Assembly (NCBI GenBank): GCA_022843805.1
Contig: JALHMY010000005.1
Coordinates: 62,001 to 126,000 of the forward strand
Reading direction: 5' to 3'
DNA: 64,000 nucleotides
Origin: Fuerstiella sp.
Lineage (GTDB): Bacteria > Planctomycetota > Planctomycetia > Planctomycetales > Planctomycetaceae
In this document: positions 1-64,000 of the stretch, in pieces
How positions within the stretch are numbered: the stretch's first letter is position 1
How the letters are laid out: every line of letters begins with the position of its first letter
Notes under the pieces: generated by a model
What the model saw: only the letters and a program-made list of their open reading frames with translations
What the model was told of the DNA's origin: nothing
The model's database searches: none
Translations under genes and position numbers: made by a program

Positions 1-321
1 ACGGACAGTACCGGAGAGGACGGAAATTTCGATGCGAAGGTGAAACGCACCGAGGAGCTGGATTCCGCGATTCCTCGCATCAACGCGCTGAAGCCTGACG
101 TACTGATTGTTACAGGTGACCACAGCACGCCGGCGAAAATGAAGTCCCACAGCGGCCATGCCGTGCCCACATTGCTTGCGGCCGACATTTGTCGTTTTGA
201 TGGATCGCGGGAGTTTGGTGAATCGGCGTGCCGCGTCGGTGAGCTGGGTATGTTCGAAGCCAAATACCTGATGCTGCATGCACTGGCGCATGCCGGTCGT
301 CTGGAAAAATACGGCGCCTGA
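1..321 (+). CDS. apgM: 2,3-bisphosphoglycerate-independent phosphoglycerate mutase, ApgM type (3' part only)
   Basis: The reading frame is open at the window edge, so this is the C-terminal 106 residues of a longer protein. It carries the end of the alkaline-phosphatase-like fold of archaeal-type phosphoglycerate mutase: the stretch SAIPRINALKPDVLIVTGDH, followed by STPA, is typical of this family, and the Asp and His of GDHSTP are metal ligands in relatives. The enzyme interconverts 3- and 2-phosphoglycerate in glycolysis. The N-terminal half and the phospho-acceptor serine lie outside the window. acpS starts 34 bp downstream on the same strand, so the two are probably co-transcribed. Confidence 0.85.
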   Translation, partial: TDSTGEDGNFDAKVKRTEELDSAIPRINALKPDVLIVTGDHSTPAKMKSHSGHAVPTLLAADICRFDGSREFGESACRVGELGMFEAKYLMLHALAHAGRLEKYGA

Positions 322-355
322 TGCCAGATGGTCGTGCAGAGGATCTGAGTGCCGC

Positions 356-745
356 ATGATTGTTGGACTTGGAACAGATATCGTTGAAATTGAACGGATT
401 CGGGGCATGCTGGATCGGCACGGCGATCATTTTCGGGATCGCTGTTTCACTCCGCAGGAGGTGGAATACGCTCAGCGCCACCGAGATTCCGCTGTCCGCT
501 TTGCTGGTCGGTGGGCCGCGAAGGAAGCGGTCGTGAAAGCTCTGGGAACCGGTTTTGTTCAGGGAATTACCTTTCACGATATCGAGGTGATTCCACTGGA
601 CTCCGGTCAGCCGAGTGTCAGGCTGACGGGCGGAGCCGCCGACATTGCGGCCGGGCTGGGCATTTCCGAGATCAAACTGACGATCTCGCATGCTCGCGAG
701 TATGCCACGGCCGTTGCGATCGGGGTACGTGTCGGCGGTTCATAA
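356..745 (+). CDS. acpS: holo-[acyl-carrier-protein] synthase
   Basis: This 129-aa protein transfers the 4'-phosphopantetheine arm from CoA to acyl carrier protein, which activates fatty-acid synthesis. The N-terminal MIVGLGTDIVEIERI contains the Mg-binding Asp of AcpS, and the second signature, AGRWAAKEAVVKALGTG, supplies the Glu and Lys. Length matches the family (about 120-130 aa). The frame is open upstream to 278, but ATG 356 is chosen because it sits exactly at the conserved MIVGLGTD start and GAGG lies about 13 bp before it. It follows apgM closely in the same direction. Confidence 0.95.
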   Translation: MIVGLGTDIVEIERIRGMLDRHGDHFRDRCFTPQEVEYAQRHRDSAVRFAGRWAAKEAVVKALGTGFVQGITFHDIEVIPLDSGQPSVRLTGGAADIAAGLGISEIKLTISHAREYATAVAIGVRVGGS

Positions 746-1053
746 CACGTTGAAATTGCGGAAAATTTTTGCGGCGTGAAAAACGACAAGCAAAATTGGC
801 GTGAATTGAGTCGCGGGTCGATCTATAATGAGATGGTTCAAAAAAGCGGGATTCGAATTCCATGCGTGACTTCGGTGTGGTAATTTGCTGTGATTGTGGC
901 TGACGACTGTTGTTTTCCGACGACTGTCGTGAGTTAACAACGTGGACAACCCCGCCTTTTTGGCAGTATTTTCCCACCGTGTTCCTTCCCTGAACGATTT
1001 CACCGCACGACTATTTTCCCTCCTCCGCGGTGCAGATCGAGTTGAGTTTTCCG
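746..1053 (+). other. intergenic leader before the DUF1549/DUF1553 gene
   Basis: This is a 308-bp gap with no convincing coding potential. It contains a perfect TATAAT hexamer at 824-829, but the nearest -35-like hexamers (TTGAGT at 806 and TTGGCG at 796) are badly spaced, so the promoter remains unproven. No terminator hairpin for acpS was seen. Confidence 0.5.
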
Positions 1054-3282
1054 ATGACCGCGTGGCGTATTGCAGGGCATGCTGTTTTGCTGGCAGTGAT
1101 ATTGCTGCCATCGTCAGCAATGCTTTGCGCTCCGGTTGTTGCACAAACTCCGACGGCTGGCGAGGAAGCTGCAGTTGATTTCAACAATGATTTGATGCCC
1201 ATTTTCACTCGGTTTGGGTGTAACAGCGGGCCGTGTCATGGAAAGTCTCGTGGTCAGGGAGGATTCCAGCTGTCACTGCTGGGTTTTGACCCGGACTATG
1301 ATTTTGATGCGATTGTGAAGGAAGGGCGAGGGCGTCGAGTCTTTCCGGGTGCGGCGAGCCATAGTCTTTTGCTGCAGAAACCAACCGGCGCCACGCCACA
1401 TGGCGGGGGACGCAGGCTGGCTGAGCAGACTCCGGAATACCAGCTTCTTGTGTCATGGATACAGCAGGGCATGCCCCGCAAAGCTCCGGATGCACCTCAG
1501 CTTCAGAAAGTCACTGTGGCTCCGGATTCGCTGCTGCTTGCAAACGGAGAATCCCGACAGCTGACTGTGACGGCCCATTACAGCGATGGCACCACACGTG
1601 ATGTGACTCGACTGACGCAGTTTCAGTCCAATGAGTCTCCTGTTGTCGCGGTGGATGAAGCGGGTCGAGTTGAAGCCGGGATGATTACCGGAGAGGCGGC
1701 CATTATGGGTCGCTATATGGGTCAGATCGCGGTTTGCATGGTTTCCGTTCCAATGGCGGGAGAAGTTCCGGCAGAATTCTATGCAGGGCTTCCTCGCCGG
1801 AATCCCATTGATGATCTGGTATGGAAGAAACTTGAGCGACTTGCAATCACGCCATCGGAAGTTTGCGACGATCACACGTTTCTGAGGCGTGCGGCGACCG
1901 ATATTTGCGGTCGGGTACCGACGCCTGAGGAAGTGGAATCGTTTCTGGCGGATTCGTCGCCGGATAAAAGAGCCGCACTTGTTGATCGGTTGCTGCTGGA
2001 GCCTGATTTTGCTGACCACTGGGCCAACAAATGGGTGGACCTGTTGCGGCCAAATCCCTATCACGTGGGCATCAAGACCGTGCTGAACTACGACCGCTGG
2101 ATTCGGCAGTCATTTCGGGAGCGGCGGCCATGGAATCAGTTTGTGCACGAACTGATTTCTTCGAAGGGAAGTACATGGCGAGACGGTGCAGTCACGATGT
2201 ATCGGGATCGAAGGACGCCCGAAGAAATCACGACTCTGGTCAGTCAGCTGTTTATAGGAGTCCGGCTGGAATGTGCAAAATGTCATCACCATCCGTTTGA
2301 GGTCTGGGGGCAGGACGACTTTTACAGTTTCGCGGCCTATTTTGCGAAAATTGGCCGAAAGGGAACAGGTATTTCGGCTCCGATTTCCGGATCTGAAGAG
2401 TTCTTCTTTGCCGGTACATCGGGAGAAGTGCGGCATCCGATCACTCGAGCTGTGATGACTCCCAAACCGCTGTTTGGGACGGCCACAGTGACCGAAGAGA
2501 CGGAAGATCCCCGGGAAGTACTTGCCGACTGGATTACCTCCTCCGACAACCATCTGTTTTCGCAGGTCATGGCCAACAGAGTCTGGGCCGACCTGATGGG
2601 ACGAGGTCTTGTGGAACCTGTGGACGATTTTCGAGCGACCAATCCGCCGAGCAATCCGGAACTGATGAAGCTGCTGGGCGACTATTTTCGTGATCAGCAG
2701 TATTCTCTGACAGAGCTTGTTCGGTTTATTGCCCGTTCACATGTTTATCAGCTGAGTTCGCTGCCGTCGGACCGCAATCTGGCGGACACTCGTTACTTTT
2801 CCCGACATTATCGGCATCGCCTGCGTGCGGAAGTTCTGCTGGATGCGTTTACTCAGATTTCAGGGGTACCACAGAAATTTGATGCCATGCCGCCCGGGAC
2901 AACAGCCCGTCAGATATGGACTCATCGCACGGAATCACTGTTTCTGGATACGTTTGGACGGCCGGATCCGAACCAGGATCCGCCATGCGAACGTACAACC
3001 GATTCAACGGTTGTCCAGAGCCTGCATCTGATGAATAGTGAGCAGTTGCACCAGGATCTGACAAGTGATGGCGGGACCGCAGCTCGAATGGCGGCTTCGG
3101 AGATGGAACCTGTGCCGCTGGTGACTCAGATTTATCAACTCGTTTATTCTCGTAAGCCCACGGAAGACGAATCATCCTTTGCTGTCGGTCTGCTGACGGC
3201 TGAAGGTGCGAATCGTCGACAGGTGATTGAAGACCTGATGTGGGCCATGCTGAATTCGCCCGAATTTGTTTTGCAGGATTAA
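1054..3282 (+). CDS. secreted DUF1549/DUF1553 protein with bacterial Ig-like domain
   Basis: This 742-aa planctomycete surface or periplasmic protein begins with a Sec-type signal peptide (about residues 1-31, ending near VVAQ). An N-terminal cytochrome-like segment contains GCNSGPCHGKSRGQGG, a CxxxxxCH pattern. A BIG2-like Ig domain follows at about 150-230 (VAPDSLLLANGESRQLTVTA), then DUF1549 (with CAKCHHHPFEVWGQDDFYSF, probably metal- or haem-related) and the C-terminal DUF1553 (NRVWADLMGRGLVEPVDDFR). The biochemical function of the family is unknown. GTG 1030 is an alternative start, but ATG 1054 places the hydrophobic core correctly. The DUF1501 partner starts 4 bp downstream, a standard planctomycete pairing. 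Confidence 0.9.
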   Translation: MTAWRIAGHAVLLAVILLPSSAMLCAPVVAQTPTAGEEAAVDFNNDLMPIFTRFGCNSGPCHGKSRGQGGFQLSLLGFDPDYDFDAIVKEGRGRRVFPGAASHSLLLQKPTGATPHGGGRRLAEQTPEYQLLVSWIQQGMPRKAPDAPQLQKVTVAPDSLLLANGESRQLTVTAHYSDGTTRDVTRLTQFQSNESPVVAVDEAGRVEAGMITGEAAIMGRYMGQIAVCMVSVPMAGEVPAEFYAGLPRRNPIDDLVWKKLERLAITPSEVCDDHTFLRRAATDICGRVPTPEEVESFLADSSPDKRAALVDRLLLEPDFADHWANKWVDLLRPNPYHVGIKTVLNYDRWIRQSFRERRPWNQFVHELISSKGSTWRDGAVTMYRDRRTPEEITTLVSQLFIGVRLECAKCHHHPFEVWGQDDFYSFAAYFAKIGRKGTGISAPISGSEEFFFAGTSGEVRHPITRAVMTPKPLFGTATVTEETEDPREVLADWITSSDNHLFSQVMANRVWADLMGRGLVEPVDDFRATNPPSNPELMKLLGDYFRDQQYSLTELVRFIARSHVYQLSSLPSDRNLADTRYFSRHYRHRLRAEVLLDAFTQISGVPQKFDAMPPGTTARQIWTHRTESLFLDTFGRPDPNQDPPCERTTDSTVVQSLHLMNSEQLHQDLTSDGGTAARMAASEMEPVPLVTQIYQLVYSRKPTEDESSFAVGLLTAEGANRRQVIEDLMWAMLNSPEFVLQD

Positions 3283-3286
3283 TTCA

Positions 3287-4630
3287 ATGTCGAGTTATCA
3301 AAACTGTGAAGGAATCACTCGCCGGGACTGTCTGCAGTTCGGGGTTGGTGCGCTTCTGGGAACGGGTCTCGTGGACAGCCTGCGTGTCCGGGGTGAAGCC
3401 GGGAAACAGGGGGCCGGGCCGCGTGCAAAGGCGACCAGCTGCATCCTGATCTGGATGGACGGTGGTCCGACACACTTTGAAACATTTGACCCGAAACCGG
3501 ATGCACCGGCGGAGTATCGCGGCGAGTTCACGCATACTTCGACCGCTGTGCCAGGAGTTTTGTATTCCGAACATATGGTGAAGCTGGCGGCGTCGCTTGG
3601 TGACTATGCCATGATTCGATCGATTCGCCATGATCAGGGCAATCACGGGGCTGGCAATCACTACATGATGACGGGCTCACCTCCTCGAATTCCGGTGGGA
3701 TGCGGCGCGTTTGTCAGCTTTCACCCCAGCATGGGTTCAGTGGTCGCCAAAGAACTGGGTCGTGATAACGGTCTGCCCGCATATTTCAGTATGCCGCAGA
3801 TGTCCCGTTCCGGCGGTCCGAACTTTCTGGGAGCTCGATATGCTCCGTTTGTTGTGGGCGATGACCCGAATCGTGAACGATTTCGAGTTCGTGATGTGGC
3901 CTTACCCCGTGAACTGAGTGAAGCCCGTTTTTCGTCCAGGACTGATCTGCGAGGACGGATTGACCGGATGGTTCGTCTTAATGATGAAGCTGCGGGCGAT
4001 CCGGCGATGGCCTTTGACGAATACTTCCGGCAGGGGTATGACCTGGTAACTTCACCGGATGCTCAAAAGGCCTTTGACATCAGTCAGGAATCCGTCGAGA
4101 TTCGGGATCGATATGGTCGCAACGGATTTGGTCAGCGCTGCCTGCTGGCCCGGCGGCTGGTCGAAGCGGGCGTCCCGTTCATTACGGTTTATGATGGCGG
4201 ATGGGATCATCACAGCAACCTGTTTGGTACTTTGCGGAAACGGCTTCCGGAGTGGGACAATTCGGTAGCCACTTTGATTCAGGACCTGAAGGAACGCGGC
4301 CTTCTGGATTCAACTCTGGTGGTTGCACTTGGCGAATTCGGACGTACTCCGACGATCTCAACTCTTTCCGGCCAGAATGCGCCGGGGCGGGATCACTGGG
4401 CCAATGCGATGTCTGTGCTGATGGCTGGCGGGGGAACGCCGGGCGGTACCGTCGTGGGTTCAACGGATCGAAAAGGTCATTCGGCTCTGGAAAATGTGTT
4501 GTCGCCGGAAAACTTCGTCTCCACAGTTTACTGGAAGCTGGGAATCGACCCGGACAAAGTTCTTTATACTCCGCAGGGCCGTCCTGCTCATCTGGTCAGC
4601 AATCCCACTCCGATCCGGGAGCTGATCTGA
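3287..4630 (+). CDS. DUF1501 twin-arginine exported protein
   Basis: This 447-aa member of the DUF1501 (sulfatase/alkaline-phosphatase-like) superfamily starts with a Tat-type signal, ITRRDCLQFGVGALLGTGLV. Conserved blocks are ILIWMDGGPTHFETFDPKPD near the N-terminus, RSIRHDQGNHGAGNHYMMTG, YGRNGFGQRCLLARRLVEAG, and near the C-terminus VALGEFGRTPTIS followed by GRDHWANAMSVLMAGGG. Asp, His and Glu residues of these blocks are probable metal ligands by analogy with the fold. ATG 3287 is preferred over an in-frame start at 3266 that would overlap the upstream gene. The 4-bp gap to the DUF1549/DUF1553 gene indicates co-translation. The substrate is unknown. Confidence 0.92.
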   Translation: MSSYQNCEGITRRDCLQFGVGALLGTGLVDSLRVRGEAGKQGAGPRAKATSCILIWMDGGPTHFETFDPKPDAPAEYRGEFTHTSTAVPGVLYSEHMVKLAASLGDYAMIRSIRHDQGNHGAGNHYMMTGSPPRIPVGCGAFVSFHPSMGSVVAKELGRDNGLPAYFSMPQMSRSGGPNFLGARYAPFVVGDDPNRERFRVRDVALPRELSEARFSSRTDLRGRIDRMVRLNDEAAGDPAMAFDEYFRQGYDLVTSPDAQKAFDISQESVEIRDRYGRNGFGQRCLLARRLVEAGVPFITVYDGGWDHHSNLFGTLRKRLPEWDNSVATLIQDLKERGLLDSTLVVALGEFGRTPTISTLSGQNAPGRDHWANAMSVLMAGGGTPGGTVVGSTDRKGHSALENVLSPENFVSTVYWKLGIDPDKVLYTPQGRPAHLVSNPTPIRELI

Positions 4631-4735
4631 CCGAAGGTTTGACAGAGCGGGGCTGACATTCAGCAAACCGCAGAATTGGTCATCGGACGCCCTGACTGGC
4701 GTCCGCTGGCTGACCCCACAGATCGGACAGGGCAC

Positions 4736-5203
4736 ATGCTGAGTGAAGCTGAGGCCGCAGAGGCAGCAGTCAGGGCGAATTTGGACGCAGGACTGCCTCA
4801 GTGGCGAGAGCTGCAGGCGGCATCAAGGGCGGCGCGGCAATGTGCTTATGCACCGTTTTCCGACTTTCAGGTTGGCGCAGCGGTGTTGGCGGCGGATGGG
4901 CGAATTATCTCCGGATGCAATGTGGAGAATGCTTCGTACGGTTTGACGATCTGTGCCGAACGGGTGGCTGTTTGCTCAGGCATCGCCCTCGGAATTCGGG
5001 AATTTGTGGCGATTTGCGTGTCGTTATCCGGCATTCCGGTGCCCTGCGGAGCCTGTCGACAGTTTCTCGTCGAATTCAATCCGAAGATGCTCATTTTGCT
5101 GGACAATGTGGAAGCAGGTTCGGAAGACGGCGGGCAGGGCTGTCTGCCAGAACTTGTGAGTCTTGACACCCTGCTGCCGCGGCCCTTTCGAATTGAACGA
5201 TAA
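4736..5203 (+). CDS. cdd: cytidine deaminase
   Basis: This 155-aa homotetrameric-type cytidine deaminase would hydrolyse cytidine or deoxycytidine to uridine or deoxyuridine in pyrimidine salvage. The zinc site is complete: C73 with catalytic E75 in ICAERVAV, and C104 plus C107 in PCGACRQF. The substrate-binding NVENASYGLT block precedes it. An in-frame GTG at 4676 would add 20 residues without family similarity, so ATG 4736 is preferred. The gene is isolated between the DUF1501 gene and citrate synthase. Confidence 0.93.
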   Translation: MLSEAEAAEAAVRANLDAGLPQWRELQAASRAARQCAYAPFSDFQVGAAVLAADGRIISGCNVENASYGLTICAERVAVCSGIALGIREFVAICVSLSGIPVPCGACRQFLVEFNPKMLILLDNVEAGSEDGGQGCLPELVSLDTLLPRPFRIER

Positions 5204-5418
5204 GTGTCCGGCTTCTCAGAACCTGGGGAATTGCATCCGGATGGCTGCTCAGTTTACTTTTGAGTTTCTCGTGTTACCGTAGGCTGCAAAAAGGCGGATT
5301 TTCGCTGCCAGATGCCTGCGAATTCTTCCGCCGGGCTCCGGTTTCAGGAATTCGTTTCAGTGTTATCAGGCCTGATTCTCTGGCCTCCGACTAAATTGAT
5401 GAGCGGGAAATTCACACA

Positions 5419-6693
5419 ATGACAACGGCCAGTTTTACCCTGGACGGCAAGACATACGAACTGCCAGTCGTCCGTGGTACCGAAGATGAAGTTGGCGTCG
5501 ACATTACAAAACTGCGCAGTCTGTCCGGAGCGATCACTCTGGATCCGGGCTTTAACAGCACGGGTGCCTGCGAAAGCGCGATCACGTATATCGACGGTGA
5601 CCAGGGTATTTTGCGTTACCGTGGATATCCGATTGAGCAGCTGGCAGAGAAGTCGGACTTTGTTGAAACGTCCTGGCTGCTTTTGAATGGGGAGCTGCCA
5701 ACAGCTGATCAGCTGAAGAAGTTCCGTGCTCAGCTGACGTATCACAGCATGATCCATGAGGACATGAAGAAGTTCTTTGAGGGATACCCGCCGAACGCCC
5801 ATCCGATGGCCATTTTGTCGGCCATGGTGTCGTCATTGTCGACGTATTATCCGGATACGGAAGACGACAGTTATGAAGTGAACATTGTGAGGCTGATTGC
5901 GAAGGTCCGCACGATTGCGGCCTACGCATACAAAAAGTCCATCGGTCAGCCCACGATTTATCCTCGAAATGACTATTCCTACTGTGCCAACTTTTTGAAC
6001 ATGATGTTTGCGGTACCGGCGGAAGAATACAAAGTCAATCCGGTCCTGGTACGTGCTCTGAATATGCTGTTGATTCTGCATGCCGATCATGAGCAGAACT
6101 GCAGCACGGCAACGGTGAGAATGGTGGCCAGCAGTCGAGCCAACATTTTTGCGTCCATCTCTGCCGGAATTTCTGCTCTGTGGGGACCGCTGCATGGCGG
6201 AGCCAATCAGGCAGTTCTGGAGATGCTGGAGATGATTCACCAGGATGGCGGCGACTACAAAAAGTGGGTGGTGAAAGCCAAGGACAAGGATGACAACTTC
6301 CGGCTGATGGGTTTTGGGCACCGCGTGTACAAGAACTTCGATCCCCGCGCGACGATTCTGCGTAAGATGTCGAACGATGTACTGAAGGAACTTGGCATCA
6401 GCGATCCACTGCTTGAGATTGCCTGCAATCTGGAAAAGATTGCCCTGGAAGATCCTTATTTTGTTGAACGCAAGTTGTACCCCAATGTGGATTTCTACAG
6501 CGGTATTCTTTATCGGGCGATGGGAATTCCCACCAACATGTTCACGGTGATGTTTGCCATTGGCCGACTGCCAGGCTGGCTGGCGCACTGGAAGGAACTT
6601 CGAGATGGGGACTCCAGTCGCATCTATCGGCCCCGGCAAATCTATACGGGTGCCCGGGAACGAGACTACGTTTCGATCGGCGATCGAAAGTAA
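5419..6693 (+). CDS. gltA: citrate synthase
   Basis: This 424-aa type II citrate synthase condenses oxaloacetate with acetyl-CoA at the entry of the TCA cycle. The catalytic residues align with the family: H259 in [16 protein letters not shown]301 in [15 protein letters not shown] and D358 in NVDFYSG, with oxaloacetate-binding histidines in LHADHEQN (221-224). The N-terminal [20 protein letters not shown] block is typical of the long bacterial form. 2-Methylcitrate synthase is less likely given the length, the N-terminal domain and the lack of prp neighbours. A 215-bp leader precedes it, with GGGA about 11 bp before the ATG. Confidence 0.94.
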
Positions 6694-6736
6694 CGGTTTG
6701 CTGCCAGCAGGGTGCATGTCGGGAGAAGATTAACAA

Positions 6737-7531
6737 ATGCCATTGAATGTGGGCGTGAATGGAGCTGGCGGCAGGATGGGTCAGCGGGTTGTGGCTTTGA
6801 CCATGGCGGACCCTGAGCTGACTCTTGCGGCTGCTCTGGAATCGCCTGCGAGTGCCTTCCTGGGACGCGATGCGGGCGAACTGGCGGGAGCAGGGCCGTC
6901 GGGTGTTCGAATCTCGGCGGAGCTGCAGTGTCCGATCGACGTGCTGATCGATTTTTCCACCCCGGAAGGACTGACGACAATTGCCGCATTCTGCGGGGAA
7001 CGCCGCATTCCGTTGGTGGCTGCGACGACAGGGCTAACGCCGCAGCAGCGGGAGATTGTGATGACCGCCGCTCAGACGACCGCCATCGTGATGGCGCCCA
7101 GCATGAGCATGGCTGTGAACCTTGTCATGAAGCTGGTCGCAGACGCCGCCCGAGTCCTTAGGGATAATGCCGACGGCGTCGACGTTGAGATTATCGAACG
7201 CCACCATCGGTTTAAGGAAGACGCTCCGAGTGGTACGGCGCTGCATTTTGGACGAATCGTTGCTGAGCAGATGGGGCAGTCGAACCATGTTCATGGTCGC
7301 GAAGGTCGAACTGGCCGACGTCCTCATAATGAAATCGGGTATCATGCCCTGCGCACCGGTGATAATGTGGGCGAACACACAATTGTGTTTGGGATGATGG
7401 GCGAAACAATTGACCTGACAGTGCGGGGGCATACTCGCGACAGTTACGCCTATGGAGCACTGGCGGCTGCCAAGTACGTTGTGCAGCAGGGTGCCGGTCT
7501 TTATTCAATGGCCGACGTGCTGGGTCTGTAA
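6737..7531 (+). CDS. dapB: 4-hydroxy-tetrahydrodipicolinate reductase
   Basis: This 264-aa NAD(P)H-dependent reductase of the diaminopimelate/lysine pathway supplies DAP for peptidoglycan and lysine. The Rossmann motif is VNGAGGRMGQ at residues 6-15, and DFSTPEG and AATTGL bind nucleotide. The active-site block ERHHRFKEDAPSGTA contains H156, H157 and K160 plus the substrate-binding SGT. The family C-terminal signature RTGDNVGEHTIVFG is present. It lies 43 bp after citrate synthase on the same strand. The later DAP-pathway gene dapF is in the same window at 49.7 kb but is not linked. Confidence 0.96.
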   Translation: MPLNVGVNGAGGRMGQRVVALTMADPELTLAAALESPASAFLGRDAGELAGAGPSGVRISAELQCPIDVLIDFSTPEGLTTIAAFCGERRIPLVAATTGLTPQQREIVMTAAQTTAIVMAPSMSMAVNLVMKLVADAARVLRDNADGVDVEIIERHHRFKEDAPSGTALHFGRIVAEQMGQSNHVHGREGRTGRRPHNEIGYHALRTGDNVGEHTIVFGMMGETIDLTVRGHTRDSYAYGALAAAKYVVQQGAGLYSMADVLGL

Positions 7532-7615
7532 CTTTAATCGCTGTCGTTCATTCAGTCCGTCTCTCTTTCGATCGCTTTTGCATACCTGGCTGAAGTTCAG
7601 GTTTTGCGTGCTGCC

Positions 7616-9526
7616 ATGAAACCCCCATCACTGCGTCCTTTGCGTGCCGACCAGCACTTTGCCAGTCTGCATCGCTGGCTGGCGATGGAGGGAGAAGCGG
7701 AACGTGAACGGCTGGCCCAGAGACGGCGAACGCAGTCATCGGCAACTGCCGAGCGTACGGGAGAGACTCTGCTGGATCTGGTAATCCGCAGCCATTCAAC
7801 CGGACTGGGCGGTCGCTATCTGATTACAATGGCAAAACGCAGATCTCCGGACCGGATGCCGTGGCATCGATTCAAGGTGGGAAGCCCGGTTGTCCTGTCT
7901 GACCAGAGTGACGGGGATGGAGAATCCTGTCAGGGCGTTGTCAGTGCCCGGCGCAACGACAGTCTGGAAGTGGCGGTTGACGACTGGCCATCGGGCGACC
8001 GTTTTCGACTGGATTTATCACCCGACGAGGTGACTCGAAAACGTCAGGCCAGTGCATTGCAGGTCGCCGAGAACGCATCGGGTCGGCTGGGGCAGCTCAG
8101 GGACCTTCTGCTGGGGGATCGTGAACCGGCGTTCCGCAGCAGCGTGAAGCTGGCCATGCCCTTATCAGAGAGACTGAATGAGTCGCAGCACAACGCAATT
8201 CGACATGCACTTGCGGCCAGTGATCTGGCCATCATTCATGGACCTCCGGGGACAGGCAAGACAACCACAGTTGTCGAAGTGATTCGCCAGATGGTCGCGC
8301 GGGGTGAGCGGGTCCTGGCATGTGCACCGAGCAATACGGCGGTCGATAATCTGCTCGAACGACTTCTGGCCTGTGGTGAGTCGGCCGTACGTCTCGGACA
8401 CCCCGCCAGAGTGTCAGAAGAGCTGCGACAGCATACGCTCGACGGGCTGGCAGAGCAGCACGAAGTCATGGATCTCGTCCGACGCATGATGCGGGAAGCC
8501 GAACAGATTGAACGCAAAGCAGATCGATATACTCGCTCACGTCCGGCACCCGGACAGCGCTGGCAGCAGCGACAGGAAGCGCGTGAACTGCGCAGGCAGG
8601 CAAGACTGCTCGAAAGGCAGGCGACCAGTGACATTCTGGGCGACGCGAGAATCGTTTGTGCCACCACGACGTTTGACGATTCCGTTCTGGATGATCTGAG
8701 GTTCGATGTGCTGGTGATTGATGAAGCCTGTCAGAGCGTTGAGCCGGGATGTTGGGTTCCTCTGCGTCGGGCTGACAAAGTGATTCTTGCCGGCGATCAT
8801 CTGCAGCTGCCACCCACCATTCTTTCGGATGCGGCAGCGAAGGAAGGATTTGCGGTGAGCCTGATGGAACGGCTGGTTCGTCATTTCGGAGATGAGGTGA
8901 CACGTCAGCTGACAGTTCAGTACCGCATGCATGAAAACATCATGGCGTTTTCCTCACAGAGATTCTACGAAAATACTCTGGTTGCCGATGAGTCTGTCCG
9001 CCGTCATGTACTTTCTGATCTGCCGACCGTCACGAAAAACGGGACAGATGATACCCCCGTGTTATTTATCGATACGGCCGGAACGGGCTGGCTGGAAGAG
9101 CTTGAACCAGACGGTGAAAGCAAACTGAATCCTCAGGAAGGTCAGCTGGTCCTGAGGCAGGTTTATGGATTGTGTGATGCTGGTTTGAGCCCGCAGGACA
9201 TCGCTGTGATAGCGCCCTATGCAGCTCAGGTGCGCTGGCTCCGGCAGAACGCAACGACCAGTCAGCTGGAAATTGATACGGTCGATGGATTCCAGGGGCG
9301 GGAAAAAGAAGCCGTGGTTATTTCTCTGGTACGTTCCAACCTGATCGGCGAAATCGGATTTCTTGCCGATGCTCGCCGCATGAACGTGGCACTCACCCGC
9401 GCTCGACGAAAACTGATCATTGTGGGTGACAGCGCGACCCTCGCCAGTGATCCCTTCTTTCAGGATCTGTTATGCTGGCTGGAAGAAAATGCATGTTATC
9501 GTTCCGCGTGGGAATTTCCGGAATAG
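7616..9526 (+). CDS. UPF1/SMUBP2-like superfamily 1 helicase
   Basis: This 636-aa protein has a beta-barrel-like N-terminal domain (about 60-150) followed by two RecA-like domains of the AAA_11/AAA_12 type. Helicase motifs are complete: Walker A GPPGTGKTTT at 209-218, Walker B VIDEACQS with D369-E370, motif III AGDHLQLPPT, motif IV VQYRMHENIM, motif V TVDGFQGREKEAVVISLVRS and motif VI VALTRARRKLIIVGD. This arrangement matches IGHMBP2/DnaR-like ATP-dependent 5'-3' helicases acting on RNA or DNA. ATG 7616 is chosen over TTG 7604. It is convergent with the SDR gene that ends at 9566. Confidence 0.92.
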   Translation: MKPPSLRPLRADQHFASLHRWLAMEGEAERERLAQRRRTQSSATAERTGETLLDLVIRSHSTGLGGRYLITMAKRRSPDRMPWHRFKVGSPVVLSDQSDGDGESCQGVVSARRNDSLEVAVDDWPSGDRFRLDLSPDEVTRKRQASALQVAENASGRLGQLRDLLLGDREPAFRSSVKLAMPLSERLNESQHNAIRHALAASDLAIIHGPPGTGKTTTVVEVIRQMVARGERVLACAPSNTAVDNLLERLLACGESAVRLGHPARVSEELRQHTLDGLAEQHEVMDLVRRMMREAEQIERKADRYTRSRPAPGQRWQQRQEARELRRQARLLERQATSDILGDARIVCATTTFDDSVLDDLRFDVLVIDEACQSVEPGCWVPLRRADKVILAGDHLQLPPTILSDAAAKEGFAVSLMERLVRHFGDEVTRQLTVQYRMHENIMAFSSQRFYENTLVADESVRRHVLSDLPTVTKNGTDDTPVLFIDTAGTGWLEELEPDGESKLNPQEGQLVLRQVYGLCDAGLSPQDIAVIAPYAAQVRWLRQNATTSQLEIDTVDGFQGREKEAVVISLVRSNLIGEIGFLADARRMNVALTRARRKLIIVGDSATLASDPFFQDLLCWLEENACYRSAWEFPE

Positions 9527-9565
9527 ATGACCGGGCAATCGTGCTTTGGTTAGCCAGACATTCGA

Positions 9566-10363
9566 TTATCGAGCCGTCCAGCCGCCGTCCACGGTCAGCA
9601 GACTGCCTGTCATGTAACTGCCTGCAGGACTGGCAAGCAGAATTGCGGCTCCCTGGATTTCCTTCAAATCCCCCCAGCGTTCCAGAGCGACGGCACCAAC
9701 AATGGACTTTTTCGCCTCTTCGGTGTCGGCAATTGGAATATTCATCGGAGTCAGAAAAGGTCCAGGACAGATGGCATTGCAGGTAATGCCAAACGGAGCC
9801 ATCTCCAGACCCAGAGCCCGAGTCATTTGAACAACGGCCCCCTTGCTGGCCGTGTAGGGAGTTCGATTGGGGAGACCAACGACACCCAAAGTGCTGGCGA
9901 GATTTACAATTCGACCATACTTCGCCGCCTTCATATGGGGAATGACGGACTTGCAGCACAGCCACGTTCCATCCACATTGGTCTTCTGCACCTGCTGAAA
10001 CTGCTCATATGTAAGGTTATCAATACTCCCCCGAATATTGATGCCGGCACTGTTGATCAGGATGTCAATGCGGCCAAACTGTGAAATTGTCTCCGCAGTC
10101 AGCTTCTCCACATCGGCAGGACTCGTTACGTCCACTGAACGTGCCAGTGCCCGGACTTTAAACCCCTGAGCGATCTCGTCGGCGACAGCTGTTCCCTCCG
10201 AAAGGTCCCGACTGGCAATCATGATGTTTGCACCCGCGGAAGCCAGACCCGCTGCGATGGCAGCTCCCAGCCCTTTGGATCCACCCGTCACAATGGCGAC
10301 ATGGCCCGTCAGATCAAACTGTTTGACTCCTGGCAGTGATGCAAGATGAACCTGATTTGTCAT
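9566..10363 (-). CDS. short-chain dehydrogenase/reductase
   Basis: This 265-aa classical SDR has the glycine-rich cofactor motif TGGSKGLG near residue 27, the NSAG block, catalytic Ser in NLASTLGVVG, YTASK with the Tyr-Lys pair, and CPGPFLTPMN after it. The closest named families are gluconate 5-dehydrogenase and FabG-like 3-oxoacyl reductases, but the substrate cannot be assigned. Neither a ribosome-binding site nor an operon partner is obvious; the gene is convergent with the helicase and followed upstream by a long gene-poor stretch. Confidence 0.9.
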   Translation of the reverse strand: MTNQVHLASLPGVKQFDLTGHVAIVTGGSKGLGAAIAAGLASAGANIMIASRDLSEGTAVADEIAQGFKVRALARSVDVTSPADVEKLTAETISQFGRIDILINSAGINIRGSIDNLTYEQFQQVQKTNVDGTWLCCKSVIPHMKAAKYGRIVNLASTLGVVGLPNRTPYTASKGAVVQMTRALGLEMAPFGITCNAICPGPFLTPMNIPIADTEEAKKSIVGAVALERWGDLKEIQGAAILLASPAGSYMTGSLLTVDGGWTAR

Positions 10364-11190
10364 GGTCGTTCCAATGTTCGTCCGGTTTGGTCAACAGAAC
10401 CTTCTGACAAAGAGTGTCGCAGGTGTTGCGTGGCATGGCAACACCGCGGGCAGGGTCCCCCGTTGATCATTGTCACAGCGGGGTGATGGCATTCAGCCTG
10501 GACGGTAAACAACCAGCCTGAAGGGCCTGCTGAATCTCAGGACACCAGAATTTTGGCGGGCATCCGCGGGATGTCCCTGAAAGTGGTGCGACGGTGGAAG
10601 ATTGTCGGATTCGGCGTGTGTGGCACGGGGGGGGGGGGGGGGGGATGCAATTCGCCAGGCAAAGGTGCGTCCCTGAATCTGAACATTTGTATCCTCACTT
10701 TGCCAGTGGAATCTTTTCGGGAACTGCTGGGAGGTCAGGCATTTTGCCAGAAGTGTCGTCATGTTTCTTAGTCTTCCATTTCCTGTCTCGCTTTCAGCAG
10801 GGACCGAAACGACGGCCAGACCGTCTTCACGGGTTCTTGAGATCGACAGAGCGGCGTTGTCCCATGCTCTGACGATGGATGGATGTAAACGGTCATTGTT
10901 AAGCATCCTGATTCGCCACACTTTGACATCTGCTCGACTGGCGCTGGCAGGTGTTCGGTATATGCAGCCTGGATTTCCACCATCAGCATTCAAAAGCGAC
11001 ATCAGTTGCTTCAGTCCAGTATCGTCGTGCCATCCGGAGGCGGAAGAGGCGACCCGCGCGGTTGACGACTCATGTGATCGAGCGGCGACCACGAGGAGCA
11101 GAGACGACAACTGGAGTCATGCAGTTCGACAAGTCGTAAGGCATTCTGTAGTAACATTTTACATTGTTAATGGATTCTAAGTTCGGCAAC
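10364..11190. other. gene-poor stretch with an 18-base G run
   Basis: This 827-bp gap has no gene that can be supported. A 205-codon minus-strand frame (10493-11110) spans it but matches no known family, lacks a ribosome-binding site, and its Pro run comes only from the homopolymer. An 8-bp perfect stem, GGTGTTGC/GCAACACC, occurs at 10422-10445. The G18 run occupies 10627-10644. The right end contains the sigma-54 promoter listed separately, with a possible TAACA-N8-TGTTA enhancer-like site at 11152-11169. Confidence 0.5.
10627..10644 (+). repeat. homopolymer G18 tract
   Basis: Eighteen consecutive G residues lie within the gap upstream of the DUF1571 gene, directly after TGGCAC. Such runs are rare in planctomycete DNA and mutate by slippage; a collapsed or mis-assembled run is also possible. 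Confidence 0.9.
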
Positions 11191-11206
11191 TGGCACATCG
11201 CTTGCA
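11191..11206 (+). promoter_or_regulatory. sigma-54 (RpoN) promoter
   Basis: TGGCACATCGCTTGCA matches the RpoN consensus TGGCAC-N5-TTGCA exactly, with the invariant GG (11192-11193) and GC (11204-11205) ten bases apart. Transcription would start near 11217, about 33 nt before the GTG start of the DUF1571 gene and just ahead of its purine-rich ribosome-binding site. An inverted repeat TAACA-N8-TGTTA at 11152-11169 is a candidate activator site. Such promoters need an ATP-dependent enhancer-binding activator, none of which is encoded in the window. Confidence 0.75.
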
Positions 11207-11249
11207 ATGTTCATTTTCCCATATTCTTTTAAAGAGAGGGAGAGCGACA

Positions 11250-12155
11250 GTGCCATTAACAATAAAACTAACCGCTTGTCTGGTTCTTTCCGGAGCCTGC
11301 ATGGGGACTTATTTGCAGCGTGATACAGGAGCTCCGACAGTTTGTTCCGCCTGCGTTTTTCTTCCCGATGATCGTGACAACTCTGTGATCTCAGGAGGAT
11401 CGGGAGCTTTCGACAGTCCGGACAAGACGTCGCTTCATCTTCTGAAGAATGCATCGACAGGCGCTGTGTCGGGAGAACTTTTTCACAAAGTTCAGGAAGC
11501 CCTGACGCTGGCTGAAACCAGGGCGGGAGAGCTCACCGCCTACACTGCAGTTCTTGAAATGCAGGAAGCCGAGAACGGTGAACTGCCTCCGGCAAAGACC
11601 GTGTATATCAAAATTCGCCGAGCCCCATTTAGTGTTTACATGCGATGGCATGAGTCAAATCAGGAAGCCATCTTCGTCGATGGGGAAAATGACAACCGCC
11701 TGCTCGTTAAGCCTCCTAAGGGGCTTGCTGCTCTGAAACGTGTCTGGCGGCTTGATCCGGAAAGTCGCATGGCGAAGCAGAGCTCCCGTTACCCAATTAC
11801 AGATTCCGGACTTGAAAACCTGGCCGCTCGGATTCGAGCCTTTTACAAAACACGAAATGACTGGCTAACCGTGACGAGGTGTGTTCCATGCAACGCTGTC
11901 GTGGCCGGACAGGAATTGATCGCTTACGACGTCCATTTCCAGGATGAGCAGGTTTCGCCAGCCTACTCCAGAAGTCGGTACTGTTTTGATGAGCAGGGGC
12001 TTCTGGTCGCTCTTGAGAATTACGGATGGAGCGAACGCGATGGAAAGAAGGATCTTCTGGAGAAGTATGTGTATCACACCATTGACTCCGACGTGTCTCT
12101 GGATGATCAGGATTTCGACGAAAAGAATCCCGAATACACCTTTGTGGCTCGCTGA
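11250..12155 (+). CDS. DUF1571 family exported protein
   Basis: This 301-aa protein of the planctomycete-rich DUF1571 family has a hydrophobic N-terminal segment (LTIKLTACLVLSGACMG) that is either a signal peptide or a lipoprotein-like signal. Family blocks are RRAPFSVYMRWHESNQEAIFVDG split as PFSVYMRW and EAIFVDGENDNRLLVKPP, then LDPESRMAKQSSRYPITDSG and YCFDEQGLLVALENYGW. GTG 11250 is chosen because AAAGAGAGGGAG lies about 7-9 bp upstream; the in-frame ATG 11202 falls inside the sigma-54 promoter. The 45-aa membrane protein at 12204 follows and is probably in the same transcript. The molecular role is unknown. Confidence 0.88.
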   Translation: MPLTIKLTACLVLSGACMGTYLQRDTGAPTVCSACVFLPDDRDNSVISGGSGAFDSPDKTSLHLLKNASTGAVSGELFHKVQEALTLAETRAGELTAYTAVLEMQEAENGELPPAKTVYIKIRRAPFSVYMRWHESNQEAIFVDGENDNRLLVKPPKGLAALKRVWRLDPESRMAKQSSRYPITDSGLENLAARIRAFYKTRNDWLTVTRCVPCNAVVAGQELIAYDVHFQDEQVSPAYSRSRYCFDEQGLLVALENYGWSERDGKKDLLEKYVYHTIDSDVSLDDQDFDEKNPEYTFVAR

Positions 12156-12203
12156 AGAGACAAATCTTTGTGTCGGATTCCGTTGTATTAAGGGAGAAAT
12201 TTT

Positions 12204-12341
12204 ATGAGCACTTCGAATCAGGAAAACATGCCGGGACAGGAACGGGCAGGAAAAGTCAAATATGCGTTACTGGGCTGTCTCATTGGACTGCCGCTTCCCA
12301 TCATTCTGATCCTCTGGTTCGTCAATGGCTGCGATTTTTAG
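12204..12341 (+). CDS. 45-aa single-span membrane protein
   Basis: This short frame begins at an ATG preceded by AAGGGAG at ideal spacing. The product has a charged, hydrophilic N-terminus (MSTSNQENMPGQERAGKVKY) followed by a strongly hydrophobic segment, ALLGCLIGLPLPIILILWFV, and ends NGCDF. That is a typical small membrane protein with one helix. It lies 48 bp downstream of the DUF1571 gene and is probably driven by the same sigma-54 promoter. No family is recognised; the strong ribosome-binding site and clean topology are the reasons to call it. Confidence 0.7.
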   Translation: MSTSNQENMPGQERAGKVKYALLGCLIGLPLPIILILWFVNGCDF

Positions 12342-12490
12342 CGGTTGATGGCCATGGCCTAACGATGTTTCTGCTGCCAGAGTTTTGAAATCTTCCTTTT
12401 CCGTTAGAATTTGCCCGTCTCCTGCAGACGCGGTTGCACAGGAACAGGCAAATTCACAACTTTGGAAGTACGGGCGGCAGAATACCGCGT

Positions 12491-13699
12491 ATGAACAGCT
12501 CAGCATCTGTTGAATTAACAGTGGCGTGGATTTCCAGGGGTCGATTGTTTGTCCGAACGGGACAGCAGCCAGTTCGGGAAATCGAAAGCGATTTCGCTCG
12601 TCAGTCCCTGGAACGTGACGCAAGAGACCAGGAGCACAATGCATGGAAAGGCCGCAGCGGAGTCTGGGGTAACATGGGGATTCAGCCTCCGGGAGTCGCT
12701 CCATGGCAGGAATTTGAAGCCCGCCGACTGATACGATTTGTGACGGTCGCCCGCGGGTCGTCTTCAGGGCACATATTGTATGTGCTGGATATGGGAACAG
12801 TGGGTGGCCTGTTTTCATATGATCTTGAGAATTCCGAGGAACGGCGTCTCGTTCATCGTCAGGGGTATGTGGCGAGCGGACTTTCGCGTCACCCATCAGA
12901 AGGCGACATTGTCATGGCACTCCCGCGAACTGACGGGACCACCGGCCTCAGAGTCACGCGGGCAGACGGGCTCTTCGGCAAAGACATTACGATGACGGAT
13001 TCGCTGGATGAATCGCCCCAGTGGCTGCCTGACGGATCGCGGAAGATTCTGTTTCAGTCGTGCATGATTGGGCGGAATGAGCACGGCCATGCGACCGGAA
13101 AAAGCACATGGCGAATCGAGATGCTGGATTTAAACGGTGAATCGGTCAGCATGCTGCATGAAGAGGATCAGTTTGATTTGCTGCAGCCTCAGATGACAGA
13201 CGACGGAAGCCTGTGGTATATCCGGCGGCCCTGGAAGCCGGCTCAGCGGCCTGAGGTGTCTTTTCTGCAGCTCGTTCAGGATGTGGTGTTTTTTCCTTAT
13301 CGCCTGGCGAGAACGATCGTTTATTTTCTCAACTTTCTGTCGATGATGTTTGTGGGAAAGTCCATGATTTCGGCAGATGGTCCTGACCGTTACAGACCAC
13401 CCGTCAATCCGTGGCTGATGTTATGGGGTCAGGCCGTGGATACCCGGGTAGCAGCATCACGCTCGGCGTCCGGGGCAGCCTCTGCAAAACCGCTCGTTCC
13501 AAAAAACTGGCAGCTGATGAAGAGAACTAAGGGTGGCGAGCAGTCTGCTCTGGCGGAAAGCGTGGTGTCTTACGATATCGGCGCTGCGGGAGATGTCGTC
13601 TACACGGATGGGCGATCGATATTTCATCTTGCGCCCGGTGGGGCACCCAGTCTGATGCACAGCGGCGAACTGATCGAAAGACTGATCATCGTCGAATGA
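12491..13699 (+). CDS. beta-propeller (PD40/WD40-like) repeat protein with internal membrane segment
   Basis: This 402-aa protein has recurring blocks of TolB/PD40 style, such as GHILYVLDMGTVGGLFSYDL, DESPQWLPDGSRKILFQS and QPQMTDDGSLWYIRRPW, which suggest a partial beta-propeller. Residues about 265-300 contain a hydrophobic stretch, VVFFPYRLARTIVYFLNFLS, that probably contacts or spans the membrane. A similar arrangement is seen in planctomycete cytoplasmic-membrane propeller proteins of unknown function. ATG 12491 is favoured over an upstream frame opening at 12434. The DUF456 gene follows after 49 bp on the same strand. Confidence 0.7.
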   Translation: MNSSASVELTVAWISRGRLFVRTGQQPVREIESDFARQSLERDARDQEHNAWKGRSGVWGNMGIQPPGVAPWQEFEARRLIRFVTVARGSSSGHILYVLDMGTVGGLFSYDLENSEERRLVHRQGYVASGLSRHPSEGDIVMALPRTDGTTGLRVTRADGLFGKDITMTDSLDESPQWLPDGSRKILFQSCMIGRNEHGHATGKSTWRIEMLDLNGESVSMLHEEDQFDLLQPQMTDDGSLWYIRRPWKPAQRPEVSFLQLVQDVVFFPYRLARTIVYFLNFLSMMFVGKSMISADGPDRYRPPVNPWLMLWGQAVDTRVAASRSASGAASAKPLVPKNWQLMKRTKGGEQSALAESVVSYDIGAAGDVVYTDGRSIFHLAPGGAPSLMHSGELIERLIIVE

Positions 13700-13748
13700 G
13701 CTGGCGGTGTAATGAGTCGGGGTTGAGTGAAATCGGGAGTCCCGAGTC

Positions 13749-14279
13749 ATGGTGTGGTACTGGTCTGCGGCTGTTGTTCTGATGCTGATCAACGGTTGTT
13801 GCGTGACGGCCAATCTGTTCATGCTGCCGGGTAACTGGCTGATGCCGGTGGCTCTGATCACCTTCATTCTGACGAAGGGAACAACTGCCGGTCCGGGATG
13901 GATGACCGTGCTGATTGTTGTCGGCCTGGCTCTGATCGGCGAGGTGCTTGAAGCCGCAGCGGGAGCAGCCAGTGCAGCCAGACTGGGTGCCAGCCGCCGC
14001 AGTTTGCTGCTGTCATTTGTGTTTTCTGTTGCTGGCAGCATTGCTGGCGCCGTGATGCTCCCTGTTCCGATTGTGGGAAGTGCAGTCGGTGCCATTCTTG
14101 GAGCAGCCTCGGGCGCTTTCGCCGGTGCATGGCTCGGAGAATCCTGGAAAGGGAACACTCAGGAGAGACGCACGGAAATTGGCACAGCGGCCATGAAAGG
14201 CCGGATGGTGGGGATGTTTGCAAAGTTCTCCATTGGCCTGGTCATCTTTGTTTTTCAGCTGATCAGCCTTTGGTTTTGA
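13749..14279 (+). CDS. DUF456 family integral membrane protein
   Basis: This 176-aa hydrophobic protein has about four or five membrane segments. Features typical of DUF456 are LPGNWLMPVALITFILT near the N-terminus, the acidic IGEVLEAAAGAASAARLGASR segment split as IGEVLEAAAGAASAARLGAS, and the glycine-alanine-rich pair LPVPIVGSAVGAILGAASG and AFAGAWLGE. The role of the family is not established. It follows the propeller gene closely and could be co-transcribed. A ribosome-binding site is weak (GGGAGTCCCGAGTC). Confidence 0.88.
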   Translation: MVWYWSAAVVLMLINGCCVTANLFMLPGNWLMPVALITFILTKGTTAGPGWMTVLIVVGLALIGEVLEAAAGAASAARLGASRRSLLLSFVFSVAGSIAGAVMLPVPIVGSAVGAILGAASGAFAGAWLGESWKGNTQERRTEIGTAAMKGRMVGMFAKFSIGLVIFVFQLISLWF

Positions 14280-14611
14280 CTGAGGCAATCCGAATTCGAT
14301 TGCGTGCAGATTTTCTTTCCGGGCCGGGACCGAGTCATGAGAAGAGAGTGTCGCACACCCATGCCGTTTAAAGAATGATGCGGAAGCGAGTCCGGAACTC
14401 CTGCGGCCGCAATTCTCTATTCTTAACCTGCGGTTCACCGAATCCTAATAACCCCCCTTCAGAATCCGCTTTGTCGATTACTGGCGGCTGGCCCTGATTG
14501 ATGATTTGGCCCCGCGTCCTTGCGACGAACCTTTACAATTCCGAGTCTGCTCACCATTTATGCGACAAACTCGGTCGGCCGTTTTCATGTATTTCGAAAA
14601 GGGGTGTGGCA
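14280..14611 (+). other. intergenic region before the pseudopilin gene
   Basis: This 332-bp gap contains no supported gene and no obvious terminator. In-frame codons upstream of 14612 are read as non-coding because they lack similarity and the ribosome-binding site is at 14597-14604. A TACAAT hexamer at 14534-14539 has no correctly spaced -35 partner. Confidence 0.45.
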
Positions 14612-15715
14612 GTGTACCTGGGTTTCCGAAGGCGGCATGGTTTTACTTTGATCGAACTTCTTGTGGTGATTGCGATCATCGCAATCCTGATTGGTTTGTT
14701 GTTGCCAGCGGTGCAGCAGGCGCGGGAAGCTGCTCGACGAACGCAGTGCAGGAATAACTTCAAACAGCTTGGTCTGGCTCTGCACAACTACCATGACACG
14801 TTCGGAGTTTTTCCGTATGGCCGTGGTGGCACCGGACATCCGGACGGGGGAGTACTGCGACCACTGGCTGACAACGTCAACCGAGCCAGTGGTTTCATTG
14901 GCCTGCTGCCTGGGATTGAGCAGGGTCCGCTGTTCACTCAGATATCCTCGCCACAGACTTATAACAGTGTTACATACAATGCGTTCGGACCAAGGCCGGG
15001 GATTGGAAACGAAGGGTATCTGCCATTTATGGCCCGGATTCCTGTCCTAATGTGTCCATCGTCTCCGGAAATAACCGTCAATCGGCTTGGCGGTCAGACG
15101 AATTACGCTTTTTGCTGGGGCGACAATAACCGTCGAATCACGGGGTCAGAAACAGTGAGCGCGCGAGCTGCTGTTCGCGCGGATCGTCGAGGATTATTCG
15201 GTTTTCAGGCATGTCGCCGTATGCAGGACATGACCGATGGAAGCAGTAACACAATTGCGATGGCGGAAATCGCCACCAGCAATGATCCGAACCATATTCG
15301 TGGCGGTGTCGCGAACTCGCGGGGGACGGATCCGGCTTACAATAACAATATTATGTGTCTGCTGGAGGGAAACCGGGCTACAGGTATGTTAACGCCCGGC
15401 AACAATCGAAATCTGCGAGGTAATGGCTGGGCGAACGGAGTAACAGCGTACACCGGGGTCAGCACTGTGCTTCCTCCGAATTCACCCCACTGTCTGCAGA
15501 GCGGTAATGATCATTCTGACGGTCAGGCTCCGGCCAGCAGCTGGCATACGGGAGGCATTCAGATTCTCCTGGGCGATGGAGCCGTTCGTTTTGTCAGCGA
15601 CAATATCGACACAGGGAACCTGTCGGCCAGAGATGTTCGCTCGGGTCTCAGTCCGTTTGGTGTCTGGGGAGCTCTCGGCTCCATGCAGGGCGGTGAAACT
15701 TTCGGGGATTTCTAG
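14612..15715 (+). CDS. DUF1559 type II pseudopilin-like protein
   Basis: This 367-aa protein belongs to the large planctomycete DUF1559 family. The N-terminus carries a prepilin methylation signal, [20 protein letters not shown], cleaved after Gly by a prepilin peptidase with the Phe methylated, and a hydrophobic helix follows. Downstream are the family markers [36 protein letters not shown]-type sequence and the C-terminal H-x-G-G block ([20 protein letters not shown]). GTG 14612 is chosen because AAAAGGGG ends 7 bp upstream and the leader is then short, as usual. It is exported or surface-assembled; a small lipoprotein gene follows after 51 bp, a frequent pairing. Confidence 0.93.
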
Positions 15716-15766
15716 CCCTTCAAAGTCGCAACAGGCATCCTGTTCTGTCGTATGAAAGGAATTGTC

Positions 15767-16198
15767 ATGAACGTCCACATTTCACGCTGGAGCACGCTGA
15801 TCGTGATTCTGGGCTCGATCGTCATGGCAGGATGTGGGAGTAAACCGGCTGATGGTCGACCGACTCTCGTCCCTGTGTCAGGTATAGTGCTGTTTAACAA
15901 TGAACCTTCTGCGAACGCGCGAGTTGTGTTTTCTCCTGTGGCCCATCAGTACGCGGCTGCCGGCCTTACCGATGGGAATGGGCGTTTTCAGCTCCAGACG
16001 TTTGACACAAAGGACGGGGCGGTCCCGGGAGCCTATAAAATCGTTGTTTCCAAATTTGAGGTCATTGACCATCCGGATGGATCGTTTGAAGAGAACTTCT
16101 TTCTGCCTCAGCGTTACCGGGATCCGGAAACCAGTGGTTTGACCACTCTGGTGCCGGACAGCGGTACAGACGAGATTAAGGTGGAACTGGTCAACTGA
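15767..16198 (+). CDS. lipoprotein with carboxypeptidase-regulatory-like domain
   Basis: This 143-aa protein has a signal peptide ending in the lipobox MAGC (SIVMAGCGSKPADG). The remainder is an Ig-like carboxypeptidase-regulatory-like beta-sandwich: VSGIVLFNNEPSANARVVFS, LTDGNGRFQLQTFD and VPGAYKIVVSKFE. Proteins of this size often follow DUF1559 genes in planctomycetes. ATG 15767 is preferred to ATG 15752 because AAAGGA at 15754-15759 gives ideal spacing. It is predicted to be anchored in the membrane facing the periplasm; the function is unknown. Confidence 0.85.
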   Translation: MNVHISRWSTLIVILGSIVMAGCGSKPADGRPTLVPVSGIVLFNNEPSANARVVFSPVAHQYAAAGLTDGNGRFQLQTFDTKDGAVPGAYKIVVSKFEVIDHPDGSFEENFFLPQRYRDPETSGLTTLVPDSGTDEIKVELVN

Positions 16199-16287
16199 GA
16201 TTTCCTGATGCAGTTCGTTATTGTCATCAGAGCAAGCGGCAGGCTCAAATCGGTTAAGTGACTCGTTAGCAATCACAGAGAGATGTC

Positions 16288-17364
16288 ATGTCCTTTCTTC
16301 TTCGGCTGCCGTTGTGCTGGTGCTGTCTGATCATGTCCAGTGTGATGATATCAAATGGTGTGGCTGCCGAGCGGATATCATCGGCTCCGGAAGGTTCTTT
16401 CAGCATCGTACTGATCCCTGACACGCAGGCGTATAAAGGCGAAGGAACAAAGGGACAGCCTGACAGCACCGCCAAGGTGACCAATCCGATCTTTCAGGCT
16501 CACGCTCAGTGGATTGCAGACAACATTCAGCGACAGAATATCGTGTTTGTGAGTCACGTGGGTGATATCGTAGACATCAATGAACCGCGGCAGTGGACAG
16601 TCGCTCGTGAGTGTATGGATTTGTTCCATGGGAAGGTTCCTTACGGAATCTCGGTGGGAAATCACGACATGACGTCCCGCGGTGATTCCAGCCTGTTCCA
16701 GCAGTACTTTCCCAAAAGCCGGTTTGAAGAATTTTCCTGGTACGGCGGGGCTTACAGTGGTTCAGCGATGGGGCCACACGTCTCAGGTAACAATGCGAAC
16801 AGTTATCAGCTGTTTTCAGCTGGCGGGCTGGACTTCGTAATTCTGCATCTTGAGTGCAATGCTCCGGATGATGTTTTGGACTGGGCCAATGAAGTGCTGA
16901 GCCGCTATTCGGAACGCCGTGCTCTGATCACCAGCCATATGGGCTGGGGACCGCTGCTGAAGCCCGTTAAGAACGAGGACTTCATCACCGGAACGAAGGG
17001 CCGTATGACCTGGCACAAAATTCACGGTGATCGCGGCAATTCACCGCAGAAAATCTGGGAGAAATGTTACAGACGCCACAAACACCTTGTGGCTGTCTTT
17101 TCGGGAGATCAGAGTCGTACGGGGGCATATCGAGCATCGGAAACAGGCGATCACGGAAACGTCGTCCATGAACTTCTGCAGGACTATGGCAGCGGATGGC
17201 TGCGCATGTATCGTTTCATTCCATCTCAGAATAAGGTGCAGGCCATTACGTTCGATCCGAAATCTGAGTTGCTGTGTGAGGGCACGAAACTGGTTCCTGA
17301 TCCCAAAGAACATCAGTTTGAGTTTCCCTGTGAGCTGTCGGCAAACGCCGGACAAAGTCGCTAA
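16288..17364 (+). CDS. exported calcineurin-like metallophosphoesterase
   Basis: This 358-aa protein has an N-terminal signal peptide (LLRLPLCWCCLIMSSVMISN, cleavage near VAAE). The calcineurin-like metal motifs are present in order: PDTQAY (for D-x-H), GDIVD, GNHD in YGISVGNHDMTS, ITSHMGWG and a late FSGDQSRTGAY in place of GHxH. The first motif has Gln rather than His, seen in some secreted family members with the PDTQ signature. It probably hydrolyses a phosphoester in the periplasm. The gene is monocistronic and convergent with the TPM gene ending at 17474. Confidence 0.88.
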   Translation: MSFLLRLPLCWCCLIMSSVMISNGVAAERISSAPEGSFSIVLIPDTQAYKGEGTKGQPDSTAKVTNPIFQAHAQWIADNIQRQNIVFVSHVGDIVDINEPRQWTVARECMDLFHGKVPYGISVGNHDMTSRGDSSLFQQYFPKSRFEEFSWYGGAYSGSAMGPHVSGNNANSYQLFSAGGLDFVILHLECNAPDDVLDWANEVLSRYSERRALITSHMGWGPLLKPVKNEDFITGTKGRMTWHKIHGDRGNSPQKIWEKCYRRHKHLVAVFSGDQSRTGAYRASETGDHGNVVHELLQDYGSGWLRMYRFIPSQNKVQAITFDPKSELLCEGTKLVPDPKEHQFEFPCELSANAGQSR

Positions 17365-17473
17365 GACAGCAGTAACTGTCCGAAGTGAATCCAGTCGTGC
17401 GCAGGCAGGTTCCTGGTCAGCCTGGAACGAATACCGGACTGTTTGGCGTCTGACAGATATCCGCCAAATCTGA

Positions 17474-18148
17474 TTACTCAAGCAGTACCAGCGCATCGGC
17501 GAGTTCGTTTGTGCCCTGGTCGGTGCGGGGCAGCACCTCCGATAACTGTGTTCCGACAATCCGGATGGTATCGGTGAGGGCAGTAACGGGGGAGCTGCTG
17601 TGCAGTCGCTGAGTAAATTCGGCACACAGGCTGTCTATCTGAGTCTGACTGAGTTTTTCCATAACGGACTGATCGGCAAGCACGGTGGCCATGCGTTCGA
17701 ACAGTGAAACGTACAGCAGAACTCCCGACGATCCGCTGGTGTGATGCACTCTCTGATCAAAGAAGACAGCTCGAGCACGCAGCCGGACTTCATCGCTCAT
17801 TTGCCGGGCTGGAGTAAACAGACGGCGAATCACGCCGGTTCGGCTTGCAACAGCAGCCCCTCCCAGGAATCCGCACACTATCGCCGCCGCGTATGCAATA
17901 AACTGCAAAACGGGGGACGGTGTTCCCCACGATGACGGATCCGCTTCAGCGGGAACGAACTTCCAGACAAGAAGAAACGCTGCAAGCCCCACCCACAGAC
18001 CGAAAACGTCTTCAGACCGATCATACCGACCTGAACACGCAGCAATCACCGGAATAATTTCGGCTCTGGTCTGCGATTCCGCATTCTTCACTGCCTGATT
18101 GACTGCTTCCCGATCCGCCGCAGTAAATTGAACTTCAATTTGAGCCAT
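17474..18148 (-). CDS. TPM-domain (DUF477) membrane protein
   Basis: This 224-aa protein starts with a short TPM-like segment (FTAADREAVNQAVKNAESQT, then RAEIIPVIAACSGRYDRS). Two membrane segments follow at about 48-65 and 80-105, and the C-terminal half resembles the rest of a TPM domain (RARAVFFDQRVHHTSGSSGV, LLYVSLFERMATVLAD). It is the second gene of a pair with the YgcG-like gene at 18222, which it follows by 73 bp. Such pairs occur beside LemA genes in many bacteria; LemA is not present here. The function is unknown. Confidence 0.85.
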   Translation of the reverse strand: MAQIEVQFTAADREAVNQAVKNAESQTRAEIIPVIAACSGRYDRSEDVFGLWVGLAAFLLVWKFVPAEADPSSWGTPSPVLQFIAYAAAIVCGFLGGAAVASRTGVIRRLFTPARQMSDEVRLRARAVFFDQRVHHTSGSSGVLLYVSLFERMATVLADQSVMEKLSQTQIDSLCAEFTQRLHSSSPVTALTDTIRIVGTQLSEVLPRTDQGTNELADALVLLE

Positions 18149-18221
18149 TGTTGGAACGTCCGCTGGAGGATTTACTGTTGATCAGAAAGTTTGAAGCAGA
18201 TCACAGGGGCCGAGTCCCGGA

Positions 18222-19028
18222 TTACCATGATCCGGAGGCACCGCCGCCACCTGAAAATCCGCCACCGAAAGATCCACCCGAATAGCCTCCTCCGGAACCG
18301 CTGGAACGGCTTGAGGCCAGATGATAAAGAATCGTTCCGATGATGGCGAAAACCGCGCCCCAAAACAGCCATGCCCATCCACTGCTTCCTCGACGGATCA
18401 GCGAGACCACGGTGAAAATCACAACTCCAAGCATCGCCGCACCAATCCAGTATGTCGAGGCGGGTACAGGCTTTGTCGGCAACTGAAGATCGCGAGCCAG
18501 TTTGTCGAGTGCCTCCGCGCCGGCTCGAATGCCGCCGGAGAAATCGCCCTGCCGGAACCGAGATACAATCAGATCATCCATGATCTGCTGAGCAGCCACA
18601 TCCTTGTCGTGTCGCCAGCCAGCTCCCAGTTCGATTCGAGCTTTACGGTCTCCTTTTGATACCAGAAGCAGCATTCCGTAATTCCATGATGTCTCCGCGA
18701 TCTTCTCAGGTCCAATTCCCCACTGGTCGAACAATAGCCTGGCAAAGGTTTCAATTCGCAGTCCCGCACCACCGTGGCTGGCCATCGAATCAATGGTCAC
18801 AACGATGATGGGGGCCGCCTTATCCGTAAGCAGCTTGTCTGCCATCGTTCGAATTGCGGCCGCATCCGTCTCATTGATCAGCCCGGCTGTATCGAGAATG
18901 AATTCCCGCTCGCCAGGTTTTTCCAGAGAAATCTGCTCAGCCAGCTGAGCACTTGCCGCGGAGCTCAGCCCGACCATCAACCCGAAAATCAGACCAGACC
19001 ATTTGACTGAGGTCTTAAAAAGCGTCAT
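18222..19028 (-). CDS. YgcG-like TPM-domain protein with Gly/Ser-rich tail
   Basis: This 268-aa protein has a signal peptide (to about residue 27, SAASA/Q), a periplasmic TPM domain (ILDTAGLINETDAAAIRTMA, WNYGMLLLVSKGDRKARIE, LGAGWRH, DLIVSRFRQGDFSGGIRAG), one or two membrane helices (YWIGAAMLGVVIFTVVSLI and WAWLFWGAVFAIIGTILYH), and a C-terminal tail of Gly and Ser that ends SGGGGASGSW. That is the standard YgcG order. It is the first gene of the two-gene minus-strand TPM unit. Proposed roles of the family concern photosystem or membrane-protein maintenance, but the activity in planctomycetes is unknown. Confidence 0.9.
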   Translation of the reverse strand: MTLFKTSVKWSGLIFGLMVGLSSAASAQLAEQISLEKPGEREFILDTAGLINETDAAAIRTMADKLLTDKAAPIIVVTIDSMASHGGAGLRIETFARLLFDQWGIGPEKIAETSWNYGMLLLVSKGDRKARIELGAGWRHDKDVAAQQIMDDLIVSRFRQGDFSGGIRAGAEALDKLARDLQLPTKPVPASTYWIGAAMLGVVIFTVVSLIRRGSSGWAWLFWGAVFAIIGTILYHLASSRSSGSGGGYSGGSFGGGFSGGGGASGSW

Positions 19029-19149
19029 GAGTTAATTCCTCAGAATTCTGTTTCCAGGCGGATATGAACCATACAGTATAACGGAATACCCTGTCGTTCG
19101 GATCAAAAAAGGCAGCTTCAGTGTGCCAGGAATCAGAATTGAGCAAACC

Positions 19150-19329
19150 ATGAACACGATTCGTTCGATCCTCGATGCCGCGGCCGAAGACATACCCGAT
19201 AAGCGACTGTTTGTGTTTCCCGAAAACCGATGGCGCGCAGCGGAGAATCTGACGTACGGCGTCATGATATTCGGAAAAAATCTGCTGTGCATCGCGTCGT
19301 CGCTGCACAGCCAGTCGTCACTGCAGTAA
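19150..19329 (+). pseudogene. N-terminal fragment resembling an adenylate-forming (acyl-CoA synthetase-like) enzyme
   Basis: Only 59 residues are encoded. IRSILDAAAEDIPDKRLFVF, then PENRWRAAENLTYG, resembles the very start of ANL-superfamily ligases, where a phrase of the type 'xLTYGEL' normally leads into the catalytic core. After LTYG the similarity stops and a stop codon follows 22 codons later; no other frame resumes it. It is interpreted as a remnant left by a deletion, not a complete enzyme. The leucine-rich-repeat-like gene starts 25 bp downstream. A genuine short protein cannot be excluded. Confidence 0.4.
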
Positions 19330-19354
19330 GACGATTTTCAAAAGGGCAATGCAA

Positions 19355-20494
19355 ATGAATCCGCGGTATCCGGAAGTCACAATCAGTCTGGATGACAGGC
19401 CGAGTTCCATTCGTGCGGACAGCTGGAGGGTATTCATCAACCCTGGAAGTAGTGGCCCCCATCTTTGCGTCCGTCCGGACTCCAAACTGAACTGGAGTCA
19501 GCTCGATCAGCTGCAAAAGCTGTCGGAAATCAATTACATCGGCCAGGACGCCGGTATCGAATCGTTTCTTGCTTCGCGACCATCGATTCGTGGTCTGGCA
19601 TGGCATCAGCACGGCAAGTCGGTTATTGATCTCAGCAAAACTTCTCTGACCAATGTGACGGTAAGCTGCGGGACTGATCCCCTATTACTGCGACTTCCCC
19701 TTGCAGGTTCAGCCTCTGCGCTGACACTCCATGTTTCCGGCAGCCTCGACACCCTTCGAGTTGAGGATCCGCGTGGTGGTGAAGGACTGTCACTGACGAT
19801 CTGGTACCTGAACCGGGCGGGAACACCAGAAGCCGTTCCAGGTCTGGACCTCATCAGCGGACTGAACATCTGGCATGCCGCGAGAATCCGGTTTGCAGTG
19901 TTCGCACATTGGACTGCTCTGGAGAGCCTGGATATTCGTGGTCCTCAAACGCTGATTGAAGATATAGGATCAATCGCCACCTTCTCCAGACTCCGACGCA
20001 TCAGAATGATCAATTGTTACGACTTTCGAGCGGACGACTTTCCCCTTCCGGTCGCATTTCCATCGCTGGAGAACCTGACGTTTGACGGCGTTCGCGCCGA
20101 CGATGCCCGGAAACTGAGTGCACGTCTGAAGGGCTGTCCCGGGCTGTCAATTCGTGGCAGGCGAACTGATTCCTGGATTCGTCAGAACCTTGAGAATCCG
20201 TTCTTTATGTGGGGCGGCGAACATGGAGAAACGATCGGTTCCCGAGCGTGTCGCATCTACAACGTCGCATCAGCGGCCATTGACAAACTGGACCCGTCTG
20301 CGTCGGCCAGCGACGTCAGGGTAGTTATGCAGAAATTCGCCGCAGCATTCAATCGGCTCAATGCAGACTACACGCTGGATACGATCATGCGGGAAGAGAT
20401 TGGCGACGCCTTCAGTGAGCTCATTCGTCGTCGGCCGGAAATCGTCACTGACCAGGAAGCTGCCGACTGGCTGGATGACTGGCGAGATTTTTAG
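19355..20494 (+). CDS. leucine-rich-repeat-like cytoplasmic protein
   Basis: This 379-aa protein of unrecognised function lacks a signal peptide or membrane segment. The central part has irregular leucine-rich spacing (LTLHVSGSLDTLRVEDP, LESLDIRGPQTLIEDIGSIA, LENLTFDGVRADDARKLSAR), suggesting an LRR-like solenoid. The C-terminal 90 residues (ACRIYNVASAAIDKL to the terminal DWLDDWRDF) look like a separate helical module of a type I associate with actinobacterial LRR proteins; that is recollection, not a search. ATG 19355 is preferred to ATG 19349 because AAAAGGG lies about 9 bp upstream. It follows the ANL fragment and is transcribed away from the TPM genes. Confidence 0.65.
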   Translation: MNPRYPEVTISLDDRPSSIRADSWRVFINPGSSGPHLCVRPDSKLNWSQLDQLQKLSEINYIGQDAGIESFLASRPSIRGLAWHQHGKSVIDLSKTSLTNVTVSCGTDPLLLRLPLAGSASALTLHVSGSLDTLRVEDPRGGEGLSLTIWYLNRAGTPEAVPGLDLISGLNIWHAARIRFAVFAHWTALESLDIRGPQTLIEDIGSIATFSRLRRIRMINCYDFRADDFPLPVAFPSLENLTFDGVRADDARKLSARLKGCPGLSIRGRRTDSWIRQNLENPFFMWGGEHGETIGSRACRIYNVASAAIDKLDPSASASDVRVVMQKFAAAFNRLNADYTLDTIMREEIGDAFSELIRRRPEIVTDQEAADWLDDWRDF

Positions 20495-20685
20495 CCGACA
20501 TGTACTGAGGGAGATCACCGCGTTTTTCGGGATTTTTGACGGTTGTCAGCAGACATGATCCCGTTTGTTCAGGGTGGTACTTCGGAGTGGGCATGGTCAG
20601 CCATACTGGTTGACAACGGTACTGTCATCGAAGTACTTCTCGATGGCTGATCAGCAGCAGCCGTCTTCGCTGACCTCGCCGAACT

Positions 20686-22128
20686 CTAAGTAACCGGCAG
20701 CAGCTCGGAGATTGGCTCACCAAATGGCAGGATTGGCATCGGGCGACCGCTGTGGTCGAGAAACGACTGAGTCCAGTCAATTCCCAGATGGCGATAGACG
20801 GTGGCCCAAAGGTCGTTCGGAGTCAGAGGTCGCTCTTTGGGTTCCTCGCCTTTTGCATTGGTCGAACCAACAATCTGTCCGGTTCGCATACCGCCTCCGG
20901 CCAGCAGCATGGACATCGCCTGAGGCCAGTGGTCCCGGCCCGGCTGAGATATGCCGGTCTGAGTGCCCGTTTGAGAATTTAATCGCGGCGTGCGGCCGAA
21001 TTCACCCGTGACCACAAGCATCACTTTGCGATCGAGTCCTCGATTGTAAATGTCTTCGACCAGCGCCGTAACGGCCTGATCATAAATCGGGAAACGAACT
21101 CTGGCATCGTCGAAAATATGGCAGTTCACCGCATGTGAATCCCAGTTATAAGTTCCTGCCTTCAGCCATTCGACGCCTGACTGATAAGGATTCTCCATCA
21201 CCATCGTGACGAAGCTGCAGCCCGCCTCGACCAGTCGGCGAGCCATAAGAGCTCGCTGGCCCCAGGCATGTCGACCGTAGCGATTTCGCAATGCGTCTGG
21301 TTCCTGCGACAAATCGAAGGCGTTGCGAGCCTGATCACTGGTCAGCATCGTGAGAGCCTGCTGATTGAACTGATCCATTGCGTTCATCACACCGCTGTCA
21401 TCAATGCCTCGCCGAAGCTGGTCAAACGCTTTCAGCAGTGCTGTTCGATCATCCAGTCTGTCTGATGCGGACTGATCGACTGAAAGATTTCGAACTGTAA
21501 ATCCCGCTTCGCTGGGGTCTCCGGGAACATTGAATGGCGTGTACGACGGACCTAGATATGCTGCGCCGAAACTATAGACATCCACGCCGGCTCGGCCTGG
21601 TTCTGTCCCTGAAATATAGTTCGGCAGGCCTGCCGCATAACGTTCGCGGCACTTCGCCACGATGGAACCCACAGCCGGTGCATCATTGACAAAGCCATCG
21701 GGCCGAGCAGGCAGGCGACCGGTGAGAAATCGCTTGTGGCCGCCGCCGTGATCAGCAAACTCATGGGCCACCGATCGCACAATCGTGTATCGGTCAGCAC
21801 ACTTCGTATGCAGCGGCAACAGCTCGCATACGTCGATTCCCTTAACATTCGTTGGAACCGGCCTGAAAAGTCCTCGATACTCATCCGGTGCGTCCGGCTT
21901 CATATCATACATTTCCATATGCGGCGGCCCGCCGGGCAGCCAGATGAAAATGATCGAGGTATCGCTTTTTGATGTCTGACGGGAGGCTGTTTCTGCGGCC
22001 GTGGCTTTCAGTCGCAGAATGTCACTGAGTCCCAGCATTCCCAGACCGAGTGAGCCCACTTCCAGAAAACTTCTCCGCGAAACGGGACCGGGACACATGG
22101 AAACCGTCCGGCGGGCTGGGTTGACCAT
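20686..22128 (-). CDS. DUF1501 twin-arginine exported protein, without its usual partner
   Basis: This 480-aa DUF1501 protein has a Tat signal, VSRRSFLEVGSLGLGMLGLS. Family blocks are present: IIFIWLPGGPPHMEMYDMKP, RSVAHEFADHGGGHKRFLTG, YGRHAWGQRALMARRLVEAG and VVTGEFGRTPRLN with GRDHWPQAMSMLLAGGG. The start at 22128 has GAGGT at 9 bp. Such genes normally sit directly after a DUF1549/DUF1553 gene, but upstream here there is only a 362-bp gap and then a VIT-type transporter gene, so this copy stands alone. Confidence 0.92.
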   Translation of the reverse strand: MVNPARRTVSMCPGPVSRRSFLEVGSLGLGMLGLSDILRLKATAAETASRQTSKSDTSIIFIWLPGGPPHMEMYDMKPDAPDEYRGLFRPVPTNVKGIDVCELLPLHTKCADRYTIVRSVAHEFADHGGGHKRFLTGRLPARPDGFVNDAPAVGSIVAKCRERYAAGLPNYISGTEPGRAGVDVYSFGAAYLGPSYTPFNVPGDPSEAGFTVRNLSVDQSASDRLDDRTALLKAFDQLRRGIDDSGVMNAMDQFNQQALTMLTSDQARNAFDLSQEPDALRNRYGRHAWGQRALMARRLVEAGCSFVTMVMENPYQSGVEWLKAGTYNWDSHAVNCHIFDDARVRFPIYDQAVTALVEDIYNRGLDRKVMLVVTGEFGRTPRLNSQTGTQTGISQPGRDHWPQAMSMLLAGGGMRTGQIVGSTNAKGEEPKERPLTPNDLWATVYRHLGIDWTQSFLDHSGRPMPILPFGEPISELLPVT

Positions 22129-22490
22129 GGCTGAGTTACCTCATGTTTGGGAGAGTGCGTTTCTGGTGGGATGGATGTCAATGCCTGAATGATGAGCCAC
22201 GTTTCACGGGCAGTCAACGGATCATCGTCTGATAATCCGTCGGGCTCTTCCTTTGAGCCTTCATAAAGAATAGAGAACAGTTGTGGGTTTGCAGTGATCG
22301 CCAGCAAATCGAATTCGTTGTTTTCAGAAATGGTTCAGCGACAGATGAAGAGTGCTGAAGAGCACTGCTGTTTAAACCGCGATTGGATTTGAGCCGCGGC
22401 AGTGATTCAGCGTGGGTTCATGTCGACGGAATGTCACCTGCAGGAAGTTCTGGGGGGGAGTGACATTCTGTTCGGCGGTGGTCACTGAAG
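22129..22490. other. intergenic region with no recognised feature
   Basis: This 362-bp gap lies between the orphan DUF1501 gene and the VIT-type transporter gene. A minus-strand frame reaching 22307 overlaps the DUF1501 start out of frame and matches nothing known. Apart from the ribosome-binding site for DUF1501 (GAGGT at about 22138-22142) nothing was recognised. Confidence 0.45.
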
Positions 22491-23180
22491 TTATACAACG
22501 GTCCCGACCATCGCCCCGACAGCGGCTGTTAACGCCATTGCTATCGCTCCCCAGAACGTGACTCGCAGCACACTTCGCGGGGCACTGGCTCCGCCCGCGA
22601 ACGCGGCCAATGCGCCGAGGATCGCAAGAAACAGGAGCGACGTAAGGGCGACAACGATAATCAGGTATGCAGATGGCGTGATGAGGATTGTCAGCAATGG
22701 CATTGCCGCTCCGACCGCAAAGGCCCCCGCCGACGCGAATGCCGCCTGCACTGGTCTCGCACTGAATACATCAGAAATGCCAAGTTCGTCTCGCGCATGT
22801 GTGGCGAAGGCGTCATGGGCAGTGAGCTGTTCTGCCACCTGTTTCGCGAGGGATGGATCCAGACCACGTTTGATGTAAATGCCCGTTAACTCCCGAAGTT
22901 CGCCCACTTCATCAGCTGCCAGTTCGGAATTCTCTCGCGCGAGATCAGCCTGCTCCGTATCTGACTGCGAACTGACTGAGACATACTCTCCTGCGGCCAT
23001 GGACATCGCTCCCGCGACCAGACCCGCGGCTCCCGCAACCAGTATGTCGTGGCTCGAAGCACGTGCCGCGGCGACGCCGAGAACCAGGCTGGCTGTCGAT
23101 ACGATCCCATCGTTGGCGCCCAGCACTGCCGCTCGCAGCCAGCCAATTCGGTCTGTACGATGTTTTTCAGAATGACGCAT
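22491..23180 (-). CDS. VIT1/CCC1 family (vacuolar iron transporter-like) membrane protein
   Basis: This 229-aa membrane protein has the VIT family signatures: the first helix block LRAAVLGANDGIVSTASLVL and the second GAAGLVAGAMSMAAGEYVSV, with conserved Met, Gly and Glu. A charged cytoplasmic region (about 72-135, helix-rich, containing DPSLAKQVAEQLTAHDAFAT) is the metal-binding domain of the family. Three further helices complete the protein. It probably exports or sequesters Fe(II) or Mn(II). It is followed on the same strand, after the cupin gene lies upstream with a 65-bp gap, suggesting one transcript from 23638 to 22491. Confidence 0.92.
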   Translation of the reverse strand: MRHSEKHRTDRIGWLRAAVLGANDGIVSTASLVLGVAAARASSHDILVAGAAGLVAGAMSMAAGEYVSVSSQSDTEQADLARENSELAADEVGELRELTGIYIKRGLDPSLAKQVAEQLTAHDAFATHARDELGISDVFSARPVQAAFASAGAFAVGAAMPLLTILITPSAYLIIVVALTSLLFLAILGALAAFAGGASAPRSVLRVTFWGAIAMALTAAVGAMVGTVV

Positions 23181-23245
23181 GCGGATCTCGCGTGGTTAAC
23201 AAGTGGCCATGACTTCGTAGTTCGCGCCAGTTCTCCCGGCACACT

Positions 23246-23638
23246 TTATTCGGTCGTTTTTCCGTCAAAGTGCTCGCTGTCCGCTTCTGCGTCAGCGCGG
23301 GTCTGGTGCACGACTCCATCTCTGTGATTCGGCGGCGAGTAAACCGTATAGAGTTTGAGCGGCTCACGTCCCGTATTGATGATATTATGCTTTGCTCCCG
23401 CGGGGACAATAACTGCAAATCCCGCTTTGATCGGCGTTCGGCGTCCGTCAAGTACTACTTCCCCCATTCCCTGCTCAACCCGAAAAAACTGATCGAGCGT
23501 GTGAATTTCTTCGCCGATTTCCTCCCCGGCCCTGAGAGACATTAATACAAGCTGAGAATGCTTTGCAGTGTAAAGCACCTGCCGAAATTTTTCATTACCG
23601 ACGGTCAGGTCTTCAATATTCTGAATAAATCCCATCAT
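23246..23638 (-). CDS. small cupin-domain protein
   Basis: This 130-aa single-domain cupin has the two cupin motifs: GEEIGEEIHTLDQFFRVEQG (Glu and His metal ligands in EEIH) and VPAGAKHNIINTG (late His). Length and organisation match the conserved-barrel cupins annotated as mannose-6-phosphate isomerase-like or unknown; the substrate cannot be inferred. The first two codons are both ATG. It is the upstream partner of the VIT-type gene. A strong terminator from another unit lies about 100 bp upstream on the same strand, insulating it. Confidence 0.88.
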   Translation of the reverse strand: MMGFIQNIEDLTVGNEKFRQVLYTAKHSQLVLMSLRAGEEIGEEIHTLDQFFRVEQGMGEVVLDGRRTPIKAGFAVIVPAGAKHNIINTGREPLKLYTVYSPPNHRDGVVHQTRADAEADSEHFDGKTTE

Positions 23639-23737
23639 AACTCTGTCTCACTTCTTAAAGTTCACGGTGGCGCTGGGAACCAGTCTGATCAGGCAAAATG
23701 CTTTCGGGGCGACAGGTCACTGGATAGCCGAGTGCAC

Positions 23738-23788
23738 AAAAAAAACCGACGTGGCGAAATGCCCTCAGGCATTCCACCACGTCGGTTT
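23738..23788 (-). terminator. strong intrinsic terminator
   Basis: On the minus strand, AAACCGACGTGG pairs perfectly with CCACGTCGGTTT (23777-23788 with 23743-23754). Inside it, AATGCC and GGCATT form a second stem with a CTCA-type loop, separated by a small 3x3 internal loop. The stem is followed by eight T residues (complement of 23738-23745). It ends transcription coming from the right, from a unit with no annotated gene. Confidence 0.85.
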
Positions 23789-23845
23789 ACTCATCGACAA
23801 ACTTGCTGGCGGAGCCAACTTGTTCTTCGAGGTGTCATCCGGCAT
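23765..23845 (-). CDS. possible 26-aa peptide ending inside a terminator loop
   Basis: A 26-codon frame reads MPDDTSKNKLAPPASLSMSK and then PTWWNA, with its TGA located in the terminator loop (23765-23767). An in-frame TAA immediately precedes the ATG region, so the frame cannot extend upstream. It overlaps out of frame the last codons of a 15-codon frame (23835-23882). No Shine-Dalgarno sequence is obvious. The only support is its position inside a compact promoter-terminator unit, so a non-coding RNA is equally possible. Confidence 0.3.
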   Translation of the reverse strand: MPDDTSKNKLAPPASLSMSKPTWWNA

Positions 23846-23904
23846 CTGTTAAGTACGACTCGTCCCCCGGATCTGAATCCATATCAGACGCTTCGTCTCT
23901 GCCC

Positions 23905-23932
23905 ATCATACAGAGTTTTGAGTTTCAGACAA
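23905..23932 (-). promoter_or_regulatory. sigma-70-type promoter for the small unit
   Basis: On the minus strand, TTGTCT (complement of 23927-23932) and TATGAT (complement of 23905-23910) are separated by 16 bp. Each differs from consensus in one or two positions. Start of transcription is expected near 23898, reading toward the strong terminator at 23738-23788. Confidence 0.6.
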
Positions 23933-24459
23933 CGCTGCTTATGTCGTTTCACACAGTGGAAGAATCACCGTGACCTCAACTGAAGAAGGTGGGACTACCT
24001 TCGTAATTGAGCTTCCCGGAGCTTCCCGGCCGCGATTCGACACACCGATTCTGCACACGAACCATATTCGGGTGGCGTGAACGACGTGACTATGCTTCCA
24101 TGGAGAACTGCCTGTACTGAGTCAGCAACTTGCTCCATCGCCTTGTCTTTGTGGCGAAAGCGGCGGTTGGATTTGAACTCGCCGAACGGATACCCGAGCT
24201 ACATGTTGCTACATACTTAAATATAGTGTGCACCGTAGCCTGATAGCGCGCCAGAACGAACCATGAAATACGCCCATTGTGCGATTCGTAACGCTCACTT
24301 CTGTTCCTGCATGAGGAAATGCGGGCAACAGTGCCGACTATACCGCCATATTCTCCTGGCATGATTGATGCAGCCTGACATTCAGAACGATATGGCTGGC
24401 GACGTCACTTCGCGGCCCGACAATCTGGTGACTCTTTCCGATGGGCTAAGGATACAAAC

Positions 24460-24681
24460 ATGATTAGTCAACAAACGGTTCTCGGCAACTGGAACGAGAT
24501 TAAAGGCAAACTGCTGAGTAAATGGGGCGAGCTGACGGATGATGATCTTGCTGCATTCAATGGCAATCTCGATCAGTTGCTGGGAGCGATTCAGCGAAAG
24601 ACTGGTGCAGCCCGTGAGAGCATCGAGCATTTTCTGGGACAGATCACGGCGGGCAGTGCTGCTGCGGTGAGTGAAGGTTAA
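24460..24681 (+). CDS. CsbD family stress-associated protein
   Basis: This 73-aa helical protein matches the CsbD family: GNWNEIKGKLLSKWGELTDD near the N-terminus followed by DLAAFNGNLDQLLGAIQRKT. CsbD proteins are induced by general stress in Bacillus and widely by osmotic or cell-wall stress elsewhere, with no known activity. An AAGGA at good spacing precedes ATG 24460. It slightly overlaps the frame of the AI-2E transporter remnant that follows, suggesting one transcript. Confidence 0.9.
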   Translation: MISQQTVLGNWNEIKGKLLSKWGELTDDDLAAFNGNLDQLLGAIQRKTGAARESIEHFLGQITAGSAAAVSEG

Positions 24682-24694
24682 AGGTGAGGTGACT

Positions 24695-25198
24695 GTGACG
24701 ACAAAAATGCTGGAGGACGCCAGTGCGAGGGTCAGCCGCGATCTCTCAATCCTCTTTCTTCTCAATCTCAGTTTTGGCGTTTCGGTCGGGACTGGATTGT
24801 TCCTGATTGGAGTCCCAAGTCCCGTTCTGTGGGGAATTCTGGCAGGCATCCTGAGATTTATTCCCTACATCGGACCCTGGATTGCCGCCTCAATGCCGAT
24901 TGGGCTGTCAATGGCGATATCGCCGGGGTGGGGGCTCGCAATAGTCACCGTTCTGTTGTTTGTGGTGCTGGAACTGTTTAACAACAACCTCTTTGAGTCC
25001 TGGCTCTATGGAAAGAAGACTGGTGTCTCACCGGGGGACGTGAACAAAGCACAGAATCGCATCGGTTGCGGAGCGATCCTGGTATCGACCGTGGCGGAGG
25101 CATTGAAAGAAATCCTGCTGATGAGCGGGATTCCTGCTCCTCAGTCCGATCCCTTCCCGCCGTCCGAGTCCGAGCCAAAGATGACAGCCGGCGCCTGA
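24695..25198 (+). pseudogene. truncated AI-2E family (PerM-like) transporter
   Basis: About 100 residues match the middle-to-C-terminal part of AI-2E transporters: DASARVSRDLSILFLLNLSF, then VSVGTGLFLIGVPSPVLWGI, LRFIPYIGPWIAASMPIGLS and LELFNNNLFESWLYGKKTGV. The N-terminal membrane half, about 200 residues, is absent, and after KTGVS the frame turns into a short unrelated hydrophilic tail (DVNKAQNRIGC, then PPSESEPKM) in place of the final helices. A GTG at 24695 with AAGGTGAGG upstream may still be translated. It is best read as a decayed internal fragment, possibly the footprint of a deletion, in an accessory stress region. Confidence 0.75.
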
Positions 25199-25365
25199 TC
25201 GCATCTGTTCTAATCTGCTTTTAGTGACCGCAGATGAGATTGTTACTGTATTTGCCCGGCGTGGCACTGTATTTGCTCAACATAAATATTGGACACCATA
25301 AATAATTCGAGCGTGGGCCAGGTTCACGAGTATGTTGTGGATCCGTTTACAGAAGGATAATAAAG

Positions 25366-25521
25366 ATGCTTGGAACGATTTTGCTCGTGATCCTTATCCT
25401 GATGCTCCTGGGAGCAATGCCCACATGGTCTCACAGCAGAAGCTGGGGTTACGGGCCAAGTGGCGGACTGGGACTGGTCGTGCTGATTATCATTATCCTG
25501 CTTCTCATGGGTCGCATCTGA
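25366..25521 (+). CDS. DUF3309 family small membrane protein
   Basis: This 51-aa protein has the characteristic DUF3309 layout: a hydrophobic helix (GTILLVILILMLLGAM), the hinge PTWSHSRSWGYGPSGGLG, and a second helix (LVVLIIIILLLMGRI). The spacing and the PTW-HSR-WGYGPSGG core are diagnostic. ATG 25366 has AAGGA 9 bp upstream. A longer frame overlapping it on the same strand (25332-25808) is a shadow. Function is unknown; such genes are often found with CsbD and other stress genes. Confidence 0.9.
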   Translation: MLGTILLVILILMLLGAMPTWSHSRSWGYGPSGGLGLVVLIIIILLLMGRI

Positions 25522-25793
25522 GTGATCGGGGAATGGCAACATTTTGCTCCGTAAGTTCGCTCACGGAACTCCTGATGAGCCATCTCCGGATTCACCAGCG
25601 TCCCGATATGAAGGTCATGTCGTCTGTGACTGACCTGGACAGGTGCCGGTCTGCTGGAATTCGATACCCCGATGACGGCCGGGCGATCGACGCGGTACGC
25701 TGGATTCCCGCGAAGACGCCCGATGCCGCCACTCAACAGGCAACTGTAAAACGATCCGCATCGGCTGCCCGCAGGTTTAATGCATTGGAGACT

Positions 25794-26282
25794 TTACTTC
25801 ATCGGTGAATAATCTGTCGGGTTCAGATAAACAGCTTCCACCTTTGAGACGATCTTACCGTTCTTCTGAGTTTCCTCAGCTACCTTTTTCCACTCGGGAT
25901 CGTCGCGAAAAGCGGCCCAGGAAGCTTTAGCAGCATCCATGTCCTTATGGGCAATCACGTAAATGAGTGTGTTGGGGGTTTCGGTTGGCGTCCAGTAGAT
26001 GATGTTCTTCATTCCATGCTTTTCGAACAGTCGCATCGTATGCTCACGGAAACGAGCATTCAGAGCATCCAGTTTGCCTTCCGGGGCCGTGTAAGTGCGC
26101 AGTTCATAAAGCATAGGGGCCTCCACGACAGCCGCATTGGCTGCGACGGCACTGGCGACCAGTGCGGGAATTCCGGCAGATCCTTCCGTTGCCGCAGCTG
26201 GCCGGAAAACTGACAGCTGCGAACCCAGCAGAGTCACAGCAACCCCGCACACCAGACCACTCCAAAACTGTTTTTGACTCAT
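25794..26282 (-). CDS. NIPSNAP family exported protein
   Basis: This 162-aa protein has a signal peptide (FWSGLVCGVAVTLLGSQLSV) followed by a dimeric ferredoxin-like NIPSNAP domain: MLYELRTYTAPEGKLDALNA, EHTMRLFEKHGMKNIIYWTP, LIYVIAHKDMDAAKASWAAF and DPEWKKVAEETQKNGKIV. ATG 26282 is chosen over a longer frame because AAAGGA lies about 8 bp upstream and the signal peptide then starts the protein. NIPSNAP proteins occur as multiple copies in planctomycetes; their role is unknown. Confidence 0.9.
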   Translation of the reverse strand: MSQKQFWSGLVCGVAVTLLGSQLSVFRPAAATEGSAGIPALVASAVAANAAVVEAPMLYELRTYTAPEGKLDALNARFREHTMRLFEKHGMKNIIYWTPTETPNTLIYVIAHKDMDAAKASWAAFRDDPEWKKVAEETQKNGKIVSKVEAVYLNPTDYSPMK

Positions 26283-26515
26283 AAGAATTCCTTTCGATAT
26301 CATTACGACTTGAATTTGCAGTCGGCCGCTGCGATTTCGCGGGAAAGCATCCAGGAAAACATCGACCGGGGCGAACATTCCCGAAAGTCTACATAAAAGC
26401 TCGGGCGGAAAGAATCTTGTCGGGTGTCTGGCCTGTTCAAATCCCGTTGGCGGTTGTCACAATCCGGCTTGTACTTTCGGACGTTCGATGCTGTCGCGAT
26501 CCATGGAGCACTGGT

Positions 26516-28303
26516 ATGTTTTCCCAGTTCAGAATCCTCACTCCGGTGCTGTTATTCCTGCTGATCACTTCTTCGGGGTTCAGTCATGCGGCCTCTGCAG
26601 CAGATGAACTGCGGGCCGATCAACTCCTTCCGGATTCCACAGTACTTTATGCTGAATTGCCTCATCCGGATCAATTGATGAGCGTGATTCTGGATCATCC
26701 GCTGCGTGCCAGGCTGGAGCAGCACGAAGTCTGGCAGAAACTGACGAAGTCTCAGCCGTGGCGGAATTTTCTGACCGGCAGAAAGTTTTTTGAAGTGCAG
26801 ATGGGTCAGGAATGGCGTGAAGCGATCACGGCGCTGACGGAGGGCGGTATTTATGCGGGATTTGATCCTTCCACCGACGGTACTGCGCTGATTGTCCGAG
26901 GTCGGGATGCGACCATCATGGAAACCTTTCGATCAAAGCTGCTCGAACTGCTGAGACTCGGAAAGCCCGATACAGATTCGGACCAGAAGGAATATCGTGG
27001 CGTGCCTGTATATCGTGTGGAAGCAGGCCGAGTTGCGGTGGTGGGGCCGTGGCTGGTTCTGGTGAATAAACCGGAAATCGGAAAGGAAATTCTGGATCGT
27101 TTACTGGATGATGACAACCAGCTGCGTACGATCGCTGGCTCTGCGGAAAAAACGCTGGCCGCAAGTGCCAGTTTTATGGCCGCTCGTGGGGCTCGTCCGG
27201 AACAAGTGAGCGTCTGGGGATTTGCAGATCTGGAGGCCATTCGACAGGACGAGAAAGTGCGCAAACTCCTGGAGGGCAGGGCGGAGAACCCGGCTGCCGA
27301 ATTGATTGCCGGCGGGATACAGAGCATCCTTCTGAACACTCCCTACGTTACGGGCGAGCTGGAGCTGCCGACATCGGGGATCAAACTGTCGATTCGCATG
27401 CCTTCAAAGAGTGAATGGATACCCGAGCACCGATCCTGGTTTTTCGGACCGGATTTCAGCGGCGCTGCACCTCGGCTGCCTGTCGTTCCCGACACACTTC
27501 TCACCCTGGGAACATGGCGTGATGTTTCACAGATGTGGCTTCGGGCCGGTGATCTGTTTGATGAGAACATGAACGATCAGCTGGCGAATGCCGACAGCAC
27601 TCTGACAACACTTTTTGCCGGACGTGATTTTGCAGAAGACATCCTTGGGTCGTTTCAGCCGCAAATTGGTTTCGTTATGACTCGCCAGAATTTTGACGGC
27701 GTCCTTCCTCAGCCAGCCATTCGACTGCCTGCATTTGCTCTGGTTCTGGAGCTGCGGGAACCGGAAAGAATGACTCGTGAACTGCGCCGTACATTTCAGA
27801 GTATGGTTGGATTCTTCAATGTTCTGGGTGCGATGGAGCGACGAGCTCAGCTGGAAATGGATATGAAAAAACTGCCCGGGGCCGAGTTAATCATCTCCAG
27901 TTATGTGGCGGAGGATGGCGAAAAGGATTCGACATCGGCACCCATCATCTTCAATTTCTCGCCGTCGGCGGGATTTGCCGACAGTCGATTTGTATTGTCC
28001 AGCACCCGGCAGCTGGCTGAGCAGCTGATTGTTGCTCCACTGGCAGAGGACGCTGGTGTGCGAGGTGCAAACAGTTTTGCTCGTCTTCAGGCCGATACGC
28101 TGAAACAGGTGCTCGCCGATAACAGGGAGCAGCTGGTCGCACAAAACATGCTTGAAGAGGGTAGTATACAGGAGGAGGCGGAAGACCGCATTGAGCTGCT
28201 TTTGGAAGTGATCAGTTATTTTCGCGGGATCGGAATGCAGTTGAAGCAGGATAGTGGTTCGCTCGCACTGCAGCTTGAAGTGAACGTGATGGAGAATCAG
28301 TGA
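26516..28303 (+). CDS. exported protein of unknown function, DUF3352-like
   Basis: This 595-aa protein has a signal peptide (FRILTPVLLFLLITSSGFSH, ending near ASAA). The mature part begins LRADQLLPDSTVLYAELPHP, a phrase typical of large planctomycete exported proteins related to DUF3352, and contains repeated beta-rich blocks with no catalytic motif that I can recognise. ATG 26516 is preferred over the frame opening at 26417. Its TGA overlaps the ATG of the DUF1800 gene by 1 nt (TGATG), so translation is coupled. With DUF1800 and DUF1501 it forms a three-gene operon, suggesting a shared surface-associated task. Confidence 0.75.
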   Translation: MFSQFRILTPVLLFLLITSSGFSHAASAADELRADQLLPDSTVLYAELPHPDQLMSVILDHPLRARLEQHEVWQKLTKSQPWRNFLTGRKFFEVQMGQEWREAITALTEGGIYAGFDPSTDGTALIVRGRDATIMETFRSKLLELLRLGKPDTDSDQKEYRGVPVYRVEAGRVAVVGPWLVLVNKPEIGKEILDRLLDDDNQLRTIAGSAEKTLAASASFMAARGARPEQVSVWGFADLEAIRQDEKVRKLLEGRAENPAAELIAGGIQSILLNTPYVTGELELPTSGIKLSIRMPSKSEWIPEHRSWFFGPDFSGAAPRLPVVPDTLLTLGTWRDVSQMWLRAGDLFDENMNDQLANADSTLTTLFAGRDFAEDILGSFQPQIGFVMTRQNFDGVLPQPAIRLPAFALVLELREPERMTRELRRTFQSMVGFFNVLGAMERRAQLEMDMKKLPGAELIISSYVAEDGEKDSTSAPIIFNFSPSAGFADSRFVLSSTRQLAEQLIVAPLAEDAGVRGANSFARLQADTLKQVLADNREQLVAQNMLEEGSIQEEAEDRIELLLEVISYFRGIGMQLKQDSGSLALQLEVNVMENQ

Positions 28304-29658
28304 TGAACAGCGAAATAGATGCAGACTGGGCGTGGGCTCCCTTTAACCCTGCACCCGATCGACCATGGGATCGAAGACTGGCCGCACATTTGTTTCGTCG
28401 GGCTGGCTTCGGCGCGACATGGGAACAGCTGACCGAAGCGGTGTCCTCCAGCCCGTCTGAGGTTGTTGACAGGCTGCTGAATGTTGCTGAGCCACCTGAC
28501 TACCGGAAGCAGACGGCCGCCCTGACGGATGCCGCCGTTGCCGTGGGAAATGTTCAGCAGCTGTCGGCATGGTGGTGTCATCGCATGCTCACAACTCCGG
28601 CCCAGCTTCTGGAAAAAACGACGCTATTCTGGCACGGGCACTTTGCCACCAGTGCGGCGAAAGTTCCCGAAATCAGGCTGATGCTTGCGCAGAATGAACT
28701 GCTCCGGCGTTTCGCCTTTGGCGACTTTGGACAGCTGCTGCTTGAAGTTTCCCGTGATCCCGCCATGCTGATGTTTCTGGATTCTGCGACTAACCGAAAG
28801 GCACATCCCAACGAGAACTACGCTCGAGAAATCATGGAACTTTTCTGTCTGGGAGAAGGCAACTACACAGAGAACGATATTCGTGAACTGGCGCGAAGCT
28901 TTACCGGATGGGAAATCCGCCGAGACAAGTTTCGCTTCAATTCCTTTCAGCATGACAGCGGGACAAAGACAATTCTGGGGCAAACGGGTGAATTCGGAGG
29001 AGAAGACGGTGTTCGTATCGTTCTGCAGCAGCAGTCTGCCCCTGAGTTTCTGATTGGCAGGCTGATCCGATTCTTTGTATTTGATGAGCCGGTTCCATCG
29101 AAAGCACTGGTGGCACCTCTTGCCGCGGAGCTGAGGGATTCCGGAATGCAGATCCGTCCGGTACTGAAAAGAATATTGTCCAGCAATCTGTTTTATTCTG
29201 AACATGCTGTCGGGCGGAAAGTTCGTTCGCCCGTTGAACTGGCCATTGGGTTTCTTCGCTGCCTGGAAGGATCGACGAACAGTTTTGAACTTTCTGAACA
29301 GATGAATGTTCTGGGGCAGGGGCTGTTCTTTCCGCCTTCCGTCAAGGGCTGGGACGGAGGGCGCACATGGATCAATTCGTCCACGCTGCTGGGCCGTTCG
29401 AACCTGATCCGACATCTGCTGGAACATGACAAAACCCGGTTTGGGCGCAAGTCACTTGCTGAGTATCTGAACGGCGCTCAGCTGACATCGGCCGAATCGA
29501 TCATCAACCGCCTGCAGACTCTGTTGTTTGCGGTGCCGGTCCCCATGGCAGCTCGTGAGCAGATTGCCGATTTGATTGACGGACCCGGAGACCGTAATCG
29601 CAGTCTGGCAGAGGGTCTGCACGCATTATGTACACTGCCGGAGTTCCAGTTATGCTGA
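28303..29658 (+). CDS. DUF1800 family protein
   Basis: This 451-aa DUF1800 protein contains the conserved AAHLFRRAGFGAT near residue 30, WWCHRMLTTPAQLLEKTTLF and WHGHFATS, the central LDSATNRKAHPNENYAREIM with ELFCLGEGNYTENDI, and KVRSPVELAIGFLRC late. No signal peptide is evident. The GTG at 28300 is an alternative start. In planctomycetes and many proteobacteria DUF1800 genes sit directly before DUF1501 genes, as here, and are thought to work together, but neither activity is known. Confidence 0.93.
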   Translation: MNSEIDADWAWAPFNPAPDRPWDRRLAAHLFRRAGFGATWEQLTEAVSSSPSEVVDRLLNVAEPPDYRKQTAALTDAAVAVGNVQQLSAWWCHRMLTTPAQLLEKTTLFWHGHFATSAAKVPEIRLMLAQNELLRRFAFGDFGQLLLEVSRDPAMLMFLDSATNRKAHPNENYAREIMELFCLGEGNYTENDIRELARSFTGWEIRRDKFRFNSFQHDSGTKTILGQTGEFGGEDGVRIVLQQQSAPEFLIGRLIRFFVFDEPVPSKALVAPLAAELRDSGMQIRPVLKRILSSNLFYSEHAVGRKVRSPVELAIGFLRCLEGSTNSFELSEQMNVLGQGLFFPPSVKGWDGGRTWINSSTLLGRSNLIRHLLEHDKTRFGRKSLAEYLNGAQLTSAESIINRLQTLLFAVPVPMAAREQIADLIDGPGDRNRSLAEGLHALCTLPEFQLC

Positions 29659-29750
29659 GAGTTCGTTGAGCTGACAGGTTGATGCAAGAGATGCTGCAGT
29701 GATGGAATTGCACGGGTTCATTCAGTTGGCAGAGGATCAGGGGTACGGTC

Positions 29751-30995
29751 ATGACGAATACCAGTCGACGCAGGTTTCTTGGGGGTATGGCAGGTGGTGC
29801 GGCCATACTGACATTCGGCACGCAGGCTCCGGGTTTCCTGCAGGCGGCCGTTCACAGTGGTCGCTCGGACAGTGGTCGCTCGGAAAAGATTCTGGTGGTG
29901 ATTGAACTGGGTGGTGGTAACGACGGACTCAATACCATTGTGCCGTTTACCGATGATGATTATCGCAAACACCGTCCGAAGCTGGCTCTGGCTGCGAACG
30001 AAGTTCTGAAAATTTCTGACAGCCATGGTTTTCATCCTTCGCTGAAGGGCTTTGCAGAACTCCTGCAGAATCATCAGCTATCCATCGTTCAGGGTGTGGG
30101 GTACGACAATCCGAATCGTTCTCACTTTGAGTCCATGGACATCTGGCACACGTGTCAGAGAAAGGAAGAGAATCGCAGCGACGGCTGGCTGGGACGCAGT
30201 CTTGAGCAGCGCGGCACGTCCGCAGGTCCGGACCCTGCCGGATTGCATCTGGGAGGTGAAAAGCAGCCATTTGCTCTGATGTCTCACCGGGTTCGAGTTC
30301 CATCCATTCGATCTGTTGAACAGTTTCGACTGAACGGTACTGACAGCCAGCGGTTTCGCGATGCCGTGAAGGAACTGGCGGATGCTCGTCGTTCGCCCGA
30401 CAATGACCTGCTCAGCTTCGTACAATCGAGCACAAGTTCGGCAATTAGCGCGAGCGAGCGAATTGAAGCCGCCGGCAAGTCTTATAAAGCGGCCGTGCCT
30501 TATCCTGAAACGGACACTGGTGCAAAGCTGGAGACGGTCGCGAAGCTTATCAGTTCAGGTCTCGGTACATCGGTGTACTATCTGCAGCTTGACGGCTTCG
30601 ATACGCACTCACAGCAGCCGGATGCTCATGCGGGACTGCTGCGCCAGCTCGGAGACGCGCTCAGCGCATTCGTTAAGGATCTGACTGCCCAGGGACACAG
30701 TGATCGGGTACTCACGATGTGCTTCAGTGAATTCGGTCGACGGGTGGCGGAGAACGCCAGCGAAGGTACGGATCACGGAACAGCGGGTCCGGTGTTTCTG
30801 GCAGGCAGCCAGGTGAAGCCCGGTCTGATCGGCAAACACCCTTCGCTCAGCGATCTCACAGATGGCGACCTGAGGCATCATACAGATTTTCGTCAGGTGT
30901 ATGCGACAGTTCTGGAGCAGTGGATGGGTTGCGACAGTCAGCCGATTCTGAAAGGCACGTACAATCCTGTCGAAGCGCTGGCCCTGAAGAATTGA
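29751..30995 (+). CDS. DUF1501 twin-arginine exported protein of the DUF1800-linked subtype
   Basis: This 414-aa protein has a Tat signal, SRRRFLGGMAGGAAILTFGT. Blocks typical of the DUF1800-linked subtype are KILVVIELGGGNDGLNTIVP, FHPSLKGFAELLQ, VQGVGYDNPNRSHFESMDIW, LDGFDTHSQQPDAHAGLLRQ and MCFSEFGRRVAENASEGTDH. A perfect 15-bp tandem duplication (29855-29884) after the signal encodes SGRSD-SGRSE. Third gene of the operon, 92 bp after DUF1800. It is followed by a palindromic element in the convergent gap with the dGTPase gene. Confidence 0.92.
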   Translation: MTNTSRRRFLGGMAGGAAILTFGTQAPGFLQAAVHSGRSDSGRSEKILVVIELGGGNDGLNTIVPFTDDDYRKHRPKLALAANEVLKISDSHGFHPSLKGFAELLQNHQLSIVQGVGYDNPNRSHFESMDIWHTCQRKEENRSDGWLGRSLEQRGTSAGPDPAGLHLGGEKQPFALMSHRVRVPSIRSVEQFRLNGTDSQRFRDAVKELADARRSPDNDLLSFVQSSTSSAISASERIEAAGKSYKAAVPYPETDTGAKLETVAKLISSGLGTSVYYLQLDGFDTHSQQPDAHAGLLRQLGDALSAFVKDLTAQGHSDRVLTMCFSEFGRRVAENASEGTDHGTAGPVFLAGSQVKPGLIGKHPSLSDLTDGDLRHHTDFRQVYATVLEQWMGCDSQPILKGTYNPVEALALKN

Positions 30996-31001
30996 GATTA
31001 T

Positions 31002-31196
31002 GGACTGCGGCAGCCTGCTGCCGCTTTCGAGTCCACAGCCTGCTGTGGACAACCGATTTAAATTCGAACGATCTTCAGAGTGTCTGATTTGGCAGCAGGC
31101 TGGCTGTGCCAAAGACCGGAACGGCAGCAGGCTGCCAAAGACCGGAACGGCAGCAGGGCTGCCTGTGCGAAAGCGGCAGCAGGGCTGCCGCAGTCC
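31002..31196. repeat. palindromic element with 28-bp inverted ends and internal tandem repeats
   Basis: The left end at 31002-31029 (starting GGACTGCGGCAGCC) is repeated inverted at 31168-31196, with a single inserted G. Each end is itself a hairpin (GCGGCAG-CCTG-CTGCCGC at 31007-31024). Inside are another palindrome (GTCCACAGCCTGCTGTGGAC at 31031-31050) and two tandem copies of a 26-bp unit at 31111-31136 and 31137-31163 that start AAAGACCGGAACGGCAGC. It sits in the convergent gap between the DUF1501 and dGTPase stop codons and could act as a bidirectional transcription stop. Confidence 0.8.
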
Positions 31197-31203
31197 AGGG
31201 GGG

Positions 31204-32610
31204 TTACAGAGTCCATTGTCCCGTTAGTTTCTGAAACTGTTCCACACAGTAGCGATCGGTCATGCCGGAAACATGGTCTGTGCAGGCCAGGATCTTTTCG
31301 TAGTCCGACATATTGTCGCGCAGGTTCAGTTCGGCGAGTCTGCAGACATGCTGCTGAAATCGATCCGGCTCGGAGGCCAGAACGGCCGGGACCAGCATGT
31401 TCAGCAAACCCTGAATTGCCCGATAGCCGGCCGCTTCCAGTTCAAGAATTCGCGGACTGTTAAAGACCCGTTCGCAGACGAGTTTTCGGGCATCCTGATA
31501 GGGAGCGAAGGATGGACAGCGATCAATCAGTGAACCGGTCAGTGAACCATTAAGGATTGCGGATGCGTTTTCGCGGAATACCTGAGCACACTGACCAACC
31601 AGCTGGTTAATTGCCAGAGCACGTCCCATAGCGAGACGATCTTCAGCTGGTATCGATGCATCGCGACGTCGGGGCTGCCCGATGGCATCGAGAATGTCGG
31701 TGGCCTCTGTCAGTGTAATCAGGCCAGACTTCCAGCCGTCTTCCAGGTCCACAATCACGTAACAAATGTCATCCGCGGCCTCTGACAGCCATGCCAGCGG
31801 ATGACGGAAGTATTCGCCCGCTGGAGACGGCTGCTGACCGGTTGTGCGGAAAACCTCATCAAACAGCGGCATATCATTCTGAAAGCAGCCATGCTTGCGG
31901 TAGCGCGGCGAACCCTGAACGATGGAGGGACGAGGATACTTGATCATCGCTCCAAGCGTGGCGGCTGTCAGCTGCATGCCGCCGTTTCGATTGGCCATTT
32001 GCAGGCGTGTCAGCACGCGAAACGACTGAGCATTGCCTTCGAATTTTAACAGGTCTGCCTGTTCGGAGTCAGACAGCTGAAGATTGAATGAGGCTTCCGG
32101 GTCAGCGAGCTGAGCAGGCTCAGCAGTGGTACCCGTCTTCGCGTTGCCATTTGCCCGGAAGAAAGCTCTTGCCCAGTCCTGAATTGCCTTTTCCCCAAAG
32201 TGGCCGAATGGCGGGTTCCCAATATCGTGAGCCAGGCAGGCGGTCGCCACGATGGCTTCGAAATCTCCCTGTGGCAGAATTGCTGAAAGGTTCAGCTCGG
32301 CGAAGCTGAAAATCTCTGTGGCCAGGGACCGTCCGACGCACGACACTTCAAGACTGTGAGTCAGCCGGCGGCGGGTATAATCAGACTGCGGGAACGGGAC
32401 GACCTGAGTTTTGTCGCTCAGGCGTCGAAACGCGCTGGAAAAAATGATGCGGTCGTAGTCCTTATGGAACTCCGAACGGGTCCGTTCAGTCGGCCCGCGA
32501 CTGGTCGCAGAAATTCCAATTCGTTTGTCAGACAGCCATGGTCGCCAGTCGAATGCGGAAGTCAATTGGGGACCCGGGTCAAAACAGGCTGGCCGGGAGC
32601 ATCCGGCCAT
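31204..32610 (-). CDS. dgt: deoxyguanosinetriphosphate triphosphohydrolase-like protein
   Basis: This 468-aa HD-domain enzyme would cleave dGTP or other dNTPs to the nucleoside and triphosphate. The HD metal site is formed by RRLTHSLEVSCVGRS and LAHDIGNPPFGHFGEKAI, with the late Asp in EAADDICYVIVDLEDG. The N-terminal RTRSEFHKDYDRIIFSSAFR followed by RLSDKTQV is a hallmark of the family, and length is usual. The last residue lies 7 bp from a palindromic element. A second HD dNTPase-like gene lies 4 kb away at 36830. Confidence 0.92.
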   Translation of the reverse strand: MAGCSRPACFDPGPQLTSAFDWRPWLSDKRIGISATSRGPTERTRSEFHKDYDRIIFSSAFRRLSDKTQVVPFPQSDYTRRRLTHSLEVSCVGRSLATEIFSFAELNLSAILPQGDFEAIVATACLAHDIGNPPFGHFGEKAIQDWARAFFRANGNAKTGTTAEPAQLADPEASFNLQLSDSEQADLLKFEGNAQSFRVLTRLQMANRNGGMQLTAATLGAMIKYPRPSIVQGSPRYRKHGCFQNDMPLFDEVFRTTGQQPSPAGEYFRHPLAWLSEAADDICYVIVDLEDGWKSGLITLTEATDILDAIGQPRRRDASIPAEDRLAMGRALAINQLVGQCAQVFRENASAILNGSLTGSLIDRCPSFAPYQDARKLVCERVFNSPRILELEAAGYRAIQGLLNMLVPAVLASEPDRFQQHVCRLAELNLRDNMSDYEKILACTDHVSGMTDRYCVEQFQKLTGQWTL

Positions 32611-32685
32611 GGTGATAAAGGTTTCTGCGACCCAATTTTAATCTATGCCTGGACCAGAACAAGTGATCCTGCGAATTCAGCTCTT

Positions 32686-33828
32686 CTATTCAAGAAAAGG
32701 GTCGAATTTATCACGCAGCGATTCCAGGGTTTGTCGAGAGAGGTCGGTTCCCTGCGTGGAGGTTGCAGGGGCTGAACCGGCAGGTGCGACTGAGGAAGGC
32801 AGAACGGCAGAGAGTCCTGCGGAAGCCGATTCTGAGACACGGTCGCGAACATATTCACCGGCCGCCGTGGTCCCCTGATTCAGTGTTTGACTCGCCTGAC
32901 TGGAAAGGCTGGCCTGAGCCCGGCTGAGCGCTGATCGCGCACGGCTTTCAAGATCCGCCGAAATATCGCCAAACGGTGCTGCACCGGATGCTGGTGCCGA
33001 TGTGGCTGCTGGTGTCCCGACAGCGGCGACTTTCGCCGGGGCCGATGGAGTGCTGGCGGCGTTCGTACCGCCAGTTGCTGTGGCTGACGCTGACGGTCCA
33101 AAAATTGCGTTTTCGACAGAATCAGCATACTTGCGAGTGTCGGACTTTGGCGAGGGTGTCGACCCGGCAGAGGCGCTGCCAGCCGGGGCCTTTGTGCCCA
33201 CTGCCGGGACAGGAACTTCCCGGAATTCGCCGCCGATCGATGGGTTTTCCGTCGAATTCAGGAAATCACTTGCAGAGAAACGGCTGCGTGGTGCAGATGA
33301 AGAAGCGGCCGAGTTGTCAGCGGTGGCCGGAGCCGCTGCGGGAGTCTGGGCCAGCCGAAAAGGATCCGCGGTGTCTGGTTTCTTTGACGCTTCCGGTGGG
33401 AATGGAATCGCAAACACATCGCTGCCTGCTTCGCCGCCGGATGACTTCAGGGGCTGAAGGTCGGGAAGTCGGAACAGGCCATCACCGTCGGCTTCGCCGT
33501 CTGTCACCGGCTTGTTCATGAACGTCTTTAGCTGGTCGAGAGTTGCACGTTCAGATGATACCGAATCAACCAGATTTTCTGCCACAGACTGAGCGATCAG
33601 ATCGCCTGACCCATGTGCCATCAGTGCGCGGGCCAGCTCCGTCCGATCGGTCCACTGCGTTGCACTCCACTGACGAATATCGGCGTAAGCGAGTCCGAGT
33701 GAATGCTGAGGAGTTCGGGGAACGAACTGGAACCCATCGTGCGAGCGGACAATGTGGTACTGCAGGGCGACAAACATTGTGATCGCACCCAGCAGACTAC
33801 CGAACAGAAATGGTTTGGCCCTGGCCAT
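32686..33828 (-). CDS. membrane-anchored low-complexity Ala/Ser/Pro-rich protein
   Basis: This 380-aa protein has one N-terminal membrane helix (FLFGSLLGAITMFVALQY) followed by HIVRSHDGFQFVPRTPQHSL, a motif that I recall from other planctomycete proteins of this kind. The remainder is mostly low-complexity Ala, Ser, Thr and Pro with a helical stretch near the end (SRARSALSRAQASLSSQASQ). ATG 33828 is favoured over GTG/ATG starts further upstream because the helix then follows directly and GGA lies 9 bp upstream. It is followed by the dgt gene 75 bp downstream on the same strand. Function is unknown; a scaffold role is possible. Confidence 0.7.
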   Translation of the reverse strand: MARAKPFLFGSLLGAITMFVALQYHIVRSHDGFQFVPRTPQHSLGLAYADIRQWSATQWTDRTELARALMAHGSGDLIAQSVAENLVDSVSSERATLDQLKTFMNKPVTDGEADGDGLFRLPDLQPLKSSGGEAGSDVFAIPFPPEASKKPDTADPFRLAQTPAAAPATADNSAASSSAPRSRFSASDFLNSTENPSIGGEFREVPVPAVGTKAPAGSASAGSTPSPKSDTRKYADSVENAIFGPSASATATGGTNAASTPSAPAKVAAVGTPAATSAPASGAAPFGDISADLESRARSALSRAQASLSSQASQTLNQGTTAAGEYVRDRVSESASAGLSAVLPSSVAPAGSAPATSTQGTDLSRQTLESLRDKFDPFLE

Positions 33829-34332
33829 AGGCTCGGATCCTGACATCGAAGGGCGGGCAGGGACAACCGGGTTGTCGATAGCCCCTGGAACTTGAAGCAG
33901 AATCCTGCGGACCGCATATCTTCCGCAGGACTCTGCAACCCTACCATGTTGTCTGACTGGCCTCTGGCTCGAAATCAAAACCGCGAACAGAATTTTGCGG
34001 AAGATGGGCAGCTCGTCGTTCAGGTTTGCGCTAACGGCAGAGTTTACTCAGGCCAATATGTTTGCGCAGGCGTTGTGCTTCGGCTGTGGGGTCGGTTACT
34101 TTCAGGATTGTTGATGAAATCACTCAAGACGGAGCCATGGGACAACCGACAGTTTCGCGTCTGAAACTGAGCGCGGGACTTCGAAGTCGAATATCGAAGA
34201 TGGGGTTAGTGCTCCGTCAAGACAAAGAGTTCGGGTTGGATGTAGTGGATCTTGCCAAAGATCCCATCGCTACAGGACCTTTAGCAAGGTCCACTACCCG
34301 AAATTCAAAGCTTGACAGAGCACAATGCCGGG
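33829..34332. other. intergenic region carrying a MITE-like element
   Basis: This 504-bp gap between the low-complexity protein gene and the LarA-family gene has no supported gene; short frames on both strands match nothing. The last 115 bp are the inverted-repeat element described separately. Confidence 0.45.
34209..34323. mobile_element. 115-bp MITE-like inverted-repeat element
   Basis: The two halves are imperfect inverted repeats of each other around a 10-bp centre (CATCGCTACA). The ends begin GTGCTCCGTCAAG and, on the other side read inverted, GTGCTCTGTCAAG. Each half also has TTCGGGT and TAGTGGA(T/C)CTTGC(C/T)AAAG(A/G)TCC; each of the latter is its own hairpin (GGATCTT-GCCA-AAGATCC). 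No frame is encoded. It ends 9 bp from the stop codon of the LarA-family gene. No clear target-site duplication is seen. Confidence 0.75.
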
Positions 34333-35691
34333 TCAGCCGCCATTCAGAGATGTACTGACGCCGCCTTTGAGTCGGTAGAGATGTTCACCAGCTTTGCGAA
34401 CCAGCAGCACACCTTCATGTTCCCGATTGGCGAAGCTTTCCACGTCAATCGAGGCAGGATCACGGTAACCCAGATTAATGTGCCGGCATACGTCGGGGGG
34501 AATCTGTGAGGCAAGCGTGACCTGAACTCGGGGCCGTTCAATGCCGTTTTCAAAAGTGCCGCTGCCTCGAACATGCGTTGAGTGTGCCAGCACGCCCCAG
34601 GGAATATTGCTGAATCGGTCCCATTGTTTCGTAAAATAATCCCGGACGTGGTATCCGACACGTTCAATATTGGATCCGTGAGTGACGGAGATATCCTTCA
34701 TGTGTGGCGCGTAAATGATCAGCTCTCCTCCATCCGCGACAACAGGCTCCAGCTTGTACATGCATTTTCCGGCGACCCAAAGTTCATCGTACATCGCCGG
34801 AGCGCAGCTGAGCACCTGTTGATAAGGGCGATCATGGCGTTTGATATGAACCTGACCGGAAAGACGGGCCGCGTTCTTCCAGGCCTCTTCCGGAGTTCCG
34901 TAAAACATGTCATACGGTGACGCATCCGTTGCGACCACAAAAGCAAGGCAGCGGCGTTTCGCTCTGATCAGGCGAGCCGCCCGATCAACGACGCGCCGCA
35001 CTGCAGTGTCCTCAATCCCGATAATTCCCACATTCGTAATGAGTGCGCCAAGCCAGTGGAAGAAGTTCAGAAGATCGGGGCCGGAGATACCAGGGAAGAA
35101 ATATTTATTTCCGCCACTGAACCCCACCACTTCGTGAGGAAAGACAGGGCCGACCACCAGAGCGAGGTCGTAGTCCTGGATTCGGCGATTGATCTGAACG
35201 GGCACCTCCATCGAAAGAACTCCGTCGGAAATCTCCGCCGTTTCTTCTTTACTGAGAGTGCCGATGGTGATCAGCTCTGACGGATTGTCCCATGCGTGAT
35301 TGTACAAACCAACATCATTGCACGGGTCGTTTGGCGCGATTCCGATCATGGACCGAATTCGATCCACAGGCATGGGTGGATGAGTTCCCAAAGCGACCAG
35401 AACATCCAGACGGGATACGACGGGGACCAGCAGTTCCCGCAGTGCCGGGAACAGCACTGGCAGCGGGGCTGTTCGAGTGCTGTCCGGGATAATCATCAGC
35501 ACTCGCTGACCGCGGTATTCGTCGAGCGGAACGTTTTGCTGAATCCACTGACGCATCTGGCTGGGGCTCATTGTCGAAAGCACCTGATCGGCCATCGAAG
35601 CTGCACTTTGCTTGAAATTTTGAATTTGGAAATGTGTCCGAACAGGAATGGTCCGGGCTGCAACCGTGGTGCTGACAACAACCTCAGACAT
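34333..35691 (-). CDS. LarA family (DUF2088) protein, lactate racemase-like
   Basis: This 452-aa protein has the LarA fold. The N-terminal LarA_N domain (about 60-260) includes VLMIIPDSTRTAPLPVLFPA, and LGTHPPM carries the conserved HP. The middle block VVGPVFPHEVVGFSGGNKYF and FPGISGPDLL is very typical. LarA enzymes use a nickel-pincer nucleotide; the Lys that holds it lies in or near YELWVAGKCMYKLEP in this family. lar cofactor genes are not in the window, so a racemase or epimerase of another hydroxy acid is also possible. The stop lies 9 bp from a MITE-like element. Confidence 0.88.
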   Translation of the reverse strand: MSEVVVSTTVAARTIPVRTHFQIQNFKQSAASMADQVLSTMSPSQMRQWIQQNVPLDEYRGQRVLMIIPDSTRTAPLPVLFPALRELLVPVVSRLDVLVALGTHPPMPVDRIRSMIGIAPNDPCNDVGLYNHAWDNPSELITIGTLSKEETAEISDGVLSMEVPVQINRRIQDYDLALVVGPVFPHEVVGFSGGNKYFFPGISGPDLLNFFHWLGALITNVGIIGIEDTAVRRVVDRAARLIRAKRRCLAFVVATDASPYDMFYGTPEEAWKNAARLSGQVHIKRHDRPYQQVLSCAPAMYDELWVAGKCMYKLEPVVADGGELIIYAPHMKDISVTHGSNIERVGYHVRDYFTKQWDRFSNIPWGVLAHSTHVRGSGTFENGIERPRVQVTLASQIPPDVCRHINLGYRDPASIDVESFANREHEGVLLVRKAGEHLYRLKGGVSTSLNGG

Positions 35692-35849
35692 CCTCAGACA
35701 TCATAAGTTGTGACCATGGTGAACGGGAAGCGGGGGCTGCTGTGGAGTATCAGAAAAACAGCCTGTCCTGCGTTTCCCTCAAATTCAGAAGAATCGAATG
35801 AACGAACGCTTGTCGAACCCGGTCGCAATGCGTAATCTTTCGCACGTCT

Positions 35850-35906
35850 GTGGGTTTTCCGCCCAAAACGATCTTTGAAAATCAGTTGAAAGTGGGTTTT
35901 CTGCCC
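35850..35906 (+). promoter_or_regulatory. two direct repeats upstream of mraZ, candidate MraZ operator
   Basis: GTGGGTTTTCCGCCC (35850-35864) and GTGGGTTTTCTGCCC (35892-35906) differ at one base. Their start-to-start distance is 42 bp, four helical turns. Both contain GTGGG, the core of the known MraZ binding box, although the spacing differs from the 10-bp repeats of E. coli. They lie about 75-130 bp before mraZ; TATGAT at 35929-35934 could be a -10 element with a poor -35. Confidence 0.5.
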
Positions 35907-35981
35907 GGTACCGTATTGGATCTGCTGATATGATACAGCAGTCTTCAGTCCGGCACGGCAACTTAAAAGCTGGGATATTCC

Positions 35982-36452
35982 ATGTTTCTTACCGGTGAAT
36001 TCAAACGAACGATCGACGATCGATTTCGTTTGCAGTTACCGCCGGAGTTTGCATCGGAAGTCTCGGACGAGGACGGCGACCTGATCGTTGCGAAGGAGCG
36101 TGCCGGATGTCTGAGTCTCTGGAAGCAGGACGACTGGCAGCATCGGCTGGATTCCGGAATCAGCCTGTTGCGGCAGAAGATTGATTCCGGAAGGATGGAT
36201 CAGCGATGGGGTGATGTGCAGCGGCTTGGCCGACTGCTTTCCACTCGGCATCAGCAGGCCCGTCTGGCCAATCGTTCGCGGCTGCTGATCCCTGAGGGGT
36301 TTCGGCAGTTTTTGGGAGTGCCTTCGGGAGGTGAAGTCGTCATCGTCGGTGCTGTGATTTGTGTGGAGATCTGGAATCCGGAGATCTGGCTTGAAGTGCT
36401 GAAGCAGGAGATGCCGGACTTTGGCGACCTGTTTAAGCAGCTGACGCAGTAA
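35982..36452 (+). CDS. mraZ: MraZ-family transcription regulator
   Basis: This 156-aa protein has two SpoVT/AbrB-like DNA-binding halves. [20 protein letters not shown] is the first, with the GEFKR-xDDR-RLxLP signature, and [18 protein letters not shown] followed by [15 protein letters not shown] is the second. MraZ represses its own promoter and the division and cell wall (dcw) operon in other bacteria. Here no mraW or ftsL gene follows: the next gene encodes an HD phosphohydrolase. Its target is therefore unclear, perhaps itself through the GTGGG repeats upstream. A 16-bp tandem duplication spans its stop codon (36443-36474). Confidence 0.9.
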
Positions 36453-36829
36453 GTCGCAGACGCAATAAGTCGCAGGAGTCTTTCCGTCCTGACGCGGCCT
36501 GTCTGCACAGCGAGGCCTGTTTTTGGGAAGTCAGACTTCCTGGCTGCCGATTTTTCTTTCCGAGTTGCTGGTGCATTGCCGGATCGGGCGTCAATCGATA
36601 AGACCCACTTTCTACCGTTGGAAGCAGAACGGATCGAAGAAGAGAGGAGCAGCTCAATCACTCAACATGGTTCCCTCCAGGTCGCTTGCTCACTCCTCGC
36701 GACAGGCCTCAGAGCGCATCCATGGATGGCTTCGCGGCAGGGACGCCGCTCTTCTCTCTTCGATCCGGTTTTTTCCTTCCACTTACTGATTTTACACAGA
36801 CTTAATGGACCGTTGTTTCAGGGCCTCTT
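36453..36829 (+). other. intergenic region between mraZ and the HD phosphohydrolase
   Basis: The 377-bp gap starts with the tandem 16-bp duplication (36443-36474), which overlaps the mraZ stop. Frames on the plus strand carry no recognisable similarity. No hairpin terminator was identified. Confidence 0.45.
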
Positions 36830-38239
36830 ATGGTGCGAGATTTTACGACCGAAAGCCTGTCTCACGATCCGATTCACGGCTACATCCCCTTTATTTCCAG
36901 AGTGGGGCTGGCACCCGGCGAAGCATCAGAGCAGGACCTGATTGACCATCCGTGGGTACAGCGGCTGAGGCAAATTCATCAGTTGCAGACGGCCTGGTGG
37001 GTTTTTCCATCGGCCGAACATATGCGGTTTCAGCATGTGCTGGGAGTCATGCACCTGGGATCAGTTGTTGTGAGTGCGTGGTACGAATCGCTTGCCGATG
37101 TCTGCCGCAGCATCCCTTCACGAGCATATGTAGAAAGTCTGGTGCGGATTGCCGGATTGCTTCATGACGTTGGGCATGGGCCATTTGGTCATTTCTTTGA
37201 TGATCATTATCTGGATCAGTTTGGTCTGACGCATGAGATCATCGGCGCTCACATTATCGAACACGAGCTGGGGGATATCATTCGGCGAATACGTCGCAAC
37301 CCTGGTGGCCGTCTTTCAGCGCTGGAAGAGCTTGATCCGCGACAGGTGGCATGGCTGATTTGTCGACCCTCCGGGCGTGCTGAAGATGAAGAGGGCCATC
37401 CGGACTGGCTGAAAAAGCTTCGGTCGCTGTTTAGCGGCATTTACACTGTGGACAATATGGACTTCGTGCTGCGTGATGCGTACATGTCCGGCTACAACAC
37501 GAAAGCCTTTGATATTTCCAGACTGGTGCACTATTCATTTTTTACGGCCCAGGGGCTCACGATTCATGCCCGCGGTCTTCCTGCACTGATCAACTTTATT
37601 GAGACACGAGCCAACCTGTTTCGCACGATTTATTTTCATCGTACCGTGCGAGGTATCGATATTGCTCTGGAACAGTATTTCGCTGCCACAATGCAGCGAT
37701 TGTTTCCGGGCAATCCACTGAAACATCTGGACGAGTATCGTCAGCTGACCGAAACGTCATTCCTCGTTGATGTTTGCCGCTGGGCCGATCAGCAGGATCC
37801 GGAACTGCAGGACCTGGGAACGCACTGGCGGGCGATCATCAATCGGGATGAAATGTGGCGGATGGCCTGTGAGCGGACCATGCACTTTCACAGCGGGCAG
37901 GCGGAAAGCACGACGATCTTTTCGGAGCCCGATCTGGTGGAGCGGCGCGTTCGCGAATTTCTTCCACACCATTTGAGGGACATACCTCTTCGGATCGATG
38001 TCGCCCGGCATTACCACCGCCCAAGTGCCCGGAAACCCGCCGGAAAGCAGAACTACTGGTATGATCCGGCGAGCGGACTGGCATTCGAACTGGACGATGA
38101 TGAGCTTTTTCGAAGTCTGCCCACAAGCTTCATTATCTTTCGAATTTACAGTCGTGATCACGGATACGATCGCGAGCTGAATGCCGCGCTTCAAAAGGTG
38201 GCTGGCGGCGGCGGTGGCGACACAAAGACTAACATGTAA
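36830..38239 (+). CDS. HD-domain dNTP triphosphohydrolase-like (SAMHD1/YwfO type) protein
   Basis: This 469-aa HD protein resembles SAMHD1-like bacterial phosphohydrolases. It begins with a DPIHGYIPF motif, and the metal site is formed by MRFQHVLGVMHLGSVVVSAW, the HD pair in IAGLLHDVGHGPFGHFF, and the late Asp in YTVDNMDFVLRDAYMSGYNT. Substrate is probably a dNTP or phosphorylated nucleotide. It ends in an oligoglycine stretch (VAGGGGGDTKTNM) and overlaps the convergent acyltransferase by 11 bp. Another dNTPase-type HD gene (dgt) is within 5 kb. Confidence 0.9.
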   Translation: MVRDFTTESLSHDPIHGYIPFISRVGLAPGEASEQDLIDHPWVQRLRQIHQLQTAWWVFPSAEHMRFQHVLGVMHLGSVVVSAWYESLADVCRSIPSRAYVESLVRIAGLLHDVGHGPFGHFFDDHYLDQFGLTHEIIGAHIIEHELGDIIRRIRRNPGGRLSALEELDPRQVAWLICRPSGRAEDEEGHPDWLKKLRSLFSGIYTVDNMDFVLRDAYMSGYNTKAFDISRLVHYSFFTAQGLTIHARGLPALINFIETRANLFRTIYFHRTVRGIDIALEQYFAATMQRLFPGNPLKHLDEYRQLTETSFLVDVCRWADQQDPELQDLGTHWRAIINRDEMWRMACERTMHFHSGQAESTTIFSEPDLVERRVREFLPHHLRDIPLRIDVARHYHRPSARKPAGKQNYWYDPASGLAFELDDDELFRSLPTSFIIFRIYSRDHGYDRELNAALQKVAGGGGGDTKTNM

Positions 38240-39200
38240 GTCGGGGTCCGCCGAGCGAGTCCACAGCTGTCGGAGCCGAAGCCGAATTCAGTGAAACGCA
38301 GCGTTTCATGATTCTGACGGCATTCTTCAGACAAAGTGCACCCAGCAGCGAGATGACGGCAGCAGCCGGAATTGCGATGTAAAAAGCGTGTGTCTGGCGA
38401 GTGATCAGAGTGATACAGAGTCCGTGCACCAGAAACCACTCATAAGCAATACCTGTAAACCCTGTGGCGGCCGCGAAAGTCTCATGGACAGATTCTGATG
38501 CCGCCAGCAGCATCATACTGATGGCACCGTAGCGGAATTCCGGCTGAAAGAGTCCTCCGGCATACATCAGGATGGACGCTGCAACAGCAAGCCGACTTCG
38601 AGTGCTGCTGCTGACCTGAGCGATCAGAAATGCTGACAGGAACGTCACGGCATGGCATTCGATGGTACCGGAATACCCCGTCTGAACCAAAGCGGCTGCA
38701 GCAATGGATACAGCCGTAACGGCACTCACCAGAGTCGGATTTGTCAGCCTTGCCAGCATGGCAATCAGATACAAAATCAGCAGAGGCGACATAAACCATG
38801 TCGCCACATTGACGATGGCTTCACCATGCGTGAAGTAGCCCAGCCCGGACATCTGGCATATGACCTGCCACGTATCGAATCGTTTGAAGTGGGTCAAAGC
38901 AGCCAGCAGAAAACTGGCGATTGTCACCAGCCAGAACGGTGGGTACAGCACCTTCAGTCTTTCCAGGAACCAGGTGACCGGTTTTCGACTGCTTGAAGAA
39001 GCCAGAAAACCGGCCAGCAGAAAGAACAGGGATGTGCCAATTCGTCCAACCCGCAGTCCGCCCACATCAATCCATGCATCCAGATGGCATGAACTCAAAC
39101 TGTGCTGAAAAAAGATCAGCGTCGCTGCAAGAAGTCGCAAAAGATCAAGCCCCGGCTTACGGGATGAGGACGGTTGCAGCGCATGTGACATGGGAGTCAT
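38229..39200 (-). CDS. acyltransferase 3 family membrane protein
   Basis: This 323-aa protein has about ten membrane helices. The N-terminal block KPGLDLLRLLAATLIFFQHS has the family Arg and His, and VGRIGTSLFFLLAGFLASSS follows. Such enzymes O-acylate surface glycans or other exported molecules. ATG 39200 is the first codon of the frame; ATG 39188 is an alternative. It is convergent with and overlaps the end of the HD gene. No glycosyltransferase is adjacent. Confidence 0.85.
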   Translation of the reverse strand: MTPMSHALQPSSSRKPGLDLLRLLAATLIFFQHSLSSCHLDAWIDVGGLRVGRIGTSLFFLLAGFLASSSSRKPVTWFLERLKVLYPPFWLVTIASFLLAALTHFKRFDTWQVICQMSGLGYFTHGEAIVNVATWFMSPLLILYLIAMLARLTNPTLVSAVTAVSIAAAALVQTGYSGTIECHAVTFLSAFLIAQVSSSTRSRLAVAASILMYAGGLFQPEFRYGAISMMLLAASESVHETFAAATGFTGIAYEWFLVHGLCITLITRQTHAFYIAIPAAAVISLLGALCLKNAVRIMKRCVSLNSASAPTAVDSLGGPRLTC

Positions 39201-39450
39201 CGCAGGGTTATAATGTTAAAGATCGGATCTCATCACTGCCTGGCGGACAGATCTTTGCCAGGGCAGCTGATCAGAGCGGGCACACGAGAATATTACCGAT
39301 GATCCCCGCGCAGTTGCTCTGATTTTCTCCGGGTGATTACTAATTTCGTGTTGCAAAAAAGCAACATTTCGGACAGTTCGATATCTTTGCTGGCGGCTGC
39401 CAGGTGGTCGGGCCTCGCATTTTTTGACGCGGGAAAGCGATCGGCGGATG

Positions 39451-42400
39451 TCACAGACTTCGAAATCGACGCCCATTTTTCCGGGGATTCAGCTGTTCAA
39501 GAGTCGCGTTTACCTGCGGATTTGTCAGAAGCTGGCTGACTTCCGAATGACTTTGCAGCCTGATCATCAGCCCGCCGGAGATCACGCTTCCCTGTGTATT
39601 CAGGCGATTCAAAAAGCGAATGGCTGCTGCTTCATACGCCTGCTTTTTGTCCGGTGTTCGGCTGTTTCCGGCCGCCTCGCCGCATGCGATCAGCAGATCG
39701 ATCATACCCTGCCCTGGAGACAAACTGCTTTCGGCCAGGCGGTCAGTTTCCTGCAATGAAGTCGCCGTTTCAGGTTCCCCCGGGCTCTGTGCGTTTGTTT
39801 CAGAGTGTACCAGACACCGCAGCAGTGAAGCTCGATGTTCAGGCGACGGATTCACAAGGACGGCTTCTTCGCAGATTCTGCGAGCATCCGGATATTGCCC
39901 CTGACACAACAGCAATCGCCCCTCAGCAAGTCGCAGGTTACCGAACAGTCTCCGGGTCGCGATATCATGCCAGGTATCCGGGAGACGGGTCCCGGCTGCC
40001 ATGATTGCTGATTCGGCGGCCGTAAGCTGCTGCCGGGCAGCGGAAAAGAGTCCGGCGTCAGTCAGGGATTGCCCGGTTTCCGTCAGCGTTGCGATAATCC
40101 CGTCAGGTCCCTTTAACCTTTCAGGATCAAGCTCCCCAATGCGTTTCAGCAGCAACAACTGCGTCTGCTGGTGAATTCTACTTTCTTCGGGGAGGTCAAA
40201 CATCTGGTAAACGCTGGCGAGCGACGCGTGACAGTCTGCGGCCTTTTCCAGTATTCTGACCTGCGAGATCTGCTCGATCGGCAGGTCTGTGGCAATCATT
40301 GAGGCTGTTGCGATTTGATCGCGGGCATCCTGATTTCTGTTCGTCTGCCACAGCAACCTCGCAAGCTGTGCTCGCCCCCGGATCTGTCCGATGGATTGTA
40401 CAATCTGCACTGTATTGCTGGAGCGAGTTCCCGGGGACTGAAGCCACTGCTGAAGCAGCTCGAGGGATTCCGATGTGTTGTCCTGTCGATGAAGGATTTC
40501 AGCCAGATCAAAGTACAGTTCCTGCACGACCCACGATGCTGTCGCTGCGTCAGGATATGCGGACTTAAAACTGTCAGCCTGCTTCACGGCATTTCGAAGA
40601 GTTGTTTCCGCTTCTGCATAAAATTCGCAGTCAGCATGGATGCACGCCAGTTTACGTCGGGCCGAGATGATGGTTTCGAACAGCCCGGCCACATTCGAAG
40701 AATCTTTAACAGTTTTTTCCATGGAGTAGATGGCCGAGCGATAATCGTCGGCCGCCTGATAGAACTGGCTGCGGATACAATAAATTTCTGCTCGCCGGAT
40801 TCGCATCAACGCGTCGATTTCGTGATACTCTTCCGAAAGCGGAAACTGAGAAGTGAGGTTCCCGGAAATCTCAATGGCTTCCGACAGATCCTGCAGTCCT
40901 GGTTCGATTCGATCGAAGTACTCGTGTGCGAATGAGCGTCGATAACAGGCCTGGACAAAGCCTTTCTGAAATTCAGCCAAAGGCGAATGCTCACGAAGCA
41001 GTCTTCGATAGCAGTCAACCGCTCGTTCGGAATAATCGTCATGCCGGGAGAAATCGACGGCCCTTTGGCAGAGATCGCTGAGTGAGCAGCAGGTTTCTGC
41101 CAGTTCGTGAAGGACGCGCTGTTCTGCAGGTTCCCTCACGATAAGCTGTTCAAGGACTTCATTCGCTTTTAAGAGAGATTCAGTTGCAGTTTCGCGACGG
41201 GTCGTGGCGGCCTGAAGTTTTCCGCGAATGCTGTAAAGTCGGGCCAGTGACAGCAAAGTGTCTGATGACTGCTGATTGCCGGACTGCTGACCAGATGATT
41301 CGATAACAGCAATGCAGTCTGAGGCGGTTTGTTCAGCGGCGTGCAGTTCGCCGTCTCTCTGCAGTGATTCGCATAAAGCGAGTGATGTTGAGGCGAGCTG
41401 GTCAAGAAATTCGGCTCGTCCCGTTTCCTTCAGCAACTGTGAGCAGATCTCGGCAGCCGCCTCAAAGTTTCTGCGAGATTCATACTCTTCTGACAGACGC
41501 ACAAGGATATGGCCGCTCTGTTCAAACCCCTCGGCACGAATGGCACGGCTTTCTGCAGAATTTCCCTGCAGGGCAGACAGCGCTTTGTACTGTTGCAGAA
41601 TGTTGTTCAGGAAAGTCCGCTCTTCCTCGGTGAGTGCAGTTTGCGAATTGAATCTTTGGGTAATGACTTCATCAAAAAGGGCTCGCAGTGCCTGTAATGC
41701 CTGAACACTTGCGGATTGGGACGTTCGGACGACCGTTGCCAGCTGGTTATTGTTCTCCTGCAGTTGCTGATTCTTCGAGTTCAGGATCAGCGAGCCTGTG
41801 GAACCGGCAATCAGGATTACGAAAGCGGCGGCTATAATGGCCGCCGTGGCCCTGGGGCGCTTGCGAATCATTCGACCGCACCGCACCGTAATCGGATCGC
41901 GCAGAATACTGATGGATTCGCCGGCAAGATAACGCTCAATATCCTGCGCCATGGCAAGTGCCGACGGATATCTTTGCTCAGCGTTTGCTGCCATTGCATG
42001 GCGACAAATGGCTTCCATCGGCCTGGGAATCAGACGGTTCACTTCATGAGCCGAAATCCGTTCGTTCCGCTGAAGACGATTTATATAGGGGAGAAGACCG
42101 CCTGATCTCATCACAATCGTCCCGGTCAGCAGCGTGAACAGTGTCGCTCCGAGGGAATAAACATCGGACCGAACGTCAGTTTCTTCGGCCTTCCCGAAGA
42201 GCTGTTCGGGGCTTGCGAATGCCGGAGTCCCCAGAATTTGCCCGGATAACGTGTTCCTGTCTTCAGGAGCAATGGCGGCCAGCCCGCTCGTTAATTCACG
42301 ATCCACTCGAGGGCTGAAGTTGCCACCGTTTGGACTGTCTGGCCACAGCGATCGCCGCATGGCCTGAAGGTTTTCCATCGGTTCATCCAGAACTTTTGCA

Positions 42401-42942
42401 AGTCCCCAGTCCAGCAGCAGAACTTCCCCGAACGGCCCGATAATAATATTTGCCGGTTTGATATCCCGATGAATCACGTTCTGTTCATGCGCAAAGGCAA
42501 CGATGTTACAAACGCTCACAAATTTGTGAAGGAGGAGTCGGAATTCGACTGACTGAAAGAACTGCTCATCCTTTATCACAGTGACCGCGTCTGCAGCAGA
42601 ATGAACATCGTGGATCGCCATCTGCATGGTTCTGCCATCCACAAATCGCATGACATAGAATGGGAGGTCAGTACCCTCGGATGTCATAGCGTGAACGGGA
42701 ATAATTCCCGGATGATCCAGTCGACCTGTGATTTCGGCTTCCCGTTCAAATCGTGCTGATTGTTCAGCCGTTTGATACTTTGAACGAGGAAACTTGATTG
42801 CGACCCGCCGCTGCAGCTCGGCATCAGTGGCCAGATACACGCATCCAAGTCCTCCCTGGGCGTGAAATCGCTCAATGCGATATTCGGTATCAACCTGCAC
42901 ATCCTGAGGGACGATCAATTCGTCAGGGTTTGGTGGTGCCAT
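39451..42942 (-). CDS. transmembrane Ser/Thr protein kinase with TPR-like sensor domain
   Basis: This 1163-aa kinase has an intact catalytic domain (about 20-340): P-loop-like AQGGLGCVYLA, VAIK with K50, E68 in REAEITGRLDHPGI, HRDIKPAN with D160, DWG with D178 (the DWG variant is common in planctomycetes) and SPEQ at 244-247. A helix (ATAAIIAAAFVILIAGSTG, about 365-387) follows, and then some 770 residues of alpha-helical repeats with TPR-like spacing, probably extracytoplasmic. The start overlaps the pseudokinase gene by 20 bp. It is the third gene of the sigma-pseudokinase-kinase operon, so its partner is likely the pseudokinase and its output the sigma factor. Confidence 0.92.
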   Translation of the reverse strand: MAPPNPDELIVPQDVQVDTEYRIERFHAQGGLGCVYLATDAELQRRVAIKFPRSKYQTAEQSARFEREAEITGRLDHPGIIPVHAMTSEGTDLPFYVMRFVDGRTMQMAIHDVHSAADAVTVIKDEQFFQSVEFRLLLHKFVSVCNIVAFAHEQNVIHRDIKPANIIIGPFGEVLLLDWGLAKVLDEPMENLQAMRRSLWPDSPNGGNFSPRVDRELTSGLAAIAPEDRNTLSGQILGTPAFASPEQLFGKAEETDVRSDVYSLGATLFTLLTGTIVMRSGGLLPYINRLQRNERISAHEVNRLIPRPMEAICRHAMAANAEQRYPSALAMAQDIERYLAGESISILRDPITVRCGRMIRKRPRATAAIIAAAFVILIAGSTGSLILNSKNQQLQENNNQLATVVRTSQSASVQALQALRALFDEVITQRFNSQTALTEEERTFLNNILQQYKALSALQGNSAESRAIRAEGFEQSGHILVRLSEEYESRRNFEAAAEICSQLLKETGRAEFLDQLASTSLALCESLQRDGELHAAEQTASDCIAVIESSGQQSGNQQSSDTLLSLARLYSIRGKLQAATTRRETATESLLKANEVLEQLIVREPAEQRVLHELAETCCSLSDLCQRAVDFSRHDDYSERAVDCYRRLLREHSPLAEFQKGFVQACYRRSFAHEYFDRIEPGLQDLSEAIEISGNLTSQFPLSEEYHEIDALMRIRRAEIYCIRSQFYQAADDYRSAIYSMEKTVKDSSNVAGLFETIISARRKLACIHADCEFYAEAETTLRNAVKQADSFKSAYPDAATASWVVQELYFDLAEILHRQDNTSESLELLQQWLQSPGTRSSNTVQIVQSIGQIRGRAQLARLLWQTNRNQDARDQIATASMIATDLPIEQISQVRILEKAADCHASLASVYQMFDLPEESRIHQQTQLLLLKRIGELDPERLKGPDGIIATLTETGQSLTDAGLFSAARQQLTAAESAIMAAGTRLPDTWHDIATRRLFGNLRLAEGRLLLCQGQYPDARRICEEAVLVNPSPEHRASLLRCLVHSETNAQSPGEPETATSLQETDRLAESSLSPGQGMIDLLIACGEAAGNSRTPDKKQAYEAAAIRFLNRLNTQGSVISGGLMIRLQSHSEVSQLLTNPQVNATLEQLNPRKNGRRFRSL

Positions 42943-45900
42943 CGTGAATCGGATTTACTGTGAAGGATTCAGATAACTCACTGAGCAATGTCAGGGTGTA
43001 TGCCGCAGTCTTTGAGATCGCTGACTCTGTTCGAAGCCAGAACTCCCGTATGTTTGCATAGAATGGGGACTCCCGACCGGTACCGGCTGGTCCATGGGAG
43101 TCTTTATCAGCGTCCAGACCGTCAATCCGTTTGAGCTGCTGCATGAACTCCGGGTATCTGCGGAGACTGCTGATCTCGATATGTCTTCGCAGTTCTTTTG
43201 TTGATGCCTTCCCGGGGACGTGGCCGGTAGCGATCGCATGCTGGAGCAGTCTTGCTGCCATTGCACTCAGTTCTTCCTTTACCGCGGGGTTCCGGATTCG
43301 TCGGTGTGCTGCTCCGCAGGCATAGACCAGATTGAGAACAGGCCATGCTTCAGGATTTCCTTCACCGACAATGCTATAAACTTCATCCAATACCTCGCCA
43401 GGCTGCATCAGTGCAAGACAATAGCATCGCTGAGAACGATTCTCGACCGAGGGATTCAGACGTACTGAAAGGTCAAATTTTTCCATGGCTTCCTTAAACA
43501 TGAGTTGTTGAAACAGCACACCGCCCAGCGCCTGAACAACATCGCCCTGAATTTCCTTAAGGGAAGGCTCGTCGGGGAATCGCGTCATCGCCGACACCAC
43601 AACTTTCTCTGCTTCTGTGAACCGCTGAGTTGCCATGTCGAAGGAACGGCGGTTCAGCCAGCGATAACCCACCAGCAACAGGGCCTTTACGTGTTTCTTC
43701 TGATAACCGACGTGCTCGGGCAGCTGAGCGGCGAGGTCTGCCCTGATTTCTATGAAGCGATGCTGCTGTTCCATCGCCTGATCCGGGCAATTCAGTGCAT
43801 CGTAAGTCTCGCTCAGGAAATTCACTTCCGCTGCCAGTCGGTTAAGCATTTCAATGTGCTGACTGTATGCGACTTTGAACTCCTGCGCCAGCAGGTCTGC
43901 CTTGTTTGCTTCCTGCCTGGCTTCGGCCAGCATTCCCATATCCTTGAATACCAGTGCGAGCCGCACATGTGTCTGTATGGGATTAAAACGCGACGACGAA
44001 GTCTCATCGGAGACCTGAGCTTTTCGAAAAGTGTCGAGGGCATTCAGGAGCAAATCACGAGCTTCCGTCAATCGGCCCTGCTTTCGCAATACACCACTGA
44101 GATTGACCTGAGTGCAGGCAGCCGAATATCGACAGCCTGGCAGTTCGGGGAATCGTGCATTCATTTGCTCGGCGAGAGCAAAGGCTTCCCGGTAAGTCGC
44201 TTCTGCAGCTGTATGATCGTTTAACTGTTTCTGAGCACTGCCAAGTTCAGAAAGTGCGGTCAGCATTCGCACATGGCTGTCCGCCGCATCCGGCAGTTCT
44301 TTGACGATCGGCCGAATGATGCTGAGTGCTTCATCAAGATCCGCTTCAGAAAGTCGGTGTTCGAATTGCTGGAAATAGCAGTTGTTTCTGGCGACATACA
44401 GCTGTGCCAGCAGCAACTTCCAGGAAACAGCAAGCGGGTACTGCTGACAAAGAATTTTGATCCTGTCAATTGCCTCGGTAAGTTCATCAATTCCCTGTGC
44501 GGTTTCGTCAAGCATAATTCTTAAATGCGAATGGCTGAGTATCGCATTCGCCAGTCCGGCAGCTGCGGAATTTTCGTCCGGAAAGTGGCCTGTCAGTGAT
44601 CTCTGCCGGTCGATCGCCAGTTTTGAACTATCAACCTGCAGTTTGAACAGACCGAGGTGTCTGGCGGTCTCGCTGATACGACTGGTAACACTGGCCTGCA
44701 GATACCTTTCAGCGTCGCTGCCGGAATCTTCCTGAAGCAGGCTGCTGACGATGTCCTGAGCTCGCTGATAACTGTTCATCGCGTCCTTCCAGCGTCGCTG
44801 TTCAGAATGTACGTTTCCCAGGATCTGATACAATTCTGCCAGACGGCTTTTCTGATCGGATGAGATGTTTCCGAAAGTTTCAGCATTCGTTGGCGCAAAA
44901 AGGGTTATGGCCCTGACCAGTCCTGCCTCAGCGCTCTCCAGCCTTCCAAGACGCAGAAGTCCGGTTGACAGTTCCTTTAGTGCGTTTGCGAGTTCACTTC
45001 GAAAGCCACCGTTTTCAGAGCTGCTGGCGAGCTTTTCATAGAGCTCCGTGGCATCCTGCAGACTGCTGACAGCCATCGGCAGCTCCGACAACTGCAGCTG
45101 GATTCTCCCAGTCTGCAAAAGCCCCTCAGCCTGAATCGCCTGACTTTCGATGAACTTTCCCTGCAGTTGGGCAAACGCAGCATATTGTTTACCAATACGG
45201 CTGAGAAACTCCTTCTCTTCTTTACTCAGATCGGACTCTTCCTGGAAGCTGCTGACAACAAAGTCGTCAGTGAGTGTTCGCAGTGCAGCCATTGTCTGTC
45301 GGCTGGCAAGCTGCGACTCTCGAACGGCCACTTCAAGTGTCGCGCTGTTGAGTGAAAGCTGGCTGTTGGTTCTTCCAAGCAAAAGCGAGATTGCAAGGCT
45401 CGCCAGCAAGCCCACGAAAATTGCCGCAGGAACGGCTGAAAACACGGCCGGTCTTCTGCGAACGGAGCGACGCAGCCTGTCCCACACCGAATCCGTGTGC
45501 GCACTCACTCGCTCATCGGCAAGAAAACGTTCCAGATCTCTCGCCAGCTCCAGCGGCGTCGAATATTGCAGCTCCGTGTCCACGGAGACGGCTTTGCAAA
45601 CAATAGCATCCAGCGGAGCTGGTACGCCCTGGCGGCATCCTTCCTGTAACGTGCTGACATTGGCATCGCCTGAACTGCCCGGTTGAAGCGGCACAGGTGG
45701 CTGGCCATACCTCTCGAGCAGCAAACCTCCGGTCAGCAAAGCATATAATGTCGTTCCAATCGCGCGAATGTCTGAACGCTCGTCGTAGTCCGGGTGCTCA
45801 CCGACGGTGGATGCATTCCCCCAGTTGATCAGCAGCACTTCACCAAATGCTCCCAGCTGAATGGCGGTCGGACTGATATCGCCGTGAATCACGCCGTTTT

Positions 45901-46546
45901 CATGAGCATAGGCAACGATATTGCAGACTGAGATCAGATTCTGCAGCAGTCTGCGAAATTCGAAGCTGCTGTAGAACGCCGGTTTGCTCGGAACGACGTT
46001 TGGAGAGTTCAGCGATTCAATGACTGCCTGAAGTGTCGTTCCGGTGACGTGTCGCCTGACAAAGCAGGGGTCAGACGGATCATGTTTCAGGGCGTGGACT
46101 GGTACAATTCCAGGATGATCAAGTCGTCCTGTAATTCTTGCTTCTCGTTCGAAGCGACAGAGCTGTTCGGAGGAGAGCGGGGGACTGCAGGGAAAACTGA
46201 TGGCAACCCGACGTTGCAGAACAGGGTCGAAAGCGATGCCAGCCTCCCGGGGGCCAGCGTCTCCACGGCAATCCTCGATCCGGTAACGTGCGGACACGCG
46301 GACAACGGACAAAGGCTGAAGAAAGTTCAGCCGGGGCTCATCAGTGTGTGAAGTGCTCTTATTTCCATCTGAATGAAAACCGAAGTGCGACTCGACTGCC
46401 TGAATTGCGTGAATGGTCCATTTGAGTTCCGCAAGCAGTTCTGGCTGGTCAGCACACAGTTCTTCCGGGGATACAGGGTCTCCCGAGTCCCGGCGTTCTT
46501 CCCAGAGAAAGAGCAGATCATCCAGAGTGTTCATCAGGCGGCTCAC
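42923..46546 (-). CDS. TPR-rich transmembrane pseudokinase
   Basis: This 1207-aa protein is a paralogue of the neighbouring kinase, with the same order: kinase-like domain (about 85-350), one membrane helix (VFSAVPAAIFVGLLASLAIS) and a long helical repeat region. Its kinase domain lacks every catalytic motif: the P-loop is CRGDAGPREAGIAF, the VAIK Lys is Ser (VAISF, S117), HRDIKP is HGDISP (221-226), DWG is NWG (241-243), and the activation loop with its SPEQ segment is deleted, the chain going from NWG almost directly to DERSDIRAIGTTLYALLTG. E135 remains. It starts with GTG (46546) that overlaps the sigma-factor stop by 4 bp; ATG 46534 is an alternative. A scaffold or allosteric role is the likeliest interpretation. 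Confidence 0.9.
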   Translation of the reverse strand: MSRLMNTLDDLLFLWEERRDSGDPVSPEELCADQPELLAELKWTIHAIQAVESHFGFHSDGNKSTSHTDEPRLNFLQPLSVVRVSARYRIEDCRGDAGPREAGIAFDPVLQRRVAISFPCSPPLSSEQLCRFEREARITGRLDHPGIVPVHALKHDPSDPCFVRRHVTGTTLQAVIESLNSPNVVPSKPAFYSSFEFRRLLQNLISVCNIVAYAHENGVIHGDISPTAIQLGAFGEVLLINWGNASTVGEHPDYDERSDIRAIGTTLYALLTGGLLLERYGQPPVPLQPGSSGDANVSTLQEGCRQGVPAPLDAIVCKAVSVDTELQYSTPLELARDLERFLADERVSAHTDSVWDRLRRSVRRRPAVFSAVPAAIFVGLLASLAISLLLGRTNSQLSLNSATLEVAVRESQLASRQTMAALRTLTDDFVVSSFQEESDLSKEEKEFLSRIGKQYAAFAQLQGKFIESQAIQAEGLLQTGRIQLQLSELPMAVSSLQDATELYEKLASSSENGGFRSELANALKELSTGLLRLGRLESAEAGLVRAITLFAPTNAETFGNISSDQKSRLAELYQILGNVHSEQRRWKDAMNSYQRAQDIVSSLLQEDSGSDAERYLQASVTSRISETARHLGLFKLQVDSSKLAIDRQRSLTGHFPDENSAAAGLANAILSHSHLRIMLDETAQGIDELTEAIDRIKILCQQYPLAVSWKLLLAQLYVARNNCYFQQFEHRLSEADLDEALSIIRPIVKELPDAADSHVRMLTALSELGSAQKQLNDHTAAEATYREAFALAEQMNARFPELPGCRYSAACTQVNLSGVLRKQGRLTEARDLLLNALDTFRKAQVSDETSSSRFNPIQTHVRLALVFKDMGMLAEARQEANKADLLAQEFKVAYSQHIEMLNRLAAEVNFLSETYDALNCPDQAMEQQHRFIEIRADLAAQLPEHVGYQKKHVKALLLVGYRWLNRRSFDMATQRFTEAEKVVVSAMTRFPDEPSLKEIQGDVVQALGGVLFQQLMFKEAMEKFDLSVRLNPSVENRSQRCYCLALMQPGEVLDEVYSIVGEGNPEAWPVLNLVYACGAAHRRIRNPAVKEELSAMAARLLQHAIATGHVPGKASTKELRRHIEISSLRRYPEFMQQLKRIDGLDADKDSHGPAGTGRESPFYANIREFWLRTESAISKTAAYTLTLLSELSESFTVNPIHDGTTKP

Positions 46547-47214
46547 TCAGGGAACTGTTGAAGGTTTCCGTCGTGATGAGATCCATCATCGAGCAGATCA
46601 CGATACAAACGCACCCGTACCGTTTTCCATTTGCGGCCCAGAGTTCGCAGGGGAATGCCCAGAAGGCCGGACGCCTCGGCCATTGTGAGACCCTGATACC
46701 AGAGCAGATCGAAGAGACAGCGATCCTCATCCGGCAAACGTTCAATATAATTATGGAACTCAGTCCACTGACTCAGCTTCTGCGGATTGAATGTGTCATT
46801 GTCATCGGGTGAAGGGCCACAGGCGGGGGCACCGGAATCCGATAAAGATGATCCGGGAGTCTCCATCGACGCAAGACCGGGCCGATAGCCAAAGTGGTGA
46901 CGCGAAAGATCAATCAGTTCCCGTCGAATCAGGCAGGCGGCCAGACGAAAAAATTCCACAGGTGTCTCAGGCTGACAGCCTGCCAGGCATTTCCACAGCC
47001 GCATTACAGAATTCTGCAGCAAATCGTCTGTTTCTTCCAGATTTCTGACGGAAGGAATATCGCCGAGGATGCGACGGGCGAGCAGACGAAGCCGCTGCAT
47101 GGAAATGTCCAGCAGTTCCCGCCGGGCTGAATCATCGCCGTGTCGATGACGCTCCAGCCAATGCCGTACTGCGATCGTCGAGTCCGACGCAAACGGTTCC
47201 TTTGCTGAGGTCAT
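46543..47214 (-). CDS. ECF-type RNA polymerase sigma factor linked to protein kinases
   Basis: This 223-aa sigma factor has region 2 (RRELLDISMQRLRLLARRIL and DDLLQNSVMRLWKCL) and region 4 (YIERLPDEDRCLFDLLWYQG, TMAEASGLLGIPLRTLGRKW). The N-terminal region-2 block has the planctomycete-type sequence of sigma factors encoded beside Ser/Thr kinases, where phosphorylation rather than an anti-sigma factor is thought to control activity. No anti-sigma gene is present. Stop codon and pseudokinase start overlap (GTGA). ATG 47214 is chosen; TTG 47268 would extend it by 18 residues. Confidence 0.88.
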   Translation of the reverse strand: MTSAKEPFASDSTIAVRHWLERHRHGDDSARRELLDISMQRLRLLARRILGDIPSVRNLEETDDLLQNSVMRLWKCLAGCQPETPVEFFRLAACLIRRELIDLSRHHFGYRPGLASMETPGSSLSDSGAPACGPSPDDNDTFNPQKLSQWTEFHNYIERLPDEDRCLFDLLWYQGLTMAEASGLLGIPLRTLGRKWKTVRVRLYRDLLDDGSHHDGNLQQFPE

Positions 47215-47526
47215 AATCCGGGGTGTTCCTGAGGTTGCAGACCCGTCGCCATGCGGACCTGTCGCCAAACGTCTGGTTCAGCAGACTGGTGATTGTTTGT
47301 TTCCCTGATGTGTCGTCCAATCTACAGAAAAATGATTGCCTGTGTCCACATCTGAACGAACCGGGAAACAAACTCGGGCAGGAAAAAACTTTGGCAAATG
47401 TTATGTGGTTCAATTTGGCGTCAGAAAATCATACGATTTCCGGAACGGCACAGCACACGCCCTGGCTTCCCATCCGTCTGCAGTGTCGATGTTGTGATTC
47501 TACTCTTCCATTCGCAGGGATTTCGT
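47215..47526. other. divergent intergenic region between sigma factor and prolyl oligopeptidase
   Basis: This 312-bp region should hold the promoters of both the sigma-pseudokinase-kinase operon and the prolyl oligopeptidase gene. No well-spaced promoter pair was recognised; TTGGCA at 47391 and TTGGCG at 47415 have no -10 at the right distance. Confidence 0.4.
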
Positions 47527-49674
47527 ATGAAAGCCACTGTTCTGAAAACTCGGGCAGCTGTATTCGGCACGCTATTGGCTGTCCAGGCACTGTATGCTCA
47601 GGAAACTGCTCTGGTGTACCCAAAAACGAAAACGGTCGACCATACGGACACATTTCATGGCAAAGAAGTTGCCGATCCGTATCGCTGGCTTGAAGATGAT
47701 GTTCGCAAGTCGACGGATGTGTCTGCATGGGTGGAAACGCAGAACAAACTGACGTTCGATTTTCTGAAATCGATTCCTCAGCGATCAGCGATCGAAAAGC
47801 GAATGACCGAACTGTGGAACTACGAGAAGATCAGTGCTCCGTTTCGAGCGGGCGGTCGCTATTACTTTTCCCGGAACGACGGGCTGCAGAATCAGAATGT
47901 GCTTTTCATGCAGGATACTCTGCAGAGTGAGCCGCAGGTTCTGATTGATCCCAACAGCTGGTCAGCTGACGGGACCGTGGCTCTTTCGGGAATGGCATTC
48001 AGCGACGATGGTCGCTATCTGGCGTACGGCGTGCAGGATGCAGGCTCCGACTGGAATACATGGCGAGTCATGGAGATCGATACTCGGAAAGTTCTGGATG
48101 ATGAACTGAAATGGGTGAAGTTCAGCGGGGCTGCCTGGACACCGGACAGCCGCGGATTCTTTTATTCGCGCTACAAAGAGCCCGAAAAGGATGCCGCGTT
48201 TCAGTCACTGAACATGAATATGAAAGTCTGGTACCACCGTGTCGGAACGCGTCAGGCTGATGATGTTCTTGTTTACGAACGACCGGATCATCCGGAGTGG
48301 GGTTTTCAGACAAGTGTCTCAGAAGATGGTCGATATCTGATTCTGACCGTTTGGGTTGGAACGGATGATCGTTACAGAATCGTTGTGAAGGATCTGACAG
48401 AACCTTATGGCTTACCGTTCGAACTGATTGATAACTTTGATCAGGAATACAGCTTCATCGGCAACGATGACACTGTTTTGTACTTTCAGACAAATCTGGA
48501 AGCTCCGAAACGCCGAGTTATTGCCATCGATCTGCGGCATCGCGAGCGGGAGAACTGGAAGCAGATCATTGGTGAATCTGAAAATGCCCTGTCGTCCGTC
48601 GGCATCGTCGGGAACATGTTTGTCTGTGAGTATTTGAAGGATGCAAAAACTCAGATCCGCCTGCATTCAATGGATGGATCCTTTGTTCGGGAAGTTGAGT
48701 TTCCCGGCATTGGATCGGCAAGCGGATTCAGTGGCAAACGAAAGGACAATGAAACGTTTTACTCCTTCAGCAGCTTTGCACTTCCGCCCAGCACCTACCG
48801 TTACAACATGATTACCGGCGAGAGCCAGTTACTGCGGCGTGCCGCCGTGAAGTTTAATCCGGATGACTACGAAACGCGTCAGGTGTTTTATAGCAGCAAG
48901 GATGGTACGAAAGTGCCCATGTTCATCTGTCACAAAAAGGGCATTCAGCTGGACGGCACCAATCCAACTCTGCTTTATGGATATGGCGGATTCAATATCT
49001 CGCTGACTCCCACGTTCAGCGTCAGCCGTCTCGCGTGGATGGAAATGGGAGGCGTATTTGCTCTGGCAAACCTCCGGGGTGGTGGCGAATACGGCGAGCC
49101 ATGGCATAAGGCCGGAACAAAACTGAATAAGCAAAACGTGTTTGATGACTTTATTGCGGCTGCCGAATGGCTGATTGCGGAAAAATATACGACACCCAAA
49201 AAGCTGGCGATCCAGGGCGGCAGTAATGGAGGTCTGCTGGTTGGCGCCTGTATGACTCAGCGCCCCGACCTGTACGGTGCATGTCTTCCGGCAGTGGGTG
49301 TGATGGATATGCTCCGGTTTCATCAGTTTACGGCCGGTCGATTCTGGGTTGATGACTACGGCAGTGCGGAGAATCCGGACGAGTTTGCAGCCCTGTTCAA
49401 GTATTCGCCCTATCACAATCTGGAGGGCGGAATTCAGTATCCCGCGACTCTGGTCACCACGGCAGATACCGATGATCGGGTCGTCCCTGGTCACAGTTTC
49501 AAATTTGCCGCCATGCTGCAGGCCTGTCAGTCCGGGACGGCGCCAACGCTGATCCGTATTGAAACCCGCGCAGGTCACGGCGCCGGAAAACCTACAGCCA
49601 AGATCATTGAGGAAGCGGCCGACCAATGGTCCTTCCTCGTCAAAACGCTTGGTATGAATCCGCGGCTGGAATAG
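47527..49674 (+). CDS. prolyl oligopeptidase family serine peptidase
   Basis: This 715-aa S9A peptidase has a signal peptide (AAVFGTLLAVQALYA), an N-terminal seven-bladed propeller (starting ADPYRWLEDD, with SADGTVALSGMAFSDDGRYL), and a C-terminal alpha/beta hydrolase domain (YGYGGFNISLTPTFSVSRLA). The catalytic triad is S566 in GGSNGG, the Asp of DTDDRV (649-650) and H684 in GHGAGK. Its activity is cleavage of short peptides after proline, in the periplasm given the signal. ATG 47527 with AGGGA at 8 bp is preferred to the longer frame at 47398. The gene is divergent from the sigma factor operon. Confidence 0.93.
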   Translation: MKATVLKTRAAVFGTLLAVQALYAQETALVYPKTKTVDHTDTFHGKEVADPYRWLEDDVRKSTDVSAWVETQNKLTFDFLKSIPQRSAIEKRMTELWNYEKISAPFRAGGRYYFSRNDGLQNQNVLFMQDTLQSEPQVLIDPNSWSADGTVALSGMAFSDDGRYLAYGVQDAGSDWNTWRVMEIDTRKVLDDELKWVKFSGAAWTPDSRGFFYSRYKEPEKDAAFQSLNMNMKVWYHRVGTRQADDVLVYERPDHPEWGFQTSVSEDGRYLILTVWVGTDDRYRIVVKDLTEPYGLPFELIDNFDQEYSFIGNDDTVLYFQTNLEAPKRRVIAIDLRHRERENWKQIIGESENALSSVGIVGNMFVCEYLKDAKTQIRLHSMDGSFVREVEFPGIGSASGFSGKRKDNETFYSFSSFALPPSTYRYNMITGESQLLRRAAVKFNPDDYETRQVFYSSKDGTKVPMFICHKKGIQLDGTNPTLLYGYGGFNISLTPTFSVSRLAWMEMGGVFALANLRGGGEYGEPWHKAGTKLNKQNVFDDFIAAAEWLIAEKYTTPKKLAIQGGSNGGLLVGACMTQRPDLYGACLPAVGVMDMLRFHQFTAGRFWVDDYGSAENPDEFAALFKYSPYHNLEGGIQYPATLVTTADTDDRVVPGHSFKFAAMLQACQSGTAPTLIRIETRAGHGAGKPTAKIIEEAADQWSFLVKTLGMNPRLE

Positions 49675-49746
49675 TCATTCGAATCGAGGTGACTGAATCA
49701 TCGAAGCCCTGATTCTTCCCTGGTGTTCGGCGCAGACGGACCACCG

Positions 49747-50625
49747 TCAGAGACAGGATGGCAGCAGAAGCGTTCCGCGAAACACTTCTGCTGCCGGTCC
49801 CTGGAGATACACGTTTCCGTTCGGTGCCCATTCAATCTGCAGGTTGCCACCCCGCATTTCCACAATCACTGGCTGCTGACGGCTGAAGTGCTTCTGGCTG
49901 ATCCCGGCGATTGCCACGGCACATGCGCCGGATCCACACGCCATGGTTTCGCCGGATCCTCGCTCCCACACCCGCACTCGTGTTCGGTTGCCGCTCAGTA
50001 CTTCCGCGAACTCCACATTCGTTCGATCGGGAAACATGGGATGATGTTCGATTCGGCGTCCGCTGGCTTCGAAATCGATTCGACTCACGTCGTCAACAAA
50101 AATGACAGCGTGAGGATTTCCCATGGAAACGCACGTCATGCGAGTACTGAGGCCGTTTGTGATGACATCAGCAAGGATCAGTTCACGACCATATGCGCGT
50201 TCATCGCCGGAACTCTGGATGGTCGGCGGACCCATGTTCACACGGATGACTGCCGTTCTCCGGGAAATATCCGATTCCATGATTTCCGCACTGACCGTTC
50301 GATCGTTCATTGCAATCTGACAGGTATGTCCTGCGTAGCCCGAATGGAACAACCACATGGCAAAACACCGCAGGGCATTGCCGCACATCGATCCTTCAGA
50401 GCCATCACTGTTGAACATACGCATTCGGCCCTGACGATCGGTGCTGTCGGGAGGTAGCATCAGCACCAGCCCGTCTGAACCAATGGCCGTATGGCGGTCA
50501 CTCAGTTGAATGGCCAGCATTGCAGGGTTTGACGGTGGCGCCTTGCAGAAGCAGTCCAGAAAGATGTAATCATTGCCGCAGCCATGCATCTTGATAAACG
50601 AAAGTGTGCTCTGCCCGCTGTGCAT
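49747..50625 (-). CDS. dapF: diaminopimelate epimerase
   Basis: This 292-aa enzyme converts LL-diaminopimelate to the meso form for peptidoglycan and lysine. The two catalytic cysteines lie in SEGSMCGNALRC and ETMACGSGACA, and the N-terminal FIKMHGCGNDYIFLDCF and MGNPHAVIFVDDV blocks are standard. Length is slightly above usual. It follows the beta-propeller gene at 50650 by 24 bp on the same strand, suggesting co-transcription. dapB of the same pathway is elsewhere in the window (6.7 kb). Confidence 0.95.
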   Translation of the reverse strand: MHSGQSTLSFIKMHGCGNDYIFLDCFCKAPPSNPAMLAIQLSDRHTAIGSDGLVLMLPPDSTDRQGRMRMFNSDGSEGSMCGNALRCFAMWLFHSGYAGHTCQIAMNDRTVSAEIMESDISRRTAVIRVNMGPPTIQSSGDERAYGRELILADVITNGLSTRMTCVSMGNPHAVIFVDDVSRIDFEASGRRIEHHPMFPDRTNVEFAEVLSGNRTRVRVWERGSGETMACGSGACAVAIAGISQKHFSRQQPVIVEMRGGNLQIEWAPNGNVYLQGPAAEVFRGTLLLPSCL

Positions 50626-50649
50626 TGCTGAGACTGATCCCTGATTGAA

Positions 50650-51660
50650 CTACCGCTGGTGCCCAGGTTTTGCCGCCGGAAATTCAGTTCCATCGGCACT
50701 GAGCAATTGTGAATTGGTCAGAGAATCGCCAAAGCGTTCAAAATCACGGAACGTCCAGACGACGTGTTTCGCTCTGTTGACTTCAATCAGCTGAGGATTC
50801 TCCGGACCGGCGTGGCAGTTATTGATCAGCAGATTGCCGTTCGGCAAAATCTGAAGTGATGTGACCCATGCCAGCTGAATGCCCGGAAGTTCGTTCTGGT
50901 GCAGGCTCCAGACAACCTGACCGGCCGGTGTGACCTCAATGACTGAATGTCCATTTCCTGTTCCAATCAGAGTATTTCCGGTCCCAAGCCGGATCGCAGA
51001 AAAGCACTGATTGCCAAACGCTGTGACTCCATGTCCAGGCGCAGCCGTTCGGCCGAAAAGAGGAATCGAATATTCCCAGACGGTTTGCCCTTCCGTTCCG
51101 TACTCGCGGACCAGCCCTTCCGCTTCATGGCAAACCAGATAGTTTCCTGATTCCAGACGACGGACCAGTCGAGTGTCATGGTGAGCGTCAGATTTGGTAA
51201 CTTTGAGAGGAATTTCAGTGACGATCTGACCGGCAGAATCAACCTCAATGATTCGGCTGCGACCGGATTCCGCAATCATTGTGTGGCCGTTCGGAAGTCG
51301 CTGAAACGCATGAATTTCAATGCGTTTTCCCTGGTTTCCAGGTGCGGTTGACGCTTCGTACTGCCAAAGGATTTGGTTCGATTTCGGATCAACCTCAATG
51401 ACGTGAGTCCATGTATCCTGAAAGAGAATATTGCCACCGGGAAGGACGTGCAGATCATGCAGAGGCCCGATTGCGTGTGACCACTCCGTCGTTCCGTCTT
51501 CACGGATGAAGGCAATTTGCTTTTTGGACGAATCTGCAGCAATAAATCGACGAGAGGCGGAGGTATTGCTGGCCGCCATCGGTTCAGCGGCCGACGACCA
51601 GCAAGTTAGCAGCAGAGCAAAAACAATGCGAAATACTGCCTGCCGTGTGAAAGAATTCAT
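50650..51660 (-). CDS. exported PQQ-like beta-propeller protein
   Basis: This 336-aa protein has a signal peptide (AVFRIVFALLLTCWSSAA). Recurrent blades of the kind IEVDPKSNQILWQYEA, IEVDSAGQIVTEI, VREYGTEGQTVWEYSIPL, IEVTPAGQVVWSLHQ and EVNRAKHVVWTFRDF indicate a PQQ-like or quinoprotein-like propeller with roughly six repeats. It resembles arylsulfotransferase-like or PQQ-containing surface proteins; no catalytic residue identifies an enzyme. It lies upstream of dapF on one transcript. Confidence 0.8.
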   Translation of the reverse strand: MNSFTRQAVFRIVFALLLTCWSSAAEPMAASNTSASRRFIAADSSKKQIAFIREDGTTEWSHAIGPLHDLHVLPGGNILFQDTWTHVIEVDPKSNQILWQYEASTAPGNQGKRIEIHAFQRLPNGHTMIAESGRSRIIEVDSAGQIVTEIPLKVTKSDAHHDTRLVRRLESGNYLVCHEAEGLVREYGTEGQTVWEYSIPLFGRTAAPGHGVTAFGNQCFSAIRLGTGNTLIGTGNGHSVIEVTPAGQVVWSLHQNELPGIQLAWVTSLQILPNGNLLINNCHAGPENPQLIEVNRAKHVVWTFRDFERFGDSLTNSQLLSADGTEFPAAKPGHQR

Positions 51661-51781
51661 CAGACTGATTTCCTGAGAGTATCAGAAGACTTGATCAAAA
51701 TATTGTGCAGACGGTTGATGCACAATAATTGCATCCGGCAAATTAATTTTACAGGCAGAATTCTCAGTGATGTGTCAGGGA

Positions 51782-51809
51782 TTGTCTGTCCGCTTAGCGA
51801 TTGTATTCG
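51782..51809 (+). promoter_or_regulatory. possible promoter for the zinc-ribbon protein
   Basis: TTGTCT (51782-51787) and TATTCG (51804-51809) are separated by 16 bp. The -10 hexamer is poor, so this is tentative. It lies about 65 bp before the start at 51876. Confidence 0.3.
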
Positions 51810-51875
51810 TGCCCCATATAAGAGGAGCATCGTGAATCCCGGCGGCAAAATCTCAGTTTCGGGTGATGACCAGCA

Positions 51876-52496
51876 ATGAGCGAGACGTTGACGATTTTCT
51901 GCACCGGTTGCTCTGCCAAATTGCGACTGAAGATTAATGCACCGGTTCCCAGAGGCAAAACGATTACGTGTCCGAAATGCCAGGCAGTTGTCGAAATTAG
52001 CAGGGCAGCTGCGGAGTCTTCTGCGGAGTCTGCGAATTTGCCACGATCTCCAGCGGCGCCAGCAGGTTCGTTTCCCGTGTCTTCGTCGCCATCTTCGTTA
52101 AAAAAGAAGAACCAGGCTGAAGCAGCGACAAAGGCCAAAGTGCCTGCAAAGCCAGTTCAGGAGAATAAGAAAGGCCCCGTTCCCGGCAGGCGAAAACCGA
52201 CTCGAAAAACAGACCGATCAGGCCAGTCAGAATGGTCTGAAGACGACGAGGAAGTGGAAGAAGGTGTGGATGTCATTGACATTGCGGATGTTCCGGGAGC
52301 GACTGTATCTGGGGCACCGACAACCGGAACAAAGCCATGGACTCCGGACCAGGCGTATCCGCCGGAGATCTGGCAGGAAGCCCAGTCTCGCTGGAATGCC
52401 ATGCCAGCCGAGCAGCGTCAGAAGTTGATAGACGATGTCCGGGCGGAAATTGTGGAGGAAGACAAGTCCATACAGGAGGTGGCTCCGAAGGCTTGA
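51876..52496 (+). CDS. zinc-ribbon protein with acidic-basic linker
   Basis: This 206-aa protein starts with a probable zinc ribbon, IFCTGCSAKLRLKINAPVPR followed by TITCPKCQAVV, with two CxxC pairs. Next come a lysine-rich, Ala/Pro-rich disordered stretch (about 50-120), then an acidic segment (EWSEDDEEVEEGVDVIDIAD), and a C-terminal helix (IWQEAQSRWNAMPAEQRQKL). Such zinc-ribbon plus disorder proteins are common in planctomycetes and of unknown function. It has no close partner gene and runs toward the sarcosine-oxidase-like gene on the other strand. Confidence 0.7.
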   Translation: MSETLTIFCTGCSAKLRLKINAPVPRGKTITCPKCQAVVEISRAAAESSAESANLPRSPAAPAGSFPVSSSPSSLKKKNQAEAATKAKVPAKPVQENKKGPVPGRRKPTRKTDRSGQSEWSEDDEEVEEGVDVIDIADVPGATVSGAPTTGTKPWTPDQAYPPEIWQEAQSRWNAMPAEQRQKLIDDVRAEIVEEDKSIQEVAPKA

Positions 52497-52595
52497 ATTG
52501 TCGTGGCTCTGCTCGCCGCGGCTGCAAACATCTTCCTGCCTCTGTCGAACCCCTTCTTTTTCTTCAGTGGTCTTGCTTCCGCGTATCGCCTGGGT

Positions 52596-53765
52596 TCACA
52601 TTTGTCGGCTTAACAGTCGGCGCGATGACAAAAAATCGATCGGCAGAGATGTTTGTCCGTTCGTCACAAGATCGGCAACCGCTTCACCCAGCACACTTGT
52701 GAATTTGAAGCCATGGCCTGAAAAGCCCGCCGCCACAACTACTGGTACATGAGTCAGGCGGTCCAGCAGAAAGTGACTGTCAGGGCTCATGGAATACATG
52801 CAGACCGCTGAACGGGTCGCGGTTCCCAATACGCCGCTGAGGCACCGATTCGCATAATCACTGACTCCGATCCCTTCTTCTGAGCGAACCATCCGGTCGA
52901 CAGATGACGGGTCGGCGACAAAATCTCCGCCGGTATGTTCTGCAAGTTTGACTGTCCGGCCGTCGACGCTGGGGAATCCGTAAAACTGGCGGCCGCTGCC
53001 CGGGAATTCAAACAGATGAGCGGGTGCCTGGGTAGGATCGGCCCACGCAGAATTCGATATTGGATGCCAGTAGAGGATCTTCCTTTTGACCTGAATCCAT
53101 TCTTTGTATTCCGGTAAAAGTTGTCCTGTCCATGCTCCTGCTGTTACCACTGCACAGGCCGCTGAGTACGTGCCTTCTGATGTCCTGACCGTGACGTTGT
53201 TGCTGCCGAACTGGACATCCTTAATTGCTTCGTTGAAAGCAAACTGTGCTCCATGACCGGCCGCATCGTGTAAATGAGCGGCCACACATCGTTCGGCCCA
53301 AAGGAACCCGGCATCCGGCTCAAACACCGTTTCGAGTTCGTCAGATATCCGTAGCATGGGAAAGCGCCGAACGGCTTCGGCAGCCGTCATGGATTCCAGT
53401 GTCAGCTGATGCTGCTGAGCTGACTGTCGAGCTCCTGTGATGACTTCTCCCGTCGACGGCCCGGCCAGCAGCAGTCCGCATCGAACGAATAACTTCTGTT
53501 CTTCGAGACTCCGTGATTCCTCTGTTAGATGAGAAAGTTCATCCCAGAGCTGATATGCGCGTTTCAGCAGGGGTACATAATCCGGATGTTCAAAGTAGGC
53601 TTTGCGAATGATCCTGGTTTCGCCATGAGAACTTCCCTGATCGTGCGGCGGCGAAAAGCGATCAATCGCGAGCACTCGTAGTCCTCGTCGAGCCAGATGG
53701 CAGGTCGATGCAGAACCAAAACCGCCGCATCCAAGCACGATGACATCAAATGTGGAATCGGACAT
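52596..53765 (-). CDS. monomeric sarcosine oxidase/N-methyl amino acid oxidase-like flavoenzyme
   Basis: This FAD-dependent amine oxidase (about 389 aa) has VIVLGCGGFGSASTCHLARR at the N-terminus (FAD-binding Rossmann), GSSHGETRIIRKAYFEHPDY as in MSOX, and the probable covalent-FAD cysteine in CMYSMSPDSHF. SGHGFKFTSVLGEAVADL near the C-terminus completes the family. It would oxidise sarcosine, N-methyl-tryptophan or related N-methyl amino acids with H2O2 formation. ATG 53765 is chosen over GTG 53771. A palindromic element lies 106 bp before its start. Confidence 0.88.
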   Translation of the reverse strand: MSDSTFDVIVLGCGGFGSASTCHLARRGLRVLAIDRFSPPHDQGSSHGETRIIRKAYFEHPDYVPLLKRAYQLWDELSHLTEESRSLEEQKLFVRCGLLLAGPSTGEVITGARQSAQQHQLTLESMTAAEAVRRFPMLRISDELETVFEPDAGFLWAERCVAAHLHDAAGHGAQFAFNEAIKDVQFGSNNVTVRTSEGTYSAACAVVTAGAWTGQLLPEYKEWIQVKRKILYWHPISNSAWADPTQAPAHLFEFPGSGRQFYGFPSVDGRTVKLAEHTGGDFVADPSSVDRMVRSEEGIGVSDYANRCLSGVLGTATRSAVCMYSMSPDSHFLLDRLTHVPVVVAAGFSGHGFKFTSVLGEAVADLVTNGQTSLPIDFLSSRRLLSRQM

Positions 53766-53871
53766 AATCACCCGCTTGAATGCTTTGCTTTACGTACGCC
53801 TGCCACCGGCGATCGCCGATCGAGAAAATGTTCACCGTCACGAATCTTATAAACACTGTTCCGCTGATGCA

Positions 53872-54028
53872 CCCACGTAGGCGAGTCTCTCCGAGACTCG
53901 CATTTGAAACGCCTGTCCGAGCCTTTCGGAGAGATGCGAGTATTCGCGAGTGCCGCAGAGACATGATATTCGCGAGTGTTGCAGAGACGCGGGGGTGCGC
54001 GAGTCTCGGAGAGACTCGCCTACGTGGG
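53872..54028. mobile_element. 157-bp palindromic element donating a stop codon
   Basis: The arms at 53872-53901 and 53999-54028 are a perfect 30-bp inverted repeat, and each arm contains its own hairpin (GCGAGTCTC-TCC-GAGACTCGC). The centre has degenerate direct repeats of the kind ATTCGCGAGTG-GCAGAGAC. The right arm overlaps the end of the DegT-like gene: its last codons and TAG (54020-54022) are made from element sequence. It encodes no protein and resembles a MITE or REP-type element. Confidence 0.8.
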
Positions 54029-55285
54029 GGCACCCCGTAACCAGTCTTCGGCGGTCTCGCAAATCCGTACCATTTCGTGGCGGTCAAATTCTGCGATGGG
54101 GATTGAAAGCACATGTTCTTCAAGCCAGATTGCATCCGCAGTCCACGCTTGATTGCTGTGCTGTCGTACCAGCGGATGGACGGGCCAGTGTATCGAACAA
54201 AAGATCGCTCGCTCGGCCAGAAAGGATTTTAAAGAATCGCGGTCCGACTGGTTCTTTAGAACAATATTATGAAGCAATGGCACCTCGTCATTGCGAAAAC
54301 TCACCAGCGGTTCACCTGCCGGAAAATGATTTCGCAGATACTGTTCATTTTGCTGACGCTGTAACGCACTGGTGACGAGGTCATACTGCGCCATCGCGGC
54401 CATCGACTGACTGCTCATGTCTGCGATCGGTGTTTCCCGATCCTGCATGTTTTCCGCTTCCCGTAAATCTCGCCAGTCCCGGGCATTGCGACGCAGCCAT
54501 GCGGGCAGGTTGCGGCTGGGCTCATAGACGGGGTGATATTCTCCGTAAATAAATCCTCCGTCAGCAATGCGGAAAACCTTTCGCAGACTGCCAAAGCCGA
54601 AATGCCCGGAAGCTGGTTCCGATGGAATCAGTACATGAGAATCGTCTTCCAGCAGTATAGCGCCTGCCGGCACTTCCGGCGGGAAATTCCTGTGCCCAAA
54701 GTAGTGGATGTATAACAGAACGTCACCCGGTTCGATTTCCGGGTATTCGCACTGCAGCTTCGGATTCACTGGATAAAACAGAAGCTCAATATCCGGTAAA
54801 CGTCGAACCACCGTATCAATGAGCGACCAGCAGCAAAACGTGGGCAGCCAGATTCGGCGAACATCCATTCGAGCACGGACAACGTTTTCCATCAGCCATG
54901 CAAAAGCCGCCCGGCCGGTGCAAAACCACGTCCGGTCCGATTGTCTGGGTGGCAACCTGCTGGCGATCAGCCGATTTCCCTGACTGAACCATTCCTGTTC
55001 AAATTGTAGAGGTTCCAGTCGGTTAATTAAGAGATTGCTGAATCGCGGATCTGCCCGGAGCTCAGCCAGAATACGATTTGCTTCCTGGACCAGTGTGCCG
55101 GGCTGCATTATACGGAAATCACCGGTGAGCTCGAACAGTTTCTCCTGTTCATACCAGATAACATATCGGTACTGATGTTCAAGAAAATAGGATGTTGCAG
55201 GTTCTGTCACAACGCGAAAAACCGGCTCCAGCAGGTTCTTTAGCCAGCAGTAAACGTCATGGTCAGATTGCAGCGAAAAAGTCAT
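54020..55285 (-). CDS. DegT-like PLP-dependent enzyme-fold protein
   Basis: This 421-aa protein has an N-terminal extension of about 110 residues that I do not recognise, followed by a fold like DegT/DnrJ/EryC1 aminotransferases: TGRAAFAWLMENVVRARMDV, IWLPTFCCWSLIDTVVRRLP, PGDVLLYIHYFGHRN, AILLEDDSHVLIPSE, then GHFGFGSLRKVFRIADGGFI in which the Lys would hold PLP. An aminotransferase for a surface sugar is one reading; a catalytically altered relative is another. The WbqC-like gene lies 53 bp upstream. The 3' end is remodelled by the palindromic element. Confidence 0.75.
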   Translation of the reverse strand: MTFSLQSDHDVYCWLKNLLEPVFRVVTEPATSYFLEHQYRYVIWYEQEKLFELTGDFRIMQPGTLVQEANRILAELRADPRFSNLLINRLEPLQFEQEWFSQGNRLIASRLPPRQSDRTWFCTGRAAFAWLMENVVRARMDVRRIWLPTFCCWSLIDTVVRRLPDIELLFYPVNPKLQCEYPEIEPGDVLLYIHYFGHRNFPPEVPAGAILLEDDSHVLIPSEPASGHFGFGSLRKVFRIADGGFIYGEYHPVYEPSRNLPAWLRRNARDWRDLREAENMQDRETPIADMSSQSMAAMAQYDLVTSALQRQQNEQYLRNHFPAGEPLVSFRNDEVPLLHNIVLKNQSDRDSLKSFLAERAIFCSIHWPVHPLVRQHSNQAWTADAIWLEEHVLSIPIAEFDRHEMVRICETAEDWLRGAPT

Positions 55286-55338
55286 CAGACGGCTTGTTCA
55301 GATGGCCTGGAGGGCAGGGGAGGGGACGGAGAATCGGA

Positions 55339-56064
55339 TCAGGAGGACACCAGAGAATAATTCGGCAGAAGTTTTTGTATTTGCTCGGGCGAATTCCACA
55401 TCATCACATCCAGAATGGAAAGTCCTGGAGTAAAAGTGGGTGCCTTCTGATCGTATGGCGTCAGATCGGGTTCAAGAAACAGCAGTTCAATTCCTGCTTT
55501 GCAAAAACCGGCTGCATCAAAGATCTCACGACCGCCTGGCGGATTGATGTAAGTTTTCGCATTGACGGCAATCGCTGTCTGCAATGCCCATTCACCGGGG
55601 TCCGAAATTCCGTCAGGATTCAGGTTCATTTCTGAATAGACCTGACATTGAAAAGGCAGCTGAAGATACTGGCACGTTTCTTTAAGAAGGTGAATAAGCA
55701 ACGGTGACAGCCGGGCAGAATCCGGGGCAGAGCTGACTGTTGTGTGGAACCATTCTTTGACCGAATGAAAGAACGGTGCGCGTCGGCGTTCATAGACATC
55801 AAGGTTTTGCAGCAGTTCGGTGGCCCAGTTCTGTCTCGGATCGATCTGTATGTCGCGGATTGCGGTTTCCCGAGGCGCATGAATGACTGGAACGCGAACA
55901 TATTTCCAGGAATCGGTGCCATCCGATAAAACTCGATTTCGATTCACCCATCCTCGGCGAATGTACTGAGGTGTATCAAAGACAATCCAGAGGTCGGTCG
56001 CTCTGATCAGGTTGAAGTAGCCGATATAGGGGAAGAAGTAAGGCTGCATCATTCCGAGTCGCAA
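55339..56064 (-). CDS. WbqC-like family protein
   Basis: This 241-aa protein has the WbqC signature at the N-terminus, MRLGMMQPYFFPYIGYFNLI, then DLWIVFDTPQYIRRGWVNRN. YINPPGGREIFD near residue 190 and FTPGLSILDVMMWNSPEQI at the end are also typical. WbqC-type genes occur in O-antigen and glycan clusters, often next to DegT-type genes, as here; the activity is undefined. The ribosome-binding site is weak. It begins 7 bp from the end of the DNA glycosylase gene. Confidence 0.9.
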   Translation of the reverse strand: MRLGMMQPYFFPYIGYFNLIRATDLWIVFDTPQYIRRGWVNRNRVLSDGTDSWKYVRVPVIHAPRETAIRDIQIDPRQNWATELLQNLDVYERRRAPFFHSVKEWFHTTVSSAPDSARLSPLLIHLLKETCQYLQLPFQCQVYSEMNLNPDGISDPGEWALQTAIAVNAKTYINPPGGREIFDAAGFCKAGIELLFLEPDLTPYDQKAPTFTPGLSILDVMMWNSPEQIQKLLPNYSLVSS

Positions 56065-56071
56065 TGCTTCC

Positions 56072-56752
56072 TCAGCTTTCCGATTCGGGGTTGCTGAATT
56101 CTGTGCTGGCAGAGGAAATCAACGGCAGTTCGAGCGATCGCCAGAGATACCATGACGCAACACTGCGCCAGGGAGCCCATGCTTCGGCAATCTCAAGAAG
56201 CTGGTTTCGATGGGGCTTTCCTGTCAGGCTGTATAAGCGAATGATCGCATTCCGCAGGCCCAGATCATCCGGAGCGAAGATATCGGCACGACCGAGGCTG
56301 AACATCAGGAACATCTGGGCCGTCCAGCGTCCGATGCCTTTGACCTGAACGAGTTCTGCAATGGCGCTCTCATCGTCGGCCAGTGCAATCCGTCGGAAGT
56401 TTACGGTCCCGTTGCGGGTACATTCAGTCAAATGTCGGATGTACCCGCGTTTCTGCTGCGAAATTCCGACGGCCTGCAGCTGTTCATCAGACAGGCCTTC
56501 TATGGAAGCCGCCTGAATGCGACCACCTGGCAGCAGGCCCTGCAGTCGGGCCCGAATCGTTCGGGCAGCTGCGGTGGAGATTTGCTGGGAAATAATCGAA
56601 CGGACCAGCATTTCATAGCCGCCACTGCGAGGACGCAGGGAGAACTGTCCGATTTGCTCAATAACACCGCCCAGCAGTTTGTCGCGCCGTTTCAGGCTGC
56701 GGCAGGCCGTGACTATCTGGTCAGGATCACTGAGTGGTTTCCTGTTCGCCAT
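56072..56752 (-). CDS. HhH-GPD DNA-3-methyladenine glycosylase
   Basis: This 226-aa base-excision DNA glycosylase of the AlkA/MPG-like HhH-GPD type carries LVRSIISQQISTAAARTIRA, then the helix-hairpin-helix LVQVKGIGRWTAQMFLMFSL, with GRADIFAPDDLGLRNAI containing the catalytic Asp. It lacks the 4Fe-4S cluster cysteines. It would remove alkylated purines in DNA repair. ATG 56752 is preferred over 56764. Seven bp separate its stop from the WbqC-like start, so the three minus-strand genes form an operon of mixed function. Confidence 0.9.
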   Translation of the reverse strand: MANRKPLSDPDQIVTACRSLKRRDKLLGGVIEQIGQFSLRPRSGGYEMLVRSIISQQISTAAARTIRARLQGLLPGGRIQAASIEGLSDEQLQAVGISQQKRGYIRHLTECTRNGTVNFRRIALADDESAIAELVQVKGIGRWTAQMFLMFSLGRADIFAPDDLGLRNAIIRLYSLTGKPHRNQLLEIAEAWAPWRSVASWYLWRSLELPLISSASTEFSNPESES

Positions 56753-56854
56753 AGCGTTGTGCATTCCTGCAGCAGAATTCAGGAAGAATCGGCCGGAGTT
56801 CTGGGATGATGACAGGATGGCGACTACAATCGTCGGTCCGGCACCTTCACGATT

Positions 56855-56884
56855 TCCCGGACGTCATTATCCCGGACGTCATTA
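56855..56884 (+). repeat. perfect 15-bp tandem duplication
   Basis: TCCCGGACGTCATTA occurs twice in direct succession (56855-56869 and 56870-56884) just before the thioesterase start. Each copy contains the palindrome GACGTC. Confidence 0.9.
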
Positions 56885-56893
56885 ACAAGTGTA

Positions 56894-57346
56894 ATGGACT
56901 CAATGGCTTCTTCCTACCAGACAACGCGGCGAGTGGAATTTTGCGAAACCGATATGGCCGGTATCGTACATTTTTCAAATTTCTATAGATGGATGGAACA
57001 GGCTGAACACGCCTTTTTTCGTTCGCTGGGTCTGACAATCGTCAATCACCAGCCGGATGGGACAACTTTCGGATGGCCCCGAGTTTTTGCTCAGTGCCGG
57101 TTCGAATCGCCAGCCTGCTATGAAGACCTGATTCAGGTCCTTCTGACGGTTCAGCGAATCGGAGTGAAGTCACTGACGTACGATGTGGTGTTTTCCATTG
57201 GAGACAGGATCGTGGCGCGGGGTTCCATGAAGACTGTATGCTGCGTTGTGCGGCCGGGACAGCCGCTTCAGTCAATCGAAATCCCCGACGAATACACCTC
57301 AAAGCTGCATGAATATTCAGCCAGTACTGACGTCAGAATCCAGTGA
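56894..57346 (+). CDS. 4HBT/YbgC-like acyl-CoA thioesterase
   Basis: This 150-aa hot-dog fold thioesterase has RRVEFCETDMAGIVHFSNFY followed by RWMEQAEHAFFRSLG, the classic YbgC/4-hydroxybenzoyl-CoA thioesterase block with the catalytic Asp. It probably hydrolyses acyl-CoA. ATG 56894 is used; ATG 56903 is equally possible. The LolD-like ABC ATPase gene follows after 24 bp on the same strand. A 15-bp tandem duplication sits directly upstream. Confidence 0.88.
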   Translation: MDSMASSYQTTRRVEFCETDMAGIVHFSNFYRWMEQAEHAFFRSLGLTIVNHQPDGTTFGWPRVFAQCRFESPACYEDLIQVLLTVQRIGVKSLTYDVVFSIGDRIVARGSMKTVCCVVRPGQPLQSIEIPDEYTSKLHEYSASTDVRIQ

Positions 57347-57370
57347 AGATTTTGTTGGAAAGTTGATTCA

Positions 57371-58075
57371 ATGCCTATTGTTCTGCAGATGCATGGGGTT
57401 TCCCGCACGTTTCAGTCGGGAGGGGAGCCGATTAATATCCTGAAGAACGTCAGCCTGCGAGTTTCTTCCGGCGATGCGCTGGCAATCCGGGGACCTTCCG
57501 GATGTGGCAAGACAACGCTTCTTCACATCGCCGGAACACTCGATAAGCCGACATCCGGAATTGTCGAAATCCTGGGCGAGAACCCCTGGACGCTGACTTC
57601 GGACCGACTCGCTTCCTTTCGAAACCAGTATATCGGCTTCATTTTTCAGGAACATCAGTTACTGCCACAGTGCAGCGTGCTTGAAAATGTACTCCTGCCA
57701 ACGCTCGCCGGCTTTACCACAGAAGAACATCCTCGCCAGCGAGCCATGGAACTGCTGACCCGAGTTGGTCTGCAGCATCGGCTCAGTCATCGCCCATCCC
57801 GGCTTTCCGGAGGTGAACGTCAGCGTGTGGCCGTGTGTCGGGCTCTGATCAATCGGCCGTCATTGCTGCTGGCCGATGAGCCTACCGGAAATCTGGATCC
57901 CACAACCGCTGCAGCGATCGGTCAGCTGCTGCTGGAAGTTGCCGCCGAACAGCAGACGGCTCTGCTGTGCGTGACCCACAGCGATGAACTGGCAGGTAAA
58001 TTTCCCGGAACAGTGACATTAGACAACGGCAACATGACGTTCTCGTCAGCGGCCGCTGTCCAGCCAGCCACATAG
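57371..58075 (+). CDS. ABC transporter ATP-binding protein, LolD/MacB-like
   Basis: This 234-aa ATPase has Walker A GPSGCGKTT near residue 41, Q-loop FQEHQLLPQCSVLENVLLP, signature LSGGERQRVAVCRAL, Walker B LLLADEPTGNLDP and H-loop VTHSDE. The sequence around the signature matches the LolD/MacB group that works with a permease of the LolC/E type to move lipoproteins. No permease is encoded next to it, so its partner must lie elsewhere. It follows the thioesterase by 24 bp and is convergent with the sigma factor gene. Confidence 0.9.
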   Translation: MPIVLQMHGVSRTFQSGGEPINILKNVSLRVSSGDALAIRGPSGCGKTTLLHIAGTLDKPTSGIVEILGENPWTLTSDRLASFRNQYIGFIFQEHQLLPQCSVLENVLLPTLAGFTTEEHPRQRAMELLTRVGLQHRLSHRPSRLSGGERQRVAVCRALINRPSLLLADEPTGNLDPTTAAAIGQLLLEVAAEQQTALLCVTHSDELAGKFPGTVTLDNGNMTFSSAAAVQPAT

Positions 58076-58076
58076 T

Positions 58077-58095
58077 AACCCGTTAAAGGCGGGTT
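58077..58095. terminator. weak hairpin in convergent gap
   Basis: AACCCG (58077-58082) pairs with CGGGTT (58090-58095) around a 7-nt loop, followed by TTCGTC on the plus strand. It lies in the gap between the ends of the ABC ATPase and sigma factor genes. The stem is short and the T run weak, so this is tentative. Confidence 0.3.
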
Positions 58096-58098
58096 TCG

Positions 58099-58857
58099 TC
58101 AGGGGTTCTTCGTCTGCAGGAACCGAAACAGCTGGCGAATTTCGTCGTCAATTTCGTCCGCAGATGATGTCGTCTGGGCAATCTCTTCCCGCAGAATCTG
58201 TCGGTAACGTTTTCGCAGACGGTGCAGAGCAACTCGCACGGCTTCATCTGTCATTCCCATTTGTGCGGCGATCTCAGTCAGGGATTCTGTACCCGGTTGT
58301 TTTGACAGGTGAACTGAAAGCCTTTCAAAGACCGCTCCTCGTTCTGCCGACTCGTATTCCTTTCGCAGCCGATTCAGTACCTGATCAAGCAGGGCGATGG
58401 CCCATTGTCGCTCAAACAGAGCTTCTGCCGTGGGGACTTTGCCGAGTTCTTTGGCAAGGCGGTTTTCAACGTCTGCATAGTCGAGTGACTCCGGCAGCGC
58501 TGAGCCACCTCGCTTAAGGGCTGTCCGGCGATCTCTTTCATTGCTGGCAAAGTGCTGAGCCGCAGCAAGCAGATAGGAGCGAAAACGACCACGCTCCGGA
58601 CTAACGTCGGAAAATGCTTCTTTTGACAACAGGCTGGCAAACAATCCCTGAGTCAGATCCTGCGCTTCATGCAGGTCTCGCGTCTGACGCCTCATAAAGG
58701 CGTACACGGGAAGCCAGTAGGCCCGGCAAAGTTCCTCAAGGGCCGCTCGTGCAGATGTGTCACTGATTCGTCGAGCCTGCAGGATCAGGCTCCATCGCGT
58801 TGTTGCAAAGTTTCGCGGGGGCCGAGCTGCGGGAGTCGTGGAAGAAGATGCGGTCAT
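58099..58857 (-). CDS. planctomycete ECF-type RNA polymerase sigma factor
   Basis: This 252-aa sigma-70 family protein begins with the planctomycete-typical FATTRWSLILQARRISD. Region 2 includes LEELCRAYWLPVYAFMRRQT with AQDLTQGLFASLLSKEAF, and region 4 lies at about 185-220 (LTEIAAQMGMTDEAVRVALH, then RLRKRYRQILREEI). No anti-sigma factor gene is nearby. The neighbouring divergent gene (59023) encodes a transmembrane Ser/Thr kinase; genes of this pair often share control. The role is probably phosphorylation-linked regulation, which is an inference. Confidence 0.9.
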   Translation of the reverse strand: MTASSSTTPAARPPRNFATTRWSLILQARRISDTSARAALEELCRAYWLPVYAFMRRQTRDLHEAQDLTQGLFASLLSKEAFSDVSPERGRFRSYLLAAAQHFASNERDRRTALKRGGSALPESLDYADVENRLAKELGKVPTAEALFERQWAIALLDQVLNRLRKEYESAERGAVFERLSVHLSKQPGTESLTEIAAQMGMTDEAVRVALHRLRKRYRQILREEIAQTTSSADEIDDEIRQLFRFLQTKNP

Positions 58858-59022
58858 ATCCGGCTTTCAATCAAATTTCCGGATTTTCCCGGTAACGTTC
58901 GCCGTGAGCTGCTTCTCCTGATAATAGACCTGTCTTCACGAGACCGCAACGGCAGAAGCGTTTCAGCCGCATGGACCGTGCAAAGTCAGGCTGGCCGACC
59001 TGAAAAACTTCGGGAGTACCTC

Positions 59023-61752
59023 ATGACCACGAACACCTGTCCCACCTGCAGCGGCGAGCTGCTGACCAGCAATGGCCAGATCTTTTGTCCTGCATGTCTT
59101 TTGCAGCAGGGAATGAGAAGCTCCACATATGGCGCCGGGGCACGCATTGCATGGAAGCCACCGGAAACTGAACAGCTGGCTGCGGCGTTTCCACACCTGG
59201 ATATTCAGGAACTGCTTGGCGCTGGCGGCATGGGGGCCGTCTTTCGAGTCCGACAGAAGGAACTGGATCGCATCGCCGCTCTGAAAGTCCTGCCCGGAGA
59301 AATGGCAACAACTCCCGGGTTTGCCGAACGATTCCTTCGCGAAGCCCGGCTGCTTGCGTCACTCAGTCATCCGCACATCGTAACAGTTTACGAATTCGGA
59401 CAACGTGAAGGCATCTTTTTTCTGCTGATGGAATTTGTCGACGGAGTCACTCTCCGGCAGGCATTGCGAGCCGAACCGATCAAAAAACTGGGTTCAAAGG
59501 AAACGCTCGCCATCGTCGGTCAGCTGTGTGATGCCCTGCAGTTCGCACATGACGAAGGTGTTGTGCACCGCGACATCAAGCCCGAGAATATCCTCATCGA
59601 CAAACGCGGACGAGTGAAGATCGCCGACTTTGGCCTCGCCCGACTGCTCGGACAGTCCCCCACGATGCCCACACTCACCGGCACTCATCAGCTGATGGGA
59701 ACGCCCGCCTACATGGCGCCCGAACAAATCGAAGGCCTGCCAGGTATCGACCATCGGGCCGATATCTATTCCATGGGCGTGGTATTCTACGAGCTGCTGA
59801 CCGGCGAGCTGCCGCTTGGTCGCTTTTCACCACCGTCAGAACGTGCCGAAACCGACGTGCGACTGGACGAAGTTGTGCTGAGAACTCTGGCGAAGGAGCC
59901 GAATCGCCGATACCAGCAGGCGAGTGAAGTGAAAGTGGATGTCGATGCACTGCGAATGCCAGCCGTGGCAGCCCATTCATCGCAAAAGGCCGGAAGACGT
60001 CGCTGGATCGGACGAGGTGTTGTCGGTTTCATCGCCGGAGTTCTTGCAACACCGGTGATTGCCGGTCTGATGTATCTGTTTCTTGAAGCCCGAGTTCAAA
60101 ATCAGCAGCAGCAGGTCGCGCTGGCCAAATACCATACGGCACAGCTCAATGAGCGGCGAGCCGCGGAAACGGCGAGGGAACTTGCTCAGCGCCAGCAGGC
60201 CACCGCGGACGCTGCCGTTGCATTATCGCAGAATTCTTCGGAGGGTGCGGCGGCTTACAGTCCTGGTATGCAGGGCATGGCATCAGCCGGAGGGGAAATG
60301 GGCATGGGAGGCATGGGAGGAGAGATGGCGACTGGCGCGGCAGCGATGGATCAGACGATCGTTTATAGTGAATCCGGGCCGATTCTGAGCGAATCGTATT
60401 TCCAGTTTTCTCTCAGCAGCGAACAGCGTGCAGCCGTCAACAGGATTCTGAAAGAAATCCACGAACGCTATCTTCGGGAAGAAGCTTTGCATTCGCTGGT
60501 GTCCGTTGAAGCAGGCGGAACGCTGACGACGGAAATCAGGCCGTTTCCGGAACAGTTGCGGCAGATAGAGAACGCGCTCTGGACTCAGCTTGATGATATT
60601 GTGTCCGTTGAAACACAGCGTGAGTTCCGGGATCACCTGAATCTGTTTGGTACCGGTCTTTACTCAGAGCCTGCCATGATGGGGGCCGGGATGATGGCGG
60701 GTGGGATGATGATGGGCGCCGGGATGAGCTCGGGCATGGGCGGCCCGGGCATGGCAGGTTTTCCTCCGGCAAGTATCCATCGTGGACAGCCAGGCCTTCT
60801 GGGATGGGACCAGTCTCTTTTGCCGCTCAGCATTCGAATTGCCCGGACAGGTCGCTGGTTCGACTGGAGGATCAGCAGTGCTCAACAGGACTTTGGTAAT
60901 ATCAAAGCACCGTCGTTGTCACCAGCGATTCACCGCTTTTACCGTGACGCTGGCCCATGGATGGCGGTTGCCAATGCCCGGTCGGCATATGCTTCAAAAG
61001 ACTGGATCGGCCTGAGTGACTCATTTAGCTCGGCCGGACAGTTGCGAGAGTTACTCAGGGCGTTCGCATTTGGCGCAGCGATGGAATTGCGATGGAGTAA
61101 GCTGGGGGACGACCAGGCGAAGGAACTGCTTACACGTTATAGTCGAAAACACTCTGAGGAGATTGCTCGTTCTCCGCAGCTCCTCGACTTATTTGGTGCA
61201 TCACGCGGTGAATTCAGTGTTGTCGGAAAACTGTTGCCGGGAAAACAGTTATATGGGGAACCTGCAGCTGGAACGCAGGTGGCAAACAAACCTGAGGACG
61301 GATTAGAAGGACTGATCCTTCAGCTTCGGGATGCCGACGCTTCGAACGCCGACGCAGTGATTGACAGCGCCGCGGAAACCATGCCTGACGAATATCCGCG
61401 GCATCTGTTCGCGATTTGGGCATTAAACACGGGGCTGTTCGGCGATGACGAGCTGGAGTTTGAACTGATTAGCGGTGAAGTTTCGTCATACAGTGGATCG
61501 GGCGACATGGCTTCGGCGACGATTACGAACGCGGCAGGACAATCGGAGACGATCCGCTTCATCTTTGCAGACGGTCAATGGAAAATCCATGCCGTGGGTT
61601 CTGCGGAACGTCTGCTCAGGTTGCTGCAGCAGTCCACGGTCTCAGAACAGCCTGCAGTGCCGGATGCACCGGTAGAAAAAGCTGTAGAAGAAGCTGCACC
61701 GCCTGAAGTTAGCCCGAGTACTCCGGAAGTGCCGAACTCTGGATCGACATAA
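59023..61752 (+). CDS. transmembrane Ser/Thr protein kinase with N-terminal zinc ribbon and Met/Gly-rich region
   Basis: This 909-aa protein has a zinc ribbon (C6, C9, C22, C25), an active kinase domain (about 57-310) with GAGGMGAVF, K88 in ALKVL, HRDIKPEN (182-189), DFG (202-204) and APE (232-234), and a membrane helix (GVVGFIAGVLATPVIAGLMY). After it come a Gln/Ala-rich helix and Met/Gly-rich low-complexity stretches (GMQGMASAGGEMGMGGMGGE and MMAGGMMMGAGMSSGMGG), and a C-terminal region of unknown fold. GGGAG lies 8 bp before ATG 59023; the frame opening at 58669 overlaps the divergent sigma factor and is not used. It is divergent from the sigma factor. Confidence 0.92.
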   Translation: MTTNTCPTCSGELLTSNGQIFCPACLLQQGMRSSTYGAGARIAWKPPETEQLAAAFPHLDIQELLGAGGMGAVFRVRQKELDRIAALKVLPGEMATTPGFAERFLREARLLASLSHPHIVTVYEFGQREGIFFLLMEFVDGVTLRQALRAEPIKKLGSKETLAIVGQLCDALQFAHDEGVVHRDIKPENILIDKRGRVKIADFGLARLLGQSPTMPTLTGTHQLMGTPAYMAPEQIEGLPGIDHRADIYSMGVVFYELLTGELPLGRFSPPSERAETDVRLDEVVLRTLAKEPNRRYQQASEVKVDVDALRMPAVAAHSSQKAGRRRWIGRGVVGFIAGVLATPVIAGLMYLFLEARVQNQQQQVALAKYHTAQLNERRAAETARELAQRQQATADAAVALSQNSSEGAAAYSPGMQGMASAGGEMGMGGMGGEMATGAAAMDQTIVYSESGPILSESYFQFSLSSEQRAAVNRILKEIHERYLREEALHSLVSVEAGGTLTTEIRPFPEQLRQIENALWTQLDDIVSVETQREFRDHLNLFGTGLYSEPAMMGAGMMAGGMMMGAGMSSGMGGPGMAGFPPASIHRGQPGLLGWDQSLLPLSIRIARTGRWFDWRISSAQQDFGNIKAPSLSPAIHRFYRDAGPWMAVANARSAYASKDWIGLSDSFSSAGQLRELLRAFAFGAAMELRWSKLGDDQAKELLTRYSRKHSEEIARSPQLLDLFGASRGEFSVVGKLLPGKQLYGEPAAGTQVANKPEDGLEGLILQLRDADASNADAVIDSAAETMPDEYPRHLFAIWALNTGLFGDDELEFELISGEVSSYSGSGDMASATITNAAGQSETIRFIFADGQWKIHAVGSAERLLRLLQQSTVSEQPAVPDAPVEKAVEEAAPPEVSPSTPEVPNSGST

Positions 61753-61805
61753 TCGCCTCGTGTTCTTGTTCAGGGGCGTTCCTGTTCAGGCTCTGCAGTC
61801 TCCGA

Positions 61806-62480
61806 CTACCGTTTCAGGCCTTCCGGAAGCTCCTGTAATCGCTCAATCGATAAAATCTCGTGATGGAACCATGGTTCACCCGACTTTCTTCGAAACATGG
61901 TGCACGTCGATGGATATCTCGTTCCATCGTAATCCCGCCAGTTGCTGAATCGATAGATGTCGTTTCGCCAGTCGGCCCGGACGAGTTCATAAGTGGTCAT
62001 GTCGAAATACAAATCGATGGCAGGATCGACGCTGCCTGAGATTCTCAAAACGGACAGCTGTTTGCCTTCTTCAGTGGCCTCTGGCAGAAGCTCAAGTTTG
62101 GACTTTGGATCTTTTAAAGCACCGAGCGTCCATGCCCAGGCAACAACTTTTGCAGGCTCTTCTCCTCGTTCCTTTGTTCCGATCCACCAGGACCTGGGAG
62201 GTTCAACCACGGACACACGTGCTGTGCCTGGGGTTGCACGTTCCTTACCGGAGTTGAATCGTTCTTCCATCCGGAAAAGCGTCAGCAGTTTGTCTTCGCC
62301 ACCTGCTGCAGCAATGGCTTTGCTGACGAGCTCGCTGGCGGGAATCGCTTTTTCGTCGTCGGCCATTCCGATGGAGATCATCCACTGGGAGGCCACCAGA
62401 AAGGCGCAGCAGCAGAGAAAGGAACTCCGCGCGATGCAGACATCAGAGCGGGAAAAAGAGACACTTAAGAATGATTTCAT
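61806..62480 (-). CDS. exported protein, outer-membrane lipoprotein-sorting-like
   Basis: This 224-aa protein has a hydrophobic signal (IARSSFLCCCAFLVASQWMI). The mature part (about 55-224) has features of a LolA/LppX-like half-barrel: VSKAIAAAGGEDKLLTLFRM, YFDMTTYELVRADWRNDIYR and WRDYDGTRYPSTCTMFRR. Similarity is loose, so the role is not assigned. ATG 62480 is preferred over TTG 62498. It is convergent with the kinase gene, 53 bp away. Confidence 0.7.
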   Translation of the reverse strand: MKSFLSVSFSRSDVCIARSSFLCCCAFLVASQWMISIGMADDEKAIPASELVSKAIAAAGGEDKLLTLFRMEERFNSGKERATPGTARVSVVEPPRSWWIGTKERGEEPAKVVAWAWTLGALKDPKSKLELLPEATEEGKQLSVLRISGSVDPAIDLYFDMTTYELVRADWRNDIYRFSNWRDYDGTRYPSTCTMFRRKSGEPWFHHEILSIERLQELPEGLKR

Positions 62481-62885
62481 CAGGCCATGTATCCTCAAAG
62501 AAGGACCGCTCGCGTACCAGTGCTGACCGCGAACCGGTGCCTTACACCTGCTTACCCGGTTTTATCGCTGCGTCTGACTCCGGTGTATCGCTCAGTGAAG
62601 ACCTTTGTCAATTTCCGCGAGTGTTTCCGAAGAATTTTACTTGTATTCGGCCGTCTCGTGCAAATGGGTTGACGATGGACCCAGAGTTGCAGGTCGTCAT
62701 TAAAGACTCCTGCACATGAAATGACTTGCGATTGACAGCGCAACTCGTTCGATTTCGTATATACCATTGGCGGGCAGCTGCTCAGTCATTGACTGGAGAT
62801 CTTTGAGGAGATCTGATTGATCAGGCGATCGGCGAGGGGTAAAGTATGGCTGGGTAATGGAGGGTATTCAGATAGGGGAGCAGTC
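62481..62885. other. divergent intergenic region
   Basis: This 405-bp region lies between the exported protein and the Uma2 gene. TTGACA at 62732-62737 has no -10 at the right distance (TATATA at 62758 gives a 20-bp spacer). Short plus-strand frames have no similarity. Nothing else was recognised. Confidence 0.4.
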
Positions 62886-63452
62886 ATGTCTGCGTCACAG
62901 GAAACGATTCGCCAGTCGCCGATCAGGCTGACCTACCGGGAGTATGTTCTGTTTCCTGTTGATGGAAACCGCCATGAAATCATTGATGGTCGACATTACA
63001 TGAATGCAGCTCCCAATCCTCGCCATCAAACCGTTTCACGACATCTTCAGTTTCAGTTGTACGAACAGCTTGAATTGAAGGGACTGGGGCAGGTCTTCAA
63101 TGCTCCAATTGACCTGCAGCTGACGGAGTGGGACATCGTCCAGCCCGATCTGGTAGTAGTGCTGTCCCGGAATCAGATTGTCACGTCGACGAAGATTAAG
63201 GGTGTTCCCGACCTGATTGTTGAAATTCTTTCGCCATCGAATCGGGACTATGATGAGGGCTTAAAGAAGCAGCTCTACGAACAGGCTTCGGTGCCGGAGC
63301 TGTGGATCGTTGACCCGGAAGAACGGTGTGCGTGGCAGTATCGACTTCTTTCGGAAGGCCTTTATGCGGCGCCGGTCAGGTGTTTACAAAAGATCACATT
63401 TGCCGGGGCGAACGGCGAGACAACCGTTAATTTGCAGCAGGTCTGGTGCTGA
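62886..63452 (+). CDS. Uma2 family endonuclease-like protein
   Basis: This 188-aa protein has the PD-(D/E)xK-like Uma2 (DUF820) fold: LTYREYVLFPVDGNRHEIID with RHYMNAAPNPRHQTVSRHLQ, APIDLQLTEWDIVQPDLVVV, and GVPDLIVEILSPSNRDYDEG followed by LKKQLYEQASVPELWIVDPE. The acidic and Lys residues of these blocks form the predicted nuclease site. GGGGAG lies 6 bp before ATG 62886. Uma2 genes are multicopy in cyanobacteria and planctomycetes, with unknown role. Confidence 0.9.
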   Translation: MSASQETIRQSPIRLTYREYVLFPVDGNRHEIIDGRHYMNAAPNPRHQTVSRHLQFQLYEQLELKGLGQVFNAPIDLQLTEWDIVQPDLVVVLSRNQIVTSTKIKGVPDLIVEILSPSNRDYDEGLKKQLYEQASVPELWIVDPEERCAWQYRLLSEGLYAAPVRCLQKITFAGANGETTVNLQQVWC

Positions 63453-64000
63453 TTTCCGGGTGGAGGACACTCAGCGCAGCATCCGGGTGGTGCTGTTCCC
63501 GTGGTGACGCTGTGAATTCTTTCCGTATGCCGAGATTCGTTTGCACACCGTCGCGGTTGGCGGCACGTGTCGATAACAACCAGCAAAGCCAATAAGAACA
63601 ACGGCCAGCAGTGACTGCTCAGATTCCATCGACGTGGCCCCTCCCGGCCCTGTGCCGGGAAAGCCAGGGTTTGGCAACTGCGGAGCGACCGCTTCCGGGA
63701 AGGATGGCTTCAGACTTTACGTCTTTGGTGCCATCGCCACGACGGCCACGTTGTGGTTCTTGCGACGCTTGATTCTCTGGAAGAAATGTCCCAGCGGACC
63801 TGTCTGACGCGAGGAACCCCACGCTGAAGCATGGGGCCACGCGCTTTGCTCGCTCCGCGAGCGAATCGCAGAATGATTCGGTTGTTGATGCGATCCGATG
63901 ATGCGCGTCCGCAGCCCCCACGAGTTCACCTCGTGGGCTTGCAGGGCCTTTGCGCCAGGGGTTGCCTGCGGAACGAGGACGTTCGAAGGGAGCTCCGCCT
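63453..64000. other. gene-free right end with hairpins and a transposase remnant
   Basis: The final 548 bp carry no intact gene. Hairpins occur at 63817-63836 (CCCCACGCTGAAGCATGGGG), 63848-63862 (GCTCGC-TCC-GCGAGC) and 63917-63937 (CCCACGAG-TTCAC-CTCGTGGG). A minus-strand fragment at 63729-63818 resembles an IS110-type transposase and is listed separately. Confidence 0.5.
63729..63818 (-). pseudogene. IS110-family transposase remnant
   Basis: About 30 residues read GSSRQTGPLGHFFQRIKRRK, then NHNVAVVAMA. This corresponds to the C-terminal part of IS110/IS116/IS902 transposases, where a phrase of the type 'FF-RI-x-KK-NVAVVA-ARKL' is conserved. Only this fragment is left: a stop follows three codons later and the sequence before it is unrelated. 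Its left boundary coincides with the 63817-63836 hairpin. The call is based on recalled family sequence, not a search. Confidence 0.45.

Follow-up and report, generated by a model that had tools for sequence, protein, structure and literature searches.

An ECF Sigma Factor Gene Followed by Pseudokinase and Kinase Genes in a Planctomycete: A Candidate Two-Part Membrane Receptor

Organization of the Locus

The window, a stretch of 64,000 nucleotides from contig JALHMY010000005.1 of Fuerstiella sp., contains three genes in a row, all on the minus strand, to which the coordinates below refer, with reading frames that overlap by 4 and 20 bp. The first gene encodes an ECF sigma factor of 223 aa (46543..47214, from the ATG at 47214), which matches PF07638 with 56.5 bits (cut-off 21.1) and TIGR02937 with 50.9 bits (cut-off 42.9). 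Its stop codon lies in a 4-bp overlap (46543..46546) with the GTG start of the middle gene, which codes for the pseudokinase P0002 (42923..46546; 1207 aa). The end of the latter overlaps by 20 bp (42923..42942) with the start of the third gene, which codes for the Hanks-type kinase P0001 (39451..42942; 1163 aa). An earlier note on this DNA had described the same three genes, and its coordinates, strand, overlaps and sigma start codon are all correct. It had also spoken of a system without an anti-sigma factor, and indeed no anti-sigma-like gene was found directly adjoining the three genes.

The two kinase-family proteins were rightly regarded there as full-length homologues, each with a membrane helix and TPR-like repeats. 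P0002 shares 44% identity with P0001 over the first ~430 residues and 24% over the ectodomain. In each protein a single strong hydrophobic stretch follows an Arg-rich stretch, giving one membrane helix at residues ~372–395 of P0002 (45362..45433) and ~366–388 of P0001 (41779..41847). The TPR-like ectodomains comprise 776 residues in P0002 (431–1206; 42926..45256) and 763 in P0001 (401–1163; 39454..41742), with Pfam TPR matches in both. An AlphaFold2 model, made for the ectodomain of P0002 only, is an all-helical hairpin array with a mean pLDDT of 74.

By its motifs, P0001 is a Hanks-type Ser/Thr kinase whose kinase domain (41908..42885) lies almost at the N-terminal start. The VAIK Lys, the HRD Asp and the catalytic-loop Asn (HRDIKPAN), the DFG Asp (here DWG) and an activation segment with the APE Glu (GTPAFASPEQ) are intact, and the Pfam PF00069 match reaches 98 bits. 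With all motifs present, P0001 is apparently a kinase that is likely to work.

P0002 starts with an additional domain of ~58 residues (1–58; 46373..46546), of the pattern LDDLLxLWEE...VSPEELC...PELL, which has no Pfam match. It occurs also in the orthologues of three related genomes (G053, G158 and G147) and is missing in P0001; no frame within the ~460 bases preceding P0001 shows it either. Within the genome, this domain (E < 0.01) is found in 8/25 kinase ORFs adjoining a PF07638 sigma gene vs 2/76 others (p = 1.7e-4), and in 5/22 vs 2/76 (p = 0.006) once the three ORFs used to build the profile are set aside. Since 17 of the 25 sigma-adjacent kinases lack a recognisable copy and two of the 76 others have one, sigma control does not generally require the domain.

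Loss of Catalytic Residues in P0002

In the kinase-like domain of P0002 (residues 78–345; 45512..46315), the P-loop is altered, VAIK reads VAIS, HRDIKPAN reads HGDISPTA and DWG reads NWG. The activation segment is absent from its expected site at residues ~250–255, between NWGNAS and DERSD (45782..45799). The VAIK Lys, the catalytic-loop Lys and Asn, the DFG Asp and two P-loop glycine positions are gone. What P0002 retains is the Asp of the catalytic loop, in HGD, and E135, the Glu of alphaC. The earlier claim that every catalytic motif had been lost holds for most of them, but is slightly too strong because these two residues persist. Bacterial pseudokinases are defined by a kinase fold with at least one of K, D1 and D2 lost; P0002 has lost K and the DFG Asp and kept the HGD Asp. 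The best match of an AlphaFold2 model of the kinase fold is PknB (E 5e-13), at a mean pLDDT of just 62.

The extent of the loss was counted automatically over the 16 near-invariant columns, i.e., those at least 95% conserved across 90 further kinase domains from this genome. P0002 has changed in 10/16 of them, P0001 in 0/16, in line with the earlier claim that the third gene keeps all catalytic motifs, and the 90 other domains in at most four each. Among the less conserved columns, P0002 keeps 21/39 and P0001 28/39. With losses in 10/16 of the most conserved columns vs 18/39 of the less conserved ones, the loss in P0002 is targeted at the most conserved columns, the reverse of plain wear. This count supersedes a previous one of catalytic vs structural positions (13/18 vs 6/28, p = 0.0009), which had been sorted by hand and post hoc.

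The reading frame of P0002 is intact across 1207 codons, with a codon-position GC of 63/43/56 vs 62/44/55 in P0001. Compared with its orthologue in G053, a genome from another genus, P0002 is 70% identical in the N-terminal domain, 58% from the N-lobe to the DFG position and 35% in the C-lobe; for P0001 the corresponding identities to G053 are 68% from the N-lobe to DFG and 54% in the C-lobe.

About a hundred Ser/Thr kinase frames are encoded in the genome (109 PF00069 places, one of which, on contig C158, was left out), and about two dozen adjoin ECF sigma genes. About six of the ~100, P0002 included, are pseudokinase-like, and such ORFs are hence not rare. In this count, 10 rows were flagged as lacking a catalytic residue, and broken or misaligned rows were then removed: C41 (two halves of one stop-broken kinase), C111 (a truncated frame) and C11_96845 (a VAK lysine outside the alignment).

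Distribution and Origin

When the sigma factor was searched alone, orthologues with 63–71% identity were found in 5 other genomes of the 170 in the family (E ≤ 1e-80); at E ≤ 1e-50, matches extend to 7/170 genomes, among them G000 and, by way of a 50% paralogue, G047. In 5/5 of the other genomes with an orthologue, the sigma gene adjoins, in varying orientation, a gene for a kinase of the P0001/P0002 family that keeps DWG. In G053, G158 and G147, this is a single kinase with the N-terminal domain and all catalytic motifs. A P0002-like pseudokinase was found in none of the five, four of whose sigma loci (G100, G147, G157 and G158) are cut by contig ends. Matches to P0002 at E ≤ 1e-20 occur in seven related genomes, where the motifs are kept or the contigs fail to reach all of them, and a 397-genome sample of the class yielded one further genome, likewise with active motifs. 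A search of genome contigs returned one unrelated Arthrobacter locus with 25% identity.

The sigma–pseudokinase–kinase arrangement has thus been seen in one genome only, and the proposal of an obligate pseudokinase partner as a conserved arrangement is not supported: what is syntenic in the relatives is the adjacency of the sigma gene and a DWG-keeping kinase gene, but not, in the loci available, a pseudokinase. According to the earlier note, restored motifs in close relatives would mean recent decay here. The relatives' matches that reach the motifs do keep them, but recent decay is not supported by the ectodomain tree or by the intact frame.

In the ectodomain tree (midpoint root, no outgroup rows; C49, C2, G047_C111 and G080_C487 left out), P0001 and P0002 are not sisters. 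A recent tandem duplication followed by decay is rejected for the ectodomains (p-AU 0.0007 for sisterhood) and over the whole length (0.004; tree without rows G158, G157_C436 and G080_C487). Judged by these trees, the ectodomains are old paralogues and not a recent duplicate. In the kinase-region trees, sisterhood is not rejected (p-AU 0.32, 0.12 and 0.12). The branches of P0002 are long there, and longest for the C-lobe, whose end branch of 3.36 marks it as fast-evolving; partial decay would give the same picture. A clade of P0001, P0002, G053 and G147 alone is not rejected over the whole length (p-AU 0.147), and a similar clade that also includes G158 is weakly rejected for the ectodomains (p-AU 0.039). 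A chimaera with a front of the G053 type and a rear of the G157 type was considered because P0002 comes closest to G053 in its front part and to G157 in its ectodomain; a tree of the front part fails to separate this from other origins of P0002.

Relation to Known Systems

Groups ECF59, ECF61, ECF62 and ECF217 appear, with planctomycete examples, under phosphorylation in PMC8999054, which treats the way such kinases control a sigma factor beyond ECF43 as an open question. Compared by gene context and motif, the planctomycete ECF/STPK pairs resemble the present locus in having an ECF sigma factor beside a Hanks-type kinase of the membrane, an acidic region-2.2 motif and no adjoining gene for an anti-sigma factor, and a kinase adjoining the sigma gene, a trait of these STPK-linked groups, was found in all five relatives. 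They differ in that no dead receptor of the same family stands between sigma factor and kinase.

In group ECF43, represented by EcfP–PknT (Vibrio) and EcfK–PknS (Xanthomonas), the kinase gene likewise adjoins the gene of an ECF sigma factor, which the kinase phosphorylates. Where PMC8999054 and PMC13147305 treat ECF43, its members typically lack DAED-type charges and acquire one when phosphorylated; the word "pseudokinase" is absent from the latter. Unlike these factors, the sigma factor of the window reads EETDDLLQN in region 2.2, so that the charges are already present in ETDD; TDDLLQN is preceded by EE or ED in 6/6 aligned orthologues. The region-2.2 mark of the ECF43/EcfP mechanism, the lack of an acidic DAED-type motif with Thr instead, is not found here, and a charge supply of the EcfP type does not apply because the acidic residues are kept. 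Thr62 (inside ETDD, counting the ATG at 47214 as 1) and other Ser/Thr residues conserved in the six orthologues are candidate phosphosites only.

The ActPs3 pseudokinases (MviN, Mycobacterium), as characterized in PMC12599244, share with P0002 the degraded catalytic motifs, an activation-loop deletion, a membrane region after the kinase domain and a constraint concentrated in the N-lobe. P0002 differs by its TPR ectodomain, its link to a sigma factor and its nearer relation to kinases encoded within its own genome family. Membership was rejected, with PknB at 68 bits (E 5e-18) vs 34.5 bits (1e-7) for MviN (3uqc); the likeness is one of convergence, since P0002 is nearer to PknB-type and own-family kinases.

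Animal HER3-type receptors pair an active and an inactive kinase paralogue in one receptor. The locus would parallel them if the heteromer model is right, with the difference that the system here is bacterial, belongs to the Ser/Thr kinases and would have its output to a sigma factor. It would then be a bacterial case of such pairing, wired to transcription.

A Proposed Heteromeric Receptor and Its Alternatives

The losses of the two proteins are reciprocal, as catalysis is gone from P0002 and the N-terminal domain from P0001. Each is without a part that the other has, and they may therefore work as a pair. The best reading, to which we assign a probability of about one half, is a heteromeric TPR receptor with docking in the dead P0002 and catalysis in the live P0001, acting on the sigma factor. 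The idea of a receptor made of active and inactive halves had already been advanced, and the reciprocal losses, with pseudokinase, kinase and ECF sigma genes side by side, fit it. The three genes would be transcribed as a unit and encode a membrane receptor together with the ECF sigma factor that it controls. P0001 and P0002 would associate through their kinase-fold and membrane regions; P0002 would provide docking and allostery, probably touching the sigma factor with its N-terminal domain, and P0001 would supply the phosphorylation. The two ectodomains may sense one or two signals, and once the sigma factor or P0002 is phosphorylated, the amount of free or active sigma factor would change. 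Two older paralogues may have become neighbours downstream of the sigma gene and then, by reciprocal loss, mutually dependent.

This reading is favored by the targeted loss in P0002, the uneven constraint relative to G053, the split of the N-terminal domain and its enrichment beside sigma genes, the intact frame with normal GC, the overlapping frames, the separation of P0001 and P0002 in the ectodomain tree and the family kinases adjoining all five sigma orthologues. It is weakened because a single genome makes co-evolution of the pair unmeasurable, because the kinase-region trees, with their long P0002 branches, do not reject sisterhood of P0001 and P0002, because the fast C-lobe would also fit partial decay, and because the N-terminal domain is dispensable for sigma control generally. 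A stricter version, an obligate heteromer by reciprocal loss in which the dead protein provides sigma docking, the live one catalysis, both act on one ECF sigma factor through divergent TPR ectodomains and neither signals alone, is put forward tentatively. As catalysis and the putative docking domain reside in separate proteins, their roles can be tested apart.

Alternatively, P0002 could be an anti-sigma-like anchor whose N-terminal domain and N-lobe hold the sigma factor at the membrane until P0001 phosphorylates P0002 and releases it, with no need for allostery between kinase and pseudokinase. These two parts are indeed the best conserved of P0002, with a relaxed C-lobe. The sigma factor, having its ETDD acidic residues, need not depend on extra charge for activation, and restraint may be what it requires instead. 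MviN, in the account of PMC12599244, offers a precedent: there a kinase phosphorylates the pseudokinase so that it recruits a partner. However, fully motif-bearing single kinases in G053, G158 and G147 carry the same domain beside the same sigma factor, so it is not specific to a restraining role, and we regard the anchor as unlikely. P0002 might also be a paralogue on its way out, a dead kinase whose frame is kept by polar or TPR-only constraint, with P0001 alone controlling the sigma factor or something else. The missing counterparts in the relatives searched, the long branch, longest in the C-lobe, and the frequency of pseudokinase-like ORFs in the genome would agree with this, but an intact frame of this length despite the old divergence from P0001, the high front-part identities to an orthologue of another genus, the normal codon-position GC and the preferential loss of the most conserved columns make it rather improbable. 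That P0002 is an atypical active kinase or other transferase using the retained HGD aspartate, with the alphaC Glu also kept and with DLHK proteins, which in PMC12599244 keep the HRD Asp with other motifs lost and any activity putative, as a parallel, is very hard to believe given the loss of the VAIK Lys, the catalytic-loop Lys and Asn, the DFG Asp, two P-loop glycine positions and the activation segment.

Separately, a promoter/terminator scan gave 8 promoter-like sites vs 4.1 (sd 2.0) in shuffles and 7 terminator-like sites vs 8.7. One promoter-like site, matching at 9 of 12 positions, lies on the minus strand at 47348–47319, with the ATG of the sigma gene ~105 bp further downstream.

Gene order and setting

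Three overlapping genes follow one another on the minus strand in transcription order: an ECF sigma factor (46543-47214), the predicted pseudokinase P0002 (42923-46546, 1207 aa) and the kinase P0001 (39451-42942, 1163 aa), with overlaps of 4 bp between the first two and 20 bp between the last two. The earlier note had described this trio correctly in its coordinates, strand, overlaps and the motif losses of P0002. The sigma factor lies above the cut-offs for both PF07638 and TIGR02937; P0001 scores 98 bits against Pkinase (Pfam) and P0002 29 bits, under the family cut-off of 31.7. A divergent prolyl oligopeptidase gene lies upstream and, 250 bp downstream, an acyltransferase_3 gene on the same minus strand; no anti-sigma-like gene occurs among these immediate neighbours.

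The source genome (G000, 9.2 Mb; the window is C5:62001-126000) is probably that of a planctomycete, judging by its kinases and ECF sigma factors. It has 23 clusters in which a PF07638 sigma gene and a kinase are at most 700 bp apart, and the trio is the only one where two kinases follow each other on the same side of the sigma gene. A single cluster, G000:C74:6947-13403 (L139), has a kinase ORF on both sides. The window carries a third kinase, P0004 (58669-61752, plus strand, 1027 aa), with the motifs AALK, HRDIKPEN, DFG and APE and a Gly/Met-rich stretch past its membrane region.

Kinase site of P0002

By its sequence, the kinase site of P0002 is dismantled rather than merely worn. Aligned to its homologues, the P-loop region reads RGDAGPREAG, VAIS stands for VAIK, HGDISPTA for HRDIKPAN in the catalytic loop and NWG for DWG, while the activation segment is absent, the DFG region leading nearly directly into the alphaF region. 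The loss of every catalytic motif, as first claimed, applies to most of them, but two residues are retained, the Asp in the catalytic loop and the Glu in alphaC. In an automatic column count against the 90 other kinase domains of G000, P0002 is changed in 10 of the 16 columns conserved at 95% or more (P0001 in none, any of the 90 others in at most 4) and in 18 of the 39 columns conserved at 70-95% (P0001 in 11). An AlphaFold2 model of residues 1-430, built on a three-row alignment and moderately confident (mean pLDDT 62), has PknB as its best structural match (E 5e-13).

Compared with its orthologue in the related genome G053, P0002 is closest in the N-terminal domain (70% identity) and next in the stretch that runs from N-lobe to DFG region (58%); the C-lobe has 35%, the surroundings of the membrane helix 41% and the ectodomain 24%. 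For P0001, the last four values are 68%, 54%, 52% and 29%. This regional pattern argues against a free-drifting relic, as do the frame, unbroken over 1207 codons, and a codon-position GC (63/43/56) like that of P0001 (62/44/55) and the sigma gene (65/45/55).

Reciprocal losses and origin of the pair

P0002 begins with a domain of about 58 residues (LDDLLxLWEE...VSPEELC...PELLxEL) that has no Pfam match. P0001 lacks it: its open frame extends just four codons past the ATG reading (1167 aa), and the motif was not found in any frame of the roughly 460 bases upstream. Since the kinases of G053, G158 and G147 combine this domain with the catalytic residues, the trio locus splits the two, leaving the domain in the dead P0002 and catalysis in the live P0001. 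With a six-sequence profile (E<0.01), the domain was detected in 8 of the 25 kinase ORFs that have a PF07638 sigma gene no more than 700 bp away (P0001 included), against 2 of 76 other kinase ORFs of G000 (p=1.7e-4); 17 of the 25 lack it. Without the three of these ORFs that had gone into the profile, the counts are 5/22 against 2/76 (p=0.006).

The ectodomain tree places P0001 beside G053, G158 and G147 (98/98) and P0002 beside G157_C175 (93/95). A sister relationship of P0001 and P0002 is rejected for the ectodomain (p-AU 0.0007) and the whole length (0.004); trees of the kinase region do not decide the matter (p-AU 0.32, 0.12 and 0.12 for the same constraint). The simplest account is that two older paralogues ended up side by side behind one sigma gene, after which one lost catalysis and the other the N-terminal domain.

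Relatives

Searched alone, the sigma factor reaches E<=1e-50 in 7 of the family's 170 genomes: G000, orthologues 63-71% identical in G053, G157, G158, G147 and G100, and a 50% identical paralogue in G047. In all five genomes with an orthologue, it adjoins a kinase related to P0001 and P0002. The sigma gene precedes the kinase in G053, G158 and G147 and follows it in G100, and in G157 the two genes diverge, so the sigma-kinase link survives rearrangement. In G100:C538 (L006), the kinase ends 191 bp ahead of the sigma gene.

In a set of 170 genomes from the order (apparently the family set), P0002 itself has matches in 7 at E<=1e-50. In an overlapping 397-genome class sample it has matches in 7 at E<=1e-42, and of these G396 alone lies outside the family. 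At E<=1e-20, the seven nearest genomes give 26 matches from 23 loci, 19 of which have VAxK or IALK, HRD and DWG. Two contigs start past HRD and keep DWG (G157:C175, G100), and two stop short of these motifs (G158:C138, G147:C216). The G396 match also has active-kinase motifs; no P0002-like pseudokinase was thus found outside G000 among these 23 loci and G396. Since contig ends cut the loci of G100, G147, G157 and G158, a second kinase could be hidden at those four; the G053 locus is intact, with a single kinase. In G157:C436:2660-4037 (L049), the kinase orthologue is split between two reading frames, the change falling close to the P-loop directly after the N-terminal domain, which may be a sequencing error or a real break; G157:C175 (L048) has another copy, whose C-lobe is 93% identical.

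Proposed working

Each of P0001 and P0002 has an Arg-rich stretch directly ahead of its single membrane helix. The positively charged flank of a membrane helix faces the cytosol (positive-inside rule), by which the kinase parts would be cytosolic and the TPR arrays would lie outside. The P0002 ectodomain is modelled by AlphaFold2 as a TPR array (mean pLDDT 74). Judging from the two sequences, P0001 and P0002 probably form a heteromer, in which P0002 would serve docking and positioning, P0001 would phosphorylate and the sigma factor would be the output. The main rival is that P0002 may be an anti-sigma-like anchor. The paired receptor of the earlier note gains from the reciprocal losses, but "obligate" is unproven, the trio being found in a single genome.

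As for how the heteromer would act on its sigma factor, phosphorylation of EcfP supplies a missing charge (PMC8999054, PMC13147305). In the trio, by contrast, the acidic region 2.2 motif is present, kept in 6/6 aligned orthologues (EETDDLLQN; EDTDDLLQN in G157), so the EcfP mechanism does not apply. For that charge reason, STPK-linked ECF groups besides ECF43 may work differently (PMC8999054).

Known pseudokinases and sigma-kinase pairs

Sigma-kinase pairs are already known in planctomycetes (PMC8999054). Pseudokinases are known in bacteria too: of the 99 kinases of Myxococcus, 11 are pseudokinases (PMC6791715). One member of the Planctomycetota has 610 putative STKs, with catalytic residues in 525 (PMC11032199). 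A review gives seven bacterial pseudokinase families their own headings, and its ActPs3/MviN combines an activation-loop deletion with N-lobe constraint of the same kind as in P0002 (PMC12599244); "sigma factor", "planctomyc" and "heterodimer" do not occur in its main text. Among the literature matches listed, which cover subscription journals thinly, none was seen to describe a sigma-pseudokinase-kinase operon.

Elsewhere in G000, pseudokinase-like ORFs occur at C56:22584-25172 (L128), C24:22384-25005 (L109), C146:8348-9373 (L161) and, on C9 (L095), 108658-109731 and 110817-111890, none with a PF07638 sigma gene within 700 bp. The C56 ORF has HGA in place of HRD and keeps VAVK. At G000:C41:25849-29025 (L119), a kinase gene appears as two adjoining frames split by a stop, either a broken gene or an assembly error.
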